In this document: positions 1 to 64,000 of the stretch, piece by piece
How positions within the stretch are numbered: the stretch's first letter is position 1
How the letters are laid out: each line of letters begins with the position of its first letter
Assembly (NCBI GenBank): GCA_019510485.1
Contig: JAEKKI010000169.1
Coordinates: 1 to 64,000, forward strand
Length of the DNA: 64,000 nucleotides
DNA from: Catenulisporales bacterium
GTDB lineage: Bacteria; Actinomycetota; Actinomycetes; Streptomycetales; Catenulisporaceae
Direction: 5' to 3'
Notes under the pieces: generated by a model
Told to the model about the DNA's origin: nothing
What the model saw: only the letters and a program-made list of their open reading frames with translations
The model's database searches: none
Translations under genes and position numbers: made by a program

Positions 1-1070
1 TAGCCCTGGGCCTCGATGTCCTTCCACGGCGCGTCGAAGCGCTTGGGGCCGATGAGCGAGAAGACCTCGCCCTCCAGGCCGTCCTCCCGGACCAGGGTCG
101 CCGTCAGGCCGAGGCGGCGGCGGGACTGGATGTCGGCGGTGAAGCGGAAGACCGGTGCCGGCAGCAGGTGGACCTCGTCGTAGATGATGAGGCCCCAGTC
201 CCGGGCGTCGAAGAGCTCCAGGTTCGCGTACAGGCCCTTGGTCTTGCGGGTCAGCACCTGGTACGTGGCGATGGTGACCGGCCGGATCTCCTTGCGCGCG
301 CCGGAGTACTCGCCGATCTCCTCGTCGGTGAGCGTGGTGCGCTTGAGCAGCTCCCGGCGCCACTGGTGCACGCTGACGGTGTTGGTCACCAGGATCAGCG
401 TCGTGGCCTCCACCCCGGCCATCGCCGCCGCGCCGACGATCGTCTTCCCGGCGCCGCAGGGCAGCACCACCACACCGGAGCCGCCGTGCCGGAACCCCTC
501 GGCGGCCTCCTTCTGGTACGGCCGCAGCGTCCAGCCCTCCTCGCGCAGGGCGATGTCGTGGTGCTCGCCGTCGACGTACCCGGCCAGGTCCTCGGCCGGC
601 CAGCCGACCTTCAGCAGCACCTGCTTGAGCGTCCCGCGCTCGGAGGGGTGCACCTTGATGGTGTGCTCGTCGACCCGCGTGCCGATCAGCGGCTGCACTT
701 TCTTGTGCCGCACCACTTCTTCCAGCACCGGCACGTCGGTGGTCTCCAGCACCAGGCCGTGCACCGGATGCTGGAGCAGCCGCAGCCGGCCGTACCGGTC
801 CATGGTGTCGGCGATGTCGACGAGCAGCGCGTGCGGCACCGGATAGCGCGAGTAACGGAGTAGTGCGTCGATGACCTGCTCGGCGTCATGCCCGGCGGCG
901 CGTGCGTTCCACAGCGCCAGCGGCGTCACGCGGTAGGTGTGGATGTGCTCGGGCGAGCGTTCCAACTCCGCGAACGGCGCGATGTCACGCCGGCAGTCTT
1001 CGGCCAGGGCGTGGTCGACTTCCAGCAGGAGGGTCTTGTCGGACTGGACGATGAGGGGGCCGTCGGGCAC
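1..1070 (-). CDS. XPB/ERCC3-type DNA repair helicase, N-terminal two thirds (runs off window)
   Basis: Superfamily 2 DNA helicase of the bacterial XPB family, expected to unwind DNA during repair. Translation from the GTG at 1070 gives 356 residues and then leaves the window, so the C-terminal helicase lobe is not visible. Residues 1-170 form the XPB N-terminal domain. The Walker A motif PCGAGKT is at 204-210, the DEVH box at 299-302, the TAT motif at about 323-325, and VREDG, the XPB RED motif, follows at about 327-331. The GTG was chosen because it gives the MPDGPLIVQSDKTLLLEVDH-like N-terminus usual for actinobacterial XPB; no strong Shine-Dalgarno is seen. A companion helicase-associated protein is encoded at 11098. 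Family assignment is secure; cellular role is inferred from the family. Confidence 0.93.
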   Translation of the reverse strand, partial: MPDGPLIVQSDKTLLLEVDHALAEDCRRDIAPFAELERSPEHIHTYRVTPLALWNARAAGHDAEQVIDALLRYSRYPVPHALLVDIADTMDRYGRLRLLQHPVHGLVLETTDVPVLEEVVRHKKVQPLIGTRVDEHTIKVHPSERGTLKQVLLKVGWPAEDLAGYVDGEHHDIALREEGWTLRPYQKEAAEGFRHGGSGVVVLPCGAGKTIVGAAAMAGVEATTLILVTNTVSVHQWRRELLKRTTLTDEEIGEYSGARKEIRPVTIATYQVLTRKTKGLYANLELFDARDWGLIIYDEVHLLPAPVFRFTADIQSRRRLGLTATLVREDGLEGEVFSLIGPKRFDAPWKDIEAQG

Positions 1071-1226
1071 AGGCGGGCTCCTTGGCGTGGGACTGCGGCT
1101 CGTGGCGCTTGCGTCGGGGACGGTGGCCTACGGGCGGGATCTACCAGTGTCGCACGGGTGGGAGTGTGGCGGGGGCCATGGGGCGAACCCGTTGCGCGAG
1201 CGTGAGTACGGCATCGCGCAGCGTGA

Positions 1227-2702
1227 TTACTCGGCTTCTTCAGCACGCCACCGCGCCGCCGGCTGCTCCTGCCACGGCCGAGGCCCCTCCAGCGGCCGGT
1301 ACTCGACTCCCAGCGCGTCAAGCCGCTCCAAGTGCTTCACCAGCCGACCGCGGAACTCGTCGTAGTCGCGTTCCGCGCCCGACCACACCGTTTCGCTGAA
1401 GGCGCACAGCCGAGGCCACGCCTGATAGTCCACGACCCGCGGCGAAGGCATGTACTCGCTCCACAGCGTGGCCTCAGAACCGATGACGTGCGATGCCAGA
1501 TCGGAAGGCATGTCCTCGGGAACCGGCTCGAAAGCGTACGCACGCTCCAAGGTGGTGGGGGCGGCCCAGGGAGCGCCCGGTTCACCGGGAGCGTCCGACT
1601 GGCGGTAGTCGAAGTAGACCCAGGTGCAAGGACTGGTCAAGGTGTCATGGCCGCGCCGCGCCGCTTCAACCGCGCCCTCGGTGCCGCGCCACGAGGAAAC
1701 GACGGTGCCGGGAAACAGCGCCCCCTCAAGGATCTCGTCCCATCCCAGCAGCTTGCGCCCCTTGGCCGCGACATGCGCGCTGATCTGGTGCAGGAACCAG
1801 GCCTGCAGATCCTCCTCGGTGGACAAGCCCAGCTCCGCCTTCCGCTGTTGCGCCCGCGCGCTCGCCTTCCACTCCTCCTTCGGGCACTCGTCGCCGCCGA
1901 GGCAGATGTAGTCGCCGGGGAACAGGTCGCAGATCTCGTCCATGACGTTCTGGTAGAACGCGACCGTGGCGTCCTCGACGTTCAGCACGGTGGTCGCGAT
2001 TCCGAAGCGGGTCCACACCTCGCGCGGTCCGGCCGCCGCGGGCACGTCCTGGTTGCCCAGTTCCGGGTACGCCGCGATGGCGGCGGTGGAGTGGCCGGGG
2101 ACGTCGATCTCCGGCACGACCGTGATGTGCCGTTCGGCGGCGTAGGCGACGATCTCGCGGATGTCGTCCTGGGTGTAGAAGCCGCCGTGCGGCCGGCCGT
2201 CGCCGAGGGTCTCCCGGCGCCAGGAGCCGACCTCGGTCAGCCGTGGGTACCGCTTGATCTCCACTCGCCAGCCCTGGTCCTCGGTCAGGTGCCAGTGCAG
2301 GACGTTCAGCTTGTGCAACGCCATCAGGTCCAGGAAGCGCAGCACCTCGCGCTTGGGCAGGAAGTGGCGGGCCACGTCCAGCAGGACGCCGCGCCAGCGG
2401 AAGCGCGGGGCGTCGATGATCTGGACGTGCGGCAGCGGCCAGGTGTCGGGCCCGCCGGCCTCCCGCAGCGCCGCCGGCGGCAGCAGTTGGCGCAGCGTCT
2501 GCTCGGCGTGGAACACGGCGGCCGGGGTGTCGGCCTCGAAGGTGACCCCGTCGGCGTCCACGGTCAGCCGGTAGCCCTCGGGCCCCAGTTCCGGCAGGCC
2601 GTTCCGCAGGGTGACCGGGGTGTGGGAGCCGAAGCGGAACTCTCCGGATCCGCGCTCCAGGAGCAGGGGCTTGGGGATGACCGAGATCTCGGGGGCGTCC
2701 AT
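1227..2702 (-). CDS. beta-N-acetylhexosaminidase, glycoside hydrolase family 20
   Basis: Hydrolyses terminal beta-linked N-acetylglucosamine or N-acetylgalactosamine, probably from chitin or peptidoglycan fragments. The protein has 491 residues from the ATG at 2702. An N-terminal GH20b-like domain covers about 1-100 and the GH20 barrel about 103-450. The catalytic Asp-Glu pair lies in the motif CLGGDECPKEEW, at about residues 271-272, and the HWHLTEDQGWR motif near 136-146 is typical of the family. I see no signal peptide, so the enzyme may be cytoplasmic or exported by another route. A TTG three codons upstream is an alternative start. The gene is divergent from a small hypothetical gene, and a 13-bp palindrome sits in its promoter region (2722-2734). 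Confidence 0.93.
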   Translation of the reverse strand: MDAPEISVIPKPLLLERGSGEFRFGSHTPVTLRNGLPELGPEGYRLTVDADGVTFEADTPAAVFHAEQTLRQLLPPAALREAGGPDTWPLPHVQIIDAPRFRWRGVLLDVARHFLPKREVLRFLDLMALHKLNVLHWHLTEDQGWRVEIKRYPRLTEVGSWRRETLGDGRPHGGFYTQDDIREIVAYAAERHITVVPEIDVPGHSTAAIAAYPELGNQDVPAAAGPREVWTRFGIATTVLNVEDATVAFYQNVMDEICDLFPGDYICLGGDECPKEEWKASARAQQRKAELGLSTEEDLQAWFLHQISAHVAAKGRKLLGWDEILEGALFPGTVVSSWRGTEGAVEAARRGHDTLTSPCTWVYFDYRQSDAPGEPGAPWAAPTTLERAYAFEPVPEDMPSDLASHVIGSEATLWSEYMPSPRVVDYQAWPRLCAFSETVWSGAERDYDEFRGRLVKHLERLDALGVEYRPLEGPRPWQEQPAARWRAEEAE

Positions 2703-2721
2703 GCCCGACAAGATCTCACGG

Positions 2722-2738
2722 ATCGGTCACCGATTAAA
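2722..2738 (-). promoter_or_regulatory. palindrome overlapping a candidate -10 of the GH20 gene
   Basis: ATCGGT-C-ACCGAT is a perfect 13-bp palindrome at 2722-2734. It directly abuts a TTTAAT sequence on the minus strand (2733-2738) that could be the -10 element of the hexosaminidase gene, which places the palindrome around the transcription start where a repressor would block. It does not resemble the DasR site as I know it. The regulator is unknown. Confidence 0.35.
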
Positions 2739-2830
2739 CCAAAGGCAGAGCGTTGATCGACATCACATCGCGCGGACCGAGAGGGCAAACTGCACGTGCA
2801 AAGGGTCTGTGCATCTGCCGGTTGCGCGAA

Positions 2831-2836
2831 TACCCT
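2831..2836 (+). promoter_or_regulatory. candidate -10 for a leaderless start at 2844
   Basis: TACCCT lies seven bases before the GTG at 2844. No Shine-Dalgarno precedes that GTG. The spacing fits transcription starting at the start codon. A clear -35 is not visible. Confidence 0.3.
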
Positions 2837-2843
2837 GTATATC

Positions 2844-3227
2844 GTGGACGAGTCCTTAGTGGATGCTTTCGAACCGGTGGCCCGTGATCTCCGCGCCGCC
2901 GGGCTCGACTGCCAGCTCGCTGATGACGCCTCCGGCCAGGACCCCAGACTGGGCGCCACGGCCGAACTGATCGTCTCCGGCGTGAAGGTGGGCCTGCTCA
3001 CTCTCGGCGCGGCCGTCCTGGACACCGACTCCCGCACGCTCTACCTCGCCGCGCAGACCCAGCGCCTGGTGCAGGCCAACCTCGGGCTGGGCGGCCGGGT
3101 CATCGAGTGGCCGCCGTGCCTGCCCAGCCACGGGCATCCGATGATCGCCACCCGTGGCCGGCAGACGCCGCTGTGGACGTGTCCGCTGGACGGCTCGATA
3201 TCGGTGGCGATCGGCGCGCATCCGTAG
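2844..3227 (+). CDS. hypothetical protein, 127 aa
   Basis: I do not recognise a family. The product is a small soluble protein with no membrane segment or signal peptide. Residues about 40-90 alternate hydrophobic and polar stretches typical of a beta-rich fold, and the last 40 residues are rich in Pro, Gly, His and Cys (WPPCLPSHGH, WTCPLDG). The GTG at 2844 is preferred to a start at 2796 because it follows a -10-like TACCCT at leaderless spacing and removes a Cys-rich stretch of low coding character. The reading frame has the GC bias expected of a real gene. It is divergent from the GH20 gene and convergent with the TetR gene, 33 bases away. Confidence 0.55.
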   Translation: MDESLVDAFEPVARDLRAAGLDCQLADDASGQDPRLGATAELIVSGVKVGLLTLGAAVLDTDSRTLYLAAQTQRLVQANLGLGGRVIEWPPCLPSHGHPMIATRGRQTPLWTCPLDGSISVAIGAHP

Positions 3228-3260
3228 ACGTCGACGCGCCAGACAGCCGGAAGTCGCACC

Positions 3261-3974
3261 TCACCTCGGCAGATAAGCCCGCAGAAAGTAGTCCACACCC
3301 CGCGCCACCCGCTTGGCGAACTCGGCCTCGAAGTCCGCCTCCGGCCCGATCCGCCGGATGTCCATCCCCGCGACCGCGGTGAGCTGATACGCCAGCAGGT
3401 CCGGCTCGGCCAACACCTCTGGCGGCACGTCCAGCAACCCCGCGCGCACCAGTTCGGCCAGCAGCCGGTTCAAGCGCGGATACGTACGCCCGGGACCGTT
3501 GTGGAGCCACCGCTCCTGCAGATCGGGATGATGGTCGGCCTCGGAGTCGACCAGCTTGCGCAGGCCCACTAGTGGGCCGGTGTAGACCGTGCGGACCCAT
3601 TCCTCGGTGAGCCGCAGCAGCGCCGCGCGCAGGGCTTCCGGCTCCGACAGCGTGGCCGGGTCCGGGAAGCCGACGTCCATCAGCTCCATGATGTGCGCGG
3701 TGGCCGTGTCCTGGATGCTGTCGGTCATGGCCATGAAGAGGGCGTCTTTGTCCCCGAAGTGGTTGTAGACGGTCTGCTTGGAAACCTTCGCCTCGGCCGC
3801 GATCGCGTCGACGCTGGCCCGGCTGAAGCCCTCGCGCAGGAAGACCGAGGCCGCGGCCCGCAGGATCGCGAGGCGCTTCCTGGGATTGCCCGAGTTTCCC
3901 GGGTCGCCCGGCCCGCCTGCATCGCCTGGGCCGCCCTGGAGTTCGGCGGCGTTCGTCACGGCCATGGGCCCCAT
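3261..3974 (-). CDS. TetR/AcrR family transcriptional repressor
   Basis: Predicted repressor of the divergent efflux gene at 4079. The protein has 237 residues from the ATG at 3974. After a Gly/Pro-rich N-terminal tail of about 30 residues comes the TetR helix-turn-helix, from RLAILRAAASVFLREGF to VSKQTVYNHFGDKDALF (about residues 33-80). The rest is a helical ligand-binding and dimerisation domain. The reading frame stays open upstream to 4040, but those codons run through the operator palindromes, so a start at 3974 or at the second ATG (3965) is more likely. GGAGAGA lies just before the first ATG. The usual family logic (autoregulation plus control of the adjacent transporter, relieved by a drug-like ligand) is inferred from layout. 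Confidence 0.9.
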   Translation of the reverse strand: MGPMAVTNAAELQGGPGDAGGPGDPGNSGNPRKRLAILRAAASVFLREGFSRASVDAIAAEAKVSKQTVYNHFGDKDALFMAMTDSIQDTATAHIMELMDVGFPDPATLSEPEALRAALLRLTEEWVRTVYTGPLVGLRKLVDSEADHHPDLQERWLHNGPGRTYPRLNRLLAELVRAGLLDVPPEVLAEPDLLAYQLTAVAGMDIRRIGPEADFEAEFAKRVARGVDYFLRAYLPR

Positions 3975-4000
3975 TCTCTCCGACGGCTCCGATTGCTTGT

Positions 4001-4062
4001 TTGGACTCAGGAGTCTAATATTTTGGACTACTGAGTCCAAATCTATGGACCTAGCAGTCCAT
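4001..4062. promoter_or_regulatory. three evenly spaced TetR-type operator palindromes
   Basis: Three related inverted repeats lie between the divergent tetR and MFS genes. They are TTGGACT-4-AGTCTAA (4001-4018), TTGGACT-4-AGTCCAA (4023-4040, perfect 7-bp arms) and ATGGACC-4-AGTCCAT (4045-4062, perfect 6-bp inner arms ATGGAC/GTCCAT). Their centres are at 4009.5, 4031.5 and 4053.5, exactly 22 bp apart, about two helical turns. The region is AT-rich for this genome and should contain both promoters. The best candidate binder is the neighbouring TetR protein. Confidence 0.75.
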
Positions 4063-4078
4063 GAGCTTCGGGAGCGCC

Positions 4079-5647
4079 ATGTCCGACCAGCAGCGGGCGC
4101 CCGACCGCCTGCCCCGCGAATTCCTCAAGATCGGCGCCGCGCTGGTGCTCGGCTCGGCGACGGCGATGCTCGACGCGACGGTCGTCGCCGTGGCGACCCG
4201 GACGCTGGCCCTGCGGTTCGGCTCGACGCTGTCGGCGGTGGCCTGGGTGTCGACCGCGTACCTGCTCACGATGTCCGTCGTGGTGCCGCTGTCCGGCTGG
4301 GCCATGGGCCGCTTCGGCGGGCGCCGCGTGTGGCTGGTGGCGGTGGCGGCGTTCCTGGCCGGCTCGCTGCTGTGCGGCCTGGCGTGGTCGATCCCGAGCC
4401 TGATCGCCTTCCGCGTGCTCCAGGCGCTCGGCGGCGGACTGATCCAGCCGGTGGGCCAGGCTCTGCTCGGCCGCCACGTCGGCCCGCGCTACATGGCGCG
4501 GGTGATGGCTGTGATGTCGGTGCCGATGGCGCTGCTGCCGGTGCTGGGTCCGGCGGTCGGCGGGCTGCTGCTCGCCGAGCTGGGCTGGCGCTGGATCTTC
4601 TTCATCAACCTGCCGATCGGCGCACTGGCGATCGTGCTGGTGCGGCGGTGGGTCCCGGCCTCGGAGTCGGCCGAAGCGGCGCCGGCCACGGCGACGCGGT
4701 TCGACTTGCGCGGCTTCGCCCTGATATCTCCGGGACTCGCCGCGCTCGTCTACGGCTGCTCGGCGGCCGGCGACCACGGCGGCTTCGGCGCCCCGGCGGC
4801 CTGGTTGCCGATGGCCGGCGGCGCCGCGCTGCTGGTGACGTTCGTGCTCTACAGCCTGCGCACCGCGAGCACTCCGCTGCTGGACCTGCGGCTGTTCCGG
4901 AACAAGGCGTTCAGTTTCGCGATGCTCAACGCCCTGCTTCTCGGCGCGACCCTGTTCGGCGCCATGTTCCTGCTGCCGCTGTACTTCCAGCAGGGCCACG
5001 GCTTCTCCCCGCTGCGGGCCGGTCTGGTGCTGGCGCCGCAGGGACTGGGAACGGCCTTCTCGACCTTCGTCGCCGGCCGGCTGACCAACCGGGTCGGGCC
5101 GCGGCGGCTGGTGCTGACCGGGACGGCGGTGGCGACGGCGGCGACGGTTCCGTTCGCGCTCGTCGGCGCTTCCACCTCGGCGCTGGAGCTGAGCGCCCCG
5201 TTGTTGCTGCGCGGCCTCGGCCTCGGACTGGTGACGGCGCCGCTGATCACCGCCGGGTACTCCACGCTGCGCCGCGAGTCCATCCCGCAGGCCACCACCA
5301 CCTTCAACATCCTGAACCGGGTCGGCGGCTCGATCGGGACCGCGGTGCTGGCGGTGATGCTGGAGCGCGGGCTCAGCGGCGGGGCGCCGACGGCGGCGCG
5401 GGTGGCGTCCGCGTACGGCCACACGTTCTGGTGGGCGCTCGGCTGCACAGCGGTGACGCTCCTGGCCGCCGCCTTCCTGCCCGGAGCGAAGGCGATGCGG
5501 GCGGCACTGGCTCAGGCCGGTGCGCAGGCCCCGGCTCAGGCACTCACTCAGGGCTCGGTCTCGGCTCCGGTCCCGACTCCGCTCACCGCCCCGGCCGGCC
5601 GGGAGCGCGCCTCCGCCGGCGCGGGACCGAGCGTCATCCGGCCTTGA
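4079..5647 (+). CDS. MFS drug efflux transporter, DHA2 (EmrB/QacA) family
   Basis: Integral membrane proton-coupled exporter of 522 residues with about 14 predicted membrane segments, the DHA2 topology. The early motif TAMLDATVVAVATRTLALRF and the motif-C-like region PMALLPVLGPAVGGLLL are visible. The start is the ATG at 4079, preceded by GGGAG at 4070-4074. The upstream ATG at 4061 overlaps the third operator palindrome and has no ribosome site. The C-terminal 60 residues are Ala/Pro/Gln-rich and cytoplasmic. The gene is divergent from the TetR repressor, and its 3' end overlaps the convergent marC gene by 14 bp. The substrate is unknown; control by the TetR protein is inferred. Confidence 0.92.
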   Translation: MSDQQRAPDRLPREFLKIGAALVLGSATAMLDATVVAVATRTLALRFGSTLSAVAWVSTAYLLTMSVVVPLSGWAMGRFGGRRVWLVAVAAFLAGSLLCGLAWSIPSLIAFRVLQALGGGLIQPVGQALLGRHVGPRYMARVMAVMSVPMALLPVLGPAVGGLLLAELGWRWIFFINLPIGALAIVLVRRWVPASESAEAAPATATRFDLRGFALISPGLAALVYGCSAAGDHGGFGAPAAWLPMAGGAALLVTFVLYSLRTASTPLLDLRLFRNKAFSFAMLNALLLGATLFGAMFLLPLYFQQGHGFSPLRAGLVLAPQGLGTAFSTFVAGRLTNRVGPRRLVLTGTAVATAATVPFALVGASTSALELSAPLLLRGLGLGLVTAPLITAGYSTLRRESIPQATTTFNILNRVGGSIGTAVLAVMLERGLSGGAPTAARVASAYGHTFWWALGCTAVTLLAAAFLPGAKAMRAALAQAGAQAPAQALTQGSVSAPVPTPLTAPAGRERASAGAGPSVIRP

Positions 5648-6248
5648 TGAACGCCCGCACCGCGTCCGCCACCATCTGCACGGCGATCGCCGACAGCAGC
5701 AGACCGGCGATCCGCGTCACCAGCGTCACCCCGGAGTCCTTGATGACCCGGATCACCTGCACGGAGAACCGCATCGTGAGCCACAGCGTCAGATGGATCG
5801 CGACGATGGCCAGCGCCACCGCGTCGATACCGGCCCAGTGCGCCGTCCCGGCCCGCTTGGCGAACAGCATCACCGCGACGATCGCGCCGGGTCCGGCCAG
5901 CAACGGCGTCCCCAGCGGCACCAGCGCCACGTTCACCGACTCGTTGCCGCTCGACGGCTCATCCGACTTGCCGGTCAGCAAATCCAGGGCGATCAGCAGG
6001 AGCAGCAGGCCGCCGGCGGCCTGCAACGCCGGCAGCGTGACCCCGAGATAGTCCAGGATCTGCTGGCCGAACAGCGCGAAGACGCAGATCACGCAGAAGG
6101 AGACCACGGAAGCCTGCCACGCCGCGCGCGTGCGCTGCGCCTTGGTCTTCCCGTTGGTGAGCGCCAGGAAGATCGGCAGTGTTCCCGGCGGGTCCATGAT
6201 CACGAACAACGTGATGAGGGCTTCGAGGAAGAGTTTGGCGTCGAACAC
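5634..6248 (-). CDS. MarC family integral membrane protein
   Basis: A 204-residue protein with six predicted membrane segments and the MarC hallmarks VIMDPPGTLPIFLAL near residues 17-31 and VPLGTPLLAGPGAIVAVM near 111-128. MarC proteins are inner-membrane proteins of unsettled function; the old multiple-antibiotic-resistance link has not held up. The start is the GTG at 6248, preceded by AGG and GGG stretches. The 3' end overlaps the convergent MFS gene by 14 bp. No partner gene is apparent. Confidence 0.9.
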   Translation of the reverse strand: MFDAKLFLEALITLFVIMDPPGTLPIFLALTNGKTKAQRTRAAWQASVVSFCVICVFALFGQQILDYLGVTLPALQAAGGLLLLLIALDLLTGKSDEPSSGNESVNVALVPLGTPLLAGPGAIVAVMLFAKRAGTAHWAGIDAVALAIVAIHLTLWLTMRFSVQVIRVIKDSGVTLVTRIAGLLLSAIAVQMVADAVRAFIKAG

Positions 6249-6342
6249 CCCGAAGACCTATCACCTTTGTGGCTCCGAGATCACCCCCACCGGGGCGCCC
6301 ACTTGCGGAAACGGGTGACGAAACGGTGACGAAACCGGGTGA

Positions 6343-7542
6343 TCACAGCTTGGCGAACGCCGCCTGAAGATCCGCCACAAGGTCCGCCGCGTCCTCCAAC
6401 CCGACCGAGAACCGCAGCAGTCCGGCGTCCGGCCGGGCTTCCGGGGCGACGTGGCGGTGGCTGAGCGAGGCCGGGTGGGTGATCAGCGTCTCGGCGCCGC
6501 CGAGCGAGGCCGCGTGCAGGATCAGCCGCACGTTCTCGGCGACCGTGGCCGCCGCGTCGTAGCCGCCGCGCATCTCGAACGACATCATCGCGCCGGGCAG
6601 CAGCATCTGCCGGTCCGGGCCGAGCAGGCCGTCCGGGTCGCCGCCGGGCAGGCCGGGGTAGTGGACGCGCTCCACCGCGGGATGCGAAGCCAGCCATTCG
6701 GCGAGCGCCTGCGCGCTCTGGCAGGCGCGCCGCACCCGCAGCGGCAGCGTCTGCAGGCCCCGGTGCAGCAGGTAGCCGGCCAGCGGATGCATCAGGCCGC
6801 CGGTCTGGATGCGGATGTCCCGCAGCCGCGCGGCCCACTCCGGGGTGGTCGCGACGATCCCGCCGAGCACGTCGGAGTGCCCGCCGATGTACTTCGTCGC
6901 GCTGTGCACGACCAGCGTCGCGCCGTGCCGGGCCGGCTGTTGCAGCACGGGGGTCGCAAAGGTCGAATCCACCAGGTACGGCACGTCCCCGCACGCCGCC
7001 GACACCGCGTCCAGATCGAGCAGCCGGGCCGTCGGGTTGGCCGGGGTCTCGACCACGACCAGCGCGGTGTCCGGCCGGTCTGCCAGGGCGGCGGCGATGT
7101 CCGCCGGGCCGTCGACCCACGTCACCTCCGTGCCGAGCGTGCCCTTGCTGAGCAGACCGTCGGTGCCGCCGTAGATCGGCCGGATCGCGACCACGTGCCG
7201 CTTGCCGGCGGCGCCCGGTCCGGTGGTGGCCGCTAGCAGGCAGGCGCTGATCGCCGCCATCCCGCTGGCGAAGGCCACCGCCTCCGGCAGCCCTTCCAGC
7301 TCGGCGAGCGCCTGCTCGAACCCGGCCGTGGTCGGGTTCCACATCCGCTGGTAGACCAGGCCGCCCTCGGCGGTCGGCGGCCCGCCGGCGGTCAGCGAGG
7401 CGTAGCTCTCACCGCCGGCGTCGACGCCGGGCAGGTGGTAAGTCGACGCCAGGTCGATCGTCGGCGTCGGCTTCGTGGGGACGCGTCCGGCGTGGACGGC
7501 TGCGGTCGCGGTGACCCTGGCGATGTTCCGGTCGGCACTCAT
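6343..7542 (-). CDS. PLP-dependent trans-sulfuration enzyme (cystathionine gamma-synthase/lyase type)
   Basis: Fold-type I pyridoxal-phosphate enzyme of the Cys/Met metabolism family, 399 residues. The cofactor lysine is K217 in the motif SATKYIGGHSD. ETPANPT (about 165-171) and YLVDSTFATP (189-198) are the usual PLP-contacting stretches, and FASGMAAISA at 91-100 binds the phosphate. The family includes cystathionine gamma-synthase, cystathionine gamma-lyase, O-acetylhomoserine sulfhydrylase and methionine gamma-lyase, and sequence alone does not separate them here. The YASLT segment near residue 47 resembles actinobacterial cystathionine gamma-lyase-like proteins. The gene stands alone, with 94 bases to marC and 91 to the cold-shock gene on the same strand. 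Confidence 0.88.
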   Translation of the reverse strand: MSADRNIARVTATAAVHAGRVPTKPTPTIDLASTYHLPGVDAGGESYASLTAGGPPTAEGGLVYQRMWNPTTAGFEQALAELEGLPEAVAFASGMAAISACLLAATTGPGAAGKRHVVAIRPIYGGTDGLLSKGTLGTEVTWVDGPADIAAALADRPDTALVVVETPANPTARLLDLDAVSAACGDVPYLVDSTFATPVLQQPARHGATLVVHSATKYIGGHSDVLGGIVATTPEWAARLRDIRIQTGGLMHPLAGYLLHRGLQTLPLRVRRACQSAQALAEWLASHPAVERVHYPGLPGGDPDGLLGPDRQMLLPGAMMSFEMRGGYDAAATVAENVRLILHAASLGGAETLITHPASLSHRHVAPEARPDAGLLRFSVGLEDAADLVADLQAAFAKL

Positions 7543-7633
7543 GGAGCGATTATGCGGGGGTCGTCCGAGGGGCGGGCAGGGCCGTTCGCGATGCGGTGGC
7601 CTGCTCCGGTCGGCCGCGTCCCAGCCCCGCGTC

Positions 7634-8029
7634 TCAGCTCTCGATCTGGTCGGCGACCGCGCGCAGCACGCCGGCGAGCTTGCGCGCGCTGGCCCGGTCG
7701 GGGTATTTGCCCCGCCGGAACGTCTCCGACATGCTGTCGAGCAGCTTCATCACGTCCTCGATGATGACCACCATCTCCTCGGCGGGCTTGCGGTCCCGGG
7801 CCGCGACCGCGGCCTCCACGCTCGGCCGGGTCTCCAGCAGGTGCACGCCGATGGCGGTCTCGCCGCGCTTGCCCGCGGCCACGCCGAACTCCACGCGCTG
7901 GCCGCTCTTGATGTCGGTGACCCCGGCGGGCAGCGCGGAGGAGTGCATGAACACGTCGGGCCCGTCGTCGCGGGTGATGAAGCCGAAACCCTTTTCGGTG
8001 TCGTACCACTTGATCTTGCCGGTAGGCAC
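7634..8029 (-). CDS. cold-shock domain protein with C-terminal extension
   Basis: A 131-residue protein with a canonical cold-shock OB-fold in the first 66 residues. RNP1 is KGFGFI (13-18) and RNP2 is DVFMH (25-29). These bind single-stranded RNA or DNA. The remaining 65 residues form a charged helical extension found in the long actinobacterial CspB/CspD-like proteins; its role is not known. The ATG at 8029 begins MPTGKIKWYD, the standard N-terminus. In Streptomyces, as I recall, a similar gene lies close to DUF3027 and mqnD/mqnB; here they are about 6 kb apart. Confidence 0.93.
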   Translation of the reverse strand: MPTGKIKWYDTEKGFGFITRDDGPDVFMHSSALPAGVTDIKSGQRVEFGVAAGKRGETAIGVHLLETRPSVEAAVAARDRKPAEEMVVIIEDVMKLLDSMSETFRRGKYPDRASARKLAGVLRAVADQIES

Positions 8030-8177
8030 GGTGGGACCCTCGCGTCTGCTTGTCGTCGTCGGTGAATCACTCTTGCGGGGTAAGCGTAGTCAGGGAACGT
8101 CTGCCGTGGGCGGCGTTATCCCCCTGTGCCGATCGAAGCGTTCCGGCTCAGGCGGACGTGCGTGGCCGGGGCGCCGA

Positions 8178-8795
8178 TCAGGCGGCCAGATACCCGGCCA
8201 GCCAGGCCGGGAAACCAAGCAGATCGGGCAGGACCACGTCGGCTCCGGCCGCCTCCAGGTCCGCGGCGCTGACCGGTCCGGTCGCCACCGCCACCGCCAC
8301 CGCCTGCGCCGCCCGGGCGCCATGGATGTCCGCGATGTGGTCGCCGACGTACACCGTGGCGCCGTGCTCGAGCAGCGCCTCGCCCTTCTTCGGACCCCAA
8401 TGCCAACCCACGAGGATGTCCGGGGCGAGGTCCAGGTGCTCCAGGTGCTGGGCGGCGTTCGGGGCGTACTTGGCGGTGACGACGAGAACCCGGCCGCCGA
8501 CGGCGCGGATCGCGGCGAAGGACTCCGCCGCACCGGGCATCGCCGGGGTCGGCTTGATCGCATAGCCCGGATACAGCGCGCGGTAGCGGTCCGCGACCGC
8601 CGGGATCTCCTCCGGCCGGAACCAGTAGGCGAGTTCCTCGTCCAGCGGCGGTCCGAGGCGGCTGACGACGGCGTCCGCGTCGATGTACACCCCGGTCTCG
8701 CGGGACAGCTCGGTCATCACGGCGTGCACGCCCGGCCGTGAGTCGATCAGAGTCATGTCGAGGTCGAATCCCACGGTGAAGGGTGCTGCGATCAT
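8178..8795 (-). CDS. HAD-superfamily phosphatase (haloacid dehalogenase-like)
   Basis: A 205-residue HAD hydrolase, probably a small-molecule phosphatase of the phosphoglycolate phosphatase/PGMB type. Motif I FDLDMTLID carries the nucleophile D11 and acid/base D13. Motif II is VVTAK near residue 107, motif III the lysine of GPKKGEA (about 136-137), and motif IV GDHIAD at 151-156. An insertion between residues 18 and 85 is the helical cap. The ATG at 8795 gives the expected short N-terminus. The substrate cannot be told from sequence. Its neighbours suggest no pathway. Confidence 0.88.
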   Translation of the reverse strand: MIAAPFTVGFDLDMTLIDSRPGVHAVMTELSRETGVYIDADAVVSRLGPPLDEELAYWFRPEEIPAVADRYRALYPGYAIKPTPAMPGAAESFAAIRAVGGRVLVVTAKYAPNAAQHLEHLDLAPDILVGWHWGPKKGEALLEHGATVYVGDHIADIHGARAAQAVAVAVATGPVSAADLEAAGADVVLPDLLGFPAWLAGYLAA

Positions 8796-8868
8796 GCGAT
8801 GAGCCTACCTTCGACGCCGCCGGGAGCCGCCGTTGTTTTCGCTGGTTCGAACGGGTTATCGGGGAAGC

Positions 8869-9165
8869 ATGGTGGATGGAGTTGCGCGCAGGCGAGCCGC
8901 GGGAGACCTGGTCTTCCTGGCGGCCGCCGTCATCGCGATCATTTTGATCCTGCACATCATCTTCGTGCTGCTCGACGCCAATCCCAACAACGACATCGTG
9001 CGGACCGACGCGGACTGGGCCGGCTGGCTGGCCACCTGGTTCAAGGACCTGTTCACTCCCAGCAACCCGAAGCTCAACGTCTTCCTGAACTACGGACTGG
9101 CCACGCTGGTCTACCTGGCCATCGGCGGCATACTGCGGCGGGTCTTGAACGACGCGCTGGCGTAG
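8869..9165 (+). CDS. small membrane protein, 98 aa, two membrane segments
   Basis: Unrecognised family-level function. The protein has one strong hydrophobic helix at about residues 16-38 (LVFLAAAVIAIILILHIIFV) and a second near the C-terminus (NYGLATLVYLAIGGIL), with an acidic, Trp-containing extracytoplasmic or cytoplasmic loop between them (DADWAGWLATWFKDLF). The ATG at 8869 has GGGGAAG directly upstream, better than the alternative start at 8833. Proteins of this size and layout are common, conserved and uncharacterised in actinomycetes. Confidence 0.75.
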   Translation: MVDGVARRRAAGDLVFLAAAVIAIILILHIIFVLLDANPNNDIVRTDADWAGWLATWFKDLFTPSNPKLNVFLNYGLATLVYLAIGGILRRVLNDALA

Positions 9166-9236
9166 GAAGGGTGTCACTGTCACCGGTTCGGGCGATCAAG
9201 GAAGGGGAGTCGGGGTAGTCCGGCGCGCACCGTGGG

Positions 9237-9255
9237 TAAGGTGAGGCTACCCTGA
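9237..9255. promoter_or_regulatory. putative iron box (DtxR/IdeR/DmdR1-type operator)
   Basis: TAAGGTGAGGCTACCCTGA matches the classical DtxR-family 19-bp box (TTAGGTTAGGCTAACCTAA) at 15 of 19 positions, including the central AGGCTA core. It lies 50 bases upstream of the GTG of the Fe-S sucrase/ferredoxin-like gene, a sensible place for iron repression. The match was counted by eye against the consensus as I remember it. Confidence 0.6.
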
Positions 9256-9272
9256 CCGCCCTTTCGGGCGGT
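9255..9272 (+). terminator. 7-bp hairpin in the leader of the sucrase/ferredoxin gene
   Basis: ACCGCCC-TTTC-GGGCGGT is a perfect stem with a tetraloop. It begins at the last base of the putative iron box and lies 32 bases before the start codon. No T-run follows, so it may be a leader structure, an attenuator or a terminator for incoming transcription. Confidence 0.4.
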
Positions 9273-9304
9273 GTCTCCAGAGCGAGAGAGCCCGAGAACC
9301 GCCC

Positions 9305-10009
9305 GTGTCCGTCTGCGAATCAGCGCTCGGTGGCTGCGCCGCGCTGTGCCGTGCGGCGCGCGAGCCGATGGCGGACACCGCGCCGCCGCGGGCCAGGGCG
9401 TGGCTGGCGGTGGAACACCCCGGACCGTGGCCGGCGTTCGGCTGGCCCGCGGATTTGCCCGCCGCCGCGGCCGAGATGCTGACCGTCGCCCCCGCCTATG
9501 ACGTACGGCCGCAACTGATCCGCCGACCCGATCGCACCAGGCGCGGCCCGCACAGCGGGTACCGGACGATCTACGTCGCCGGCGGTCTCCCCGGCGCGCG
9601 CTGGCTCGAACGGCGCGTCACCGACGATCTGGACGAGTTGGGCAAGCTCGACCTCGCAGTGCTGGCTGACGGCGGCGCACCCGGTTTCGGGGAGCTCACC
9701 TGCGACCGCTTGCTGCTGGTGTGCACACACGGCAAACGCGACGCCTGCTGCGCCCGCTATGGCGCGCCGGTCGCGCGCGAGTTGGCCGGACGCGGACTGC
9801 CGGTGTGGGAGACCACGCATTTGGGCGGCGACCGATTCGCGGCCAACATGGTGTGCCTGCCAGACGGGACGTATCACGGCCTGCTCGACCGGAACTCAGC
9901 TGTCGGCGTCGCGCTCGCGTCCCTGCGCGGCGAGGTGTCGCCGGCGCACTATCGCGGCCGCGCCGGAGTCGGCGCGGCGAGCGCGACCAACCCGGTCACC
10001 CCGACTTAG
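9305..10009 (+). CDS. sucrase/ferredoxin-like [2Fe-2S] protein (PF06999 family)
   Basis: A 234-residue thioredoxin-fold ferredoxin-like protein of the family that includes yeast Apd1. The C-terminal half carries the signature CTHGKRDACCARYG (C140, C148, C149), followed by THLGGDRFAANMV with H172. In Apd1 two Cys and two His bind the cluster; here the second His position is Asp (HLGGD), as I recall for many actinobacterial members. The N-terminal CESALGGCAALC region is also usual and supports the GTG at 9305, although an ATG at 9368 is possible. Redox activity is inferred from the family. The putative iron box upstream suggests iron-regulated expression. The 3' end overlaps the convergent membrane gene by 14 bp. 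Confidence 0.82.
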   Translation: MSVCESALGGCAALCRAAREPMADTAPPRARAWLAVEHPGPWPAFGWPADLPAAAAEMLTVAPAYDVRPQLIRRPDRTRRGPHSGYRTIYVAGGLPGARWLERRVTDDLDELGKLDLAVLADGGAPGFGELTCDRLLLVCTHGKRDACCARYGAPVARELAGRGLPVWETTHLGGDRFAANMVCLPDGTYHGLLDRNSAVGVALASLRGEVSPAHYRGRAGVGAASATNPVTPT

Positions 10010-10997
10010 CGACCGCCTTGAACAACCGCCACAGCAGGTAGAGCGCCCCCAACAACCCGAGCATCGTGGGCACCACCGCGAAGCCGTCCTTCGCCGCCTG
10101 CCAGGTGTCGTCATGGTTGAGCGGGGCGTTGTGCCCCGTGGTCCGGCCGCGGGCCAGGAACAGGCCGAAGGCGTAGAACAGGAACGCGGCGATCGGCACG
10201 CCGATGAGGGCGAACCGCTTCTCACCGGCCGTGAACGAGTACGAAGTCATCGCCAGCAGGTAGCCGACCAGGATGAAGGCGATCGTGTACGGCGACAACG
10301 CCACCGCGTTGACCAGCGCGCCCAGGCACAGCACGACCACCGCGACGAAGGCCTGGGTGTGGTTCCGGGCCGTGCGGCGCACCATCGGACCGGCGGCCAG
10401 CGGTATGGCCGGGGGCGTCGAAGGCGGCGGGGTGGCGGCCGGCGTGAAGCTGCCGCCGCTCTCGATCGGGATCTGCGGGCCGGTGGCCACCTCGGCGCGG
10501 CCCTGGCCGCCCTCCGCCTCGCCGCCGCCCCATTCACCGCTGCCGGCGCCGAACGGGTCCGGCTCGGCCGGGATCTCCGGGCCCGGCAGGGTCTCGCCGC
10601 CGGAGTCGGAGGCGCCGAAGCGGTCCGGGAGCGGGTTGGTGAGTGCCTCCGGGGTGACCAGACGGGCCACGTTCGGGTCGACCTCGGGGGAGAAGACGGA
10701 GGCCGCGCCGTAGGCGTTGACGCCGATGTCGCTGCCGCGCCGCTGGCGTTCGCGTGCCGCGTACAGCGGATCCTTGTTGGCCTCGGCCATCACCAAGGCC
10801 TCTGGTCTGCCCATACCGAGCAGGATCTGCCGCACGTCGGCGGACTTGGTGGCCTTGCGCGCCCGTACCCGGGACTCGATCTCGGCCCGGGTGCGCGAGA
10901 CGAGCTGGTTGCGGGAGGTGGGCGACATGCGGCCCTCCGCCAGCGTGGACAGTTCGGCCAGGTAGCGGAACATCTCCTGGTCGGTCTCGGCCGTCAC
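9996..10997 (-). CDS. membrane protein with N-terminal helical domain and Pro-rich linker
   Basis: Function unknown. The 333-residue product has an N-terminal helical domain of about 90 residues (MFRYLAELSTLAEGRMS, DVRQILLGMGRPEALV), which looks like the HAAS/DUF1700-type domain of sigma-factor-associated membrane proteins. A long Pro/Gly/Glu-rich linker spans about 100-220, and the C-terminal part has four membrane segments. The GTG at 10997 is preferred because GGGGGAT lies at good spacing before it; the frame is open further upstream, but that part is poor coding sequence. It is divergent from the helicase-associated gene at 11098, 100 bases away. Confidence 0.72.
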   Translation of the reverse strand: MTAETDQEMFRYLAELSTLAEGRMSPTSRNQLVSRTRAEIESRVRARKATKSADVRQILLGMGRPEALVMAEANKDPLYAARERQRRGSDIGVNAYGAASVFSPEVDPNVARLVTPEALTNPLPDRFGASDSGGETLPGPEIPAEPDPFGAGSGEWGGGEAEGGQGRAEVATGPQIPIESGGSFTPAATPPPSTPPAIPLAAGPMVRRTARNHTQAFVAVVVLCLGALVNAVALSPYTIAFILVGYLLAMTSYSFTAGEKRFALIGVPIAAFLFYAFGLFLARGRTTGHNAPLNHDDTWQAAKDGFAVVPTMLGLLGALYLLWRLFKAVAKSG

Positions 10998-11097
10998 CGC
11001 TGGGATCCCCCTGTTCTCTTGAAACGAGCCCCTTGCGCCCTCGTACGTATCGTATGCGGCGGCTGGGATCGCCGGGACTCGACTACCGTTAAGAGTG

Positions 11098-13455
11098 ATG
11101 CCCACCGAACAGCCCGGCCATTCCGCAGAACCCACCCGCGCAGGTGCACGGGCGATGGCGCGCGCCGATCGCGGGTCGGCGCGGGGTGGCGCGTCTCAGA
11201 GTACGGACACTCGCGGCACATCGCAGGCCCCGGACGCCCCGGAGAGCCGGCCGGCGCCGCGCCGCCGCTCGCTGGCCGACGAACTGCGGTCATGGCCGGC
11301 CGAGCGGCTGGCGGACCTGCTGGCGATGCGCCCCGATCTGGCGGTGCCGCCGCCGGCGTCGATCGCGGCGCTGGCCGAGCGGGCTTCGCAGCGGGCCTCG
11401 GTGGCGCTGGCGATGGACCGGCTGGACGCCTTCACCCTGCAGGTGCTGCAAGCGCTGACGGTCTCGCCGGAGCCCGTGACGGCCGAGTCGACCGCGGCGT
11501 TGCTCGGGTTGCCGGCGGCGGGCCCGGTCACGGAGGCGATCACCGCGCTGCGCGACGCGGCGCTGGTGTGGGGCCCCGACGAAGGCCTGCGGCCGCTGGT
11601 CAACGCGCGTGAGGCGCTGGGCGACAATCCCGTGGGCCTGGGGCCGCCGCTGGCCTCGGCGCTGAACAACCCCTCCCCGGCCTGGTTGCAGGAGGTGCTG
11701 CGGCGGCTCGGCCTGGCGGCGACTCCCGATCCGGTGACGGCGGTCGGCGCGATCGCGGATCTGGTGGCGGACGCCGACCGGATGCGCGCTGTGCTGGACC
11801 AGGCGCCGTCCGGTGCCGAGGCCGTGCTGGAGAAGCTGGTGTGGGGGCCGCCGTTCGGGAAGATCCGCGCGGCGGGCGGCGCCGGGAGTAGCGGGGCCGA
11901 CGAGGCGCCGCCCGCGGTCGATCTGGTCCCGGACGACGCGGCCGACACCGGTCCGGCATCCCCGCCACCCACCGAGTCACCGCTCGAATGGCTGCTCGCG
12001 CGCGGGATCCTCGGCCGCTGGAACGAGGACACCGTCGTGCTCCCGCGCGAGATCGCGTTCTTCCTGCGCCGCCACGTCTTCGGCTCCGGGCTGCACCGCG
12101 AGCTGGCCGCCGAGCCGCCGGCCGTGCCGGTGACCCACCACGACGCCCGCCGCGCCGACGAGGCCGCGGCCGCGGCGGCGACCACCGTGCCGCGCCGGAT
12201 CGAGGAGCTGCTGGACGCCTGGGCCGCCGGGCCGCCCGGCGTGCTGCGCTCCGGCGGCGCCGGTATCAGGGACCTGCGGCGGACCGCCGCGCTGCTCGAC
12301 GTGTCCGAGGACGAGACCGCGTTCCTGATCGAGCTGGCCTACGCCGCCGGGCTGGTCGCCGCGGACCTGGCCTCCGGGTTCTGGCTGCCGACCCCGGCCT
12401 ACGACCGCTGGCTGGACCTGACGCCCGAGCGGCGGTGGGCGGAGCTGGCCACCGCGTGGCTGGCGTCCGACCGGGCCGCCGGCCGGGTCGGCCGGCCCGA
12501 CGACCGCAACCGGCCGGTGCCGCCGCTGGCGCCGGAGGTCGCCTCCTGGGCCGTGGCCGAACTGCGGCGGGACCTGCTCGGTGAGCTCGACCGGCTGGCG
12601 AAGGGGGCCACGACCACCACCGAGGCCCTGGTGGACCGGCTGTTCTGGGAGCGGCCGCGGCGCAGCGGGCAAGCAGCGCGGCACCTGATCGCCTGGACCC
12701 AGCGCGAGTGCCAGTGGCTGGGGCTGGTCGCGCCGGTGCGCGGCACGGCGGGCATCCTGTCCACCCATGGCAGGGCTCTGCTGCTCGGGCTGCCGCGCGA
12801 CGCGCTCGCCTCGGCGCTGGGCGCCGCGCTGCCGGAGCCGGTGCGGCACGTGCTGATCCAGGGCGACCTGACCGCGATCGCCCCCGGCCCGCTGGCCCCC
12901 GACGTGGCGCGGGAGATGGCGCTGATCGCCGACATCGAGTCGGCCGGCGCCGCGACCGTCTACCGCTTCACCACCGCTTCGGTCCGCCGGGCCTTCGACG
13001 CCGGCCGTGCCGCCGGCGATTTGCACGCCTTCCTCGCCGAGCACTCGCTCCACGAGATCCCCCAGGCCCTGACCTACCTGGTCGACGACGTGGCCCGGCG
13101 CCACGGACGGGTCCGGGTCGGCGCCTCGGTGTCCTATGTCCGCGCCGATAACGACGCCGCTCTGACCGAGTTGCTCGCCGACCGCCGCACGGCGGGCCTG
13201 GGGCTGCGCCGCATCGCTCCGGGCGTCGCCGTGTCCGAACTCCCGCCCGAGGATCTCCTGGAGGGCCTGCGGGCCAACGGCTACGCCCCGATGGCCGAGA
13301 ACGAGGACGGCAGCGGCGCGCCGGCCGTCGTCGCGACGCCGCGCGCCCGCCGCGCGACGTCGTTCCACCCGTACGCGGTGCAGCGGCCCGCGCTGCCGGG
13401 GTCGGCGAGCAACTCGGTCAAGGCGCTGGCCGAGGAGCTGGCGGCCGCGGGCTGA
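11098..13455 (+). CDS. helicase-associated (Helicase_C_3) domain protein
   Basis: A 785-residue protein with the XPB-like helicase conserved C-terminal domain (PF13625 type) at about residues 580-690, containing VRHVLIQGDLTAIAPGPL and the following VYRFTTASVRRAFDAG region. No Walker A or DEAD/DEAH box is present, so it is not itself a helicase motor. Residues 60-560 are Ala/Leu/Arg-rich helices, probably winged-helix repeats. Actinobacteria commonly encode this protein near the XPB helicase, and the XPB gene is indeed in this window (1-1070). The start is GTG 11095 or ATG 11098; TACCGT eight bases before the ATG suggests a leaderless message. A role as an XPB accessory factor in repair is inferred from context only. 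Confidence 0.82.
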   Translation: MPTEQPGHSAEPTRAGARAMARADRGSARGGASQSTDTRGTSQAPDAPESRPAPRRRSLADELRSWPAERLADLLAMRPDLAVPPPASIAALAERASQRASVALAMDRLDAFTLQVLQALTVSPEPVTAESTAALLGLPAAGPVTEAITALRDAALVWGPDEGLRPLVNAREALGDNPVGLGPPLASALNNPSPAWLQEVLRRLGLAATPDPVTAVGAIADLVADADRMRAVLDQAPSGAEAVLEKLVWGPPFGKIRAAGGAGSSGADEAPPAVDLVPDDAADTGPASPPPTESPLEWLLARGILGRWNEDTVVLPREIAFFLRRHVFGSGLHRELAAEPPAVPVTHHDARRADEAAAAAATTVPRRIEELLDAWAAGPPGVLRSGGAGIRDLRRTAALLDVSEDETAFLIELAYAAGLVAADLASGFWLPTPAYDRWLDLTPERRWAELATAWLASDRAAGRVGRPDDRNRPVPPLAPEVASWAVAELRRDLLGELDRLAKGATTTTEALVDRLFWERPRRSGQAARHLIAWTQRECQWLGLVAPVRGTAGILSTHGRALLLGLPRDALASALGAALPEPVRHVLIQGDLTAIAPGPLAPDVAREMALIADIESAGAATVYRFTTASVRRAFDAGRAAGDLHAFLAEHSLHEIPQALTYLVDDVARRHGRVRVGASVSYVRADNDAALTELLADRRTAGLGLRRIAPGVAVSELPPEDLLEGLRANGYAPMAENEDGSGAPAVVATPRARRATSFHPYAVQRPALPGSASNSVKALAEELAAAG

Positions 13456-13456
13456 G

Positions 13457-13472
13457 ACCGCGCCGGCGCGGT
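13457..13472. terminator. bidirectional terminator-like palindrome
   Basis: ACCGCGCCGGCGCGGT is a perfect 16-bp palindrome in the 30-bp gap between the convergent helicase-associated gene and mqnD. It can fold as a 6-bp GC stem with a CCGG loop. ATTT on the plus strand some 15 bases on is the only T-rich stretch. Confidence 0.5.
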
Positions 13473-13485
13473 ATCCGCTACCGCG

Positions 13486-14307
13486 CTATTTCGCCAGCAG
13501 CGCCTCGACCGCCGCGAGCCCGTCCGCGCCCAGATCCCGGGTGAACTCGTTCACGTACAACCCGATGTGCTGCTTCGCCACCCCGGGATCCATCTCCTGC
13601 GCGTGTTCCATCACGTATTCGCGCGACGCCTCCGGATCGGCCCACGCGTACTCCACCGAGGCCCGGATCAGCCCGCTCAGTTCCGCCAGCGCGTCCGCGC
13701 CGAGCGAGCGCCGCGCCACGATCGCGCCCAGCGGGATCGGCAGGCCGGTCTCGGCCTCCCACCACTCGCCGAGGTCGGCATGGCGGGTCAGACCGAAGTT
13801 CTGGTACGTGAACCGGGCCTCGTGGATCACCAGCCCGGCGGCCACCTCGCCGGCGGCGACCGCCGGCATGATCTCGTGGAACGGCAGGACCTTGATGTCC
13901 ATCCCGCCCGGCACGCTCTTCTCGGCCCACAGCTCGAACAGCCGGTAGGCCGTCGACAGCAGGCTCGGCACCGCCACCGTGCCGCCGGCCAGCGCCTCCG
14001 CCGAAACGGCGCCGCGCGACAGCACCAGCGGGCCGCAGCCGCGGCCCAGGGCGCCGCCGCAGTGCAGCAACTCGTAACGGTCCCGCACCAGGGGCAGCGC
14101 CGGATAGGAGATCTTCAGCACGTCCGGCGCGTCCGCCTCCTGGACCCAGTAGTTGGTGACGTCGATGTCGGCGAAGGTGACGTCGAAGGCCGGGGCGCCC
14201 GGCAGCAGGCCGTGGGTCAGCGCGTGGAAGACGAACGTGTCGTTCGGACACGGCGAATAGGCGATGGAGAGCTTGGCGGGCAGGACGGTCGCGAGCGCGT
14301 CAGACAT
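13486..14307 (-). CDS. mqnD: 1,4-dihydroxy-6-naphthoate synthase MqnD
   Basis: Converts cyclic dehypoxanthinyl futalosine to 1,4-dihydroxy-6-naphthoate in the futalosine menaquinone pathway. The 273-residue protein has a periplasmic-binding-protein fold and the MqnD hallmark IAYSPCPNDTFVFHALTHG near the N-terminus (about residues 14-32). ISYPALPLV, VLPFHEIMPAVAAGEVAAGLVIHEARF and the C-terminal HIGLYVNEFTRDLG are also typical. The Pro-Asn-Asp of SPCPND distinguishes MqnD from the related MqnA. The ATG at 14307 follows the mqnB stop by eight bases, so the two genes form an operon transcribed mqnB then mqnD. The longer open frame upstream overlaps mqnB and is rejected. Confidence 0.95.
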   Translation of the reverse strand: MSDALATVLPAKLSIAYSPCPNDTFVFHALTHGLLPGAPAFDVTFADIDVTNYWVQEADAPDVLKISYPALPLVRDRYELLHCGGALGRGCGPLVLSRGAVSAEALAGGTVAVPSLLSTAYRLFELWAEKSVPGGMDIKVLPFHEIMPAVAAGEVAAGLVIHEARFTYQNFGLTRHADLGEWWEAETGLPIPLGAIVARRSLGADALAELSGLIRASVEYAWADPEASREYVMEHAQEMDPGVAKQHIGLYVNEFTRDLGADGLAAVEALLAK

Positions 14308-14315
14308 ACGGCCGA

Positions 14316-14963
14316 TTATCCGACGCCCGGCGCCTGCAGGGCGGCCAGGGTCTGCCCGACCGTGCTCAGCGCCTCCAGCGCCGCGTCGATCCGCCACGCC
14401 TCGCGGTCGCGCGGTCCGACCGCGTTGGAGATCGCGCGGATCTCCACGAACGGCAGCTCCGCCATCGCCGCCGCGGTCGCCACGCCGAAGCCCTCCATGG
14501 CCTCGGCCGCCGCGTCGGGATGGCGCTCCAGCAGCTCCGCCGTCCGCTCGGCGGTGCCGGTGGCCGTGGACACGGTCAACACCGCGCCGTTCACCACGTT
14601 CAGCCCGGCGCCGCTGAGCGCCGCGGTGATGCGTTTACCCCAGCCCTCGTCCGGCTGCTCCACGCGTGGGGCGAAGCCGAGTTCCTCGACCGGGAGGAAT
14701 CCGTCGGGGGAGTCGGCGCCGAGGTCGGCCGCGGCCACCCGAGTGGAGACCACCACCGAGCCGACCGGCGCGCGCGGGGTGAAACCGCCGCCGATCCCGA
14801 CCGACACCGCCAGCTCATAGGGCTCGGTGGCCAGGACCCACGCCGCCCCGGTCGCCGCCGCCGCGGGACCGGCGCCGGTCACTATCACCGTCAGGCCGTG
14901 CGCATGCCGTTGCAGCGCCTCACGCTCGGCCTCGACAGCGGCGGCCAACAAGAATTCGTACAT
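14316..14963 (-). CDS. mqnB: futalosine hydrolase MqnB
   Basis: Removes hypoxanthine from futalosine to give dehypoxanthinyl futalosine. The protein has 215 residues and belongs to the purine nucleoside phosphorylase/MTA nucleosidase fold. VSVGIGGGFTPRAPVGSVVVST binds the nucleoside, and DAAAEAMEGFGVATAAAMAELPFVEIRAISNAVGPRD carries the catalytic Glu-Met-Glu-Gly and Asn-Asp-type region. The ATG at 14963 has GGGGAG seven bases upstream; an in-frame start at 15014 is less likely. It heads a two-gene unit with mqnD. Its presence means this organism uses a futalosine step, which requires a deaminase for aminodeoxyfutalosine (see 45175). Confidence 0.94.
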   Translation of the reverse strand: MYEFLLAAAVEAEREALQRHAHGLTVIVTGAGPAAAATGAAWVLATEPYELAVSVGIGGGFTPRAPVGSVVVSTRVAAADLGADSPDGFLPVEELGFAPRVEQPDEGWGKRITAALSGAGLNVVNGAVLTVSTATGTAERTAELLERHPDAAAEAMEGFGVATAAAMAELPFVEIRAISNAVGPRDREAWRIDAALEALSTVGQTLAALQAPGVG

Positions 14964-15071
14964 ACGGTCACTCCCCGTTGTTTCGTGGGTGGGCTGCGTA
15001 TTCGGTACCCGCACGGGGCGACAACGGTCCGCGCGCGGACCGTGTTCCCTCAGGCGCCGTCTGTTAGACCC

Positions 15072-16793
15072 TTAAACCCCGAAACTCTGGGCGGGATTGG
15101 GTGCGACGAACCTGAGGTCTGCCAACGCCTTCAACGTCACCAGGCAGACCGCCAGCAACGAGACGGCGGCCAGGACGAAGGCCAGGGTGCCGTTTCCGTT
15201 GTCGGGGAACGACATGGCGATACCCACACCGCCGCCGACCACCCACGAGAGCTGGAGCAGCGTCTCGGACCGGGCGAACGCCGAGGTCCGGACCCGCTCC
15301 AGCGTGTCGCGCTGCAACAGCGCGTCCAGCGACAGCTTGGCCAGCGACGCGCTCATCGCCGAGACCGCCGCCACCGTCAGCACGGTGACCAGGTTGTAGT
15401 AGAACGCGCAGGCCAGCACCGACGCCGTGGTCAGGGCCAGCACCGCCGAGATCACGCCCTCCGGCGCGCGCGCCTTGAGCACCGCGCCGAGCGAGGTGCC
15501 GACGGCGTTGCCGACGGCCGCGGCGGTGGCGATCATGCCGATCGCGACCAGGTCCTTGTAGCCGTCCAGCGGGTGGTAGCGGACCAGGAACGCCATGAAG
15601 ATGGTCAGGAAGCCGGAGAAACAGCGGAACGCGGCGTTGGCCCGCAGCGCCAGCACCACGGCCGGGCCCACCGAGCGCAGCCGCAGGTTCGGCATCGTCT
15701 CGGAGAGCCGGGGGTCCATGTTCCGGTCCTTCTTCTTCAGCTGCGCCTTCTGCTCGCCCTCGGCCGAGTCCACACTGGCCGGCAGCCGGATCGACAGGTA
15801 CGCGCCGAAAGCGAACACGAGGGCCGCGCCGGCCAGGCAGTAGGAGGCGCCCAGGTGCACCAGCAGGGCGCCGATCGGGGCGAAGACGAAGGTGGCCACT
15901 ATGCCGGCCATCGAGGTGCGCGAGTTCGCCTTCACCAGCGTGGTGCCCGGCGGCAGCAGGCGCGGGATGACGGCGCTGCGGGTGACGCCGTACGCCTTGG
16001 AGGCGGCCAGGCAGCCGAAGGCGGCCGGATACAGCGCCAGGTTGGCGTCGCTGTTGACGGTGCGCGCCATGATCAGCGCCAGCACCAGCCGGCCGGCCAT
16101 GGTCAGCGCCATCGCGATCCGCCGGCCGTGCCCGAACCGGTCCAGCAGCGGGCCGATCACCGGGGCCAGCAGCACGAACGGCACCATCGTGATCACCAGG
16201 TACAGCGCGACCTTGCCGCGGGCCTGGCCGGGCTGCACCCCGAAGAACACCGACTGCGCCAGCGCCAGGGTGATCAGCAGGTCGCCGGCGCTGTTCACGG
16301 CGTGCAGCTCGATCAGGTAGGACAGGCCCGACTCATGCGCGCCGCCGGCCCCGGTGACTTTGCGGATCCGGCGGCCCAGGAGGCCGCCGACCCGCCCGAC
16401 CGCCCGGCCGGTGGCCTCGGTGCCCTCGCCGAAGCGGCGCAGCAGGCGCGCGGCGTCCGACTCCGGCCGGACCGGCTCGCGCGGGGTGAGCAACTCTATG
16501 TCGGCCGGGGACAGGTCCTGGGCGACCTCGGCCAGTTCCGGCGCCAGATGCAGGGCGATGGTGGAGGCCGGGTCCTGGCCGTCGGTGGCCAGGTTCGCAG
16601 CGGGCCTTGAGGGCTCTGAGGTCGGTACGGCATCGCCGGACGCCGCGTTCGCCGACCTGGGCTGCGCGGGCATCCGGGACCGCTTCGGCGGCAGGGGTGG
16701 GGGCTGCGGGATCAACGGCTGCGTCGCCTCCGAGACGTCGAACACCCGCGTGCGTTCCTCGCCGTCCCGATTCGGCGTCTGATCCTTGGCCAC
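15072..16793 (-). CDS. MFS transporter with long N-terminal cytoplasmic region
   Basis: A 573-residue major facilitator protein with about 12 membrane segments between residues 165 and 570, preceded by a disordered Pro/Arg/Ser-rich tail of about 150 residues (RVFDVSEATQPLIPQPPPLPP). The segment VIGPLLDRFGHGRRIAMALTMAGR matches the MFS loop 2-3 motif. The GTG at 16793 is preceded by AGGA and AGGGG; the frame is open to 16841, but the shorter start gives the more usual N-terminus. It is transcribed towards mqnB/mqnD with 108 bases between. In actinomycetes similar MFS genes lie next to DUF3027 and the futalosine genes; the cargo is unknown. Confidence 0.87.
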   Translation of the reverse strand: MAKDQTPNRDGEERTRVFDVSEATQPLIPQPPPLPPKRSRMPAQPRSANAASGDAVPTSEPSRPAANLATDGQDPASTIALHLAPELAEVAQDLSPADIELLTPREPVRPESDAARLLRRFGEGTEATGRAVGRVGGLLGRRIRKVTGAGGAHESGLSYLIELHAVNSAGDLLITLALAQSVFFGVQPGQARGKVALYLVITMVPFVLLAPVIGPLLDRFGHGRRIAMALTMAGRLVLALIMARTVNSDANLALYPAAFGCLAASKAYGVTRSAVIPRLLPPGTTLVKANSRTSMAGIVATFVFAPIGALLVHLGASYCLAGAALVFAFGAYLSIRLPASVDSAEGEQKAQLKKKDRNMDPRLSETMPNLRLRSVGPAVVLALRANAAFRCFSGFLTIFMAFLVRYHPLDGYKDLVAIGMIATAAAVGNAVGTSLGAVLKARAPEGVISAVLALTTASVLACAFYYNLVTVLTVAAVSAMSASLAKLSLDALLQRDTLERVRTSAFARSETLLQLSWVVGGGVGIAMSFPDNGNGTLAFVLAAVSLLAVCLVTLKALADLRFVAPNPAQSFGV

Positions 16794-16892
16794 GCCCCTA
16801 TCCTGCCCGGAAAAGGCGGGAGTGGGGAGCCGGTGATTCAAAACCGGACCCTGTCGGCGGAACAGCTGTCACGCGGACCCCTCCGTATAGGG

Positions 16893-16898
16893 GAGAAT
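16893..16898 (+). promoter_or_regulatory. candidate -10 at leaderless spacing before the DUF3027 gene
   Basis: GAGAAT lies seven bases before the GTG at 16906, in the context AGAATCG shared with the starts at 46481 (menG) and 48716. GGGGAG overlaps it but is too far from the start codon for a good Shine-Dalgarno. Confidence 0.35.
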
Positions 16899-16905
16899 CG
16901 AAGAC

Positions 16906-18147
16906 GTGAACGCCGCGACCGCCACCCCAGCCCGCTCCGCAGACAGCCGGCCGCGCGGACGCCAGCCGGTACTCGATCCCGTATGCGCCGAGGCGGTCGA
17001 GCTGGCCTTGGCCGCGGCCGAGGACGTCGCCGGCATCGGCGAGGTCGGCCGGCACGTCGGCGTGGTCGCCGAGGGGGACCGGGTGGTGACCCACCTGTTC
17101 GAGTGCAGGGAGCGGGGCTACCGCGGCTGGAACTGGGCCGTGACGCTGACCCGCGCCCCGCGCACCAAGTTCGTCACCCTCGACGAGACCGTGCTGGTGG
17201 CCGGCCGAGGCTCGGTGCTGGCCCCGGACTGGGTGCCGTGGAGCGAGCGGCTCCAGCCCGGCGACCTCGGCCCCGGCGACCTGCTCCCGATCGCCGAGGA
17301 CGACCCGCGCCTGGTACCGGCCTACACCGGCGAGGACGAGGCGCAGCCGGTCCCGTACCGCGAGATCATGCGCGACACGCTGCCGCTGGTGAGCTACGAG
17401 CTGGGCCTGGGCCGCCCGCGCGTGCTGTCCCGGCAGGGCCGCGAGGAGGCGGCGGAGCGCTGGCACGAGGGCGAGTTCGGCCCGCACTCGCCGATGGCGC
17501 AGGCCGCTCCGGCCCGCTGCTCCGGCTGCGGATTCCTGACGCCGCTGGCCGGGATGCTCGGGCAGGCGTTCGGTGTCTGCACGAACGAGATCGCGCCGAG
17601 CGACGGCCGGGTGGTGTCGCTGGACTTCGGGTGCGGGGCGCATTCGGAGGCGGCGGTGGTGCCGGCGGCGAATCCGACGTCGGAGCCGGTGGTGGATGAG
17701 TATGTGTATGACACGGTGACTTTCGGGGAGCGGGTCGTGGTTCCGGGGGCGGGGGCCGGAACTCCGGCGGCTGAGACCGCTGAAGCCTCTGAATCGGCCG
17801 GATCCGCCGAGGCTCCCGACGAGTTGACCGGGATGCTGGCCGAAGCGGTCGCGGAGGAATCGCGCGAATCCGGTGAAGTGGCCGAGACCGAAGTGCCGGT
17901 GCCCTCGGTGTCCGAGGTGCCCGAAGCCGTCGTGGCGCCCGAACCGGGCGCCGCGGCGGACGAGTCCGAGCCCGAGGTGCCCGAAGCCGTCGCGGCCGAT
18001 AAGACGAACGAAGCTGCGGACGACTCTGAGGCAGCGGCGCCCGAACCGGAAACCGCTCCGATCGAAGCGGTCGAGGTGAGCGCCGAGGCGGTCGCGGTCG
18101 CCGAGGCCATGCTCCAGGAAGCGCCTGATGACGATGACGAAAGCTGA
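16906..18147 (+). CDS. DUF3027 domain protein with acidic C-terminal tail
   Basis: A 413-residue protein. The DUF3027 domain covers about residues 20-250, with the recognisable HLFECRERGYRGWNWAVTLTRAPR near 65-88 and LAPDWVPWSERLQPGDLGPGDLLP near 105-128. CSGCGFLTPLAGMLGQAFGVCTNEIAPSDG (about 205-234) has three cysteines and may bind a metal. From about residue 285 the protein becomes a 130-residue tail of Glu, Ala, Pro and Val with VPEAV repeats, probably disordered and strongly acidic. DUF3027 proteins have no assigned function; they are conserved in actinobacteria and often neighbour cold-shock and futalosine genes, as here. The MFS gene follows 17 bases later. Confidence 0.85.
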   Translation: MNAATATPARSADSRPRGRQPVLDPVCAEAVELALAAAEDVAGIGEVGRHVGVVAEGDRVVTHLFECRERGYRGWNWAVTLTRAPRTKFVTLDETVLVAGRGSVLAPDWVPWSERLQPGDLGPGDLLPIAEDDPRLVPAYTGEDEAQPVPYREIMRDTLPLVSYELGLGRPRVLSRQGREEAAERWHEGEFGPHSPMAQAAPARCSGCGFLTPLAGMLGQAFGVCTNEIAPSDGRVVSLDFGCGAHSEAAVVPAANPTSEPVVDEYVYDTVTFGERVVVPGAGAGTPAAETAEASESAGSAEAPDELTGMLAEAVAEESRESGEVAETEVPVPSVSEVPEAVVAPEPGAAADESEPEVPEAVAADKTNEAADDSEAAAPEPETAPIEAVEVSAEAVAVAEAMLQEAPDDDDES

Positions 18148-18164
18148 CTTGCGATGCGTGATAT

Positions 18165-19676
18165 GTGAGCGCCATCCCTTCTGAGCCTGTCCGGCGGGTC
18201 CGCCGCGACAGCTGGACCCGCCTGTTGTATTTGCAGCTCGGCGCTTTCGCCTTCTTCCTGTACGCGTTCAGCCCCTCCATCAATCTCCTCAAAGACGATC
18301 TCCACCTCTCGGCGGGTGTGGCCGGCCTGCACTCGACCTGCTACGCGGTCGGCGTGACCGTAGGCGGTGTCTGCGCGCCCTGGTACATCCGCCATGCCGG
18401 CGGCTCCCGGCCGGCAGTGTGGTGGAGCCTGGTCGGCCTGTCCCTGTCGGTGGCGCTTTTCTGTGCGGTGCCCGCTCTGGCGGTAACGTTTCCGGCGGCC
18501 GCCGTCTGCGGCGTCTTCGGCGCCTGGCTCTGCATAGCAGTGCCCGCTGCCCTGGCCCGCGCCCACGGCTCCGACGGTCCCGCCGCCATCACCGAGGCCA
18601 ACGCGGTCGCGGCCTTCGTCGGCATCGCGGCCCCGCTCGCGGTCGGCGGTGCGGCGGCGGTGGGGATCAGCTGGCGGGTGGCGCTGCTGACAGTGGTGCC
18701 GCTGATCGGCTTGCTGTATCTGGTACTGGGACGCGTGCGAGAGCCGGAGTGGCTCGTGCCGGATGTCGAGCAGGTCGTGTTCGAGGCCGAAGTCGGCGCG
18801 CGGGCTGGATACGTGGCCACCGATATCGTCGACCGAGAATCGGTCGGCGCACAAGCCGTCGCGCGTACCAGCGCGCACGTCGTGCTGCCGGCGCCGCGAC
18901 CAGCTGATCACGTCTCCGTTCCGGCCTTGCTGCCCGCGGCTTTCGCTGATTCGTCTCAGGCATCCGCGCACTCGGCGACGAGCCGGGATCTGCCGGCTGC
19001 CATGCCGTCGCCGGAAGCATCCGAGCACCCGCTGATGAGCCTCGCCGATCCCGCGCTCGCCGCGCCGTCGCGGCAAGCGTCCTCCGTCCGCGCCCTCCCA
19101 CGCCGCTTCTGGTTCAACCAACTCGCCGTCGTCTGCGCCGTCTCCGTCGAGTTCTGCCTCACCCTCTGGTGCGCCACCCTCCTGCACGAGCGCGCGGGCC
19201 TGTCCGCCGGCGTCGCCACCACCGGGGTCACCGCCGTGGTCGCCGGCATGGCGGTCGGGCGGGCGATCGGCGGGCCGCTGGCGTTGCGGATGCCGATCGA
19301 TCGGCTGATCTTCGCCTCGTTCGGGGCGAATCTGCTCGGCTTCGGCATCTTCTGGGCGGCGGCGCAGCCGGCGCCGATGTTCGCCGGGCTGGCGGTGGCC
19401 GGGCTCGGGGTGGCGCTCCAGTTCCCGCTGATCTCCGCGCGCGGTATCGAGCTGTCCGGCGGCCAGGCCGAGCTGGCCGGGGCGATCACCATGTTCGGTG
19501 CCGGGATCGCGGTCGGGACGGGGCCGTTCGTGCTCGGATTCCTGTCCGATCAAGTCGGCATCCACGCCGCCTATCTGCTGCTGCCCGTGTTCATCGGAGT
19601 GGCGGTGCTGGCGGTGGCTGGCTCTGCGACCACTGCTGCGGGCCGCGCACCGGTATCTGAGACCATGGCGGCATGA
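18165..19676 (+). CDS. MFS transporter with a large central loop
   Basis: A 503-residue major facilitator protein. Six membrane segments lie in residues 20-195 and six in 310-500. Between them a central loop of about 110 residues contains a low-complexity Ser/Ala/His-rich stretch (about 245-305), unusually long for the family. [25 protein letters not shown] and the loop [19 protein letters not shown] are MFS-like. The GTG at 18165 lies 17 bases after the DUF3027 stop, with no clear ribosome site. The stop overlaps the hemL start by four bases (ATGA), so it is co-transcribed with hemL. The substrate is unknown; a haem or precursor link is suggested only by that overlap. Confidence 0.85.
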
Positions 19677-20992
19677 ACGCGCACCCGCACCAGCCCCCCG
19701 CGACCGAGTCCCAGCACCTGTTCGACCGTGCCCTCGCCGTGATCCCGGGCGGTGTGAACTCCCCGGTCCGCGCCTTCGGCGCCGTCGGCGGCACACCCCG
19801 TTTCATGGCCTCCGGTGCCGGCGCGTATCTGACCGATGTCGACGGAAACCGCTACGTCGACATGGTCTGCTCCTGGGGCCCGCTGATCCTGGGCCACAGC
19901 CACCCGGCCGTGGTCGAGGCCGCCGAGCAGGCGCTGCGCCGCGGTGCGAGCTTCGGCGCGCCCTCGGTCGGCGAGGTGGAGCTGGCCGAGGAGATGGTCG
20001 CCCGCGTCGCCCCGCTGGAGCAGGTCCGGCTGGTCTCCTCCGGCACCGAGGCCACGATGAGCGCGATCCGGCTGGCCCGCGGCTTCACCGGACGCGGCAA
20101 GGTGGTGAAGTTCGCCGGCTGCTACCACGGCCACGTCGACGCGCTGCTGGCCGCCGCCGGCTCCGGGGTGGCGACGTTCGCACTGCCGGACACCCCCGGC
20201 GTGACCGGTGCGCAGGCCGCGGACACCATCGTGTTGCCGTACAACGACACTCAGGCGGTCAAGGCAGCGTTCGAAGCACACGGCGCCGAGATCGCCTGTC
20301 TGATCACCGAGGCCGCGCCCGGCAACATGGGCATCGTCCCGCCCCGCCCCGGCTTCAACCGGTTCCTGGCCGACATCTGCCGGGCGCACGGCGCGCTGTT
20401 CATCTCCGACGAGGTGATGACCGGCTTCCGCGCCTCCCGCGAGGGCATGTACGGCATCGACGGCGTGGCCCCGGACCTGATGACCTTCGGCAAGGTCATG
20501 GGCGGCGGCTTCCCCGCCTCGGCGTTCGGCGGCCGCGCGGACGTGATGGGCCACCTGGCCCCGGCCGGCCCGGTGTACCAGGCCGGCACGCTGTCCGGGA
20601 ACCCGGTGGCCACCGCCGCGGGCCTGGCGACGCTGCGCCACTGCACCCCAGACGTGTACAGCCACCTGGACTCGGTGGCGCACCAGATCGCCGAGCTGAC
20701 CTCCGAGGCGCTGGCCAAGGAGGGCGTCCCGCACACCGTGCAGTTCGCCGGCACGATGTTCTCCGTCCACTTCACCGACGGGCCGGTGCAGGACTATGAG
20801 GACGCCAAGAAGCAGGACTCGAAGGCGTACGCCGAGTTCTTCCACGCGATGCTGGACCACGGTGTGTACTTGCCGCCGAGCGCCTTCGAAGCCTGGTTCG
20901 TCTCGGCCGCGCACGACGCCGCGGCGGTCGAGATCATCGCCGACGCGCTGCCGCACGCGGCGCGGGCGGCGGCCGCGGCCGACAACCACTGA
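19673..20992 (+). CDS. hemL: glutamate-1-semialdehyde 2,1-aminomutase HemL
   Basis: Converts glutamate-1-semialdehyde to 5-aminolevulinate, the C5 route to haem and other tetrapyrroles. The 439-residue PLP enzyme has the cofactor lysine K274 in [16 protein letters not shown]. The early [29 protein letters not shown] (about 122-140) and DEVMTGFR (246-253) are diagnostic. The ATG at 19673 overlaps the preceding MFS stop by four bases. It is followed after 41 bases by a histidine phosphatase and then the resA-ccdA-resB-ccsB genes, an order known from Streptomyces. This links haem precursor supply to cytochrome c maturation. Confidence 0.97.
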
Positions 20993-21033
20993 AACGCCGA
21001 TACATCCGTCCCTGAGAGGAAACCCGACACGCT

Positions 21034-21687
21034 ATGGCCGAGACCAAGACCGTCGTCCACCTGATGCGCCACGGCGAGGTCTACAACCCGGACGGCATCC
21101 TCTACGGACGCCTCCCCGGCTTCCGTCTGTCCGATCTCGGGCAGAAGATGGCCGAGCGGGTCGCCGACCACCTGGCCGACCACGACATCAAGGCGGTCGT
21201 GGCCTCGCCGCTGCAACGCGCGCAGGAGACGGCGGCGCCGATCGCGGCCCGCCACGACCTGGAGGTCCGCACCGACGAGCGGCTGATCGAGGCGGGGAAC
21301 TTCTTCCAGGGCAAGAAGTTCTCGGTCGGCGACGGCGTCCTGAAGCGCCCGGCGGTGTGGTTCAAGCTGTGGAACCCGTTCAAGCCGTCCTGGGGTGAGC
21401 CGTACAAGGAGCAGGTCGAGCGCATGCACGCGGCGCTGCTCGACGCGGCCAAGATAGCCCCGGGCCACGAGGTGGTGCTGGTCAGCCACCAGCTGCCGAT
21501 CTGGATCAGCCGGCTGGCCGCCGAGCACCGCTCGTTCTTCCACGACCCGCGCAAGCGCGAGTGCACGCTGGCGTCGCTGACGTCCTTCGAGTTCACCGGC
21601 GACCGGATCACCGCGGTCCGCTACAGCGAGCCGGCGAAGGACCTGTTGCCGGTGAAGAACACGAAGAAGTTCGTGGCCGGAGCGTAG
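21034..21687 (+). CDS. histidine phosphatase family protein (phosphoglycerate mutase-like)
   Basis: A 217-residue phosphatase with the catalytic motif LMRHGE at residues 10-15 (R12, H13), the second phosphate-pocket motif ASPLQRAQETAA near 57-68, and the C-terminal catalytic His in LVSHQLPIW. The RHG fold includes phosphoglycerate mutases and broad phosphatases; the substrate here is not known. AGAGG lies before the ATG. The gene keeps the conserved place between hemL and resA. A strong hairpin follows (21713-21741) and may separate it from the cytochrome genes. Confidence 0.9.
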   Translation: MAETKTVVHLMRHGEVYNPDGILYGRLPGFRLSDLGQKMAERVADHLADHDIKAVVASPLQRAQETAAPIAARHDLEVRTDERLIEAGNFFQGKKFSVGDGVLKRPAVWFKLWNPFKPSWGEPYKEQVERMHAALLDAAKIAPGHEVVLVSHQLPIWISRLAAEHRSFFHDPRKRECTLASLTSFEFTGDRITAVRYSEPAKDLLPVKNTKKFVAGA

Positions 21688-21712
21688 AGACTCGCCGCTT
21701 CGTCCCTTTCGG

Positions 21713-21741
21713 GGACCCTGCCGCACACCGCGGCAGGGTCC
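21713..21741 (+). terminator. 11-bp perfect hairpin between the phosphatase gene and resA
   Basis: GGACCCTGCCG and CGGCAGGGTCC form a perfect 11-bp stem with a 7-base loop. It ends 17 bases before the resA start codon, so it is either a terminator or attenuator dividing hemL from the cytochrome c genes, or a structure at the resA ribosome site. No T-run follows. Confidence 0.55.
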
Positions 21742-21757
21742 ATGCGAAACTTTTCAC

Positions 21758-22336
21758 ATGCTGCGCTGGACGAATCGAACACGCAGGTCGGTCGCGGTCG
21801 CGACGGCTGCCGCACTGGCCCTCGGCCTCGCTGCCTGCGGCGGATCCGGGAAGGGCAAGAACACCGATGGCTCGGGCACAGCCGTCGCGTTCGCCATGAA
21901 CCAGCGCAAGGCCTTCCCCATGCTGTCCGGCGACACGCTGGACGGCCGCACCCTCGACATGAACACCTTCAAGGGCAAGGTGATCGTGGTGAACCTGTGG
22001 GGGGCATGGTGCCGCCCCTGCCAGGCCGAGGCGCCCTACCTGGAACACGCCTACGAAGCCTTCAAGGACAAGGGCGTGCAGTTCGTCGGCATCGACACCC
22101 GCGACGACACCGCGCAGGCCAGGGCGTTCGTCAAGGACAAGCAGATCAGCTACCCGAACCTGGTCGACGGCGGGGACGAGACGCTGTTGACCAAGCTGGT
22201 CGGCATCACCTCGCTCACCACCGTGCCCTCCACGCTCATCATCGACCGCAGCGGCGGCCTCGCCTGGCGCGCGCTGCGCCCGGTCGACTACACCACTCTG
22301 GCCGCCGCCCTGGACCCGATCGTCAGCGAGAAGTGA
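21758..22336 (+). CDS. ResA/TlpA-type thioredoxin-like lipoprotein
   Basis: Extracytoplasmic thiol-disulfide reductant that keeps apocytochrome c haem-binding cysteines reduced, receiving electrons from CcdA. The 192-residue protein has a lipoprotein signal ending in the lipobox LAAC (C27). The thioredoxin fold carries the active site WCRPC (C85, C88), and the cis-proline region [10 protein letters not shown] is present. It lies 10 bases upstream of ccdA in the same direction, within the ResA-CcdA-ResB-CcsB set. The start is the ATG at 21758, which gives a normal short basic n-region ([10 protein letters not shown]). Confidence 0.93.
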
Positions 22337-22346
22337 GCACCGCCCG

Positions 22347-23198
22347 ATGAGCACCTCCGCCGCCGTGTTCTCGCACCTGGCCGGCGCTGTGTTTTCCCAC
22401 CCGGCAGCCTCCGGCTACACCTCTACCCAGAACCAGGTGGAGTACGGCAGCATCATGGTGGCCGTGCCGATCGCCTTGGCGGCGGGGCTCATCTCCTTCC
22501 TGTCACCGTGCGTGCTGCCGCTGGTCCCCGGCTACCTGTCGTATGTCACCGGCCTGACCGGCGTGGACCTGGGCGATCAGTCGCTCGACGAGGTGGCGCG
22601 GGCCAAGCGCGGCCGGATGATCCTCGGCGCGCTGTTGTTCGTGCTCGGATTCAGCGTCGTTTTCGTGCTGCTGCAGGCCTTCGCGGGCTGGAGCGGCAGC
22701 TTTCTGCTCGGCCACAAGCGGGCCATCCAGATCGTGCTGGGCAGCCTCACGATACTGATGGGCCTGTCGTTCGCCGGCGTGGTGCCGGGCGTGGTGAGCC
22801 GGGTCTTCAACCGCGAGGCCCGCTTCCACAAGGACCCGCGCGTCGGCCTGGCCGGCGCACCGGTGCTCGGCGTGCTGTTCGGCCTGGGGTGGACGCCGTG
22901 CATGGGCCCGACGCTGTCGGCGGTCTCGTCGCTGTCCATCGACTCCGGCAACGCCGGCCGCTCGGTTCTCATCGGGGTGGCGTACTGTCTGGGTCTGGGC
23001 GTGCCGTTCGTCCTCGCCGCGGTCGCGTTCCGCAAGGCGATGGGGGCGTTCGGCTACGTGAAGCGCCACTACCAGGCCGTGATGCGGATCGGCGGCGGGA
23101 TGCTGGTCGTCATCGGCGTCCTGCTGGTGACCGGCGAATGGGACCACCTGGTGGCGTGGTTCCAGAACCAGGTCCCCGGTTCCGAGTCCCCGATCTAG
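22347..23198 (+). CDS. ccdA: cytochrome c biogenesis protein CcdA
   Basis: Membrane protein that passes electrons from cytoplasmic thioredoxin to ResA. It has 283 residues and six membrane segments. The two redox cysteines are in the repeated motifs [16 protein letters not shown] (near residue 52) and [13 protein letters not shown] (near residue 185), each at the start of a three-helix half. The first 30 residues are a short non-conserved tail. It sits between resA (10 bases) and resB (13 bases). Confidence 0.95.
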
Positions 23199-23211
23199 AA
23201 CGAGACTTCAG

Positions 23212-24876
23212 ATGGCATCGCCGACAGAAGAGATGGACGCGGAGAGCCTGTCCACAGCACCACGCGAGGACAGCCGTGAGAGTTCTGTCACGCTGCCCCG
23301 GCTGAGCACGTTCGAGACGTTGCGGTGGGCGTGGCGGCAGCTGACGTCGATGCGGGTGGCGCTGATCCTGCTGTTCCTGCTGTCCTTGGCCGCGATCCCC
23401 GGATCCCTGCTGCCGCAGCGCAGTGCGAACACCGACGCGACGAAAGTCACCGACTGGATCGCGAGTCACAAGGCCATCGGGCCGATGCTGGACCGCCTCC
23501 AATTCTTCACCGTCTACAAGTCGGCCTGGTTCTCGGCGATCTACCTGCTGCTGTTCATCTCGCTGATCGGCTGCATCGTCCCCCGCTCCTGGCAGCACTT
23601 CAAAACCCTGCGCAAGCCGCCGCCCGCCGCGCCGCGGAACCTCGCGCGCCTGCCGGCGCACTTCCGCTGGCACGACACTTCCGGCGTCTCCATAGAAACG
23701 AAACTCGACACCGCGGAAGCCGCGCTGAAGAAGAAGCGCTTCCGAGTCGTGCGAGGAACGGACGCCGACGGCGGCGGGTGGGTCTCGGGGGAGAAGGGCT
23801 ACCTGCGCGAGATCGGCAACCTGGTGTTCCACCTGTCCCTGGTCGGCATCCTCGCGGGCTTCGCGATCAAGGGCTACTACGGCTACCAGGGCAAGGTCCT
23901 GGTCACCGAGGGCGAGAACTTCACCAATATCGCGCTGAAGTACGACGACCAGGACTTCGGCGGCGGCGTCGACACCGACAAGCTCCCGCCCTTCTCGCTC
24001 AAGCTGAACTCGTTCCAGGCCCGCTACGAGACCACCAAGGACTCGCAGGACTTCGGCCAGCCGCGCGGCTTCACCGCCGACGTCACCTACAGCGCCGCCG
24101 GCTCGGACCAGAAGAAGCACAAGACGATCAAGCTCAACGACCCGCTCAGCGTGAACGGCGTCAATCTCTACCTGGTCAGCCACGGCTATGCCCCGATCAT
24201 CACGGTGCGCGACAAGTCCGGCACCCCGGTCCGCAGCGGCCCGGTGAAGTTCTTCGAGGCCGGCGCCATGTTCAAGTCCTCCGGCACGCTGCGCGTCGCG
24301 GACGGCATCAAGGACAAGGACGGCAACCCCACCCAGCTCGGCATCCAGGGCTGGTTCCTGCCGACCTTCGTCGGGATGAGCCCCACCGAGGGCCCGGTCT
24401 CGGCCTTCCCCGCGGCCGCGAACCCGGAGCTGATCATCAACGTCTACCTGGGCGACCTGGGCGAGATCCCCTCGGTCTACAAGATCGACACCTCCAAGGC
24501 CCAGCAGCTGGTGCTCGACCCTCAGAACGGCCGCAAGGCCGTCGCGCTGGACTTGGAGCAGGGCAAGACCGTGCAGCTGCCGGACGGGATCGGCTCGATC
24601 TCGTTCGACGGCGTCATGCAGTACGCGCAGTTCGACATCAACCACGACCCGTCGAAGAAGCTCGTCTTCGGCTCGGCCGTGGGGATCGTCGGCGGACTGA
24701 TTCTGTCGCTGGGCATCCGCCGGCGGCGGGTGTTCGTACGGGTGAAGCCCGCGACCCGGAACGCGGTCCGCGTCGAGGTGGCGGGGCTGGCTCGCGCGGA
24801 GGACGCGCGGTTGCGGGACGAGGTTCGGGGCGTGGGCAGGAGCCTGCGTCCGGCGAAGGTGGGAGTGCGGAAGTGA
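23212..24876 (+). CDS. resB: cytochrome c biogenesis protein ResB
   Basis: Component of the System II cytochrome c synthetase, which delivers and ligates haem to apocytochromes outside the membrane together with CcsB. The 554-residue protein has three N-terminal membrane segments (about 45-65, 100-120 and 195-215), a large extracytoplasmic domain, and a last membrane segment near 490-510. The ResB hallmarks RVALILLFLLSLAAIPGSLLPQR and the NLVFHLSLVGILAGFAIKGYYGYQG helix are present. The stop overlaps the ccsB start by four bases (GTGA). Confidence 0.95.
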   Translation: MASPTEEMDAESLSTAPREDSRESSVTLPRLSTFETLRWAWRQLTSMRVALILLFLLSLAAIPGSLLPQRSANTDATKVTDWIASHKAIGPMLDRLQFFTVYKSAWFSAIYLLLFISLIGCIVPRSWQHFKTLRKPPPAAPRNLARLPAHFRWHDTSGVSIETKLDTAEAALKKKRFRVVRGTDADGGGWVSGEKGYLREIGNLVFHLSLVGILAGFAIKGYYGYQGKVLVTEGENFTNIALKYDDQDFGGGVDTDKLPPFSLKLNSFQARYETTKDSQDFGQPRGFTADVTYSAAGSDQKKHKTIKLNDPLSVNGVNLYLVSHGYAPIITVRDKSGTPVRSGPVKFFEAGAMFKSSGTLRVADGIKDKDGNPTQLGIQGWFLPTFVGMSPTEGPVSAFPAAANPELIINVYLGDLGEIPSVYKIDTSKAQQLVLDPQNGRKAVALDLEQGKTVQLPDGIGSISFDGVMQYAQFDINHDPSKKLVFGSAVGIVGGLILSLGIRRRRVFVRVKPATRNAVRVEVAGLARAEDARLRDEVRGVGRSLRPAKVGVRK

Positions 24877-25991
24877 TCAACGAGTCGCTGGCGCGGTTCT
24901 CGAACTATGCCATCTACGGCGCGATGCTTGTGTACCTCATCGCGTTCTTCGCCTATACGGCGGAGTGGGTGTTCGGACGGAAGTCGTCGTTCGTCGTGGC
25001 GGCGGCGGAACAGAGTGCGGAACAGAGTACGGCGCGGGTGCCGGCGCAGGCTGAGGCGTTGGTGGCGGCCGGAGGTGCGGCGGACCGGCGCGCGGCGGAC
25101 CGGGTCGTCGTCCCGGACGACCTGTCAGGGCTGGACGACCTCGACGACCTCGACGACCTCGACGACCTCGATGACCTCGACGACCGGCCGAACGTCGACG
25201 AGCCCATCCCGGCGATCGACGGCGGCAACCTGCGCGCCATCACCGCCGGCGGCATCGCGGTCAGCACCACGCTGCTCGGCTTCGCGCTGCACGTGATCGG
25301 CGTCCTGTGCCGCGGGCTGGCGGCGCACCGGGTGCCGTGGGGCAACCTCTACGAGTTCACCATCGCCGGCTCGGCCGTGGCCATGGCCATCTACGTCGGT
25401 CTGCTCTTCCGGAGAAACGCCCGCTGGCTCGGCGTCTTCGTCACCGGCGTGATCGTCGTGATTCTCGGCCTGGCCGTCGAAGTGCTCTACAAGGACGCCG
25501 AGCAGCTGGTCCCGGCTCTGCACTCGCCATGGCTGATGATCCACGTGGCCGCCGCCGTGCTGTGCTCCGGTGCGTTCACCGTCGCCACCCTCGCGACGGT
25601 CCTGTACCTGTTCAAGGCCCGCTACGAGGCCCAGGCCAAGCTCGGCACCGCGAACCCGGACTCGATGTGGAAGCGCGTGCCGTCGGCGATGAAGCTAGAC
25701 CTGGTGGCGTACCGGATCCTGGCTTTCTCGTTCCCGATCTGGACGTTCACGGTGATCGCGGGTTCCATCTGGGCCGAGCGGGCCTGGGGCCGGTACTGGG
25801 GCTGGGACCCGACCGAGACGTGGGCGTTCATCACCTGGGTCGTCTACGCGGCGTACCTGCACGCTCGCGCGACGCGCGGGTGGAAGGGACGCAACGCCTC
25901 GATCGTGGCCCTGATCGGTTACTTCTGCTTCATCTTCAACTACTTCGTCGTGTCGCTTTTCGTGAACGGCCTGCACTCTTACGCGAAGTAG
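24873..25991 (+). CDS. ccsB: cytochrome c biogenesis protein CcsB (ResC)
   Basis: Haem-handling subunit of the System II cytochrome c synthetase. The 372-residue protein has about eight membrane segments and the tryptophan-rich WWD haem-binding motif WGRYWGWDPTETWAFITWVVY near residues 308-328, with flanking His residues (HSPWLMIH, LHARATRGW). The GTG at 24873 overlaps the resB stop by four bases, showing translational coupling. Between the first two helices lies a variable loop containing six Leu-Asp-Asp triplets from a 9-bp tandem repeat (25131-25184). The 3' end is four bases from the convergent DUF4230 gene. It is the last gene of the operon. Confidence 0.95.
   Translation: MINESLARFSNYAIYGAMLVYLIAFFAYTAEWVFGRKSSFVVAAAEQSAEQSTARVPAQAEALVAAGGAADRRAADRVVVPDDLSGLDDLDDLDDLDDLDDLDDRPNVDEPIPAIDGGNLRAITAGGIAVSTTLLGFALHVIGVLCRGLAAHRVPWGNLYEFTIAGSAVAMAIYVGLLFRRNARWLGVFVTGVIVVILGLAVEVLYKDAEQLVPALHSPWLMIHVAAAVLCSGAFTVATLATVLYLFKARYEAQAKLGTANPDSMWKRVPSAMKLDLVAYRILAFSFPIWTFTVIAGSIWAERAWGRYWGWDPTETWAFITWVVYAAYLHARATRGWKGRNASIVALIGYFCFIFNYFVVSLFVNGLHSYAK
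25131..25184 (+). repeat. 9-bp tandem repeat, six copies, in ccsB
   Basis: Six near-identical units of CTCGACGAC encode Leu-Asp-Asp repeats in the cytoplasmic or periplasmic loop after the first CcsB helix. Unit 1 has TGG for TCG and unit 5 has GAT for GAC; the rest are identical, suggesting recent slippage. Confidence 0.85.
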
Positions 25992-25995
25992 CGGC

Positions 25996-26619
25996 CTACT
26001 TGCTGAAGTTCACCGTGATCGTCCCGGTGAACCCCAGCGAGTGCAGCAGGCCTTCGAGCATCTGCCTGGTGTCCTTCTCGGCGATGGACACCAGCTGGCT
26101 CTTGGCCGCCGCGCCGTCGATCTGCTTGGTCGCCTCCACCAGCAACGGCTGCACCTTGTTCGGGTCGTTGTTGAAGAGCCGGTCGAACACGCCCTGCTGC
26201 TGGCCGATGATGTAGGACTTGTGGACGTCCAGCGCCGTCGGGTCCAGGACCGGGGTCGGCAGTGTGATGGTCGCCGACAGGCGGTCGGCGGAGACCTGCA
26301 CCTTGTCCGGGCCGAGGTTGTTGAAGTCCACGAAGGCGTTAACGACGCCGTCGCCCAGGAAGAACGTGTCGCTGCCGGCCAGGAACGACGGCAGCCACGA
26401 CGAGTTCTGCACCTCGACCACCACCTGGAACTCCCCGCTGGCCGCCTCGAAGCGCTTGAGCTCCGTGATCGACTTCAGCAGCACCGGGCTGCTGCGGGTC
26501 GTGGTGGTCTCGCCGAACGGATTACGGAAATGGATCAGGTTCGTGACCGCGCCGAGGAACGTCAGCACCACCACGACCGCACGGGAACTTTCGACAGTAG
26601 GCTTCTGCTCACCAGTCAC
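25996..26619 (-). CDS. DUF4230 domain membrane-anchored protein
   Basis: A 207-residue protein with an N-terminal membrane helix (VVVVLTFLGAVTNLI) and an extracytoplasmic DUF4230 domain. The typical features SITELKRFEAASGEFQVVVEV, FLGDGVVNAFVDFNNL and the late RQMLEGLLHSLGFTGTITVNF are visible. DUF4230 has no assigned function. The GTG at 26619 has GGGGG at good spacing; a TTG four codons earlier is possible. It converges with ccsB and diverges from a small membrane gene 32 bases away. Confidence 0.85.
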   Translation of the reverse strand: MTGEQKPTVESSRAVVVVLTFLGAVTNLIHFRNPFGETTTTRSSPVLLKSITELKRFEAASGEFQVVVEVQNSSWLPSFLAGSDTFFLGDGVVNAFVDFNNLGPDKVQVSADRLSATITLPTPVLDPTALDVHKSYIIGQQQGVFDRLFNNDPNKVQPLLVEATKQIDGAAAKSQLVSIAEKDTRQMLEGLLHSLGFTGTITVNFSK

Positions 26620-26638
26620 AACGACCCCCAATCGCAGT

Positions 26639-26644
26639 TATCTT
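26639..26644 (+). promoter_or_regulatory. candidate -10 at leaderless spacing before 26652
   Basis: TATCTT lies seven bases before the ATG at 26652, which has no Shine-Dalgarno. Confidence 0.35.
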
Positions 26645-26651
26645 AAGACCT

Positions 26652-26876
26652 ATGGCCGCGATCGGTGGACGAGCGAGACGGCGTGATGACGACGACGACC
26701 GGGGCGGACGCCGTTCCGGGAGCATCGGGTGCTTGTGGTACGCCCTGATCTTCCTTATTGTGATGTTGATCCTGTCTTTGATGTTCGGGGGTTTCCACAA
26801 AGGCCATCTCCATCCGAACGGGCTGCGGCCGCCTTCTCTCTCGGGGATTGCATCTGTCACGGCACCGTTGATCTGA
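26652..26876 (+). CDS. small single-pass membrane protein, 74 aa
   Basis: Not a recognised family. A charged Arg/Asp N-terminus (RRRDDDDDRGGRR) is followed by one strong membrane helix at about residues 26-46 (GCLWYALIFLIVMLILSLMFG) and a short His-containing tail. The reading frame, the hydrophobic helix and the -10-like TATCTT at leaderless spacing support a real gene. The next gene begins 12 bases after its stop. Confidence 0.6.
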   Translation: MAAIGGRARRRDDDDDRGGRRSGSIGCLWYALIFLIVMLILSLMFGGFHKGHLHPNGLRPPSLSGIASVTAPLI

Positions 26877-26888
26877 GAGCATGAGACG

Positions 26889-28364
26889 GTGAGACCCAAG
26901 CCACGTCGTCAGCCCCACCACTCCTCCCGTCCCGGTACCCCGAACCGGCGGGCGCATCCGCCCTCGCCGACGCGCCATCCGGAGCTGCCGCCGGAGTTCG
27001 AGCAGCTCTTCGACGCCCTCGACGAGGTCTACGGCGATCCGCGCATCGTGCGCACGCCGCTGGACGCCGAGCTGTGGGCCTCGGCGTTCCTGGGCGGTCT
27101 GTGGAGCGCGGCGCTGCAACAGGACGACGAGCCCGAGGGCGCCGAGCTCGGCCTGGTCGAGGTGCTGGAGCTGGTCGGCTCGCCGCGGACGCAGGCGGTG
27201 CTGTGCGCGGTGTCTTCGGTGGCCACCCCGGAAGTGGCGACGCGGGCCGCGCAGGCCTCCGAGCGCCTGTTCCGCAAGGGCGTGCGGCGCCCGGACTGGT
27301 ACGGCGCGTCGTTGCAGCCGGTGGAGTTCCTGGAGGGCTGGTCGGTCTCCGACGTGTTCGCCGACGGCGAGCTGCTGATCGCGGCCTTCAAGCGCGGCAA
27401 GGACAAGTACGCGTTCACCGCGACTGTGGCCAACAACGCGCAGGGCAGCGTGGTGGAGGTCCTCCTCGTGGACCCGGCGGACCTGCCGGACATCCTGGGG
27501 GAGATCCGCGCGGAGTTCTCCGAGGGCCCCGAGGGCGTGTTCTCGCTGGACCGTATCGACGGCGCCGAGCTGCGGCGGCGGCTGGAGCCCGCGGTGCTGG
27601 AGACCGTCGTCGACGAGGACGAGCTCGACGACGACTTCGACGCCGAGTTCGACGACGAACTGGACGACGAGGACGCCGGGCTGGACCTGGACGGGCTGGA
27701 CGAGGCGGAGCCGGACGGCGCCGTCGGCGACCCGCCGGACAGCCCGATGGGATTCACCGCCATCGGCGATCTCGGCGATCTCGGCGATCTCGAAGACCTC
27801 GAAGACCTCGAAGAGCTCGAAGACCTCGACGCGTTCGAGGAGGACGACGACGAGGGCGACGACTTCGCCGCGCTCCGGGCCCTGATGCTCTCCCGCCTGG
27901 CCGTGCTGCCGGAGCCGGCCGAGCTGCCCGGCGGCGCCGACTTCGGCTACGACCTCGACGACCTGCCGGCCCTGCTGGACGAGTTCGCCGCCAGCGATGA
28001 CGCCTGCGGGCTGCCGCATCCGGCGATCGTGCGGGAATGGGGCGAGGTGTTCGCCCGGCTCGGGCTGACCGAGTTCGCCGGCGACCCGCCCTTATACGGG
28101 CCGGAGAAGTTCGACACCTTGATCAACGTCCTGATCCCGGCCCGGGTGAACGCCGACGACGTCCAGCTGGAGCTGCTGGAGCCGGTCGCGCGGGCCTGGG
28201 CGCGGTGGTCGACGCGCCGGGTGGGGCTGACCGAGCCGGTGGCCGACTACCTGGTCGAGGCGGTCGAGGAGAGTTTCGAGGACTTCCCGCAGGCCTACGG
28301 CGACCCGGTCTTCGCGATGGACCGGCACATGTTCGGCTTCACCATGCAGTCGACGGCGGGCTGA
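26889..28364 (+). CDS. uncharacterised acidic-repeat protein, 491 aa
   Basis: I do not recognise a domain. The N-terminal 30 residues are basic and Pro-rich. Residues 30-230 form an alpha-beta soluble region (EFEQLFDALDEVYGDPRIVRT, SVSDVFADGELLIAAFKRGKDKYAFTAT). Residues 235-330 are extremely acidic, with Asp/Glu runs and a Leu-Gly-Asp/Leu-Glu-Asp repeat (27765-27827). A second folded region covers 330-491. There is no signal peptide or membrane helix. The GTG at 26889 starts 12 bases after the small membrane gene, so the two may be co-transcribed. A hairpin overlaps the stop codon. Confidence 0.75.
   Translation: MRPKPRRQPHHSSRPGTPNRRAHPPSPTRHPELPPEFEQLFDALDEVYGDPRIVRTPLDAELWASAFLGGLWSAALQQDDEPEGAELGLVEVLELVGSPRTQAVLCAVSSVATPEVATRAAQASERLFRKGVRRPDWYGASLQPVEFLEGWSVSDVFADGELLIAAFKRGKDKYAFTATVANNAQGSVVEVLLVDPADLPDILGEIRAEFSEGPEGVFSLDRIDGAELRRRLEPAVLETVVDEDELDDDFDAEFDDELDDEDAGLDLDGLDEAEPDGAVGDPPDSPMGFTAIGDLGDLGDLEDLEDLEELEDLDAFEEDDDEGDDFAALRALMLSRLAVLPEPAELPGGADFGYDLDDLPALLDEFAASDDACGLPHPAIVREWGEVFARLGLTEFAGDPPLYGPEKFDTLINVLIPARVNADDVQLELLEPVARAWARWSTRRVGLTEPVADYLVEAVEESFEDFPQAYGDPVFAMDRHMFGFTMQSTAG
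27765..27827 (+). repeat. 9-bp tandem repeat, seven copies, acidic Leu-x-Asp coding
   Basis: Three units of GGCGATCTC are followed by four of GAAGACCTC (one as GAAGAGCTC), encoding GDL then EDL/EEL triplets. It resembles the ccsB repeat in period and coding sense but differs in sequence. Confidence 0.85.
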
Positions 28365-28383
28365 GCGGGCGGCTCCGCCCGCT
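28364..28383 (+). terminator. hairpin at the stop of the acidic-repeat gene
   Basis: AGCGGGCGG-CT-CCGCCCGCT is a perfect 9-bp inverted repeat starting at the last base of the stop codon. It lies between two convergent genes. A GC-rich stem without a T-run is common for actinomycete terminators. Confidence 0.55.
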
Positions 28384-28411
28384 GTCGGTCCGCTCGGCTC
28401 TCCGGCCCCGC

Positions 28412-28840
28412 TTAGTTCTCCGGCCGGTCGCGCTTCAGCTGCTCGCCGAGCCGGCGCAGGAACTCCGGGTCGTCGTCCGGCGGCACCGCCCAGGCGCTCG
28501 GCGCGTTCCCCGGGCGTACCGGCGGCGTGCCCCGGTCGCTGTACCGCACTGTGGGCAGACCGGTGCCGACGATCCGCGGCCGGGCCTGGTGGGTGCCGCG
28601 GCCCCAGGGGTTGAGCATCCCGGCGTGCGCGTCGGTGGCCCGGCGCCGGGGGTCGTGCGGCTGCGCGGCCCGGCCGCTGATGATCCACAGCAGTGCCCCG
28701 AAATACGGCACGGCGATCAGCACCGCCCACGCCGGTTTCGGCAGCATGCGCACGTAAGGGCGCGGGGTGAGCAGGCAGTCGACCCAGGCGAAGATCGCCA
28801 GGGCGATGGGGATCAGCCACTGGACCACGAAGCGGAGCAA
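28412..28840 (-). CDS. PLD nuclease N-terminal domain membrane protein
   Basis: A 142-residue protein with two membrane helices (about 5-22 and 37-55) in the PLDc_N arrangement: LIPIALAIFAWVDCLLTPRPYVRMLPKPAWAVLIAVPYFGALLWI. The rest is an Arg/Pro-rich cytoplasmic tail. PLDc_N is a two-helix module found alone or in front of cardiolipin synthase; on its own the function is unknown. The gene is divergent from the menaquinone decarboxylase gene. Confidence 0.82.
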   Translation of the reverse strand: MLRFVVQWLIPIALAIFAWVDCLLTPRPYVRMLPKPAWAVLIAVPYFGALLWIISGRAAQPHDPRRRATDAHAGMLNPWGRGTHQARPRIVGTGLPTVRYSDRGTPPVRPGNAPSAWAVPPDDDPEFLRRLGEQLKRDRPEN

Positions 28841-28950
28841 CGCCCACCCTCCCTGAATATCGGGGGCTCAAACATCTCAACAGTAACTGTGAAGTTCCGA
28901 CTGCGGGACCGGTACGGGGGTCTCCCCACGTCTGACACATACTGGTCACC

Positions 28951-30432
28951 ATGGCCTACGAAGATCTGCGCTCCTTCCTGAAGGCCCTCGAACGCCGGGG
29001 GCAGCTCAAGCGCGTCCGGGCGGAGGTCGATCCGTACCTGGAAGTGGCGGAGATCACCGATCGGGTGCAGAAGGCGCCGCGCGGCGACCACCGCGCGAAC
29101 CCCGCGCTGCTGTTCGAGAACGTGCGCGGCGCGCGGACCCCGTCCGGTACGCCGATACCGTTGGCCATGAACGTCTTCGGCACCGAGGAACGCCTCTGCC
29201 TGGCCCTGGGCCTGAAGGACCTCGACGAGATCGGCGAACGCATCGGCGACCTGCTCAAGCCGGAGCTCCCGCACGGCGTGTCCGGGCTGCGCGACGCTTT
29301 GGGCAAGGCCGCGCAGCTGAAGTCGGTGCCGCCCAAGCACGTGAAGAAGGCCCCGGTGCAGGAGGTGGTGCTCACCGGCGACGACGTCGACCTGGACCTG
29401 CTGCCGGCGCTGCACACCTGGCCCGAGGACGGCGGCTCGTTCTTCAACCTGGGCCTGACCCACACCAAGCATCCCGAGACCGGCGGCCGGAACCTGGGCC
29501 TGTACCGGTTGCAGCGCCAGGACCAGCGCACGATCTCGATGCACTGGCAGATTCACAAGGACTCCACGAACCACTACGCCGTGGCGCAGCGCCGAGGCGA
29601 GCGGCTGCCGGTCGCGGTGGCGTTCGGCTGCCCGCCGGCCGTGGCCTACGCGGCCACCGCGCCGCTGCCGTCGGACATCGACGAGTACCTGTTCGCCGGT
29701 TTCATCCAGGGCAAGCGCGTGGAACTGGTGGACTGCAAGACGGTGCCGCTTCAAGTGCCGGCGAACGCCGAGGTCGTACTCGAAGGCTGGCTGGAGCCCG
29801 GCGTGACGCTGCCCGAGGGGCCGTTCGGCGACCACACCGGCTTCTACACGCCGGTGGAGCCGTTCCCCGCGCTGACGGTGTCCGCGATGACGATGCGCGC
29901 CGAGCCGATGTTCCAGTCGATCGTCGTCGGCCGCCCGCCGACCGAGGACGGCCCGCTGGGCAGGGCCACCGAGCGCTTCTTCCTGCCGCTGCTGAAGATC
30001 ATCGTGCCGGACCTGGTGGACTACTCGCTGCCGGAGGCCGGCGGTTTCCACAACTGCGCGATCGTCTCCATCGACAAGCGCTACCCCAAGCACGCGCAGA
30101 AGGTGATGCACGCCATTTGGGGCGCGCACCTGATGTCGCTGACCAAGCTGATCATCGTCGTGGACGCCGACTGCGATGTGCACGACTACGCCGAGGTGGC
30201 GTGGCGGGCGTTCGGGAACGTGGACTACTCGCGGGACCTGACGGTGGTCGAGGGCGTCGTCGACCACCTGGACCACGCCTCCTACCAGCAGTTCTACGGC
30301 GGCAAGGCGGGCATCGACGCCACCGCCAAACTCCCGGAGGAGGGCTACCGCCGCGGCTGGCCCGAGATGATCACCTCCGACCCGCTGACCGCCGCGAAGG
30401 TCGACCGCCGCTGGAAGGAGTACGGCTTCTGA
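28951..30432 (+). CDS. menaquinone biosynthesis decarboxylase, UbiD family (SCO4490 type)
   Basis: Prenylated-FMN-dependent decarboxylase of a late futalosine-pathway naphthoate intermediate (the role sometimes called MqnL). The 493-residue protein begins YEDLRSFLKALERRGQLKRV, the usual UbiD N-terminus. It shows NLGLYRLQRQDQRTISMHWQ with the arginines that contact prenyl-FMN, and EGPFGDHTGFYTP, whose Glu and Asp are catalytic in the family. The neighbours are the UbiA-type prenyltransferase (overlapping by one base, TGATG) and UbiX, which makes the prenylated flavin. Family assignment is firm; the exact substrate follows from context. Confidence 0.93.
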   Translation: MAYEDLRSFLKALERRGQLKRVRAEVDPYLEVAEITDRVQKAPRGDHRANPALLFENVRGARTPSGTPIPLAMNVFGTEERLCLALGLKDLDEIGERIGDLLKPELPHGVSGLRDALGKAAQLKSVPPKHVKKAPVQEVVLTGDDVDLDLLPALHTWPEDGGSFFNLGLTHTKHPETGGRNLGLYRLQRQDQRTISMHWQIHKDSTNHYAVAQRRGERLPVAVAFGCPPAVAYAATAPLPSDIDEYLFAGFIQGKRVELVDCKTVPLQVPANAEVVLEGWLEPGVTLPEGPFGDHTGFYTPVEPFPALTVSAMTMRAEPMFQSIVVGRPPTEDGPLGRATERFFLPLLKIIVPDLVDYSLPEAGGFHNCAIVSIDKRYPKHAQKVMHAIWGAHLMSLTKLIIVVDADCDVHDYAEVAWRAFGNVDYSRDLTVVEGVVDHLDHASYQQFYGGKAGIDATAKLPEEGYRRGWPEMITSDPLTAAKVDRRWKEYGF

Positions 30433-31379
30433 TGTCCGCCGCACCCGTGGAGCCCACCGGCACCACCCGCGAGATCAACGAGGCCCCGGAGACCGCCCGG
30501 GGCCTGGCCGGCGGGACCCGCGCGTTCCTGCGCCTGGTCCTGATCGAGCACTCGGTCTTCGCCCTGCCCTTCGCCTACATCAGCGCCCTGTGGGCGATGT
30601 CCGAGACCAGCGGCCACGTGAACTGGGCCAAGCTCCTCCTGATCACAGTCGCCATGGTCGGCGCCCGCACCTTCGCCATGGCGATGAACCGCATCATCGA
30701 CCGCGAGATCGACGCCCGGAACCCGCGCACCCAGATGCGCGAACTGGTCACCGGCGCGGTGTCGGTGCGCACGGCCTACCTCGGCGCCTTCACCGCCCTG
30801 GCGGTGTTCCTGGCCGCCGCGGCGTCCCTGAACCGCCTATCGCTGTTCCTGGCCCCGCTCGCGGTCCTCCCGCTGGTCGTCTACCCCTACGGCAAGCGCT
30901 TCACGAACTACCCGCACGCGATCCTCGGCATCGCCCAGGCCATCGGCCCGATGGGTGCCTGGATCGGCGTCACCGGCCACTGGTCGTGGCAGGCCACGCT
31001 GCTGGGCCTGGCCGTCGGCTTCTGGATCGGCGGCTTCGACTTGATCTTCGCCTGCCAGGACGTCGCCGCCGACCGGGTGATCGGCGTGCGCTCGGTGCCG
31101 GCCCGTTTCGGGATCGCCGCGGCACTGCGGGCTTCGGTGGCGACGCACGTGATCACGCTCGGCCTGCTTGTGTGGTTCGGTGTGGTGGCGCACGGCGGGG
31201 CGCTGTGGTGGATCGGCGTCGCGGTGGTCGCCGGGGCGTTCTGGTACGAGCACTCGCTGGTAAAACCGGATGACTTGTCGAGGGTGAACCGGGCATTCTT
31301 CACCACCAACGGCTTCGTGGGGATCTCGCTGTTCTGCTTCGCTCTGATCGACCTGATCGTGCGGGGGCTCGGGGCCTGA
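30432..31379 (+). CDS. mqnP: menaquinone-pathway polyprenyltransferase MqnP (UbiA family)
   Basis: Membrane prenyltransferase that attaches the polyprenyl chain to the naphthoate nucleus. It has 315 residues and eight or nine membrane segments. The two aspartate-rich motifs that bind the prenyl diphosphate through Mg2+ are NRIIDREID (N86, D90, D94) and DLIFACQDVAADR (D203, D210, D214). The ATG at 30432 overlaps the decarboxylase stop by one base, so the pair is translationally coupled. The next gene, a LysE-type exporter, starts 19 bases after the stop. Confidence 0.94.
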   Translation: MSAAPVEPTGTTREINEAPETARGLAGGTRAFLRLVLIEHSVFALPFAYISALWAMSETSGHVNWAKLLLITVAMVGARTFAMAMNRIIDREIDARNPRTQMRELVTGAVSVRTAYLGAFTALAVFLAAAASLNRLSLFLAPLAVLPLVVYPYGKRFTNYPHAILGIAQAIGPMGAWIGVTGHWSWQATLLGLAVGFWIGGFDLIFACQDVAADRVIGVRSVPARFGIAAALRASVATHVITLGLLVWFGVVAHGGALWWIGVAVVAGAFWYEHSLVKPDDLSRVNRAFFTTNGFVGISLFCFALIDLIVRGLGA

Positions 31380-31398
31380 CTTTCGATCGGGAGGGCAC

Positions 31399-32046
31399 GT
31401 GATCTCGTTCTCACAGCTGGTGCTGGTCTCCGGGGCCGCGCTGATCTTCGCGCTCGTGCCGGGGCCCGCGGTGGTGTTCATCGTGACGCGCTCGGTGGAC
31501 CAGAACCGGCGCGCCGGCATGGCCTCGGGCCTCGGCGTGGCGGTCGGCAACTGGACCCTGGTGGTCGGCGCCGCTTACGGGCTGTCGGCGCTGCTCGCGA
31601 CCTCCGAGATCGCCTATGACGTGGTCCGGTTCGCCGGCGCGGCCTATCTGATCCATCTGGGCGTCCGCCGCCTCCTGGACCGGCGGGCGGCCTTCGAGGC
31701 CGACGCGGCGCCGCCGCAGCCGCTGCGCCGGCTGTTCGGCCAGGGCGTGCTGGTCGGCGTCCTGAACCCGAAGGCCGCGCTGTTCTTCTTCTCGTTCCTG
31801 CCGCAGTTCGTGGTGAGCGGGCACGGCGCCGTGGCGACGCAGATGCTGGTGCTCGGGACGCTCGTGGTGGGGATCACCCTGGCGAGCGACTGCGGCTACG
31901 CGACGCTGGCCGGGGGCGTCGGACAGGCGCTGCTGCGGCGGCCGAAGGTGGTCCGGCGGCAGCAGGTGGTCGCCGGGTGCGTGTACATCGGGCTGGGCGT
32001 GGCGGCGGCGGTGACCGGGCCGAGCGGGGCGAAGGCGACGTCGTAG
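31399..32046 (+). CDS. LysE family exporter
   Basis: A 215-residue membrane protein with six segments of the RhtB/LysE amino-acid exporter family. ALVPGPAVVFIVTRSVDQNRRAGMASGLGVAVGN near residues 15-48 is the family signature, and NPKAALFFFSFLPQFV is the second conserved block. The GTG at 31399 has GGGAGGG upstream. It lies inside the late menaquinone gene run, between mqnP and ubiX, which is not an obvious place for it. The substrate is unknown. Confidence 0.9.
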   Translation: MISFSQLVLVSGAALIFALVPGPAVVFIVTRSVDQNRRAGMASGLGVAVGNWTLVVGAAYGLSALLATSEIAYDVVRFAGAAYLIHLGVRRLLDRRAAFEADAAPPQPLRRLFGQGVLVGVLNPKAALFFFSFLPQFVVSGHGAVATQMLVLGTLVVGITLASDCGYATLAGGVGQALLRRPKVVRRQQVVAGCVYIGLGVAAAVTGPSGAKATS

Positions 32047-32160
32047 GGGTCTGCCGGGGGCATGCAGGCCGAGGCGCTGGAGATCGCCGAGGTCGATGTC
32101 CAGGTGCACGAGTGAGCCCGGTCGGCACCAGCGCTCCGTGACCCGGCGGACAATAGAAGC

Positions 32161-32811
32161 ATGATCGCCCCGCCCCTCCCCGTCCGCCGCCCCTGGATCG
32201 TCGGCGTCTCCGGCGCCTCCGGCACCCCCTACGCCGCCGCGACCATCCGCGGGCTGCTCGACGCGGGCGAGGACCTGGACCTCGTGGTCAGCCGGGCGGC
32301 GCGGCTGACGATCCTCGACGAGACCGGGATCTCCTTCCGGGACGCCCATTGGCGCGAGGACTTGGCCATCTGGCTCGGCTGGCCGGCCGACCACCCCCGG
32401 CTCGACGCCGTCCGCTACTGGCCGGCCGGCGACTTCGCGGCCGGGCCGTCCTCCGGCAGCTATCCGGCCCGGGGCATGGTCGTGGTGCCGGCGTCCACGG
32501 CCGCTGTCGCCGGGATCGCGCTGGGGTTGTCCAAGGACCTGTTGCAGCGGGCCGCCGATGTGAACCTCAAGGAGCGGCGGCCGGTCGTGGTCTGTGTGCG
32601 GGAGACCCCGCTCAACCGGGCCACGCTGCGGCACATGGTGGAGCTCGACGAGGCCGGGGCCGTGGTGCTGCCCGCCGCGCCCGGGTTCTACGCGGGGCTG
32701 AAGGACGTGCAGCAGCTCGTCGACTTCGTCGCCGGCAAGATCCTGGACGTGCTCGGCGTCGAGCACACGCTCTTCCAGCGCTGGCGCGGGGAGTTGGGTT
32801 CCGCGCACTGA
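32161..32811 (+). CDS. ubiX: flavin prenyltransferase UbiX
   Basis: Makes prenylated FMN for the UbiD-type decarboxylase at 28951. The 216-residue protein has the flavin-binding N-terminus WIVGVSGASGTPYAAATIRGL (residues 12-32), the Ser/Thr-rich VVPASTAAVAGIALGLSKDLLQRAADVNLKERRPVVV block, and VRETPLN, whose Arg and Glu are catalytic in the family. GACAAT lies six bases before the ATG, consistent with a leaderless start. In Streptomyces the equivalent gene also closes the UbiD-UbiA-UbiX group. Confidence 0.93.
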   Translation: MIAPPLPVRRPWIVGVSGASGTPYAAATIRGLLDAGEDLDLVVSRAARLTILDETGISFRDAHWREDLAIWLGWPADHPRLDAVRYWPAGDFAAGPSSGSYPARGMVVVPASTAAVAGIALGLSKDLLQRAADVNLKERRPVVVCVRETPLNRATLRHMVELDEAGAVVLPAAPGFYAGLKDVQQLVDFVAGKILDVLGVEHTLFQRWRGELGSAH

Positions 32812-32865
32812 GACGGGGTTCGCCGGGCGCCGCATAGACGTAAGCGGCCTGAGTACTGTGCGCCC

Positions 32866-33351
32866 ATGGACACCGTCGACTCTCTGTCCGGCCCCTTTGA
32901 GGGCTTCCACCTCGCACAAGTGAACATCGGCCGGCTCGTCGCGCCGCTGGACGACCCGGCGGTCGCGGACTTCACCAAGAATCTGGGGCGGATCAACGCC
33001 CAGGGCAAGGAGATGCCGGGCTTCGTCTGGCTGCTGGAGGGCTCCGATCCCGAACTCGGCGCCACCGAGATCAGCTGGCCCGGCGATCCCGAGATGATCG
33101 TCAACCTGACGGTCTGGACGTCCGTCGGCGCCTTGCGCGACTTCGCCTTCTCCGGTGAGCACCGCGCGCTGCTGGCCCGGCGCAAGGAGTTCTTCCAGAA
33201 GCTCCCGGAGGCTCCCACGACCCTGTGGTGGATCCCGGCGGGCCACCTCCCCACGGTCCAGGAGGCGCATGACCGGCTGGCGCACTTCCGCGAGCACGGG
33301 GCCACCGCGCACGCGTTCTCGTTTCAGCGGCTGTTCGCGCCGGAGGCATAA
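32866..33351 (+). CDS. DUF3291 domain protein
   Basis: A 161-residue protein with the DUF3291 pattern: HLAQVNIGRLVAPLDDPAVADFTKNL at the start, PGFVWLLEG, and VNLTVWTSVGALRDFAFSGEHRALLARRKEFF near residues 74-106, ending in LWWIPAGHLPTVQEAHDRLAHFREHG. The fold is a dimeric alpha-beta barrel like stress monooxygenases, but no activity is established. It is followed by two strong hairpins. Confidence 0.85.
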   Translation: MDTVDSLSGPFEGFHLAQVNIGRLVAPLDDPAVADFTKNLGRINAQGKEMPGFVWLLEGSDPELGATEISWPGDPEMIVNLTVWTSVGALRDFAFSGEHRALLARRKEFFQKLPEAPTTLWWIPAGHLPTVQEAHDRLAHFREHGATAHAFSFQRLFAPEA

Positions 33352-33364
33352 GCGGGAAAACGTA

Positions 33365-33410
33365 GGAGCGCCCGTTCCAGTCCCGGGGGGACGGACTGGA
33401 CGGGCGCTCC
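33365..33410 (+). terminator. 17-bp terminator-like hairpin after the DUF3291 gene
   Basis: GGAGCGCCCGTTCCAGTC (33365-33382) pairs with GACTGGACGGGCGCTCC (33394-33410), with one bulged T and an 11-base loop. It begins 14 bases after the DUF3291 stop codon. A short CGTCGTT follows. Confidence 0.8.
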
Positions 33411-33417
33411 CGTCGTT

Positions 33418-33480
33418 CCGGCCGCCGATCACCCGAGCGCCGATCCGAGGGGGGAGTCGATCGGCGCGACGGGCGGCCGG
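33418..33480. terminator. second, interrupted hairpin
   Basis: The outer arms CCGGCCGCC (33418-33426) and GGCGGCCGG (33472-33480) enclose perfect inner arms GCGCCGATC (33437-33445) and GATCGGCGC (33459-33467) with a 13-base loop. It may be a back-up terminator or a bidirectional barrier protecting the Lrp promoter. Confidence 0.55.
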
Positions 33481-33559
33481 GGCCTGAGTCAGAGTCGGCC
33501 CGAGTCAGCGGGATCTAGGCGTTGACGCCTTGGATCCATCGGGCTTAACCTGATCTATA

Positions 33560-33606
33560 CCTTAGATTCTAAGAATGTATAGCCGGTGTGTCTAATTGAT
33601 CTAAGG
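33560..33606. promoter_or_regulatory. candidate Lrp operator: TCTAAG palindromes
   Basis: CTTAGA-T-TCTAAG at 33561-33573 is a perfect 13-bp palindrome. CCTTAGAT (33560-33567) also pairs with ATCTAAGG (33599-33606). A further TCTAAT lies at 33591, and TATAC/GTATA flank the first palindrome. Multiple related half sites upstream of an Lrp gene fit autoregulation. Confidence 0.55.
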
Positions 33607-33713
33607 TGAAGCCGGTCACAGATCGTCAACTCGGCAGGAGCCGGGCGAGCCGATACGCTCGCCTTGATACCCACGGTGAGCGCGGCGGGCGCGGAACCGA
33701 CACGAAGAGGTGG

Positions 33714-34190
33714 ATGGCAAGCATGGACGCGGTGGACCGGGCCCTGATCGACGCGCTGCGGACCAACGGCCGCATGTCGTACGCCGAACTGGGCCGCCTG
33801 GTCAGTCTGTCCGGGCCGTCGGTGACCGACCGCATCAACCGGCTGGAGGCCAACGGCGTCATCACCGGCTACCGGGCGATGGTGGCCCCGGACCGGCTCG
33901 GCCTGAACGTGACGGCGATGATAGGGATCCTGCTGTCGGACTCCGCCGAGCTCGACGACGTCGCCTGGCGCCTGCGCGACGTCCCGGAGATCGAGGACTG
34001 CTTCTTCGTCGCCGGCGAGGAGTCCTTCCTGCTGAAGGTCCGCGCCGGCCATCCCGAGGATCTGGAGCGCATCATCGGGCGCATCACCCGCATCCGGGGC
34101 GTGGCGCGCACCCGGACCACGATCGCGCTGTCCACGAAGTGGGAGGACCGCCCGATGCCGCTGGCCGAGCCGGACGAGGACGGTAAATAG
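33714..34190 (+). CDS. Lrp/AsnC family transcriptional regulator
   Basis: A 158-residue regulator with an N-terminal winged helix-turn-helix (DRALIDALRTNGRMSYAELGRLVSLSGPSVTDRINRLEANGVITGY, about residues 6-52) and a C-terminal RAM ligand-binding domain (TAMIGILL to IALSTKWEDRPMPL). Two ATGs compete: 33714, with GAAGAGG three bases upstream, and 33723, with the same element 12 bases upstream. Position between the ubiX and mqnE groups is the same as for the AsnC-type gene in Streptomyces, so regulation of respiration or menaquinone genes is a fair guess but not shown. Confidence 0.9.
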   Translation: MASMDAVDRALIDALRTNGRMSYAELGRLVSLSGPSVTDRINRLEANGVITGYRAMVAPDRLGLNVTAMIGILLSDSAELDDVAWRLRDVPEIEDCFFVAGEESFLLKVRAGHPEDLERIIGRITRIRGVARTRTTIALSTKWEDRPMPLAEPDEDGK

Positions 34191-34206
34191 CGCGGGCGGC
34201 CGCCGG

Positions 34207-35304
34207 TCAGGCGACGGCGTCCGCCATCGCCGCCGTGACGGCGGGGCTCCCGTTCCGGTCCGCCCGGCCGGACCACCAGCGCAGCAGGCGGGTCACGCCG
34301 AAGTACGCGACCGCGGCGTAGGTCCATCCGGCCAGGATGTCGACGACGAAGTGCTCGCCGGAGTAGACCAGCGTGGTCGCCATGGCGAGCGGATACGCGA
34401 CCAGCAGGGCCCGTATCCACTTGTTCGCCACCGGCCAGAAGAAGAGCAGCAGCAGGGCCGGGTAGGCGCTGTGCAGCGAGGGCATGGCCGCGACGTCGTT
34501 GTCGAATGAGCTGCCCCGCTCGAACACCGCCTGCGCCAGCGGCAGCCCGATGTGGTCGAACATCGGGCCGATCAGCCGGCCGACGGCCGGCAGGTGCCCG
34601 TCCTGGCCCGCGATCCACGGCGGATCGGCCGGATATAGGACGTACGTGGCGTAGCCGGCGAAGGTCAGGACGCCGTAGCAGGCCAGCAGATGCTGGAAGC
34701 GCTGGTAGCGGCGGCGCCACAGCACCGCGAGCACGATGAAGATCGTGAAGAAGTGCGTCATGTAGACGCCCCACGCCGCGTAGTCCCACCAGTGCGGGTG
34801 TGCCGGGTCGAGGAAGTGGTACTGCAGCCGGTTGGTCCAGGTGACGCCCAGCCCGAGCGCCTTGTCGATCCGGACCTGGGGACCCCAGTGGATCTTGAAC
34901 CAGGGGTGGCCGGCGTAGCCGCGCAGCAGCGAGTAGGTGTAGAGCGCCACCGCGACCGGCAGCCAGTCCCGCAGCACCCGCAGCGGGTTGCCGCCGTTCG
35001 CGGCGGCGGCGGTCAGCAGCGCGCCGATCAGCCAGGCCAGGATGACGTCGTTCTCCAGCGGTACGCCGTCGGTGAACAGGAACCAGCCGAACACGATCAG
35101 ATAGGCCGGCCAGGCCGCCATCCGGAGGCGGCGGAGCCATCGGCGCCCGGTCCATGGCAGTGGCTCGGCGGCGTCGGAGGCGGGTCCGAGGGGAACCGCG
35201 GCTATGTCCTCGATGCTGACCACTCTCCCGAGGCGGAGTCGGCTGTTTACGGCCGCGAACGGGTGTGGCGACGCCGGCGAGACCGTGGCTCGCTCCGTGG
35301 GCAT
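34207..35304 (-). CDS. PAP2-superfamily membrane phosphatase/transferase (inositolphosphotransferase-like)
   Basis: A 365-residue membrane protein with about six segments in residues 70-345. The PAP2 motifs C2 MPSLHSAYP and C3 SGEHFVVDILAGWTY are clear, and their His and Asp are catalytic; motif C1 (K-x6-RP) is degenerate, as in the Aur1-like PAP2_3 group. Members of that group make inositol phospholipids or dephosphorylate prenyl phosphates. GEHFVVDILAGW followed by AVAYFGVTRLLRW matches actinobacterial members. The start is the ATG at 35304 or a GTG two codons earlier. It faces the Lrp gene with 16 bases between their ends. Confidence 0.82.
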   Translation of the reverse strand: MPTERATVSPASPHPFAAVNSRLRLGRVVSIEDIAAVPLGPASDAAEPLPWTGRRWLRRLRMAAWPAYLIVFGWFLFTDGVPLENDVILAWLIGALLTAAAANGGNPLRVLRDWLPVAVALYTYSLLRGYAGHPWFKIHWGPQVRIDKALGLGVTWTNRLQYHFLDPAHPHWWDYAAWGVYMTHFFTIFIVLAVLWRRRYQRFQHLLACYGVLTFAGYATYVLYPADPPWIAGQDGHLPAVGRLIGPMFDHIGLPLAQAVFERGSSFDNDVAAMPSLHSAYPALLLLFFWPVANKWIRALLVAYPLAMATTLVYSGEHFVVDILAGWTYAAVAYFGVTRLLRWWSGRADRNGSPAVTAAMADAVA

Positions 35305-35426
35305 CAACACGAACCCGATGGCCGTGAAGTGGCCACCGGGTTACCGCGACGAGAACAAGTCTCCACGATGAAGATAATGAAACCGTTAAGACGGCGCGGA
35401 GATGTCGCAACGTTCTACATCGCGGT

Positions 35427-36392
35427 CTACGCCAGAACGATCGTCACCACGATCGTCACGATCCCGATGTGCGAGGCGATCACCGCGGCCAGGCACGCGT
35501 ACCGCCCGTTCGTCGATGTCTCGTCGTCCGTCAGATAAGCGCCGGCCAGCACCGCCAGGCCGGTGACGAGCGGCACCGTGATCAGCGGCGTCAGGTGCGG
35601 GATGACGTCCTTCACCTGCGCGGCGAACAGCAGCGCGAGCCAGCTCAGCGCGGCCACCACCGCGAAGCCCCAGGTCAGGCCGAGCGGGTTGATGCGCCGC
35701 CAGCGCAGCAGCCCGCCGATGATCGCGATCGTGGCCGGTATGGCGGCCGCCGAGTACATCAGCAGCTGCGAGTTCAGGCTGACGCCGGCGATCGACCGGG
35801 ACGAGCCGTTCTTGGACGCCGCGCCGCACAAGAACGACACGATGAACGCCGGGACGGCGCCGATCGCGAACGCGATGCCGAGGCGCTGGCCGAGCGGGAG
35901 GGCGGCCGCACCGGAAGCGGAGACGGCTTCCCGGCCCCGTGCTCCGTTCCCGGCGGCCCGGGTGCCGCCGGCGCGGCGGGTGCCGCCGCGCGCGGGCGCG
36001 TCGTCGCGGTCGTAGCCGGCTGGGCCGTTCGGGCCGCCCGGGCCGCCGCGCGAAGCCCGCGAGTCGCCGTAGCCGTCGTCGTACGACCTCGCACCGGACC
36101 CCGAGCCGCCGCCGCGCGCCGCGCGCCGTCCGCCGGTACTGCCCGAGGGCCGGGCGTCGTCCTCGTAGCCGTCGGAACGCCCCTGGCCGTAGCCGTCGTC
36201 ATACCCTCCACGCCGCGTGCGCTCGTCGCGCGCCGCGGGCCGCTGCGCCGGCGCCGACCGCGGGAGCGGCTCCCACGGCGTCTGCGCCGGGTTCGCTCGC
36301 TGGCCGTAGCCGTCGGGCCGCGCTCCGCGACCGTTGCCCCGCTCGTCCGGCGGGGACCAGTCGGCGGCTCGTCTGGACGGTGTTTCGGACAT
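35427..36392 (-). CDS. membrane protein with long Gly/Arg/Asp-rich N-terminal region
   Basis: A 321-residue protein of unknown function. Residues 1-165 are low complexity, rich in Arg, Gly, Asp, Tyr and Pro, with DDGYG, DGYGQ and GGYDDGYGQG-type repeats, probably disordered and able to phase-separate or bind nucleic acid. Residues 170-321 hold four membrane helices (GIAFAIGAVPAFIVSFLCGA, LLMYSAAAIPATIAIIGGLL, FAVVAALSWLALLFAAQ, and a last pair near the C-terminus). The ATG at 36392 begins MSETPSRRAADWSPPDERG. It is divergent from mqnE. Confidence 0.72.
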   Translation of the reverse strand: MSETPSRRAADWSPPDERGNGRGARPDGYGQRANPAQTPWEPLPRSAPAQRPAARDERTRRGGYDDGYGQGRSDGYEDDARPSGSTGGRRAARGGGSGSGARSYDDGYGDSRASRGGPGGPNGPAGYDRDDAPARGGTRRAGGTRAAGNGARGREAVSASGAAALPLGQRLGIAFAIGAVPAFIVSFLCGAASKNGSSRSIAGVSLNSQLLMYSAAAIPATIAIIGGLLRWRRINPLGLTWGFAVVAALSWLALLFAAQVKDVIPHLTPLITVPLVTGLAVLAGAYLTDDETSTNGRYACLAAVIASHIGIVTIVVTIVLA

Positions 36393-36516
36393 GGTGACGA
36401 CTATCCGCTGTCCGGGGTCCGAATGGCAACGTGATCTAGGAATCCGAACGATGTTGTGACACCGGGCAGGCGTACGCTGCTGCTGCCGGGTCCACAGCGA
36501 CAGAAGAGGTGAAGGT

Positions 36517-37677
36517 ATGGATTCCGCCCTGAAGCGGGAGATCGAGGAGAAGGTCCTCGCCGGGGCGCGTCTGTCCTTCGACGACGGGGTGGCCCTCTAC
36601 GACACGGACGAGGTGGCCTGGCTGGGCGAGCTCGCGCACGAAGTGCGGACCCGTAAGAACGGCGACAAGGTCTACTTCAACGTCAACCGCCACCTGAACA
36701 TGACGAATGTTTGTTCGGCGTCCTGTGCGTACTGCTCCTTCCAGCGCAAGCCCGGTGAGAAGGACGCCTACACGATGCGCATCGAGGAGGCCGTCCGGCT
36801 GGCCAAGGAGATGGAGCCGGACGGCATCACCGAGCTGCACATCGTCAACGGCCTGCACCCCACGCTGCCGTGGCGCTACTACCCGAAGTCGATCAGCGAG
36901 CTGAAGGCGGTGCTGCCGGGGGTCTCGATCAAGGCGTTCACCGCCACCGAGATCCACTGGTTCGAGAAGATCTCGGGGCTGGGCGCCGACGAGATCCTCG
37001 ACGAGCTCATCGCGGCCGGCCTGGAGTCGCTCACCGGAGGCGGCGCGGAGATCTTCCACGAGGAGATCCGCTCGCAGATCGTGGACCACGCCACGCACTG
37101 GGAGGACTGGTCCCGCATCCACCGGCTGGCGCATGCCAAGGGCCTGCGCACCCCGGCCACCATGCTCTACGGCCACATCGAGCAGCCGCGGCACCGCGTG
37201 GACCACGTCCTGCGGCTGCGCGAGCTGCAGGACGAGACCGGCGGCTTCGCGGTCTTCATCCCGCTGCGCTTCCAGCACGACTTCCACGACAGCAAGGACG
37301 GCAAGGTCCGCAACCGGCTGATGACCCAGCCGATGGCCACCGGCGTGGAGGCGCTGAAGACGTTCGCGGTGTCGCGGCTGCTGCTGGACAACTTCGACCA
37401 CGTGAAGTGCTTCTGGGTCATGCACGGCCTGTCGACCGCGCAGCTGGCGCTCACCTACGGCGCCGACGACCTGGACGGCTCGGTGGTCGAGTACAAGATC
37501 ACGCACGACGCCGACAACTTCGGCACCCCGCACAAGATGACGCGTGACGACCTGTTGGACCTGATCCGCGACGCCGGGTTCACACCGGTGGAGCGGAACA
37601 CGCGCTACGAGGTCATCAGGGAGTTCGACGGTCCGGACCCGGCACGGCGTGAAGAGCCGCAGCTGATGACGTTCTGA
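36517..37677 (+). CDS. mqnE: aminodeoxyfutalosine synthase MqnE (radical SAM)
   Basis: Radical SAM enzyme that joins the adenosyl radical of S-adenosylmethionine to 3-[(1-carboxyvinyl)oxy]benzoate from MqnA, giving 6-amino-6-deoxyfutalosine. The 386-residue protein has the [4Fe-4S] motif NVCSASCAYCSF (C66, C70, C73). HIVNGLHPTLPW and GGGAEIF are typical of the MqnE/MqnC/CofH group. The start ATG has GAGGTGAAGG just upstream. It is followed at 80 bases by small membrane-protein genes and then mqnA, so substrate maker and user are close. Confidence 0.96.
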   Translation: MDSALKREIEEKVLAGARLSFDDGVALYDTDEVAWLGELAHEVRTRKNGDKVYFNVNRHLNMTNVCSASCAYCSFQRKPGEKDAYTMRIEEAVRLAKEMEPDGITELHIVNGLHPTLPWRYYPKSISELKAVLPGVSIKAFTATEIHWFEKISGLGADEILDELIAAGLESLTGGGAEIFHEEIRSQIVDHATHWEDWSRIHRLAHAKGLRTPATMLYGHIEQPRHRVDHVLRLRELQDETGGFAVFIPLRFQHDFHDSKDGKVRNRLMTQPMATGVEALKTFAVSRLLLDNFDHVKCFWVMHGLSTAQLALTYGADDLDGSVVEYKITHDADNFGTPHKMTRDDLLDLIRDAGFTPVERNTRYEVIREFDGPDPARREEPQLMTF

Positions 37678-37757
37678 TCGTCCGGCTGATCGTCCCTCTG
37701 ATCGCTCTGCGAGCTTGATTTGGGAATCGGCCGACCGGTGCCGCATAGTCCTATCTT

Positions 37758-37988
37758 GTGAAATCGCCGGATCGTCCCCGCCGCCCCTTCAGCCTGGCCA
37801 CCGAGCTGTACGTCCTGGCCGTCGGCCTGTTCGCCGTCGCCGGCGGGGCGCTGCTGCTGGACCAGACCGAGCCGGTCAGCGCCTCCGAGGTGGCCGGCGC
37901 CGCGCTGATCCTGGTCGCGGTCGCCGTCGTGAACATCACGGTCGGGCTGCGGCGGGCGCGGCGCGCGGCCGACGCCGTCGAACACTGA
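37758..37988 (+). CDS. small membrane protein, 76 aa
   Basis: Family not recognised. Two hydrophobic helices, about residues 13-35 (LATELYVLAVGLFAVAGGALLL) and 45-66 (VAGAALILVAVAVVNITVGL), are followed by a basic tail (RRARRAAD). CATAGT eight bases before the GTG suggests a leaderless start. The next gene starts 9 bases after the stop, so both are probably one unit. Confidence 0.65.
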   Translation: MKSPDRPRRPFSLATELYVLAVGLFAVAGGALLLDQTEPVSASEVAGAALILVAVAVVNITVGLRRARRAADAVEH

Positions 37989-37997
37989 GTGGGAAGC

Positions 37998-38507
37998 ATG
38001 GCTCTGACGTTCCGCACGCACTCCGAGATCTCCGACACCCTGCGCGCCGACCTGATCGACATCTGGGTCGAGGTCGTCAACGCCGGCGGAGCCGTCGGCT
38101 TCGTGGCGCCGGTGGAGCACTCCACGGTCGAGGCCAGGGCGTTCCGGAAGTTCACAGTGGGGCTGGACCTGCTGCTGGTCGGGTACGAGGACGGCGAGCC
38201 GATCGCGTTCCTGGTCATCGAGGACCACCAGTTCCCGCTGATGGACCACGCGCGGATCCTGAAGTCGGTCATGGTGCACCCCAAGCACCACGGCAAGGGC
38301 TATGGGGTGGAGTTGCTGCGGGCGGCCGAGCGGGTGGCGCGTACCCTCGACGGTGTCGAGGTGCTCCATCTCACGTGCCGCGGTGGGCTGGGCCTGGAGC
38401 AGTTCTACACCAAGTGCGGATACACCGAGGTCGGCCGCATCCCGCGCCTGCTGCGGGTCGGGGCGGACGACTACCGGGACGAGATCCACCTGGCGATGAG
38501 CCTGTAG
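37998..38507 (+). CDS. GNAT family N-acetyltransferase
   Basis: A 169-residue acetyltransferase. The acetyl-CoA-binding motif A is LKSVMVHPKHHGKGYGVELLRAAERVAR (about residues 87-114), with HHGKGYG forming the pyrophosphate loop. Motif B is near GLGLEQFYTKCGYTEVGRIPR. The ATG at 37998 has GGGAAG upstream and is preferred to the GTG at 37989. The acceptor is unknown. It sits inside the mqnE-mqnA interval with no obvious link to the pathway. Confidence 0.88.
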   Translation: MALTFRTHSEISDTLRADLIDIWVEVVNAGGAVGFVAPVEHSTVEARAFRKFTVGLDLLLVGYEDGEPIAFLVIEDHQFPLMDHARILKSVMVHPKHHGKGYGVELLRAAERVARTLDGVEVLHLTCRGGLGLEQFYTKCGYTEVGRIPRLLRVGADDYRDEIHLAMSL

Positions 38508-38553
38508 GGCCTTCCCCGTCCCGGTCCCTCATATCGATGGAAGGAGTCGGCGG

Positions 38554-38940
38554 ATGCCTGCCGACAACAAGACGGCTGACAAGCTCGACGTGCTCAGCGC
38601 GAAGGACGCCGCTGAGAGGTCTGACACGTCCGACGCGTCCCCGGCGGCCGGCGCGGCGCTGGCCCGCACCAAGCACGCGACGCTCCGCTACGCGACCCTG
38701 CGCATCGCGATCTTCATCGTCTCGCTGGTGGTGCTGTGGGGCGTGATCGCGGCGACCGGACACGTCGTGACCGGCAACGGCGCGCTGTACCTGTGCATGG
38801 GCGCGCTGCTGGTCTCCGGTATCGCGTCCTTCTTCCTGCTGTCGCAGCAGCGGGACGCGATGTCGGCGCAGGTCGCCGTGCGAACCGAGAAGCTCACGGA
38901 CAAGCTCCAGGCGAATGCCGCGATGGAGGACGAGGACTGA
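38554..38940 (+). CDS. DUF4229 domain membrane protein
   Basis: A 128-residue protein. After a polar N-terminal tail of about 45 residues come two helices, RYATLRIAIFIVSLVVLWGVIAATG and LYLCMGALLVSGIASFFLL, and the conserved SQQRDAMSAQVA with a charged C-terminal helix. This is the DUF4229 pattern, an actinobacterial membrane family often found between mqnE and mqnA. Function is unknown. GGAAGGAG lies just before the start. Confidence 0.87.
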   Translation: MPADNKTADKLDVLSAKDAAERSDTSDASPAAGAALARTKHATLRYATLRIAIFIVSLVVLWGVIAATGHVVTGNGALYLCMGALLVSGIASFFLLSQQRDAMSAQVAVRTEKLTDKLQANAAMEDED

Positions 38941-39005
38941 TCGCGCCGGGCACGGCCGTCCCCGCGACCCGCCGCCCCGCCGCAGGAGCGCTGATCAGGC
39001 GGACG

Positions 39006-39011
39006 TAGCCT
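39006..39011 (+). promoter_or_regulatory. candidate -10 at leaderless spacing before mqnA
   Basis: TAGCCT lies six bases before the GTG at 39018. No Shine-Dalgarno is present. Confidence 0.3.
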
Positions 39012-39017
39012 GGACGC

Positions 39018-39908
39018 GTGGACGACAACTCCGGCGCGCGGTTCGAGGCGCACCAATCCCAGTGCCGGCGGCGACCCCGTGTCGGGCACATCCAGTTCCT
39101 GAACTGCCTGCCCATCTACTGGGGCCTGGTCAACTCCGGCGCCATCCTCGACATGGAGCTGATCAAGCACAGCCCTGATGTCCTGTCCAACATGCTGGTC
39201 GCCGGCGACCTGGACATCGGCCCGATCAGCGTGGTCGAGTACCTGCGCAACGCCGACGACCTGGTGGTGCTCCCGGACGTCGCCGTCGGCAGCGACGGCC
39301 CGGTGACCAGCTGCAACCTGGTCAGCACACTGCCGTTCGAAGAACTCGACGGCGCCCGCGTGGCGCTGGGCTCGACCAGCCGCACCACCGTGCAGCTGGC
39401 ACAGCTGATCCTGCGCGAGAAGTACGGCGTCCGCCCCGACTACTTCCCCTGCGCGCCCGATCTGGAACAGATGCTGCGCGAGGGCGACGCCGGCGTGATC
39501 ATCGGCGACCCGGCGCTGCGCGCGTGGCTGTACGACGCCTCGCGGATGGGCGTACGGCTGCTGGACCTGGGGGAGGCGTGGAAGGACTGGACCGGGCTCC
39601 CCATGGTGTTCGCGGTCTGGGCGGTCCGCAAGGAGTACCTGGCGAAGTGCCCAGACATCGTCCACGAGGTACACGCCGCCTTCCTGCGCTCCCGGGACAT
39701 CTCGCTGGAGAACGTCGACAAGGTAGCGGCCCAGGTCGAGCGCTGGGAACGGTTCCCGGCGAAGACCCTGGAGGAGTACTTCACGACCCTGGACTTCTCC
39801 CTCGGCGCGCGGCAGTTGGAAGGCATGCGGGAGTTCGCCGGACGGATCGCCGCGCAGATCGGCATCTCGGTGGTTCCGGAGATCGCGCTGCTGCGGCCGC
39901 TGGACTAG
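39018..39908 (+). CDS. mqnA: chorismate dehydratase MqnA
   Basis: First committed futalosine-pathway enzyme: dehydrates chorismate to 3-[(1-carboxyvinyl)oxy]benzoate. The 296-residue protein has the two-lobed binding-protein fold. RVGHIQFLNCLPIYWGLV replaces the MqnD SPCPND signature, and GDLDIGPISVVEYLRNADDLVVLPDVAVGSDGPV and GVIIGDPALRAWL are diagnostic. The start is the GTG at 39018, with a -10-like TAGCCT six bases before it. In the same direction it would be followed by mqnC, but an opposite-strand toxin-antitoxin pair lies directly between them. Confidence 0.95.
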   Translation: MDDNSGARFEAHQSQCRRRPRVGHIQFLNCLPIYWGLVNSGAILDMELIKHSPDVLSNMLVAGDLDIGPISVVEYLRNADDLVVLPDVAVGSDGPVTSCNLVSTLPFEELDGARVALGSTSRTTVQLAQLILREKYGVRPDYFPCAPDLEQMLREGDAGVIIGDPALRAWLYDASRMGVRLLDLGEAWKDWTGLPMVFAVWAVRKEYLAKCPDIVHEVHAAFLRSRDISLENVDKVAAQVERWERFPAKTLEEYFTTLDFSLGARQLEGMREFAGRIAAQIGISVVPEIALLRPLD

Positions 39909-39927
39909 GAGCTCAGAGCTCGCCAGG

Positions 39928-40179
39928 TCACTCGACGCGGCCGAAATGAATGATGTGGATGGTGGCGGCTGTGTCGTCGATTTCGTAGACGACGCGGTAC
40001 CAGCCGATCCGGATGCGCCTGACGTCGGACGAGCCGTAGGGGGTCGATCCGTCGGGACGTGGATCCGACAACAGGTAATCGGTTGCGGCGAGGACTTGCT
40101 TCAAGCCCTCAGGGTCGTCGTTGAGGAAGCGGGAGGCTGCGGCGACCGCGTGGGGTTCCCACGTGATGGACCAGCTCAT
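39928..40179 (-). CDS. RelE/ParE-type toxin of a type II toxin-antitoxin system
   Basis: An 83-residue protein of the RelE/ParE fold. ITWEPHAVAAASRFLNDDPEGLKQVLAATDYLLSDPRPDGSTPYGSSDVRRIRIGWYRVVYEID shows the usual helix pair followed by the basic strand RRIRIGWYRVVYEI that in RelE toxins contacts the ribosome or mRNA. It probably cleaves translated mRNA. The ATG overlaps the antitoxin stop by four bases (ATGA), the standard antitoxin-first operon. It lies 19 bases from the mqnA stop. Confidence 0.88.
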   Translation of the reverse strand: MSWSITWEPHAVAAASRFLNDDPEGLKQVLAATDYLLSDPRPDGSTPYGSSDVRRIRIGWYRVVYEIDDTAATIHIIHFGRVE

Positions 40180-40433
40180 TCCGGCGGCAATCCGAGCATG
40201 CGAAGCACCTCGCTGTGCGGAACCGGGCTTTCGGCGGTGCCGTTGGCCTTGCGGACCTTGTATTCCGCGACAGCCAGTGCCTCTTCGAGTTCTGCCAACT
40301 CGGTCGGATTGATCAGTATCGCCGCCGTGTGCCCGTGGTCGGTGATGGCGATCCGTTCGCGGCTGTTCGCAGTGCGGCGGACCAGGCTGCCGAAGTTGGC
40401 CCGAGCCACGGTCATCGGGTAGGCGTCGCTCAT
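40176..40433 (-). CDS. Phd/YefM-type antitoxin
   Basis: An 85-residue antitoxin beginning SDAYPMTVARANFGSLVRRTANSRERIAITDHGHTAAILINPTELAELEEAL, the Phd/YefM DNA-binding N-domain. The C-terminal 30 residues would wrap the toxin. The ATG at 40433 is preferred to an upstream start at 40478 because the family starts here and because a promoter (TTGCAA, 16 bp, TACACT) places transcription at this codon. It lies three bases from the likely mqnC start on the other strand. Confidence 0.88.
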   Translation of the reverse strand: MSDAYPMTVARANFGSLVRRTANSRERIAITDHGHTAAILINPTELAELEEALAVAEYKVRKANGTAESPVPHSEVLRMLGLPPE

Positions 40434-40436
40434 GAT

Positions 40437-41552
40437 GTGAGTGTACTCATCTGGCCACTTCTTGCAACTTCTGTACATAACTGTTCACTACACACCCACC
40501 CGCCCCCCACCCCCGAGATCGCCACCTACATCATCGAGCGGAACATCAACTACACCAACGCGTGCGTCACCGCGTGCAAGTTCTGCGCCTTCTACGCCGC
40601 CCCCAAGTCGGACAAGGTGTGGACCCGCGAGCTGGACGACATCCTGCGGCGCTGCGCGGAGACGGTCACGCTGGGCGGCACGCAGATCATGTTCCAGGGC
40701 GGCCACCACCCCGACTACGGGGTCGAGTACTACGAGAAGAACTTCCGCGCCATCAAGGCCGAGTTCCCGCAGCTGGTCATCCACTCCCTCGGCGCCTCCG
40801 AGGTGCAGCACATGGCCAAGGTCTCGGACGTCTCGGTCGAGGAGGCGATCACCCGCCTGAAGGCCGCGGGCCTGGACTCCTTCGCAGGCGCCGGCGCCGA
40901 ACTGCTTCCGGAGCGCCCGCGCACCGCCATCGCCCCGCTGAAAGAATCCGGCGAGCGCTGGCTGGAGATCATGGAGACCGCGCACGGACTGGGCCTGGAG
41001 AGCACCTCCACGATGCTGATGGGCACCGGCGAGACGAACGCCGAGCGCATCGAGCACCTGCGCATGATCCGCGACGTGCAGGACCGCACCGGCGGCTTCC
41101 GCGCGTTCATCCCGTACACCTACCAGCCGGAGAACAACCACCTCAAGGGCCGTACTCAGGCCACGACGTTCGAGTACCTCCGCCTGATCGCGGTCGCCCG
41201 GCTGTACCTGTACAACGTCGCGCACATCCAGGGCTCCTGGCTCACCGTCGGCAAGGAGGCCGGCCAGCTCTCCCTGCACTACGGCGCCGACGACCTCGGC
41301 TCGGTGATGCTGGAGGAGAACGTCGTCTCCTCCGCCGGCGCCAAGCACCGCTCCAACCGCATGGAGCTGATCCACCTCATCCGCGCCGCCGGCCGCGTCC
41401 CCGCACAGCGCAGCACCACCTATGAGCTCATCACCGTCCACGACGATCCGGCGAACGACCCGGTCGACGACCACGTGATGAGCCACATCGCGTCCACGGC
41501 GATCGAGGGCGGGACGGCGCATCCGGAGTTGAAGCTGGTCGAGGTACGCTGA
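40437..41552 (+). CDS. mqnC: cyclic dehypoxanthinyl futalosine synthase MqnC, N-terminus replaced
   Basis: Radical SAM enzyme that cyclises dehypoxanthinyl futalosine. From IATYIIERNINYTN onward the sequence is a normal MqnC, with the cluster motif ACVTACKFCAF (C43, C47, C50 counting from GTG 40437), MLMGTGETNAERIEHLRMIRDVQDRTGGFRAFIPYTYQPENNHL, and the C-terminal VSHI-type and EGGTAHPELKL ends. Normal MqnC has about 55 to 60 residues before IATYII; here only about 27 unrelated residues (including HPPPTP) can be read from the sole nearby in-frame start, GTG 40437. Upstream is the toxin-antitoxin pair. No ribosome site is visible. The core looks intact, so either a shortened enzyme works or the gene is damaged. 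Confidence 0.8.
   Translation: MSVLIWPLLATSVHNCSLHTHPPPTPEIATYIIERNINYTNACVTACKFCAFYAAPKSDKVWTRELDDILRRCAETVTLGGTQIMFQGGHHPDYGVEYYEKNFRAIKAEFPQLVIHSLGASEVQHMAKVSDVSVEEAITRLKAAGLDSFAGAGAELLPERPRTAIAPLKESGERWLEIMETAHGLGLESTSTMLMGTGETNAERIEHLRMIRDVQDRTGGFRAFIPYTYQPENNHLKGRTQATTFEYLRLIAVARLYLYNVAHIQGSWLTVGKEAGQLSLHYGADDLGSVMLEENVVSSAGAKHRSNRMELIHLIRAAGRVPAQRSTTYELITVHDDPANDPVDDHVMSHIASTAIEGGTAHPELKLVEVR
40438..40467 (-). promoter_or_regulatory. antitoxin promoter with operator palindrome TGAGT-GT-ACTCA
   Basis: On the minus strand TTGCAA (40462-40467) and TACACT (40440-40445) are separated by 16 bp, and the antitoxin ATG lies seven bases on. The 12-bp palindrome TGAGTGTACTCA (40438-40449) covers the -10, the expected place for antitoxin autorepression. 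Confidence 0.6.
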
Positions 41553-41583
41553 ACGGCCTCTAGGCAGAGCTACTGAGAAGTAC

Positions 41584-41616
41584 GACAGTGAGGGGATGCA
41601 GATTCCCCTCACTGTC
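41584..41616 (+). promoter_or_regulatory. perfect 12-bp inverted repeat with the ligase start codon in its loop
   Basis: GACAGTGAGGGG (41584-41595) and CCCCTCACTGTC (41605-41616) are perfectly complementary. The nine-base loop begins with the ATG of the acyl-CoA ligase, and GAGGGG, the only Shine-Dalgarno-like sequence, is in the 5' arm. In RNA this would bury the ribosome site; as DNA it could be an operator. Confidence 0.7.
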
Positions 41617-43140
41617 TCAGACTTTCTAGACCGTGCGGAGATCGTCTACCGCGACCGCGCGGCGATCGTCGACGAACCCGACCAGCCCGCACCCTCCTGG
41701 GGCACCCTCACCTACGGCGAACTCGCTCAGCGGGCCCGGGCGCAAGCCGCCGCGCTGGATCGCCTGGGGGTCGGGCCCGGGGCGCGGGTCGCGGTGGTGT
41801 CGCACAACTCCGCGCGGCTGCTCGCTTCGTTCTTCGGCGTCAGCGGGTACGGCCGCGTGCTCGTCCCGGTCAACTTCCGACTGCGGGCAGAGGAAGTCGC
41901 CTACATCGTCGAGCACAGTGGTGCCGAGGTCCTGCTGATCGATCCAGAGCTCGAAGACGCCCTCAAAGGCGTTGACGTCCGGCACCGGTTCGTCATCGGT
42001 GCGGACAGCGACACCGAACTGTTCGGCGGCGACCACGAGCCGGTGCGGCACGCCGTCGACGAGAACGACACCGCGACGATCAACTACACGTCCGGAACCA
42101 CGGCGCGGCCCAAAGGCGTTCAGCTCACGCACCGCAACCTCTGGCTGAACGCCGTCCTGATGGGACTGCACCTCGGCGTCAGCGACCGCGACGTCTACCT
42201 GCACACCCTGCCGATGTTCCACGCCAACGGCTGGGGGATGCCCTACGTCGTCACCGGACTCGGCGCGCGGCAGGTCGTGCTCCGCAAGGTCGACGGAACC
42301 GAGATCCTGCGCCGCGTCGACGAACACGGCGTCACCCTCCTCAACGGTGCCCCGACCGTCATCGCCATGGTCCTCGCGGCGGCCCGGGAGTGGGAGGGCG
42401 GGATCCCCGGGCGGGGGCGGGTACGCGTCGTCGTCGCCGGCGCCCCGCCGCCGAGCACTGTCATCCAGCAGGTGGAGGACGTGCTGGGCTGGCAGTTCAA
42501 CCAGATCTACGGCCTGACCGAGACCTCGCCCCTGGTCACCGTGAACCGGCCGCGCGCCGAGTGGGACGACCTGTCGAGCCTGGAGCGGGCCGAGAACCTG
42601 ATGCGCGCCGGCGTGCCGTCGCTGGGCACGCGGCTGGTCACCGACGCCGAGGGCGAGGTGCTGGTGCGTTCCAACGTCGTGCTGGCCGGCTACTGGCGCC
42701 AGCCCGAGGAGTCCGAGCGCGCTCTGGCCGAGGACTGGTTCCACACCGGGGACGGCGGCGCCATCGGCGCGGACGGCTACCTGACCATCTCCGACCGCAA
42801 GAAGGACGTGATCATCACCGGCGGCGAGAACGTCTCCTCCATCGAGGTCGAGGACGCCCTCTACAAACACCCGGCGATCGCCGAGTGCGCGGTGATCGGC
42901 GTCCCGGACGACAAGTGGGGCGAGACGATCAAAGCCCTGGTGGTCCTGAAGGACGACCAATCCTCGCGCGCCACCACCGAGGCCGAGGTGATCAAGCACT
43001 GCAAGGGCCTGATCGCCGGCTACAAAGCCCCGACCAGCGTGGAGTTCCGCGAGAGCCTGCCGCGCACGGCCACCGGCAAGCTCCAGAAGTTCAAGCTGCG
43101 CGAGCCGTACTGGGCCGGGCGGGAGCGCCGCGTCAACTGA
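41596..43140 (+). CDS. long-chain acyl-CoA ligase / AMP-binding enzyme
   Basis: Adenylate-forming ligase of 514 residues, probably a medium- or long-chain fatty acyl-CoA synthetase. The ATP-binding motif NYTSGTTARPKG is at about 163-174, QIYGLTETSP near 304-313, DRKKDVIITGGENVSSIEVED near 397-417, and the catalytic lysine in PRTATGKLQKFKLRE at about 495. The N-terminus MQIPLTVSDFLDRAEIVYRDR matches family members, supporting the ATG at 41596 despite its position in the loop of a perfect hairpin. The fatty-acid chain preference is unknown. It follows mqnC by 43 bases. Confidence 0.92.
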   Translation: MQIPLTVSDFLDRAEIVYRDRAAIVDEPDQPAPSWGTLTYGELAQRARAQAAALDRLGVGPGARVAVVSHNSARLLASFFGVSGYGRVLVPVNFRLRAEEVAYIVEHSGAEVLLIDPELEDALKGVDVRHRFVIGADSDTELFGGDHEPVRHAVDENDTATINYTSGTTARPKGVQLTHRNLWLNAVLMGLHLGVSDRDVYLHTLPMFHANGWGMPYVVTGLGARQVVLRKVDGTEILRRVDEHGVTLLNGAPTVIAMVLAAAREWEGGIPGRGRVRVVVAGAPPPSTVIQQVEDVLGWQFNQIYGLTETSPLVTVNRPRAEWDDLSSLERAENLMRAGVPSLGTRLVTDAEGEVLVRSNVVLAGYWRQPEESERALAEDWFHTGDGGAIGADGYLTISDRKKDVIITGGENVSSIEVEDALYKHPAIAECAVIGVPDDKWGETIKALVVLKDDQSSRATTEAEVIKHCKGLIAGYKAPTSVEFRESLPRTATGKLQKFKLREPYWAGRERRVN

Positions 43141-43356
43141 GGGTCCCGACCAAAAAGAGCTCTCAGGATCCTTGTTCAGGCAAGGGGACCGACTCTGTTG
43201 ACGCCCGTTCGGCCGAATACGGCTTCTCCCGAATCCCCCGGTCGTTGGCCCGGTGTTCAGTCACCGGTGCGGGTGCGGGACACCTTCGCCCTCAAGGATG
43301 CGACGCGGCGCACGGCCATCCGCGGCCGCGCCGCACGTCGGAAAAGGGGTCCAACC

Positions 43357-45021
43357 ATGTCCGGCTCGATCACCCGGCTCGCCGTCGCCGGCAGCCTGTC
43401 CGCCCTGCTCGGCGGGGCTTGGGCCGTCGCCCCGTCGCAGGCGGCCGCGCATCCGAACAAGCACGCCCCGGCCGAACACGTCCTGCTGATCTCCGTGGAC
43501 GGCCTGCACCAGTCCGACCTGGCCTGGTACGTGAAGCAGCACCCGGGTTCGGCCCTGGCCGCGCTGGTCAAGGGCGGCGTCGACTTCTCCGGTGCCGCCA
43601 CGCCGGTCCCGTCGGACTCCTTCCCGGGCATGACCGCCCAGGTCACCGGCGGCAACCCCGGCACCACCGGCGTGTACTACGACGACACGTACAACAACGC
43701 CCTCCTGCCGCCCGGCACCACGAAGTGCGACGGCAGCGTCCCGGCCGGCACCGAGGTCGCCTACACCGAGGGCGACGACCTGAACCAGAACTCGATCGAC
43801 GCCGGCCAGGGCCTGACCGGTCTGCCGAACTCGATCCTGAACCTCACCGGACAGGCCCGGGATCTCATCGATCCCAAGACCCTGCCGGTCGACCCCAAGA
43901 CCTGCCAGCCGGTCTACCCGCACAGCTACCTGCAGGTGAACACCATCTTCGAGGTGGCCCGCCAGGCCGGTCTGCGCACCGCGTGGTCGGACAAGCACGC
44001 CGCCTACGACCTGCTGAACGGCCCGTCCGGTAACGGGATCGAGGATCTGTTCACGCCGGAGATCAACAGCCAGGACCCGGCGTTGCCGGCCGGCAAGGAC
44101 TGGACGAAGGACAACGCCGCCACGCGTCAGTACGACGACTACAAGGTCCAGGCCGTCCTGAACGAGATCGACGGCTACGACCACAGCGGCAAGACCGAGG
44201 TCGGCGCCCCGGCCCTGTTCGGCCTGAACTTCCAGGCGGTCTCCACCGCTCAGAAGCTCCCGACCTCTGACGGCCAGCCCGGCGGCTACCTCGCCGACGG
44301 CGACACTCCCGGTCCGCTGTTGTCGGGCGCGCTGGACTTCGTCGACGGCGAAGTCGGTCGCTTCACCGCCGAGCTGAAGGCGAAGGGCCTGCAGGACAGC
44401 ACGACGATCGTCCTGTCGGCCAAGCACGGCCAGTCGCCGAAGGACCCCGCCGCGTTGACCCGCATCGACGACGGCAAGCTGATCGACGGCCTGAACGCCG
44501 CGTGGAAGCAGGCTCATCCCGACGCCGGGGACCTGGTCGCGATGGCCACCGACGATGACGTGGTGATGATGTGGCTGAACGACCGCGGCCAGGCGGCGGC
44601 GGACTTCGCCAAGCAGTACCTGCTGTCGGCCGGCGGCACCGGTACCGACATCCAGGGCAACGCGAAGCCGTTCACCCACGGCGGCCTGGCCACGGTGTAC
44701 GCGGGGAGGGAAGCGCGCGACTACTTCGGCGTCGGCAAGCAGGACAACCGGGTGCCGGACCTGTTCGGCCTAGTGCAGCACGGGGTGGTGTACACCGGCG
44801 GCAAGGGCAAGATCGCCGAGCACGGCGGCGCGGACGCGGACGACCGCAACGTGCCGATCGTGGTCAGCGGCGCCGGCGTCTGCGCGCGCGGCGTGAACGA
44901 CGAGCCGGTCGAGACCACACAGATCGCGCCGACCATCCTGCGCCTGCTCGGCCTGGACGCCGCGAAGCTGCAGGCGGTGCGGATCGAGCACACGCGGGTG
45001 CTGCCGGACCTGCGGGGCTGA
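43357..45021 (+). CDS. secreted alkaline phosphatase-superfamily phosphodiesterase
   Basis: A 554-residue exported hydrolase of the type I phosphodiesterase/nucleotide pyrophosphatase group. The signal peptide ends near SQAAA-HPNK (residue 31). The metal ligand and nucleophile regions are LISVDGL (D48) and PVPSDSFPGMTAQVTGG (S86 or S88 in the nucleophile position), with AKHGQSP and the later EHGGADADDRNVPIVVSG giving further metal His/Asp residues. Two cysteine pairs suggest disulfides. The ATG at 43357 has AAAAGGGG upstream; the open frame back to 43198 is rejected because it would put 53 residues before the signal peptide. The substrate is unknown. Confidence 0.88.
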   Translation: MSGSITRLAVAGSLSALLGGAWAVAPSQAAAHPNKHAPAEHVLLISVDGLHQSDLAWYVKQHPGSALAALVKGGVDFSGAATPVPSDSFPGMTAQVTGGNPGTTGVYYDDTYNNALLPPGTTKCDGSVPAGTEVAYTEGDDLNQNSIDAGQGLTGLPNSILNLTGQARDLIDPKTLPVDPKTCQPVYPHSYLQVNTIFEVARQAGLRTAWSDKHAAYDLLNGPSGNGIEDLFTPEINSQDPALPAGKDWTKDNAATRQYDDYKVQAVLNEIDGYDHSGKTEVGAPALFGLNFQAVSTAQKLPTSDGQPGGYLADGDTPGPLLSGALDFVDGEVGRFTAELKAKGLQDSTTIVLSAKHGQSPKDPAALTRIDDGKLIDGLNAAWKQAHPDAGDLVAMATDDDVVMMWLNDRGQAAADFAKQYLLSAGGTGTDIQGNAKPFTHGGLATVYAGREARDYFGVGKQDNRVPDLFGLVQHGVVYTGGKGKIAEHGGADADDRNVPIVVSGAGVCARGVNDEPVETTQIAPTILRLLGLDAAKLQAVRIEHTRVLPDLRG

Positions 45022-45034
45022 GGGCGGATCGCGA

Positions 45035-45075
45035 CGGCCGCCGGAACCAGCGCAGCACGCGCTGCCCGGCGGCCG
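45035..45075 (+). terminator. hairpin after the phosphodiesterase gene
   Basis: CGGCCGCCGG (45035-45044) pairs with CCGGCGGCCG (45066-45075), and AGCGC/GCGCT pair inside. It begins 14 bases after the stop. Confidence 0.6.
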
Positions 45076-45162
45076 CCGAGCCCGGGCGACAAGCCGAGCC
45101 GGCCAGCCAGGCTGCCGAGCAGGCCACCAGACCCACGCCGACCCAGCCAACCCCCCGTGCCC

Positions 45163-45168
45163 TAACCT
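45163..45168 (+). promoter_or_regulatory. candidate -10 at leaderless spacing before 45175
   Basis: TAACCT lies six bases before the GTG of the amidohydrolase, which has no Shine-Dalgarno. Confidence 0.35.
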
Positions 45169-45174
45169 CGAACC

Positions 45175-46431
45175 GTGCTGACCATCCACGCCGCCCCGCT
45201 CGTCCTCCCGATGACCTTCGCCCCGATCCCCGACGGCGCGATCCTCGTCGACAACGACCGCGTCACCGCCGTCGGCGCCCGCGCGGAACTCGTCGCCGCG
45301 CACTCCGGGGCACGTGTGCGCGACTGGCCCGGCATCCTCACACCGGGCTTGGTGAACAGCCACGCCCACACCCAGTACTTCGACTTCGCCGACCTCGCGA
45401 CCGCCGGTCTGCCGTTCCCCGAGTGGCTGCACCAGATGGTCGCCCGCCGCGCCACCTTCACCGACGCCATGTGGCAGGAGTCGACCCGCCGCGGCCTGCA
45501 CGCGTATCTCGAAACCGGGACCACGGCCGTCGCCGACATCGTCACCGAACCGGTCGTCCTGTCGGCGATAGCGCGCAGCGGCATCCGCGGCATCGCCTAC
45601 CTCGAGGCCGTGTTCGCCGACGACGCCTCCTGGGCCGCCGGAAGGCGCTCGGAGTTCCTCGCGGCCGTCGACGCCGCCGGCGCCCCGACCCGGGGCGTCT
45701 CGCCGCACACGCCGTTCACCATCAGCACCGGCGTCTACGACGACTGCGTCGCCATCGCCCACGAGCGCGGCAAGCGCCTGCACCCGCACATCGCCGAGAC
45801 CACGCAGGAAGCCGAATACGTCCTGACCGGCACCGGCCCCTTCGCCGACAACGCCAAGCAGTTCGGCCTCGACTTCTCCGACATCCTCGACCGCGGCACC
45901 GGCCTGACCCCCGTCGAGTGGGCCGACGCGCGCGGCGCGCTCGGTGCCGACTGCCACATCGCGCACGGCATCCACGTGAGCGCGTCCGACCGCGCGCTCC
46001 TGCGGGAACGCGGCACGGCTGTCGCGCTGTGCGTGCGCTCCAACCGCATCCTGGAGGCCGGCGAGCCGCCGGTGGCCGCCTACCTCGACGAGAACTCGCC
46101 GATCGGCATCGGCACCGATTCCGCCGCCTCCACGCCGTCGCTCGACCTGCTGGACGAAGCCCGCGCCCTGCGCGCCGTGGCCCGCCGGCAGGGCTACACC
46201 GCAGAGGACCTCGACCGCCGCATCGTCGAGGCCGCCACCCTCGGCGGCGCCGCCGCGCTCGGCCTGACCGAGGGCCCGGACCGCGTCGGGCGGCTGGAAC
46301 CCGGCGTGCGCGCGGACTTCGCGGTGTTCGCCGTCCAAGCCACAGAAGGCGACCCGTACACGCGCCTGATCGATCAGGGCCGCTGCGTGGCCACCGTTCT
46401 CGGCGGCACGATCGTGCACCGCAAACTGTGA
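45175..46431 (+). CDS. amidohydrolase, likely 6-aminodeoxyfutalosine deaminase
   Basis: Metal-dependent amidohydrolase of 418 residues in the cytosine deaminase/chlorohydrolase group. Metal and catalytic residues are NSHAHTQ (H63, H65), [14 protein letters not shown] (H205, E208), HIAHGIHVS (H264) and GTDSAAS (D315). MqnE makes aminodeoxyfutalosine while MqnB prefers futalosine, so a deaminase is needed; amidohydrolases of this type do that job in Streptomyces and Acidothermus. Its place 48 bases upstream of menG in the same direction, inside the menaquinone gene region, makes that role likely. Alternatives are guanine-, cytosine- or other aminohydrolases. TAACCT six bases before the GTG suggests a leaderless start. 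Confidence 0.85.
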
Positions 46432-46467
46432 CGCGACGTCGGCGCATGTCGACCAGGGCCCGAGTGA

Positions 46468-46473
46468 GAGAAT
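46468..46473 (+). promoter_or_regulatory. candidate -10 at leaderless spacing before menG
   Basis: GAGAAT lies seven bases before the GTG at 46481 and shares AGAATCG with the starts at 16906 and 48716. Confidence 0.3.
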
Positions 46474-46480
46474 CGATCTC

Positions 46481-47176
46481 GTGAGCCGAGCATCCCTGGA
46501 CAAGCAGCCCCACGAAGTCGCCGCCATGTTCGACGGCGTGGCCGAGCGCTACGACCTGACGAACGATGTCCTGGCGCTCGGCCAGACCAGGCTGTGGCGC
46601 CGCGCCGTCCGGGACGCCGTGGACGCCCGTCCGGGGCAGCGCGTCCTGGACCTCGCGGCCGGCACCGGCACCAGCACCCAGCCGTTCCACAACGCCGGAG
46701 CCGAGACCGTCTCCTGCGACTTCTCGCTCGGCATGCTCCAGGTCGGCAAGCGCCGCCTGCCGCACCTCACCTTCGCCGCCGGCGACGCCACCCGGCTGCC
46801 GTTCCGGGACGCCGCCTTCGACGCCGTCACCATCTCCTTCGGCCTGCGCAACGTCCAGGACACCGACGGCGCCCTGCGCGAGATGCTGCGCGTCACCAAG
46901 CCCGGCGGCCGCCTGGTGGTCTGCGAGTTCTCCCGCCCGGCCTTCGCACCGCTGCGCACCCTCTACATCGAATACCTGATGAAGGCGCTGCCCGCGGTCG
47001 CGACGAAGGTGAGTTCGAACCCGGACGCCTATGTATACCTCGCCGAGTCCATCCGGTCATGGCCGGACCAGCGGGAACTGGCCGCCGTGATCGGCGGGGC
47101 CGGCTGGCGGAAGGTCGCGCACCGTAACCTGACTGGCGGAATCGTCGCATTGCACCGCGCGATCAAGGAACAGTGA
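46481..47176 (+). CDS. menG: demethylmenaquinone methyltransferase MenG (UbiE family)
   Basis: S-adenosylmethionine-dependent methyltransferase that performs the last step of menaquinone synthesis. The 231-residue protein has the N-terminal [29 protein letters not shown] signature, the SAM-binding motif [12 protein letters not shown] (D57, G61, G63), and the late [37 protein letters not shown] block. It lies between the putative deaminase gene and a lipoprotein gene that starts four bases after its stop. Confidence 0.95.
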
Positions 47177-47180
47177 GTCT

Positions 47181-48684
47181 GTGAAGGCTCGAATAAGCCG
47201 GGCGGCAGCGGCCGCCACGGCGGTGCTCATGCTGGCCTGCGTCGCCGCGTGCTCGGGGGGTGGCTCGCCCAAGGCGAGTCAGAACCCGAGCGGCGCGCAG
47301 CAAAGCAATGGCGACGGCCACGGCGCGCCCGGAACCCTGCCCGGCACCAGCGCTCCGGCTTCGGCCAGCTCCCTCGACGTCAGAGCCGAGAACGCCCAAC
47401 CCGGCGATCCCGCCTGGAAGAACGGCATCGACAGCGGCGACGACCACGGCATCGAAGGGTTCGCCGACCAGGTGGGCGTCACCTCCGGCCAATCCTTCAA
47501 GCTCTACGTCAGCACCGTCGCCCAGCAGTTCGCCGCGACCGCCTTCCGCATCGGCTACTACAACGGCGCCCAAGGCCGCCAGATCTGGAAGTCCGCGCCC
47601 ACGCCCGGCAGGATCCAGCCGGCGGCGGCCATCCGCCCGCAGGTGAACACGGTCACCGCCAACTGGCAGCCGTCCCTCACCGTTCCCACCGCCGGCTGGC
47701 CCGAAGGCTCGTACCTGATCCGCCTGGATCCGCTCGGCATCGCCGGCAAGGCCGGGGCCAAGGGCGCCCGCTTCGTCCCGATCACCGTCCGCTCGACCTC
47801 GGCCACGGACAAGGTCGTCCTGATCAACGCGGTCACCACCTGGCAGGCCTACAACGCCTACGGCGGCTACGACCTCTACAGCGGCGGCCCCAAGAACGAC
47901 TACGCCAACCGGGCGCGCATCGTCTCCTTCGACCGCCCCTACGACAGCACCGGCGCCGACCGCTTCCAGACCTACGAGCAGTCCTCGATCGTCTTCACCG
48001 AGAAGCTCGCCGCCGAGCACGGCCTCCACCAACATCGCCTTCCTAGGCGCGAACGCGGTCTTCCGCCACATCCGCTTCCAGGACTCCCCGCTGGGCAAGA
48101 ACCGAATCCAGATCGACTATAAGGACGCGGCTGAAGACCCGGTGCACGCCACCAATCCCGCCGAGTCCACCCAGGACTGGCGCTACCCGCCGCACCCGCG
48201 CCCGGAGAACGTCCTCACCGGCGTGCTCTACGAGTGCAACCCCGCGAACGCCGACTTCGTGGTCTACGATCCGGCGTCCTGGCTGCTGGCCGGCACCGAT
48301 GCCAAGGCCGGCCAGGCGTTCAAGGGCCTGGTCGGCGTCGAATACGACCGCATCGTCGCCGACAGCAGCACGCCGCACCCGATCCAGGCGATCTCGCACT
48401 CGCCGATCACCTGCCGCAAGACCAGGTCCTACGCCGACGCCGCCTACTACACCGTGCCCTCCGGCGCGGGCGTCTTCGCCACCGGCACGATGCGCTGGAA
48501 CTGCGCGCTGGCCGACGGCGGCTGCTCGGACAAGATGGACGGTCCGGCGCACGCCTTCGCGCAGAAGGTGACCGCGAACCTGCTGCTGGCCTTCGCCGCC
48601 GGACCGGCCGGCAAGGCGCATCCGGCGAACGACAACACCGCCCGACTGAAGCCCGCTCCCAGTGAGGGCGGACAGGCGCCTTAG
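47181..48684 (+). pseudogene. broken lipoprotein gene, N,N-dimethylformamidase beta-subunit-like
   Basis: The first part encodes a lipoprotein: signal MKARISRAAAAATAVLMLAC with lipobox VAAC (C24), a Gly/Ser/Pro linker, then a beta-rich region (QSFKLYVSTVAQQFAATAFRIGYYNG, VVLINAVTTWQAYNAYGGYDLY) like the dimethylformamidase large-subunit domain. At about 48025 the frame breaks: after KLAAEHGL the sequence continues as NIAFLGANAVFRHIRFQDS in the next frame and runs to the stop at 48684. Family members have some tens of residues between these blocks, including a conserved HDEYW-type motif that is missing here. This is therefore an out-of-frame deletion. In frame 1 the product would end with a shifted tail at 48122. 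Confidence 0.85.
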
Positions 48685-48702
48685 GGGTGTTTGTCAAGGG
48701 CC

Positions 48703-48708
48703 TAGAAT
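48703..48708 (+). promoter_or_regulatory. candidate -10 at leaderless spacing before 48716
   Basis: TAGAAT lies exactly seven bases before the GTG at 48716, and no Shine-Dalgarno is present. Confidence 0.45.
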
Positions 48709-48715
48709 CGGCATC

Positions 48716-50046
48716 GTGACCGCCGAAACAACATCCACCGCCCCAGCCGCCGGCACCCCGGCCGTGCCCTCGGAGAACGTCGCCGACGTCATCGTGGTCG
48801 GTGCCGGCCCCTCGGGCTCGGCGACCGCCTACCACCTGGCCAACGCCGGCCTGGACGTCCTGCTGCTGGAGAAGTCCCAGTTCCCGCGCGAGAAGGTCTG
48901 CGGCGACGGGCTCACGCCGCGCGCCGTCAAGCAGTTGGTGCGGATGGGTGTGGACACCTCCGAGGAGGCGGGCTGGCTGCACAACAAGGGCCTGCGGATC
49001 ATCGGCGGCGGCATGCGGCTGGAACTGGCGTGGCCGGACCTGGCGGCGTACCCGAACTACGGCCTGGTGCGCCCGCGCGCCGACTTCGACCAGATCCTGG
49101 CCCGGCAGGCCGAGAAGTCCGGAGCCCGGCTGCGGGAGAACACGAACGTCACCGGACCGGTGGTGGATTCGCGCAGCAACCGGGTGATCGGCGTGTCGGC
49201 GCGCGTCACCGGCGCCGACGGCGTCAAGCGCGAGACCGCGTTCCACGCCCCGCTGGTGGTGGCCGCCGACGGCAACTCCACCCGGCTGTCGATCGCCCTG
49301 GGCCTGCACAAGCGCGACGACCGGCCGATGGGCGTCGCCTACCGCACGTACTACCAGACCCCGCGCACCAACGACGACTACCTGGAGTCGTGGCTGGAAC
49401 TGTGGGACGGCCAGCGGCTGCTGCCCGGCTACGGCTGGGTGTTCGGCATGGGCGACGGCACCTCCAACGTGGGCCTGGGCATCCTGAACACCACGGCCTC
49501 GTTCCGCAACGTCAACTACCCCGACCTGCTGCGCAGATGGCTGAAGAACACCCCGGCCGAGTGGGGCTTCACCGAGGAGAACCGCACCGAGCCGATCCGC
49601 GGCGCGGCGCTGCCGATGGGCTTCAACCGCCAGCCGCACTACACGCGCGGCGTGCTGCTGGTCGGCGACGCCGGCGGCATGGTGAACCCGTTCAACGGCG
49701 AGGGCATCGCCTACGCGATGGAGTCCGGCGAACTGGCCGCGGACGTGATCGCCCAGGCGCTGGCCCGCCCGGCCGGCCCGGAGCGGGAGCGGGCGCTGTC
49801 GGCGTATCCGCGCACGCTGAAGGACACCTACGGGGGCTACTACACGCTCGGTCGGCTGTTCGTGAGCCTGATCGGCAACCCGAAGGTGATGCGCCTGGCC
49901 ACCCAGCGCGGCCTGTCGCACCCGATGCTGATGCGGTTCACGCTGAAGATGCTGGCGAACCTGACCGACCCCAAGGGCGGGGACGCGATGGACCGGATCA
50001 GGACCGGATCATCAACGCGATGGCGAAGATCGCTCCGGACGCCTGA
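48716..50046 (+). pseudogene. geranylgeranyl reductase family flavoprotein, frameshifted by an 11-bp duplication
   Basis: FAD-dependent reductase of the geranylgeranyl reductase family, probably saturating prenyl chains such as the menaquinone side chain. DVIVVGAGPSGSATAYHLANAGLDVLLLEK binds FAD, FPREKVCGDGLTPRAVKQL is the family motif, and VGDAGGMVNPFNGEGIAYAMESG contacts the flavin. At 49990-50011 the 11-mer GGACCGGATCA is present twice in tandem. Removing one copy gives a 439-residue protein ending DRIINAMAKIAPDA at 50046, the normal C-terminus. As it stands the frame shifts at residue 429 or so and reads through folD to 50554, giving a 612-residue product. The core is intact and may still be active. 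The menaquinone context (next to menG) supports the role. Confidence 0.85.
49990..50011 (+). repeat. 11-bp perfect tandem duplication
   Basis: GGACCGGATCA occurs at 49990-50000 and again at 50001-50011. It causes the reading-frame shift near the 3' end of the reductase gene. Confidence 0.97.
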
Positions 50047-50051
50047 TCGCG

Positions 50052-50924
50052 ATGACGATATCCGAGTCCGGATCCGGGTCCGTCGTTTTGATGGACGGCA
50101 CCACGGCGGCCCGCCGCATCGTCGAGCAGGCCGCCGCGGCGGCCGCCGCGCTGAAGGCCGACGCCGGGGTGACGCCGTGCCTGGCGACCGTGCTGGTCGG
50201 CTCGGATCCGGCCTCGCTGACCTACGTCCGCATGAAGCAGAACCGCTGTGCCAGGGCCGGGATGGCTTCGCAGCACGTGGAACTGCCGGAGTCCGCGACC
50301 ACCGCCGAGCTCGTCGCGACGCTGACCAGGCTGTCCCTGGATCCAGACGTGCACGGCATCCTGCTGCAGCACCCGGTGCCGACGCACATCGACGAGCGCG
50401 CCGCGTTCGAGGCCATCGCGCCGGAGAAGGACGTGGACGGCGTGACCTCGCACTCCTTCGCGGCCATGGCGTTCGGCGAACCCGGCTTCGCCTCGGCCAC
50501 GCCCGGCGGCATTCTGCGGCTGCTCGACGAATACGGGGTCGAACTCGCCGGTAAACACGCTGTGGTGGTGGGCCGCAGTCCGATTCTCGGCAAGCCGGTC
50601 GGCATGCTGTTGCTGGCGCGGAACGCGACGGTGACGTACTGCCACTCCAAGACCGTCGATCTGGCCGCCTACACCCGGCACGCCGACATCCTCGTCGCCG
50701 CGGTCGGCAAGCCGCGTTTCATCGACGGGGCCGACATCAAGTCCGGCGCGGTCGTCATCGATGCCGGATACAACCCCGGCAACGTCGGCGACGTGGAGTT
50801 CGACTCGGCCGCCGCCAAGGCGAGCCTGATCACGCCGGTGCCCGGCGGCGTCGGGCCGATGACGATCGCGGTGCTGCTAGAGCAGACCGTTGCGGCGGCT
50901 ACGCGGCAGGCGGCGCGGATTTAG
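50052..50924 (+). CDS. folD: bifunctional methylenetetrahydrofolate dehydrogenase/cyclohydrolase FolD
   Basis: Interconverts methylene-, methenyl- and formyl-tetrahydrofolate for one-carbon metabolism. The 290-residue protein has the catalytic Tyr and Lys in LTYVRMKQNRCARAGM (Y58, K62), DVHGILLQHPVPTHID, PEKDVDGVT, and the NADP-binding VVVGRSPILGKPVGMLL. The C-terminal GGVGPMTIAVLLEQTV is typical. The ATG lies five bases after the original stop of the reductase gene, so the two were co-translated. In the present sequence a shifted reductase frame would overlap most of folD. Confidence 0.96.
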   Translation: MTISESGSGSVVLMDGTTAARRIVEQAAAAAAALKADAGVTPCLATVLVGSDPASLTYVRMKQNRCARAGMASQHVELPESATTAELVATLTRLSLDPDVHGILLQHPVPTHIDERAAFEAIAPEKDVDGVTSHSFAAMAFGEPGFASATPGGILRLLDEYGVELAGKHAVVVGRSPILGKPVGMLLLARNATVTYCHSKTVDLAAYTRHADILVAAVGKPRFIDGADIKSGAVVIDAGYNPGNVGDVEFDSAAAKASLITPVPGGVGPMTIAVLLEQTVAAATRQAARI

Positions 50925-51067
50925 CGCTCGCTGTCGCCGCCGCCACCGCTGGCTGTGCCGCACTCTGGTCGGTGCGCCACCTGCTGTCGCTGATCGACAA
51001 GCGGCTGCTGAACTGGTGACTTTCGCTGGGCCGGTCGGCACGTTGCGCGCCGTTGTCACGCCCGGAG

Positions 51068-52378
51068 TCAGCCGATGACCGCCACGCCGGTCGTCGTTCC
51101 CAGGAACAGCTTGTTCCCGACAGCGGTCGGCGTAGCGAAGTGCGGCAGCGTGCCGACCGCGATCTGCTGGACGACTTTTCCAGCCGCGGGATCGAGCGCG
51201 TAGAGCGTGCCGTTGTCCCAGTCGGTGGCCCAGACATGTCCGCCGGCCAGGACCGGTTGTCCGTTCACGTGCTGGGCGTGCCAAAGCGCGCTGACGGTGG
51301 CACCGATCCGGAACGCGCGCGTCCCGTCCGCGCACGGCAGATACACCACGTCTCCATCCACCGCCGCCGCGCCGAAGGCCGCGCAGGCCGGGAACGTCGA
51401 AGCCGCGCCGATACCGCCGAGCCGCGTCGGATCCAGCACGTATCCCTGTCCTGACTTGCCCGCGATGATCACATGTCCGGCCGCCAGAACCGGATTCATC
51501 GAGCCCAGATCCGCGTCGTTCGCGTTGTCCGCGGCCCACGACATCGGAGCGAAGAAGTCCACCCGCTTGGCGTCCGCGTCCAAGGCGACCACGGAGTCCG
51601 TACCGTCGAACGGGTCGCTGCCTTTGTCCGCATTGCCATTGCCGATCGAGAAGTACACCCGATCGTTCCCCACCGCGGCCGCGCCCGGCGCCCACATGCC
51701 GCCGCGTCCGTCCGACGACGCCTCGAACCAGTTCACGGATCCCGAAGCGATGTCGACCGACGCGACCGCCCCGGTGTAGTTCCCGCAGTCCCCGGCCAGC
51801 CCGCCGAACGCCGCAAAAACATGCCCGTGCCACAGCGTCAGCGCCGAACGCTGTTGCAGGAAGTCCCGGTCGCCGACCGGATTGTCCACCGTGACCCGTG
51901 AGACGACACGGCCGTCAGCGGCGGCGAGTCCGTACAGCACGTGCTGCCCGGTCGCATCCTCCGCGACCACATACACAAGATGAGAATCGGGATCGTAAAC
52001 CGGAGCGCCGGTGATCCCCAGCGGGACGATGTTCCCGCACCCGTGCGGCCGAAAGGGCTCGGCCAAATGCTTGCTCCACTTCACCGATCCGTCGCTCGGT
52101 GAGAGCGCGTAGACGGTGTCGTTCTCCGTCGCGGCGAACACGGTGTCGCCGCCGTTCGCGGGCCGTCCGTAGACCGGTCCGTCAAGCGCGATCGCTGATA
52201 CTGAGCCGGAAGTAGGGCCGGATGAAGATCCGGGCGAAGACCTGGCAAGGCCTGAGGCCGCCGGCTTCTGTTTCGGATCGCTCGTCGAGCACGAGACGAG
52301 CGCGAGGGCCAGCACTACCGCGCCCGCGACACGGGCGACGGACACGCCGTTGTGTCGTCGATCCCGGATAACCCTCAC
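51068..52378 (-). CDS. PQQ-binding-like beta-propeller lipoprotein
   Basis: A 436-residue exported protein. The signal ends in the lipobox ALVSC (C30). The rest is a beta-propeller made of repeated blades such as GGDTVFAATENDTVYALSPSDGSVKWSKHL, HLVYVVAEDATGQHVLYGLAAADGRVV and GGHVWATDWDNGTLYALDPAAGKVVQQI, each with the Ala-Leu-Asp-x-x-x-Gly pattern of PQQ-like repeats. No catalytic residues of quinoprotein dehydrogenases are evident, so it is probably a binding or scaffolding protein. The GTG at 52378 gives a normal signal peptide; the longer upstream frame overlaps ndgR and is rejected. It follows ndgR by 50 bases on the same strand. Confidence 0.82.
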   Translation of the reverse strand: MRVIRDRRHNGVSVARVAGAVVLALALVSCSTSDPKQKPAASGLARSSPGSSSGPTSGSVSAIALDGPVYGRPANGGDTVFAATENDTVYALSPSDGSVKWSKHLAEPFRPHGCGNIVPLGITGAPVYDPDSHLVYVVAEDATGQHVLYGLAAADGRVVSRVTVDNPVGDRDFLQQRSALTLWHGHVFAAFGGLAGDCGNYTGAVASVDIASGSVNWFEASSDGRGGMWAPGAAAVGNDRVYFSIGNGNADKGSDPFDGTDSVVALDADAKRVDFFAPMSWAADNANDADLGSMNPVLAAGHVIIAGKSGQGYVLDPTRLGGIGAASTFPACAAFGAAAVDGDVVYLPCADGTRAFRIGATVSALWHAQHVNGQPVLAGGHVWATDWDNGTLYALDPAAGKVVQQIAVGTLPHFATPTAVGNKLFLGTTTGVAVIG

Positions 52379-52428
52379 GGCACCAGTGTGCCCTGTGGGA
52401 CGTCCCGCCACGAGTCCCGCTGCGCCCG

Positions 52429-53145
52429 CTACGAGCCCCGCTTCACCGCTTCGCTCAGCCGTGCCGCCGCCTCCACCACCGACTGCGCGTGCAACCGTCC
52501 CGGCTGCCGGGTGAGCCGCTCGATCGGGCCGGACACCGACACCGCCGCGATCACGCGGTTGTTCGGCCCGCGCACCGGCGCCGACACCGAGGCCACGCCC
52601 TGCTCGCGCTCGGCCACCGACTGGGACCAGCCGCGGCGGCGGACGCCGGCCAGCGTGGTGGCGGTGAAGCGCGCGCCCTGTAGTCCGCGGTGCAGCCGGT
52701 CCGGCTCCTCCCACGCCAGCAGGATCTGCGCCGCCGAGCCCGCGGTCATCGGCAGCGCCGAGCCGATCGGGACGGTGTCGCGCAGCCCTGACATGCGCTC
52801 GGCGGCCGCGACGCAGACCCGCAGATCGCCCTGGCGCCGGTAGAGCTGCGCCGATTCGCCGGTGTGGTCGCGCAGCGCCGCCAGTACCGGGCCGGCCGCG
52901 GCCAGCAACCGGTCCTCGCCGGCCGCCGAGGCCAGTTCCTGCAAACGGGGACCGAGGATGAACCGGCCCTGCATGTCCCGGGATACGAGACGGTGGTGTT
53001 CCAACGCCACCGCCAGCCGGTGCGCGGTAGGGCGCGCCAAACCCGTGGCTGTGACCAGCCCCGCCAAGGTGGTGGGGCCCGCCTCCAGGGCGCTCAATAC
53101 GACGGCGGCCTTGTCCAGGACGCCGACTCCGCTAGAGTTGTCCAT
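52429..53145 (-). CDS. ndgR: IclR-family regulator NdgR (leucine biosynthesis)
   Basis: A 238-residue regulator. The N-terminal winged helix is VGVLDKAAVVLSALEAGPTTLAGLVTATGLARPTAHRLAVALEHHRLVSRD (about 7-57), followed by the IclR effector domain with ESAQLYRRQGDLRVCVAAAERMSGLRDTVPIGSALPMTAGSAAQILLAWEE. Divergence from leuC-leuD is the conserved setting of NdgR/AreB, which controls leucine and other amino-acid genes in actinomycetes. The ATG has a -10-like CAGAAT seven bases upstream and no Shine-Dalgarno, so its message is probably leaderless. A palindrome in that promoter may be its own site. Confidence 0.93.
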   Translation of the reverse strand: MDNSSGVGVLDKAAVVLSALEAGPTTLAGLVTATGLARPTAHRLAVALEHHRLVSRDMQGRFILGPRLQELASAAGEDRLLAAAGPVLAALRDHTGESAQLYRRQGDLRVCVAAAERMSGLRDTVPIGSALPMTAGSAAQILLAWEEPDRLHRGLQGARFTATTLAGVRRRGWSQSVAEREQGVASVSAPVRGPNNRVIAAVSVSGPIERLTRQPGRLHAQSVVEAAARLSEAVKRGS

Positions 53146-53152
53146 AGACCGA

Positions 53153-53181
53153 ATTCTGCCGTCTCAGATCCCGAGACGCAA
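53153..53181 (-). promoter_or_regulatory. ndgR promoter with internal palindrome
   Basis: On the minus strand TTGCGT (53176-53181) and CAGAAT (53153-53158) are 17 bp apart, and the ndgR ATG lies seven bases further. CGTCTC-7-GAGACG (53160-53165 and 53173-53178) lies in the spacer and the edge of the -35, so a bound regulator would block ndgR and could act on the divergent leuC. Confidence 0.6.
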
Positions 53182-53270
53182 GACGTGCCGCCGCGGCCGA
53201 CTGCGAGGTTGTGAAGTCGGACGCCGCGCCACGCGACAGATGCGAACAAGTGGGAAAGACAGGAGCGACG

Positions 53271-54677
53271 ATGCCCCACACCCTGGCCGAAAAGGTGTGG
53301 GCGGACCATGTGGTCCGCTCGGCCGACGGCGAGCCCGACCTGCTCTACATCGACCTGCACCTGCTGCACGAGGTGACCTCGCCGCAAGCCTTCGACGGAC
53401 TGCGCCAGGCCGGACGCACGGTGCGCCGTCCCGACCTCACCATCGCCACCGAGGACCACAACACCCCCACCCTCGACATCGACAAGCCGATCGCCGACCC
53501 GGTCTCCCGGCTCCAGATCGACACGCTGCGCAAGAACTGCGCCGACTTCGGTGTGCGCATCCACCCGCTGGGCGACGCCCAGCAGGGCATCGTCCACGTG
53601 GTGGGCCCGCAGCTCGGCTTGACGCAGCCCGGCATGACGGTCGTCTGCGGCGACTCCCACACCTCCACCCACGGCGCCTTCGGCGCGCTGGCGTTCGGCA
53701 TCGGCACCAGCGAGGTCGAGCACGTGCTGGCCACTCAGACGCTGCCGTTGAAGCCGTTCAAGACCATGGCGGTCACCGTCACCGGCGAGCTGGGCGAGGG
53801 CGTCACCGCCAAGGACGTGGTGCTGGCCGTCATCGCGAAGATCGGTACCGGCGGCGGCCAGGGCTACGTCCTGGAGTACCGCGGCGAAGCCATCGAGAGG
53901 CTGTCGATGGAGGGCCGGATGACGGTCTGCAACATGTCCATCGAGGCCGGCGCCCGGGCCGGGATGATCGCCCCGGACGAGACCACCTTCGCCTACCTCA
54001 AGGGCCGCGCGCACGCGCCGTCCGGCGCCGACTGGGACGCCGCCGTCGCGTACTGGAAGACGCTGCGCACCGACGACGGCGCGGCCTTCGACGCCGAGGT
54101 CGTCATCGACGGCGATGCCCTGACCCCCTACGTCACCTGGGGTACCAACCCCGGCCAGGGCCTGCCGCTGTCGGCCTCGGTGCCGGATCCGGAGACCGAC
54201 TTCGCCGACGAGGGGGACAAGGTCTCCGCTCGCAAGGCGTTGGAATACATGGGCCTGGAGGCCGGCACGCCGCTGCGCGAGATCAAGGTGGACACCGTCT
54301 TCCTCGGCTCCTGCACCAACGGCCGGCTGGAGGACCTGCGCGCCGCGGCCGCGGTCATCAAGGGCCACAAGGTCGCCGACGGCGTCCGGATGCTGGTGGT
54401 GCCGGGCTCGGCGCGGGTGCGGCTGGAGGCCGAGGCCGAGGGCCTGCACGAGGTGTTCCTGGAAGCGGGCGCCGAATGGCGCTTCGCCGGCTGCTCGATG
54501 TGCCTGGGCATGAACCCGGACCAGCTGGCTCCCGGCGAGCGCTCGGCGTCCACCTCGAACCGCAACTTCGAGGGCCGGCAGGGCAAGGGCGGCCGCACCC
54601 ACCTGGTGTCGCCGCTGGTGGCCGCCGCCACCGCGATCAGGGGGACGCTGTCGTCCCCGTCGGACCTGGCCGCCTGA
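53271..54677 (+). CDS. leuC: 3-isopropylmalate dehydratase large subunit LeuC
   Basis: Aconitase-fold enzyme that isomerises 2-isopropylmalate to 3-isopropylmalate with LeuD. The 468-residue protein has the [4Fe-4S] ligands C348 (LGSCTNGR), C408 and C411 ([11 protein letters not shown]). [34 protein letters not shown] is the conserved substrate-binding block. The ATG at 53271 has AGGAG five bases upstream; the earlier in-frame start at 53211 is rejected. leuD follows after 28 bases. Confidence 0.97.
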
Positions 54678-54705
54678 GCCGGCAGCGAGAAGAAGGGGCT
54701 AAGCC

Positions 54706-55308
54706 ATGGAGAAGTTCACCACGCACACCGGGCGCGCGCTGCCGCTGCGCCGCTCCAACGTCGACACCGACCAGATCATCCCGGCGGTGTATCTCAAGCG
54801 CATCACCCGCACCGGTTTCGAGGACGGACTGTTCGCCGCCTGGCGGGCCGATCCGGAGTTCATCCTGAACCAGGAGCAGTACGAAGGCGTCTCGATTCTG
54901 GTCGCCGGTCCCGACTTCGGTACCGGGTCCTCGCGCGAACACGCGGTGTGGGCGCTGAAGGACTACGGCTTCAAGGTCGTGCTCTCGGCGCGCTTCGCCG
55001 ACATCTTCCGCGGCAACTCCGCCAAGGACGGCCTGCTGACCGCCGTGCTGAAGCAGGACGACATCGAGCTGTTGTGGAAGCTGCTGGAGAACAAGCCCGA
55101 CGCGGAAGTGACGGTGGACCTCGAGGCTCGCGAGGTGCGGGTCGAGGGTCATGTCTTCACCTTCGAGGTGGACGACTACACGCGCTGGCGGCTGCTGGAG
55201 GGCCTGGACGACATCAGCCTGACGCTGCGCCACGCCGAGGTCATCGACGAGTTCGAGACGAAGCGTCCGGGGTTCAAGCCGAAGACGTTGCCCGCTGCCG
55301 CAGCGTGA
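54706..55308 (+). CDS. leuD: 3-isopropylmalate dehydratase small subunit LeuD
   Basis: Swivelling-domain subunit of isopropylmalate isomerase, 200 residues. [33 protein letters not shown] and [48 protein letters not shown] are diagnostic. GAAGGGG lies at good spacing before the ATG. It forms an operon with leuC. A 71-base gap follows. Confidence 0.97.
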
Positions 55309-55379
55309 TTCGACGTGGCGCTTAGCGTCGCTGGTAGCTCAGTTTTAAGTTTGGCGGGGCCCGAGGGCACTATGGGTGA

Positions 55380-55661
55380 ATGTCACCGGACGTGCCCCGG
55401 CCCCGCCCTTCGCGTTACGCGGCCTTCGCCGCGCGCCTGAAGGACGCCCACAAAGCGTTGGGCGACCCCTGCATCCCCGCGCAACGCCGCGCCGAACTCA
55501 CCAAGCGGGTGCTTGCCATCACCGCTTTGGCGCGCCACGACGTGACCGTCGCCGCGCATCGGTTGGAAGCCTTCTTCATCGAGTTGTCGGTACTCGTCCC
55601 CGGAGCTGTTTCAGCGCCCGCAGACACCCCTTCTGGGAAAAACACTGCGACACAAGGGTGA
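55380..55661 (+). CDS. small conserved hypothetical protein, 93 aa
   Basis: Function unknown. The product is a basic helical protein: YAAFAARLKDAHKALGDPCIPAQRRAELTKRVLAITALARHDVTVAAHRLEAFFIEL reads as three amphipathic helices, followed by a short disordered tail. There is no membrane segment. It sits between leuD and hupS, a place where I recall a small protein gene in Streptomyces. The ATG at 55380 has GGGTGA just upstream, poor as a Shine-Dalgarno. Confidence 0.6.
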   Translation: MSPDVPRPRPSRYAAFAARLKDAHKALGDPCIPAQRRAELTKRVLAITALARHDVTVAAHRLEAFFIELSVLVPGAVSAPADTPSGKNTATQG

Positions 55662-55677
55662 TTTAACCCCTAGGTGT

Positions 55678-55707
55678 TTGATTCGCCCTCTGGTGCCCCC
55701 ATACGGT
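55678..55707 (+). promoter_or_regulatory. candidate hupS promoter
   Basis: TTGATT (55678-55683) and TACGGT (55702-55707) are separated by 18 bp, close to the vegetative actinomycete consensus. They would give a leader of about 80 bases for the HU gene. Confidence 0.45.
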
Positions 55708-55793
55708 GCGATTGGTTCTGATACGGAGCAACCATGCGACGTACGGCCGAAATCAGAGCAAGAACGTACCAACAGCCCCAAGGGTAGGTAGAC

Positions 55794-56492
55794 ATGAACA
55801 AGGCCCAACTGATCGAGGCCGTCGCCGACAAGCTCGGTGCCAGCAAGAAGGACGCCGGGGACGCCGTCGACGCGGTCCTGGACGCGATCGTGGCCTCGGT
55901 GGCCTCCGGGACCAAGGTCTCCATCACCGGCTTCGGCTCGTTCGAGAAGGTCAAGCGTCCGGCGCGCAGCGCGCGCAACCCGCGCACCGGCGAGGCGGTG
56001 AAGGTCAAGGCCTCCTCGGCGCCGAAGTTCAAGGCCGGCCAGGGCTTCAAGGACGTCGTCAACGGCGAGAAGAAGGCTCCGGCCGCGGCGAAGAGCACCG
56101 CGAAGAAGACCACCGCCAAGACGACGGCGAAGAAGACGCCGGCCAAGAAGGCCACCACCAAGGCCGTCGCGAAGAAGACGCCGGCCAAGAAGACCGCCAC
56201 CAAGGCCGTCGCGAAGAAGGCGCCGGCCAAGAAGACCGCGACCAAGGCCACCGCCAAGAAGGCGGCGCCGGCGCGCAAGACCGCGGCCAAGAAGGCGACC
56301 GTCGTCAAGGCGGCGGCGAAGAAGGCCGCCACCGCGAAGAAGGCGCCGGCCAAGAAGGCCACCCCGGCCAAGAAGGCCGCGGCCCGTCCGGTCGCGAAGA
56401 AGGTCGCCAAGGCCCCGGCGAAGAAGGCCGCCACGGCCAAGCGCAGCACCGCGAAGAAGGCTCCGGCGAAGAAGACCGCCGCGAAGCGGTAG
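55794..56492 (+). CDS. hupS: HU-family nucleoid protein with lysine-rich tail (HupS type)
   Basis: DNA-binding nucleoid protein that compacts chromosome and spore DNA. It has 232 residues: a normal HU core in 1-95, with the signature [22 protein letters not shown] (about 46-67) and the expected arm residues, then a 135-residue tail of Lys, Ala, Thr and Pro with AKKT, AKKA and PAKKA repeats like eukaryotic histone H1. The tail binds DNA strongly. Long-tailed HU proteins are an actinobacterial trait; HupS in Streptomyces and Hlp in mycobacteria are examples. GGTAGGTAG precedes the ATG. A strong terminator follows. Confidence 0.96.
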
Positions 56493-56510
56493 TCAGCCGG
56501 CGAATGGATC

Positions 56511-56570
56511 GGTCCGCCCGGCGGACCGGTGCGAGGCGGCGCCCCGGGTGAGCATCCGGGGCGCCGCCTC
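56511..56570 (+). terminator. double hairpin terminator of hupS
   Basis: GGTCCG-5-CGGACC (56511-56516 and 56522-56527) is followed by a perfect 15-bp stem, GAGGCGGCGCCCCGG (56533-56547) with CCGGGGCGCCGCCTC (56556-56570), an 8-base loop, and TTTT at 56576-56579. This is the clearest intrinsic terminator in the window. Confidence 0.9.
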
Positions 56571-56600
56571 GTGCGTTTTCGCCGAGTACGCCGAAGCCGC

Positions 56601-56825
56601 TTACAGCGGCGGCAGCGGCAGCGTCACCAGCGTCAGCGCGACCACCCGGCCCGCGTCGTCCCGGCGCATCCGCACGCGCTGTCCCACGCGCAGCAGCCGC
56701 AAGCCGCCGGCGTCGAAGGCGGCGCCGTCGAAGGCGACCTCTGTCCCGTCGTCCAGCAGCACCGTGCCGCTGCGGGATGCGGGATCGAAAACCCGAGCGG
56801 TGGCTTGGACCTCTGTGCTCGTCAC
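56601..56825 (-). CDS. small cold-shock-like OB-fold protein, 74 aa
   Basis: A short beta-rich protein: TEVQATARVFDPASRSGTVLLDDGTEVAFDGAAFDAGGLRLLRVGQRVRMRRDD reads as five strands like a cold-shock domain but without the RNP1 (KGFGFI) and RNP2 aromatic motifs. A nucleic-acid-binding role is therefore uncertain. The GTG at 56825 lies seven bases downstream of the cofC stop on the same strand, so the two form an operon. I recall a similar gene beside cofC in Streptomyces. Confidence 0.68.
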   Translation of the reverse strand: MTSTEVQATARVFDPASRSGTVLLDDGTEVAFDGAAFDAGGLRLLRVGQRVRMRRDDAGRVVALTLVTLPLPPL

Positions 56826-56832
56826 GGACCGT

Positions 56833-57501
56833 TTATACACCCCGGCTCCGCTCGCCCCAGACCGCCGCCGTCGCCGGTCCCACACCCAGGCGCAGCGCAT
56901 CGGCCAGATCCGCGGCGGTGTCCACGTCCCGTCGCAGCGAACTGATGTCCGCACCCGGCACCTCCAGCGCGCCGCTCGCGGCGTGTGCGGCCCGGGACGG
57001 TCCGCCGAACCGCGGGTCCAGCTCCACACCGGGCGGCGCGAAAAGCATCGTGGTGCCGATATCGTGCGCGTCCGCGATGAAATACCGCTTGTCCCCGACA
57101 ATGCGGGCCAGCGCGATATCCAGTTCGGCGCCGCGCAATGCCGGCAGATCCGCCGCCGCGGCCGCGACGCCGACGTCGTTTCCCAGTTTGCTGCGGGCGA
57201 CGCGCGCTCCGAACGCGAATGCGGCGTTCAATCCGTCATCCGGCTCGTCCGGGACAACGGTCGCGCCGAGGCCGCCGAGAACCGCCGCCGCCGTCGGATC
57301 GTCGGTCACCGCCAGCACCGCGGCGACGTGGGCAGCCGTCAGCGCCGCGCACACGGCGTCGGTCGCGAACGCCAACGCCAGGCGCTCCCGCAACGATGCC
57401 GAGACCTCCGGCCCCATCAGCCGGCTCTTGGCGTGCCCCAGCCGTTTCACCGGGACCACCAGACACCAGCGGATCGGCTCTGCGGGGGCTGACCGGGGCA
57501 T
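56833..57501 (-). CDS. cofC: phospholactate/PEP guanylyltransferase CofC (FbiD)
   Basis: Nucleotidyltransferase that activates 2-phospholactate or phosphoenolpyruvate with GTP for coenzyme F420 synthesis. The 222-residue protein starts with the signature CLVVPVKRLGHAKSRL (about 13-28) and has VVPDEPDDGLNAAFAFGA and VAAAAADLPALRGAELDIAL (substrate and metal aspartates), then IADAHDIGTTMLFAPPGVELDPRFGGPSRAAHAASGA. It shows that the organism makes F420. The other F420 genes are outside the window. It diverges from plsC. Confidence 0.93.
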   Translation of the reverse strand: MPRSAPAEPIRWCLVVPVKRLGHAKSRLMGPEVSASLRERLALAFATDAVCAALTAAHVAAVLAVTDDPTAAAVLGGLGATVVPDEPDDGLNAAFAFGARVARSKLGNDVGVAAAAADLPALRGAELDIALARIVGDKRYFIADAHDIGTTMLFAPPGVELDPRFGGPSRAAHAASGALEVPGADISSLRRDVDTAADLADALRLGVGPATAAVWGERSRGV

Positions 57502-57575
57502 GCCTCAATCCTGTCATGCCGGGGCGCCGAGCCCGCTACTTGTTCCGACGCCCCGCACTCGGGAACACTTAGGGG

Positions 57576-58436
57576 ATGCCCTCCACCACCCCCTACCGGC
57601 CGCCGAGGAAGCAAGGCCCGGCATTCCGGTTCATCGTCGTGGTCGTGGTGCCGCTCCTGAAGCTGCTGATGAAGCGGGACTGGCGCGGCGGCGAGAACAT
57701 CCCGGCCACCGGTGGGGTGGTCATCGCGGCCAACCACATCTCGCACGTCGACGCGCTGGCTTTCGGCCACTTCGTGTACGGCAACGGCCGGATGCCGCGG
57801 TTCCTGGCCAAGTCCGGGGTGTTCAAGAACGCGTTCGTCGGCGGCGTGCTGCGTGCGGCCAAGCAGATACCCGTCTACCGCGACACCGCCGACGCGGCCA
57901 ACGCGCTGCGCGACGCGATAGCCGCGGTACGGGCCGAGGAAGCGGTCGCGGTGTATCCGGAGGGCACCATCACCCGCGACCCCGGGCTGTGGCCGATGGC
58001 GGCCAAGACCGGTGCGGCGCGGATCGCGCTGACCACCGGCTGCCCGGTCATCCCGGTGGCGCAGTGGGGGCCGCAGGAGATCCTGGCCTATCACGAGAAG
58101 CGGCCGCACCTGCTGCCCCGCAAACGGATGATCATGCTGGCCGGGCCGCCGGTGGATCTGGAGGACCTGCGCACGCTGCCGCAGAACGCCCAGACGCTCA
58201 AGGAGGCCACGGACCGCATCATGGACGCGATCACCGACCTGCTGGCGAAGGTGCGCGGCGAGGCGCCGCCGGTGGCGCGGTTCGTGCCGGACAGCGGCGC
58301 CGGCAACCTGTACGGCAACCATGATGATGAGAACGACGACGTGAACGACGAGAACGACGAGAACGGCAGCGCGACCGAGGGTGACCGCACGCCGGATGGC
58401 GACGGCGAAACCGGAAAGCAGGTAGACACCGCATGA
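57576..58436 (+). CDS. 1-acyl-glycerol-3-phosphate acyltransferase (PlsC family)
   Basis: Membrane-associated acyltransferase that makes phosphatidate. It has 286 residues, an N-terminal hydrophobic helix (FRFIVVVVVPLLKLLM), the catalytic HX4D motif NHISHVDAL (H54, D59), PVYRDTADAANAL, and the substrate motif VYPEGTITRDP near residue 128. The last 45 residues form an Asp/Asn/Glu-rich tail (DDENDDVNDENDEN), probably disordered. The stop overlaps the gpsA start by four bases (ATGA), linking two steps of phospholipid synthesis. Confidence 0.92.
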   Translation: MPSTTPYRPPRKQGPAFRFIVVVVVPLLKLLMKRDWRGGENIPATGGVVIAANHISHVDALAFGHFVYGNGRMPRFLAKSGVFKNAFVGGVLRAAKQIPVYRDTADAANALRDAIAAVRAEEAVAVYPEGTITRDPGLWPMAAKTGAARIALTTGCPVIPVAQWGPQEILAYHEKRPHLLPRKRMIMLAGPPVDLEDLRTLPQNAQTLKEATDRIMDAITDLLAKVRGEAPPVARFVPDSGAGNLYGNHDDENDDVNDENDENGSATEGDRTPDGDGETGKQVDTA

Positions 58437-59440
58437 GGCGCTGCGCCGTCTTCGGCACAGGTATGTGGGGCACGGCGATGAGCATCGTGCTGGCCGACGC
58501 CGGCAACGACGTCGTGATGGTCGGCCGCCGCCCGGAGCAGATCGCGGCGATCGACGCCGGGCACGAGAACCCGGACTACTTCCCGGGCGTGCGGCTACCG
58601 GACACCGTCCGCGCCACCACCGATGCCGCCGAGGCACTGGCCGGAGCCGAGTTCGCGTACCTGAGCGTGCCGGCGCAGACGCTGCGCAAGAACCTCGAAG
58701 CGTGGGGGAGCCTGATCGGTCCGGACACCGTCCTGGTGTCGCTGATGAAGGGCCTGGAAGTCGGTACCGCCAAGCGCATGAGCGAGGTGGTCCGCGAGGT
58801 CACCGGCCTGGGCCGGGAGCGCGTCGCGGTGCTGTCCGGACCGAACCTGTCGCCGGAGATCGCCCGCCGCCAGCCGGCCGCCTCCGTCGTCGCCAGCCGC
58901 GACGAGGACGTGGCGCTGCGGTTGCAGGCGGCGACGAACGGCCCGTACTTCCGCACCTACACGGCCTCCGACGTGACCGGCGTGGAACTCGGCGGCGTGG
59001 TGAAGAACGTCATCGGCCTCGCGGTCGGCATCGCCGACGGCATGGGCTTCGGCGACAACACCAAGGCCACGCTGATCACCCGCGGCCTGGCCGAGACGGC
59101 CCGCCTGGGCGCGGCGCTCGGCGCGGACCCCTACACCTTCTCCGGTCTGGCCGGCCTCGGCGACCTGGTCGCCACCTGCGCCTCCCCGCTGTCCCGCAAC
59201 CGGATGTTCGGCGTGTATCTGGGCCGCGGCATGACCCTGGAGCAGGCCCAGGCCGAGGTGAAGCAGACCGCTGAAGGGGTCAAATCCTGCGAGGCGGTGC
59301 TGGAACTGGCCGACCGGCACGGGGTGGAGATGCCGATCGCCGAGACCGTGGTGGCGATCGTGCACGACGGCCGCTCACCCGGCGAGATGCTCAAGGAGTT
59401 GATGGCGCGACCGCTGAAGGCCGAACGGCATGGGCACTGA
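58433..59440 (+). CDS. gpsA: glycerol-3-phosphate dehydrogenase [NAD(P)+] GpsA
   Basis: Reduces dihydroxyacetone phosphate to sn-glycerol-3-phosphate for phospholipid synthesis. The 335-residue protein has the Rossmann motif CAVFGTGMWGTAMSIVLADAGNDV, the catalytic lysine in GVELGGVVKNVIGLAVGIADGMGFGDNTKATLITRGLAE (about residue 193), and the C-terminal FSGLAGLGDLVATCASPLSRNR. The start overlaps plsC by four bases. ddl begins 87 bases later on the same strand. Confidence 0.96.
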   Translation: MRRCAVFGTGMWGTAMSIVLADAGNDVVMVGRRPEQIAAIDAGHENPDYFPGVRLPDTVRATTDAAEALAGAEFAYLSVPAQTLRKNLEAWGSLIGPDTVLVSLMKGLEVGTAKRMSEVVREVTGLGRERVAVLSGPNLSPEIARRQPAASVVASRDEDVALRLQAATNGPYFRTYTASDVTGVELGGVVKNVIGLAVGIADGMGFGDNTKATLITRGLAETARLGAALGADPYTFSGLAGLGDLVATCASPLSRNRMFGVYLGRGMTLEQAQAEVKQTAEGVKSCEAVLELADRHGVEMPIAETVVAIVHDGRSPGEMLKELMARPLKAERHGH

Positions 59441-59527
59441 GAAGTCGGCTGCGGTTCCGTGTACCGCAAATTGTCACAATCCGCCCTCTGAGGGTCGCGA
59501 CCTCCGATTTGGGTAGGGTCTGGTGTC

Positions 59528-60666
59528 ATGAACGATCACAAGCGGATCCGGGTGGCCGTCGTCTTCGGCGGACGCTCCAGCGAGCACGCCGTCTCCTGCG
59601 TCACCGCCGGGTCCGTCTTGGAAGCGCTGCGCAACGGACCGGATCCGGACCGCTATGAGATCCTGCCGATCGGGATCGCCGCCGACGGCCGGTGGGTGCT
59701 GGCCGAGGGCACCGACGGCGCCGGGCTGCGGCTGGCCATCACCGACGGCAAGCTCCCGGAGATCGGCCTGCCGGCCTCGGCCGAGCGCGCGAATCTGGTG
59801 ACCATGGCCGGCGACCCGACGGCCCGCGACCTGACCGTGCACGAGCCCGGAGCCGTGCCGAAGTCGCTCGGCGAGGTGGACGTCGTCCTGCCGCTGCTGC
59901 ACGGCCCCTACGGCGAGGACGGCACGCTGCAGGGCCTGCTGGAGCTCTCCGGGATCCCCTATGTCGGCTCCGGGGTCCTGGCCTCGGCGGTCGCCATGGA
60001 CAAGGAGTTCATGAAGCGGCTGCTCTCCCAGGCCGGGTTCGACGTGGGGCCGTACGAGGTGGTGCGGCCGCGGGACTGGGCCACCGAGGAGGGCCGCGCC
60101 GCGGTGCGGCTGGCCGTCGAAGAGCTCGGATACCCGGTGTTCGTCAAGCCGGCCCGCGCCGGGTCCTCGATGGGCATCCCATCGAATCCGCGCGCCACCA
60201 CGACCCGAAGGTGTTGGTGGAGGCCGCGATCGTGGGCCGGGAGATCGAGTGCGGGGTGCTGGAGGGCATCGGTCCCATGGACCGCCCCGAGGCCTCGCTG
60301 CCCGCCGAGCTGCGGGTCACCGGTCCGCATGTCTTCTACGACTTCGAGGCCAAGTACCTGGACGGCAGCACCGAGGTCGACATCCCGGCGCGGCTGAGCG
60401 AGCAGGAGGTCGCCGACGTCCAGGAGCAGGCCGTCGCGGCCTTCGAGACGCTGGGCTGCGAGGGCCTGGCGCGCGTGGACTTCTTCTACCAGGAGTCGGC
60501 CGACGGCGGTCCGGGCCGGTTCATCATCAGCGAGCTCAATACGATGCCGGGGTTCACTCCGACGTCGATGTTCCCGCAGATGTGGCAGGCCACCGGACTC
60601 TCGTACCAGGATCTGATCGTGCGGCTGATCGACTCGGCGCTGCGGCGGCCGACCGGGCTGCGGTAG
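59528..60666 (+). pseudogene. ddl: D-alanine-D-alanine ligase Ddl, interrupted by an out-of-frame deletion
   Basis: Peptidoglycan enzyme of the ATP-grasp fold. The first frame (59528 to 60178) has VAVVFGGRSSEHAVSCVTAGSVLEAL, PLLHGPYGEDGTLQGLLEL and YPVFVKPARAGSSMGI. The second frame, from 60181, has IESARHHDPKVLVEAAIVGREIECGVLEG and continues through the magnesium and ATP motifs (RVDFFYQ, IISELNTMPGFTPTSMFPQM) to the stop at 60666. Relatives have about 12 residues between SSMGI and I-E-x-A-R, so some 37 bases appear lost at 60178-60181. In frame 1 the protein would be truncated at residue 289 with a nonsense tail. TAGGGT eight bases before the ATG suggests a leaderless start. Because Ddl is normally essential, a sequencing or assembly error is a serious alternative. 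Confidence 0.88.
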
Positions 60667-60693
60667 GCGTTCGGTTCACGCCGCTGCCTTGGC

Positions 60694-61287
60694 TCATTCC
60701 GGCTGATCGTCGACGAACTTTCCGGCCTTGTCCGGGATGTTCTTCACGATCATCGGTGCCAGATCGACCAGAGCGTTGGAGGCCGCTTCCTTCTGCAACT
60801 CGTCGTCGAAGGGCACGATGACTTCCACGTAAGCGGCACGGTCGGTGGTGGTGTACGTGACGCTGTGCTCGTGCTCCTGAATCAGCCAATTGACGAACGC
60901 GGAGTCGCCCATGTTCGCGTACCGGTTCTTCAGCGGCGTATAGTCCGGGCCGCCGACGGTGATCTCAGGGGGCTCGGTCACACCGCAGCGCAGGATCGTG
61001 GCGGGATAACCCCACGCCGCCGCACGCCTCTTGACGTTCCGGTCGTCCCCGACCACGCCCCGTCGGTGACCGCCCTCCACATCGGACGGCAGAGCCTTGA
61101 TGAGGTTCGTGCAACTGGCCTGAATCGCCGGGTCGGAGCTCGCCGGCAGGTCGACGCGGACCGCGCCGGTGCGGCCGGCGTGATAGCCCCAGACCCCCGC
61201 GGCGCACGCCAAAACCGCGGCTGTCGTCACAGCCGCGGTCGGTATCCAGCGTCCGGTCTTCGGTGTATCCGCCTCGTTCGTTCCCAC
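60694..61287 (-). CDS. DUF3515 domain protein
   Basis: A 197-residue protein with one N-terminal membrane helix (VTTAAVLACAAGVWGYHAG) and an extracytoplasmic DUF3515 domain: ASCTNLIKALPSDVEG, AAAWGYPATILRCGVTEPP with a likely disulfide between the two Cys, and NWLIQEHEHSVTYTTTDRAAYVEVIVP. Function is unknown. It is conserved in actinobacteria between ddl and thiL, as here. The start ATG at 61287 begins MGTNEADTPKTGR. Confidence 0.87.
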   Translation of the reverse strand: MGTNEADTPKTGRWIPTAAVTTAAVLACAAGVWGYHAGRTGAVRVDLPASSDPAIQASCTNLIKALPSDVEGGHRRGVVGDDRNVKRRAAAWGYPATILRCGVTEPPEITVGGPDYTPLKNRYANMGDSAFVNWLIQEHEHSVTYTTTDRAAYVEVIVPFDDELQKEAASNALVDLAPMIVKNIPDKAGKFVDDQPE

Positions 61288-61305
61288 GCGGAACGGTCTA
61301 TCACA

Positions 61306-61542
61306 TCACTTGAAGTGCACGATGGGGCAGGTCAGTGTGCGGGTGATGCCCTCGATGACCTGGATCCTGGCGATCACGAGCCGACCCAGCTCGTCCATGG
61401 TCTCGGCCTCGGCGCGGACGATCACGTCGTAGGGGCCGGTCACGTCCTCGGCGGTGGTGACGCCCTCAAGATCGGCGATCGCCTGCGCCACGGCGGCCGC
61501 CTTCCCCACCTCGGTCTGGACCAGGATGTACGCTTGAACCAC
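61306..61542 (-). CDS. Lrp/AsnC ligand-binding (RAM) domain protein without DNA-binding domain
   Basis: A 78-residue stand-alone RAM domain: VQAYILVQTEVGKAAAVAQAIADLEGVTTAEDVTGPYDVIVRAEAETMDELGRLVIARIQVIEGITRTLTCPIVHF. Such proteins lack the helix-turn-helix and may bind amino acids or partner with full-length Lrp proteins. AGGAGG lies four bases before the GTG at 61542, fixing the start. It is 18 bases upstream of the DUF3515 gene on the same strand and divergent from thiL. Confidence 0.9.
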   Translation of the reverse strand: MVQAYILVQTEVGKAAAVAQAIADLEGVTTAEDVTGPYDVIVRAEAETMDELGRLVIARIQVIEGITRTLTCPIVHFK

Positions 61543-61700
61543 GTGTCCTCCTACTGTCGGAAACGCCACCGTACCCTGCGCTTCCCACATTCCGGGAGTC
61601 CATGCCCGCCGGGCGGTCCGGTGCCGTTCACCCATTCGAGTTGCCCCGCGCACCTCGGCGATCGCGTTCGTCGCGGCCCGATCCGGGTTACGGTACCGGC

Positions 61701-62633
61701 GTGGAGACCGTGGAGATCATCGACGACGTCGGCGAGTTCGGGCTGATCGCCAGGATCCAGGCCCGGCTGCCGCTGACCGCGCCGGAAGCGCTGGTGCCCT
61801 CCGGCGACGACGCGGCGGTGCTCGCCGTCCCCGACGGCCGCCTGGTCACCAGCGCCGACCTGCTGCTGGAGGGGCGCCACTTCCGCCGCGACTGGTCCAG
61901 CGCCCGCGACGTCGGCCACAAGGCGGCGGCCCAGAACTTCTCCGACATCGCCGCGATGGGCGCCCGGCCCACCTCGCTGTTGCTGTCTTTGGTCCTGCCC
62001 GGCGACATGCCGGTGGCGTGGGTCGAGGAGTTCGCCGACGGCGTGGCCGCCGAGTGCGCGCCGCTCGGCGTGATCGTGGCCGGCGGTGACATGGTGCGCG
62101 GGGACGTGATCACGATCTCGGTGACGGTGTTCGGGACGTTGGAGGGGCGCGCTCCGGTGCTGCGTTCGGGGGCTCGGGCGGGCGACAGGGTGTGTGTCGC
62201 CGGGCGGTTGGGGTGGTCGGCTGCGGGGTTGGAGTTGTTGGCGGCCGGGACGCCTGGACATTCCGATTTCTTGCTGGCGCACCGCCGCCCGAGCCCGCCG
62301 TACGCGGCCGGTCCGCAGGCGGCGCGGGCGGGGGCGACGGCGATGCTCGACGTCAGCGACGGCTTGTTGGCCGACCTGCTGCACATGGCCGTGGCCAGCG
62401 GTGTCGCAGTGGACGTCGACAGCACCCTGCTGCCGGTCGCCCCGGGTCTGCGCCTGGACCAGGTCCTCACCGGGGGCGAGGATCACGCGTTGGTCGCGAC
62501 GTTCCGGCCTGGTGCCCCGGTGCCCGAGAGCTGGCAGGCGATCGGCACGGTATATGCCGGCCCCGCCGCCGTGACCGTCGACGGCAAGCCGTGGGAGGGT
62601 CCCGCCGGGTTCAGTCATTTCGGTAAGCAGTGA
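61701..62633 (+). CDS. thiL: thiamine-monophosphate kinase ThiL
   Basis: ATP-dependent kinase making thiamine diphosphate. It has 310 residues: EFGLIARIQARLP near the start, PSGDDAAVLAVPDGRLVTSADLLLEGRHFRRDWSSARDVGHKAAAQNFSDIAAMGARPTSLLLSL, GGDMVRGDVITISVTVFG, and LDVSDGLLADL, then LTGGEDHALVATF. The metal-binding aspartates are all present. The stretch between VDVDSTLLPVAP and LDQVLTGGEDH is about a dozen residues shorter than I expect, in frame. The GTG at 61701 is preferred, though a GTG three codons later is possible. Confidence 0.92.
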   Translation: METVEIIDDVGEFGLIARIQARLPLTAPEALVPSGDDAAVLAVPDGRLVTSADLLLEGRHFRRDWSSARDVGHKAAAQNFSDIAAMGARPTSLLLSLVLPGDMPVAWVEEFADGVAAECAPLGVIVAGGDMVRGDVITISVTVFGTLEGRAPVLRSGARAGDRVCVAGRLGWSAAGLELLAAGTPGHSDFLLAHRRPSPPYAAGPQAARAGATAMLDVSDGLLADLLHMAVASGVAVDVDSTLLPVAPGLRLDQVLTGGEDHALVATFRPGAPVPESWQAIGTVYAGPAAVTVDGKPWEGPAGFSHFGKQ

Positions 62634-62646
62634 TCTGTTTTCACTT

Positions 62647-63926
62647 TCACACGCTGCGCTTCGTGAGCGCGGTCAGGGCCAGCGCCGCCAGTGCGCCGAT
62701 GGCCAGCGCGATCCCGGCGGCGTGCACTCCGGCCAGCGTGCCGAGGACCGCGACGCCGAGCGCCGAGCCGGTCTGACGCGCCGCGTTCAGCGCGCCCTGG
62801 CCGGTGGCGGCGAGGCGCTGCGGGGTGGCGACGGCCATGTCGGCGGTGATGGACGGGATGGCCAGCGTGGTGCCGATCGCCAAGAGCAGCTGGGCGCCGA
62901 TCACCACGGCCAGAGAGGTGTGCGGGCCGACCGCGGCCAGCACCGCGCCGACCGCGATGTCCGCCACCAGCGCCAGCATGATCAGCGGCCGGGCGCCGAA
63001 GCGGTGCGCCAGAAGACGTAGTTCGCGGCGACAGCCGCGACCAGGTTGGCCCGGATCCGCCCCAGACGCAGCAGGTCCGGCGGCAGCACCGGCGCCGCGA
63101 CACGTCGTTCCACGACTGCCACCGCGCCGAACGCCACCGCCGCGGCGGCCAGCGCTAGCAGCGGCGCCGGACGCGACCAGCCGTCGGTGCCGGCGTCGAC
63201 GAGGCCATAGGTCAGGGCACTGAGACCGACGGTGAACAGGACCAGACCGGCGAGGTCGAACCGCCGGGGCCGGCTCGGACGCTGCGCCGACAGCCCGCGG
63301 GCCAGGAACCAGGTGACCAGCGCGATCGGCGGGTTCACCACGAACACCAGCCGCCAGCCGCCGAGCGCGACCAGCGCCCCGCCGAGCACCGGCCCGACCG
63401 CCAGCCCGACGCAGGACAGTCCGGCCCACGCCCCGATCGCCTTGGCGCGCTCCTTCATGTCCGGATACAGCCCGGCCAGTAGTGCCAACGACGCCGGGAC
63501 CATACCGGCCGCCGCCGCGCCCAGCAGCGCGCGGCCGCCGATGAGGAAGCCGGCGTCCGGGGCCAGCGCGCAGAGCACGGATATCAAGCCGAACAGAGCG
63601 AGCGCGCTCTGATACACGCGGCGGGCGCCCCAGCGGTCGGCGACCGCGCCGGAGGCCAGCATGAGTCCGGCGAACACGACGGTGTAGGCGTCTACTGTCC
63701 ACGGCAGCGCGGCCGCCGAGGCGCCCAGATCGGTGCGGACGTCGGGGAGTGCGACGTTCAGGATGGAGGCGTCGAGCAGGACCATGAAGTTGCCGGCCAC
63801 GATGCCCGCGAAGGCCGCGCGGGTGCGGCGGCGGGTGGAGCCTTCCTTAGCGGGGGTGGCGCGTGCCCCGACGGCGGTAGCGGTTTCCGCCGGAGTGGCG
63901 TCCGCAGCGGTATCGATCAATCCCAT
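62647..63926 (-). pseudogene. MFS efflux transporter gene (DHA2-like) with an out-of-frame deletion
   Basis: The 5' part (63926 to about 63009) encodes a DHA2 MFS protein: [40 protein letters not shown], and [27 protein letters not shown]. After NYVFW near 63009 the frame breaks and the next frame resumes as [23 protein letters not shown], continuing through three or four more membrane segments to the stop at 62647. Relatives have roughly 35 to 45 residues between these blocks, about two membrane segments, so a piece is missing and the frame is shifted. In its present form the product stops at 62982 after 314 residues and cannot transport. Confidence 0.85.
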
Positions 63927-64000
63927 GCCTCGACAGTGGCTGATCGGCCGACGATGCCGACAGGCCACGTTTCCGATCGCGCCATCGGCTATTCCGATGG

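Follow-up and report, generated by a model that had tools for sequence, protein, structure and literature searches.

The mqnC gene of an uncultured Catenulispora begins abruptly at codon 60, next to a toxin-antitoxin pair that several congeners carry at the same place, and approximately 1.9 kb found between the pair and this point in the relatives is absent. We consider a real, recent deletion that probably inactivates mqnC to be the best reading of this locus, and we hold it with slightly more confidence than doubt. The window, the stretch of 64,000 nucleotides that was analyzed, belongs to an 82,332-base contig (C274) from a 5.53-Mb genome that is 77% complete and divided into 326 contigs. 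If the deletion is real, this organism may lack the menaquinone cyclization step and depend on its neighbors, which would bear on why such soil actinomycetes resist culture. If the deletion is an artifact, the locus illustrates how a draft assembly with one false join may mimic a gene fusion or an invasion. A resident toxin-antitoxin pair can pass for an invader when its neighboring gene has changed.

The toxin-antitoxin pair and the mqnA-mqnC interval

The upstream neighbor of the pair is an intact mqnA (PF02621; 39018-39908, plus strand), which is syntenic and 85-87% identical in the congeners. A complete toxin gene of the ParE/RelE superfamily (83 aa; 39928-40179) and a Phd/YefM-type antitoxin gene (85 aa; 40176-40433) follow on the minus strand. 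The toxin matched PF05016 with 27.7 bits (cut-off 23), and the antitoxin matched PF02604 (PhdYeFM) with 38.3 bits (cut-off 29.8). With both domains above the curated cut-offs, the antitoxin gene placed first, and 4 bases shared between the two genes, the pair has the arrangement of a type II system. We classify it as a ParE/RelE toxin with a Phd/YefM antitoxin, whose toxicity and neutralization are predicted. The initial annotation had reported a complete pair on the opposite strand, after mqnA and abutting mqnC, and this description held.

The initial annotation also proposed that the pair had been inserted at this site, overwriting the start of mqnC together with its promoter. The only observation in favor of an insertion is the adjacency of the pair and mqnC in the window. 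Against it, orthologous pairs are found in G007 (locus L042), G009 (L040), and G002 (L043), in each case directly after mqnA, antisense to it, and together with an intact mqnC; a toxin remnant is found in G008 (L044). The pair in G007 and G009 is 77% identical to that of the window in the toxin and 82-85% in the antitoxin, a divergence about the same as in the neighboring genes. Across G002, G007, and G009, the antitoxin orthologs at this place are 76-85% identical. The toxin is single-copy in the genome of the window, and the sequence missing from the window lies beyond the pair. Because the pair has the same position and orientation in congeners with an intact mqnC, the comparison identifies it as an ancestral resident of the mqnA-mqnC locus, and the change lies in the neighbor rather than in the pair. 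The same congeners led us to rule out an insertion into mqnC, which we regard as extremely improbable; it would require that the pair had been lost and then regained at precisely this site.

The gene order in the pair-bearing congeners is mqnA, the antisense parE/phd pair, a 4HBT thioesterase gene, a DUF1152 gene, and mqnC. The pairs of these congeners sit approximately 1.9-2.0 kb upstream of the point where mqnC resumes in the window. They agree with the pair of the window in position, orientation, and gene overlap; however, they are followed by the thioesterase gene, the DUF1152 gene, and a complete mqnC, whereas the window proceeds straight to the headless mqnC. Relative to the congeners, the missing piece measures 1.89-1.97 kb and contains the gene for the 4HBT-fold thioesterase (PF03061), the DUF1152 gene (PF06626), the upstream region of mqnC, and mqnC codons 1-59. 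Homology on the left flank extends through the upstream region of the pair (40434-40494), which aligns with the relatives through TTGCAACTTSTGTACA, and into a C-tract; on the right flank it resumes at codon 60. This places the junction at 40514/40515. The thioesterase and DUF1152 genes were not found elsewhere in the readable contigs of at least 3 kb of this 77%-complete genome; as a control, the DUF1152 query recovered its target in eight of nine congeners.

We propose that the ancestral lineage held the same gene order as these congeners. A deletion of approximately 1.9 kb that began at the C-tract ahead of the antitoxin gene and ended with mqnC codon 59 would then have set the old intact pair against a headless mqnC, the arrangement that the comparison reveals. 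Judged by gene content, the mqnA-mqnC interval is unstable in the genus, with repeated gene loss, since the thioesterase gene is gone from the interval in G005 (L036) and most of the DUF1152 gene is gone from G003 (L037), where its 3' end is kept and mqnC is intact. In more distant members of the family (L046 and L047), mqnA and mqnC are almost adjacent.

The toxin and antitoxin of G002 (L043:5201-5700) differ in their similarity to those of the window; the toxin is 49% identical and the antitoxin 76%. This gap suggests that the toxin evolves faster or that the partners were swapped at this locus.

The remaining and the missing parts of mqnC

The mqnC gene is recognizable on the plus strand from E-IATYIIERNINYTN, with the GAG at 40515 as codon 60, and continues to 41552 without a stop or a frameshift. 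Its product retains the radical-SAM CxxxCxxC motif as CVTACKFC, with all three cluster cysteines, and matched both PF04055 and PF19288 (CofH_C). The match to TIGR03699 (MqnC) is a bare pass (430.9 bits against a cut-off of 428.1) and covers only positions 34-342 of the 342 in the model. Over residues 60-404, the protein is 94-97% identical to that of the congeners, whose mqnC is longer by exactly 59 codons. The absence of the normal N-terminus and the usual upstream region, as described in the initial annotation, was thus corroborated. Compared to the cyclic dehypoxanthinyl futalosine synthase MqnC (TIGR03699) of Catenulispora and Streptomyces, the mqnC of the window, whose enzyme activity is predicted, shares the CxxxCxxC motif and an intact C-terminal CofH_C domain but is without residues 1-59, the start codon, and the upstream region.

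The segment LxRAAxGGRIxxEEALxLYRxAPLHxLGxAADxxR, characteristic of the N-terminus in the family, is absent from the MqnC of the window. Its portion YRxAPLHxLGxAADxxR, upstream of ATYIIERNINYTN, was present in all 105 other distinct MqnC N-termini from the loci compared, which represent Catenulispora and related genera as well as Streptomyces, Kitasatospora, and others. Only the window departs from this pattern. Because the segment is kept in 105 of 105 and the window is without it, the missing N-terminus is not due to chance. No relative whose MqnC naturally starts at this position was found among these sequences. In an alignment with 6xi9, a solved aminodeoxyfutalosine synthase, the lost stretch corresponds to N-terminal sequence. 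In a structure prediction for a full-length congener MqnC, the lost residues 1-59 form three helices ahead of the first barrel strand; this prediction (17 sequences, mean pLDDT of 53.6) has low overall confidence and was used only for the N-terminal helices.

The start codon of the antitoxin gene (40431-40433) and the nearest in-frame GTG for the headless mqnC (40437-40439, plus strand) are three bases apart, as previously noted. This GTG had been taken as the only usable start; it is the nearest, not the sole one, as the mqnC frame is open back to 40167 and contains three more GTGs within the antitoxin gene (40335, 40329, and 40215). The leader from the GTG at 40437 reads (M)SVLIWPLLATSVHNCSLHTHPPPTP, followed by E60, and is free of stops. 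A foreign leader does precede the MqnC core, as had been claimed, but the string quoted for it (VHNC...) is only the tail of this leader. None of the in-frame GTGs has a convincing ribosome-binding site; the match at 40437 is weak. No sigma-70-like promoter match was detected on either strand in 40434-40494.

The dN/dS values of the mqnC core are 0.04-0.11 in comparisons with the congeners. Considered as a possible sign of decay, the core has five private amino acid changes, compared to zero to one in the congeners, but the genome of the window (G000) is the deepest branch of the tree, and most of these sites are variable across the wider family. The low dN/dS implies that the loss is recent, that it is not real, or that the short protein works. 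In the last case, a short MqnC would be made from a GTG in the control region of the pair, for example the one at 40437; it would carry approximately 26 foreign residues on the barrel, and mqnC expression would be tied to the divergent promoter region of the pair. The open frame, the intact core, the low dN/dS, the stop-free leader, and the passed TIGR03699 cut-off are all compatible with such a protein. However, the universal conservation of the lost segment and its alignment to 6xi9 speak against it, as do the lack of a promoter match and the weak ribosome-binding site, and the low dN/dS would be just as expected after a recent loss. We consider a short working MqnC very unlikely. It is slightly more improbable still that a headless MqnC is translated inside the toxin-antitoxin control region and works, such that its N-terminal cap would be dispensable and a menaquinone enzyme would be arranged divergently beside a toxin-antitoxin operator.

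Because the promoter match is lacking, the ribosome-binding site is weak, and the universally kept segment is gone, the most probable state of mqnC, as far as sequence can tell, is that of a recent allele with no function or a strongly impaired one. Its product would be without a start, without its own upstream region, and without the three conserved helices predicted at the N-terminus.

The junction and the soundness of the assembly

A G-quadruplex (G4) motif, GGGGGTGGGGGGCGGGTGGG, is located on the minus strand at 40495-40514. Its loops are single bases, and it ends exactly at the junction, where the mqnC homology starts. The 82,332-base contig holds no other motif whose loops stay at or below 2 nt; for motifs with single-base loops, a first-order model of the contig predicts 0.25. 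The relatives have a weaker C-rich tract at this point, which falls below the motif definition. When up to three mismatches are allowed, the genome still has no second copy of the junction sequence, the junction string is unlike mqnC codons 50-59 of any relative, and microhomology of at most a base or two is possible at the junction. The uniqueness of the junction string removes the usual repeat-based misjoin, and a repeat-mediated origin of the join was rejected on these grounds.

A likely route for the deletion would be a break at the short-loop G4 that was healed by illegitimate end joining. The position of the motif fits a break that was repaired by end joining with little microhomology; it also fits trouble in sequencing. 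In E. coli, G4 repeats are prone to deletion through slippage inside the repeat (PMC10530614). As in those assays, a stable short-loop G4 marks the end of the deletion in the window. In contrast, the E. coli events are confined to the repeat and involve no 1.9-kb flanking loss, whereas in the window the flank was lost and the G4 was retained; this difference counts against the deletion.

The principal competing explanation is that the organism has kept the 1.9 kb and that the junction reflects an assembly or strain-mixture artifact, whether a false join, a chimeric molecule, a removed gap, or a minority strain. The assembly is fragmented and incomplete, and short-read assemblies contain fewer G4s and GC-rich tracts than they should (PMC7757076). 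MqnC is expected to be needed, and the mqnC core is under strong purifying selection. A stray 1.9-kb piece may also sit in the contigs under 3 kb, which lie outside the searches. This last point weighs against the deletion as well, as does the fact that the remaining mqnC codons are without decay. On the other side, the unique junction string, unlike the codons of the relatives, makes no overlap-based join apparent, and searches of the rest of the readable assembly recovered no copy of the missing segment, the DUF1152 query having worked in most congeners. None of the 37 readable contig ends that were sampled was at a G4 motif; the assembly is thus not generally broken at G4s, and G4 dropout at contig ends was discarded as an explanation. 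We regard an artifact as a tentative but serious possibility.

The contig is collinear over 82 kb with C. acidiphila (G004) and with G007. We compared 235 conserved open frames, including many overlapping non-coding ones, and found only one real gene, mqnC, that is partly covered in the contig interior. At 13479-13486, the window lacks the proS gene that accompanies mqnD in C. acidiphila and G007; both flanking genes are intact, and a complete proS is found on contig C102 of the same genome. General misassembly was rejected, as the other gene-content gaps in the contig show no clear truncation of a gene and proS is intact on C102. The collinearity of the contig and the restriction of clear truncation to mqnC favor a real deletion, although they fall short of proof. 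The options that the initial annotation listed (a shortened MqnC, another copy, or an incorrect assembly) were the correct set; of these, another mqnC copy found no support in the readable assembly.

Menaquinone synthesis in the genome and the genus

The genome contains mqnA, mqnB, mqnD, and mqnE; mqnB (14352-14948) and mqnD (13489-14271) are present in the window. A search for a second mqnC in the readable part of the 77%-complete assembly returned only MqnE and a CofGH-type gene as other matches, and no match to the lost MqnC N-terminus turned up elsewhere in it. MenD had no match over the cut-off in this 77%-complete genome, and the classical menaquinone route was rejected on this basis. 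Catenulispora is essentially aerobic, and the menaquinones of C. acidiphila are MK-9 (PMC3035231). For an essentially aerobic genus that has menaquinones, fixation of an mqnC null should be costly, which is a further point against the deletion. Were the deletion real, neighbors would have to supply the organism or strain with menaquinone or a late precursor, or the allele may not be fixed in the population.

In G003 (L037:400-1011), mqnE is reduced to an in-frame remnant of approximately 204 aa. Both ends of the gene are kept, while the radical-SAM cluster, along with most of the barrel, is gone; CofH_C is the only domain recognized, and no other MqnE was seen in G003. With it, the genus shows a second lesion of the menaquinone pathway, independent of the first.

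Just upstream of mqnE in the window (36419-36470), a stretch of approximately 49 bases is almost identical to the corresponding region of G003, despite the degradation of mqnE in that congener. The shared stretch hints at a conserved regulatory element.
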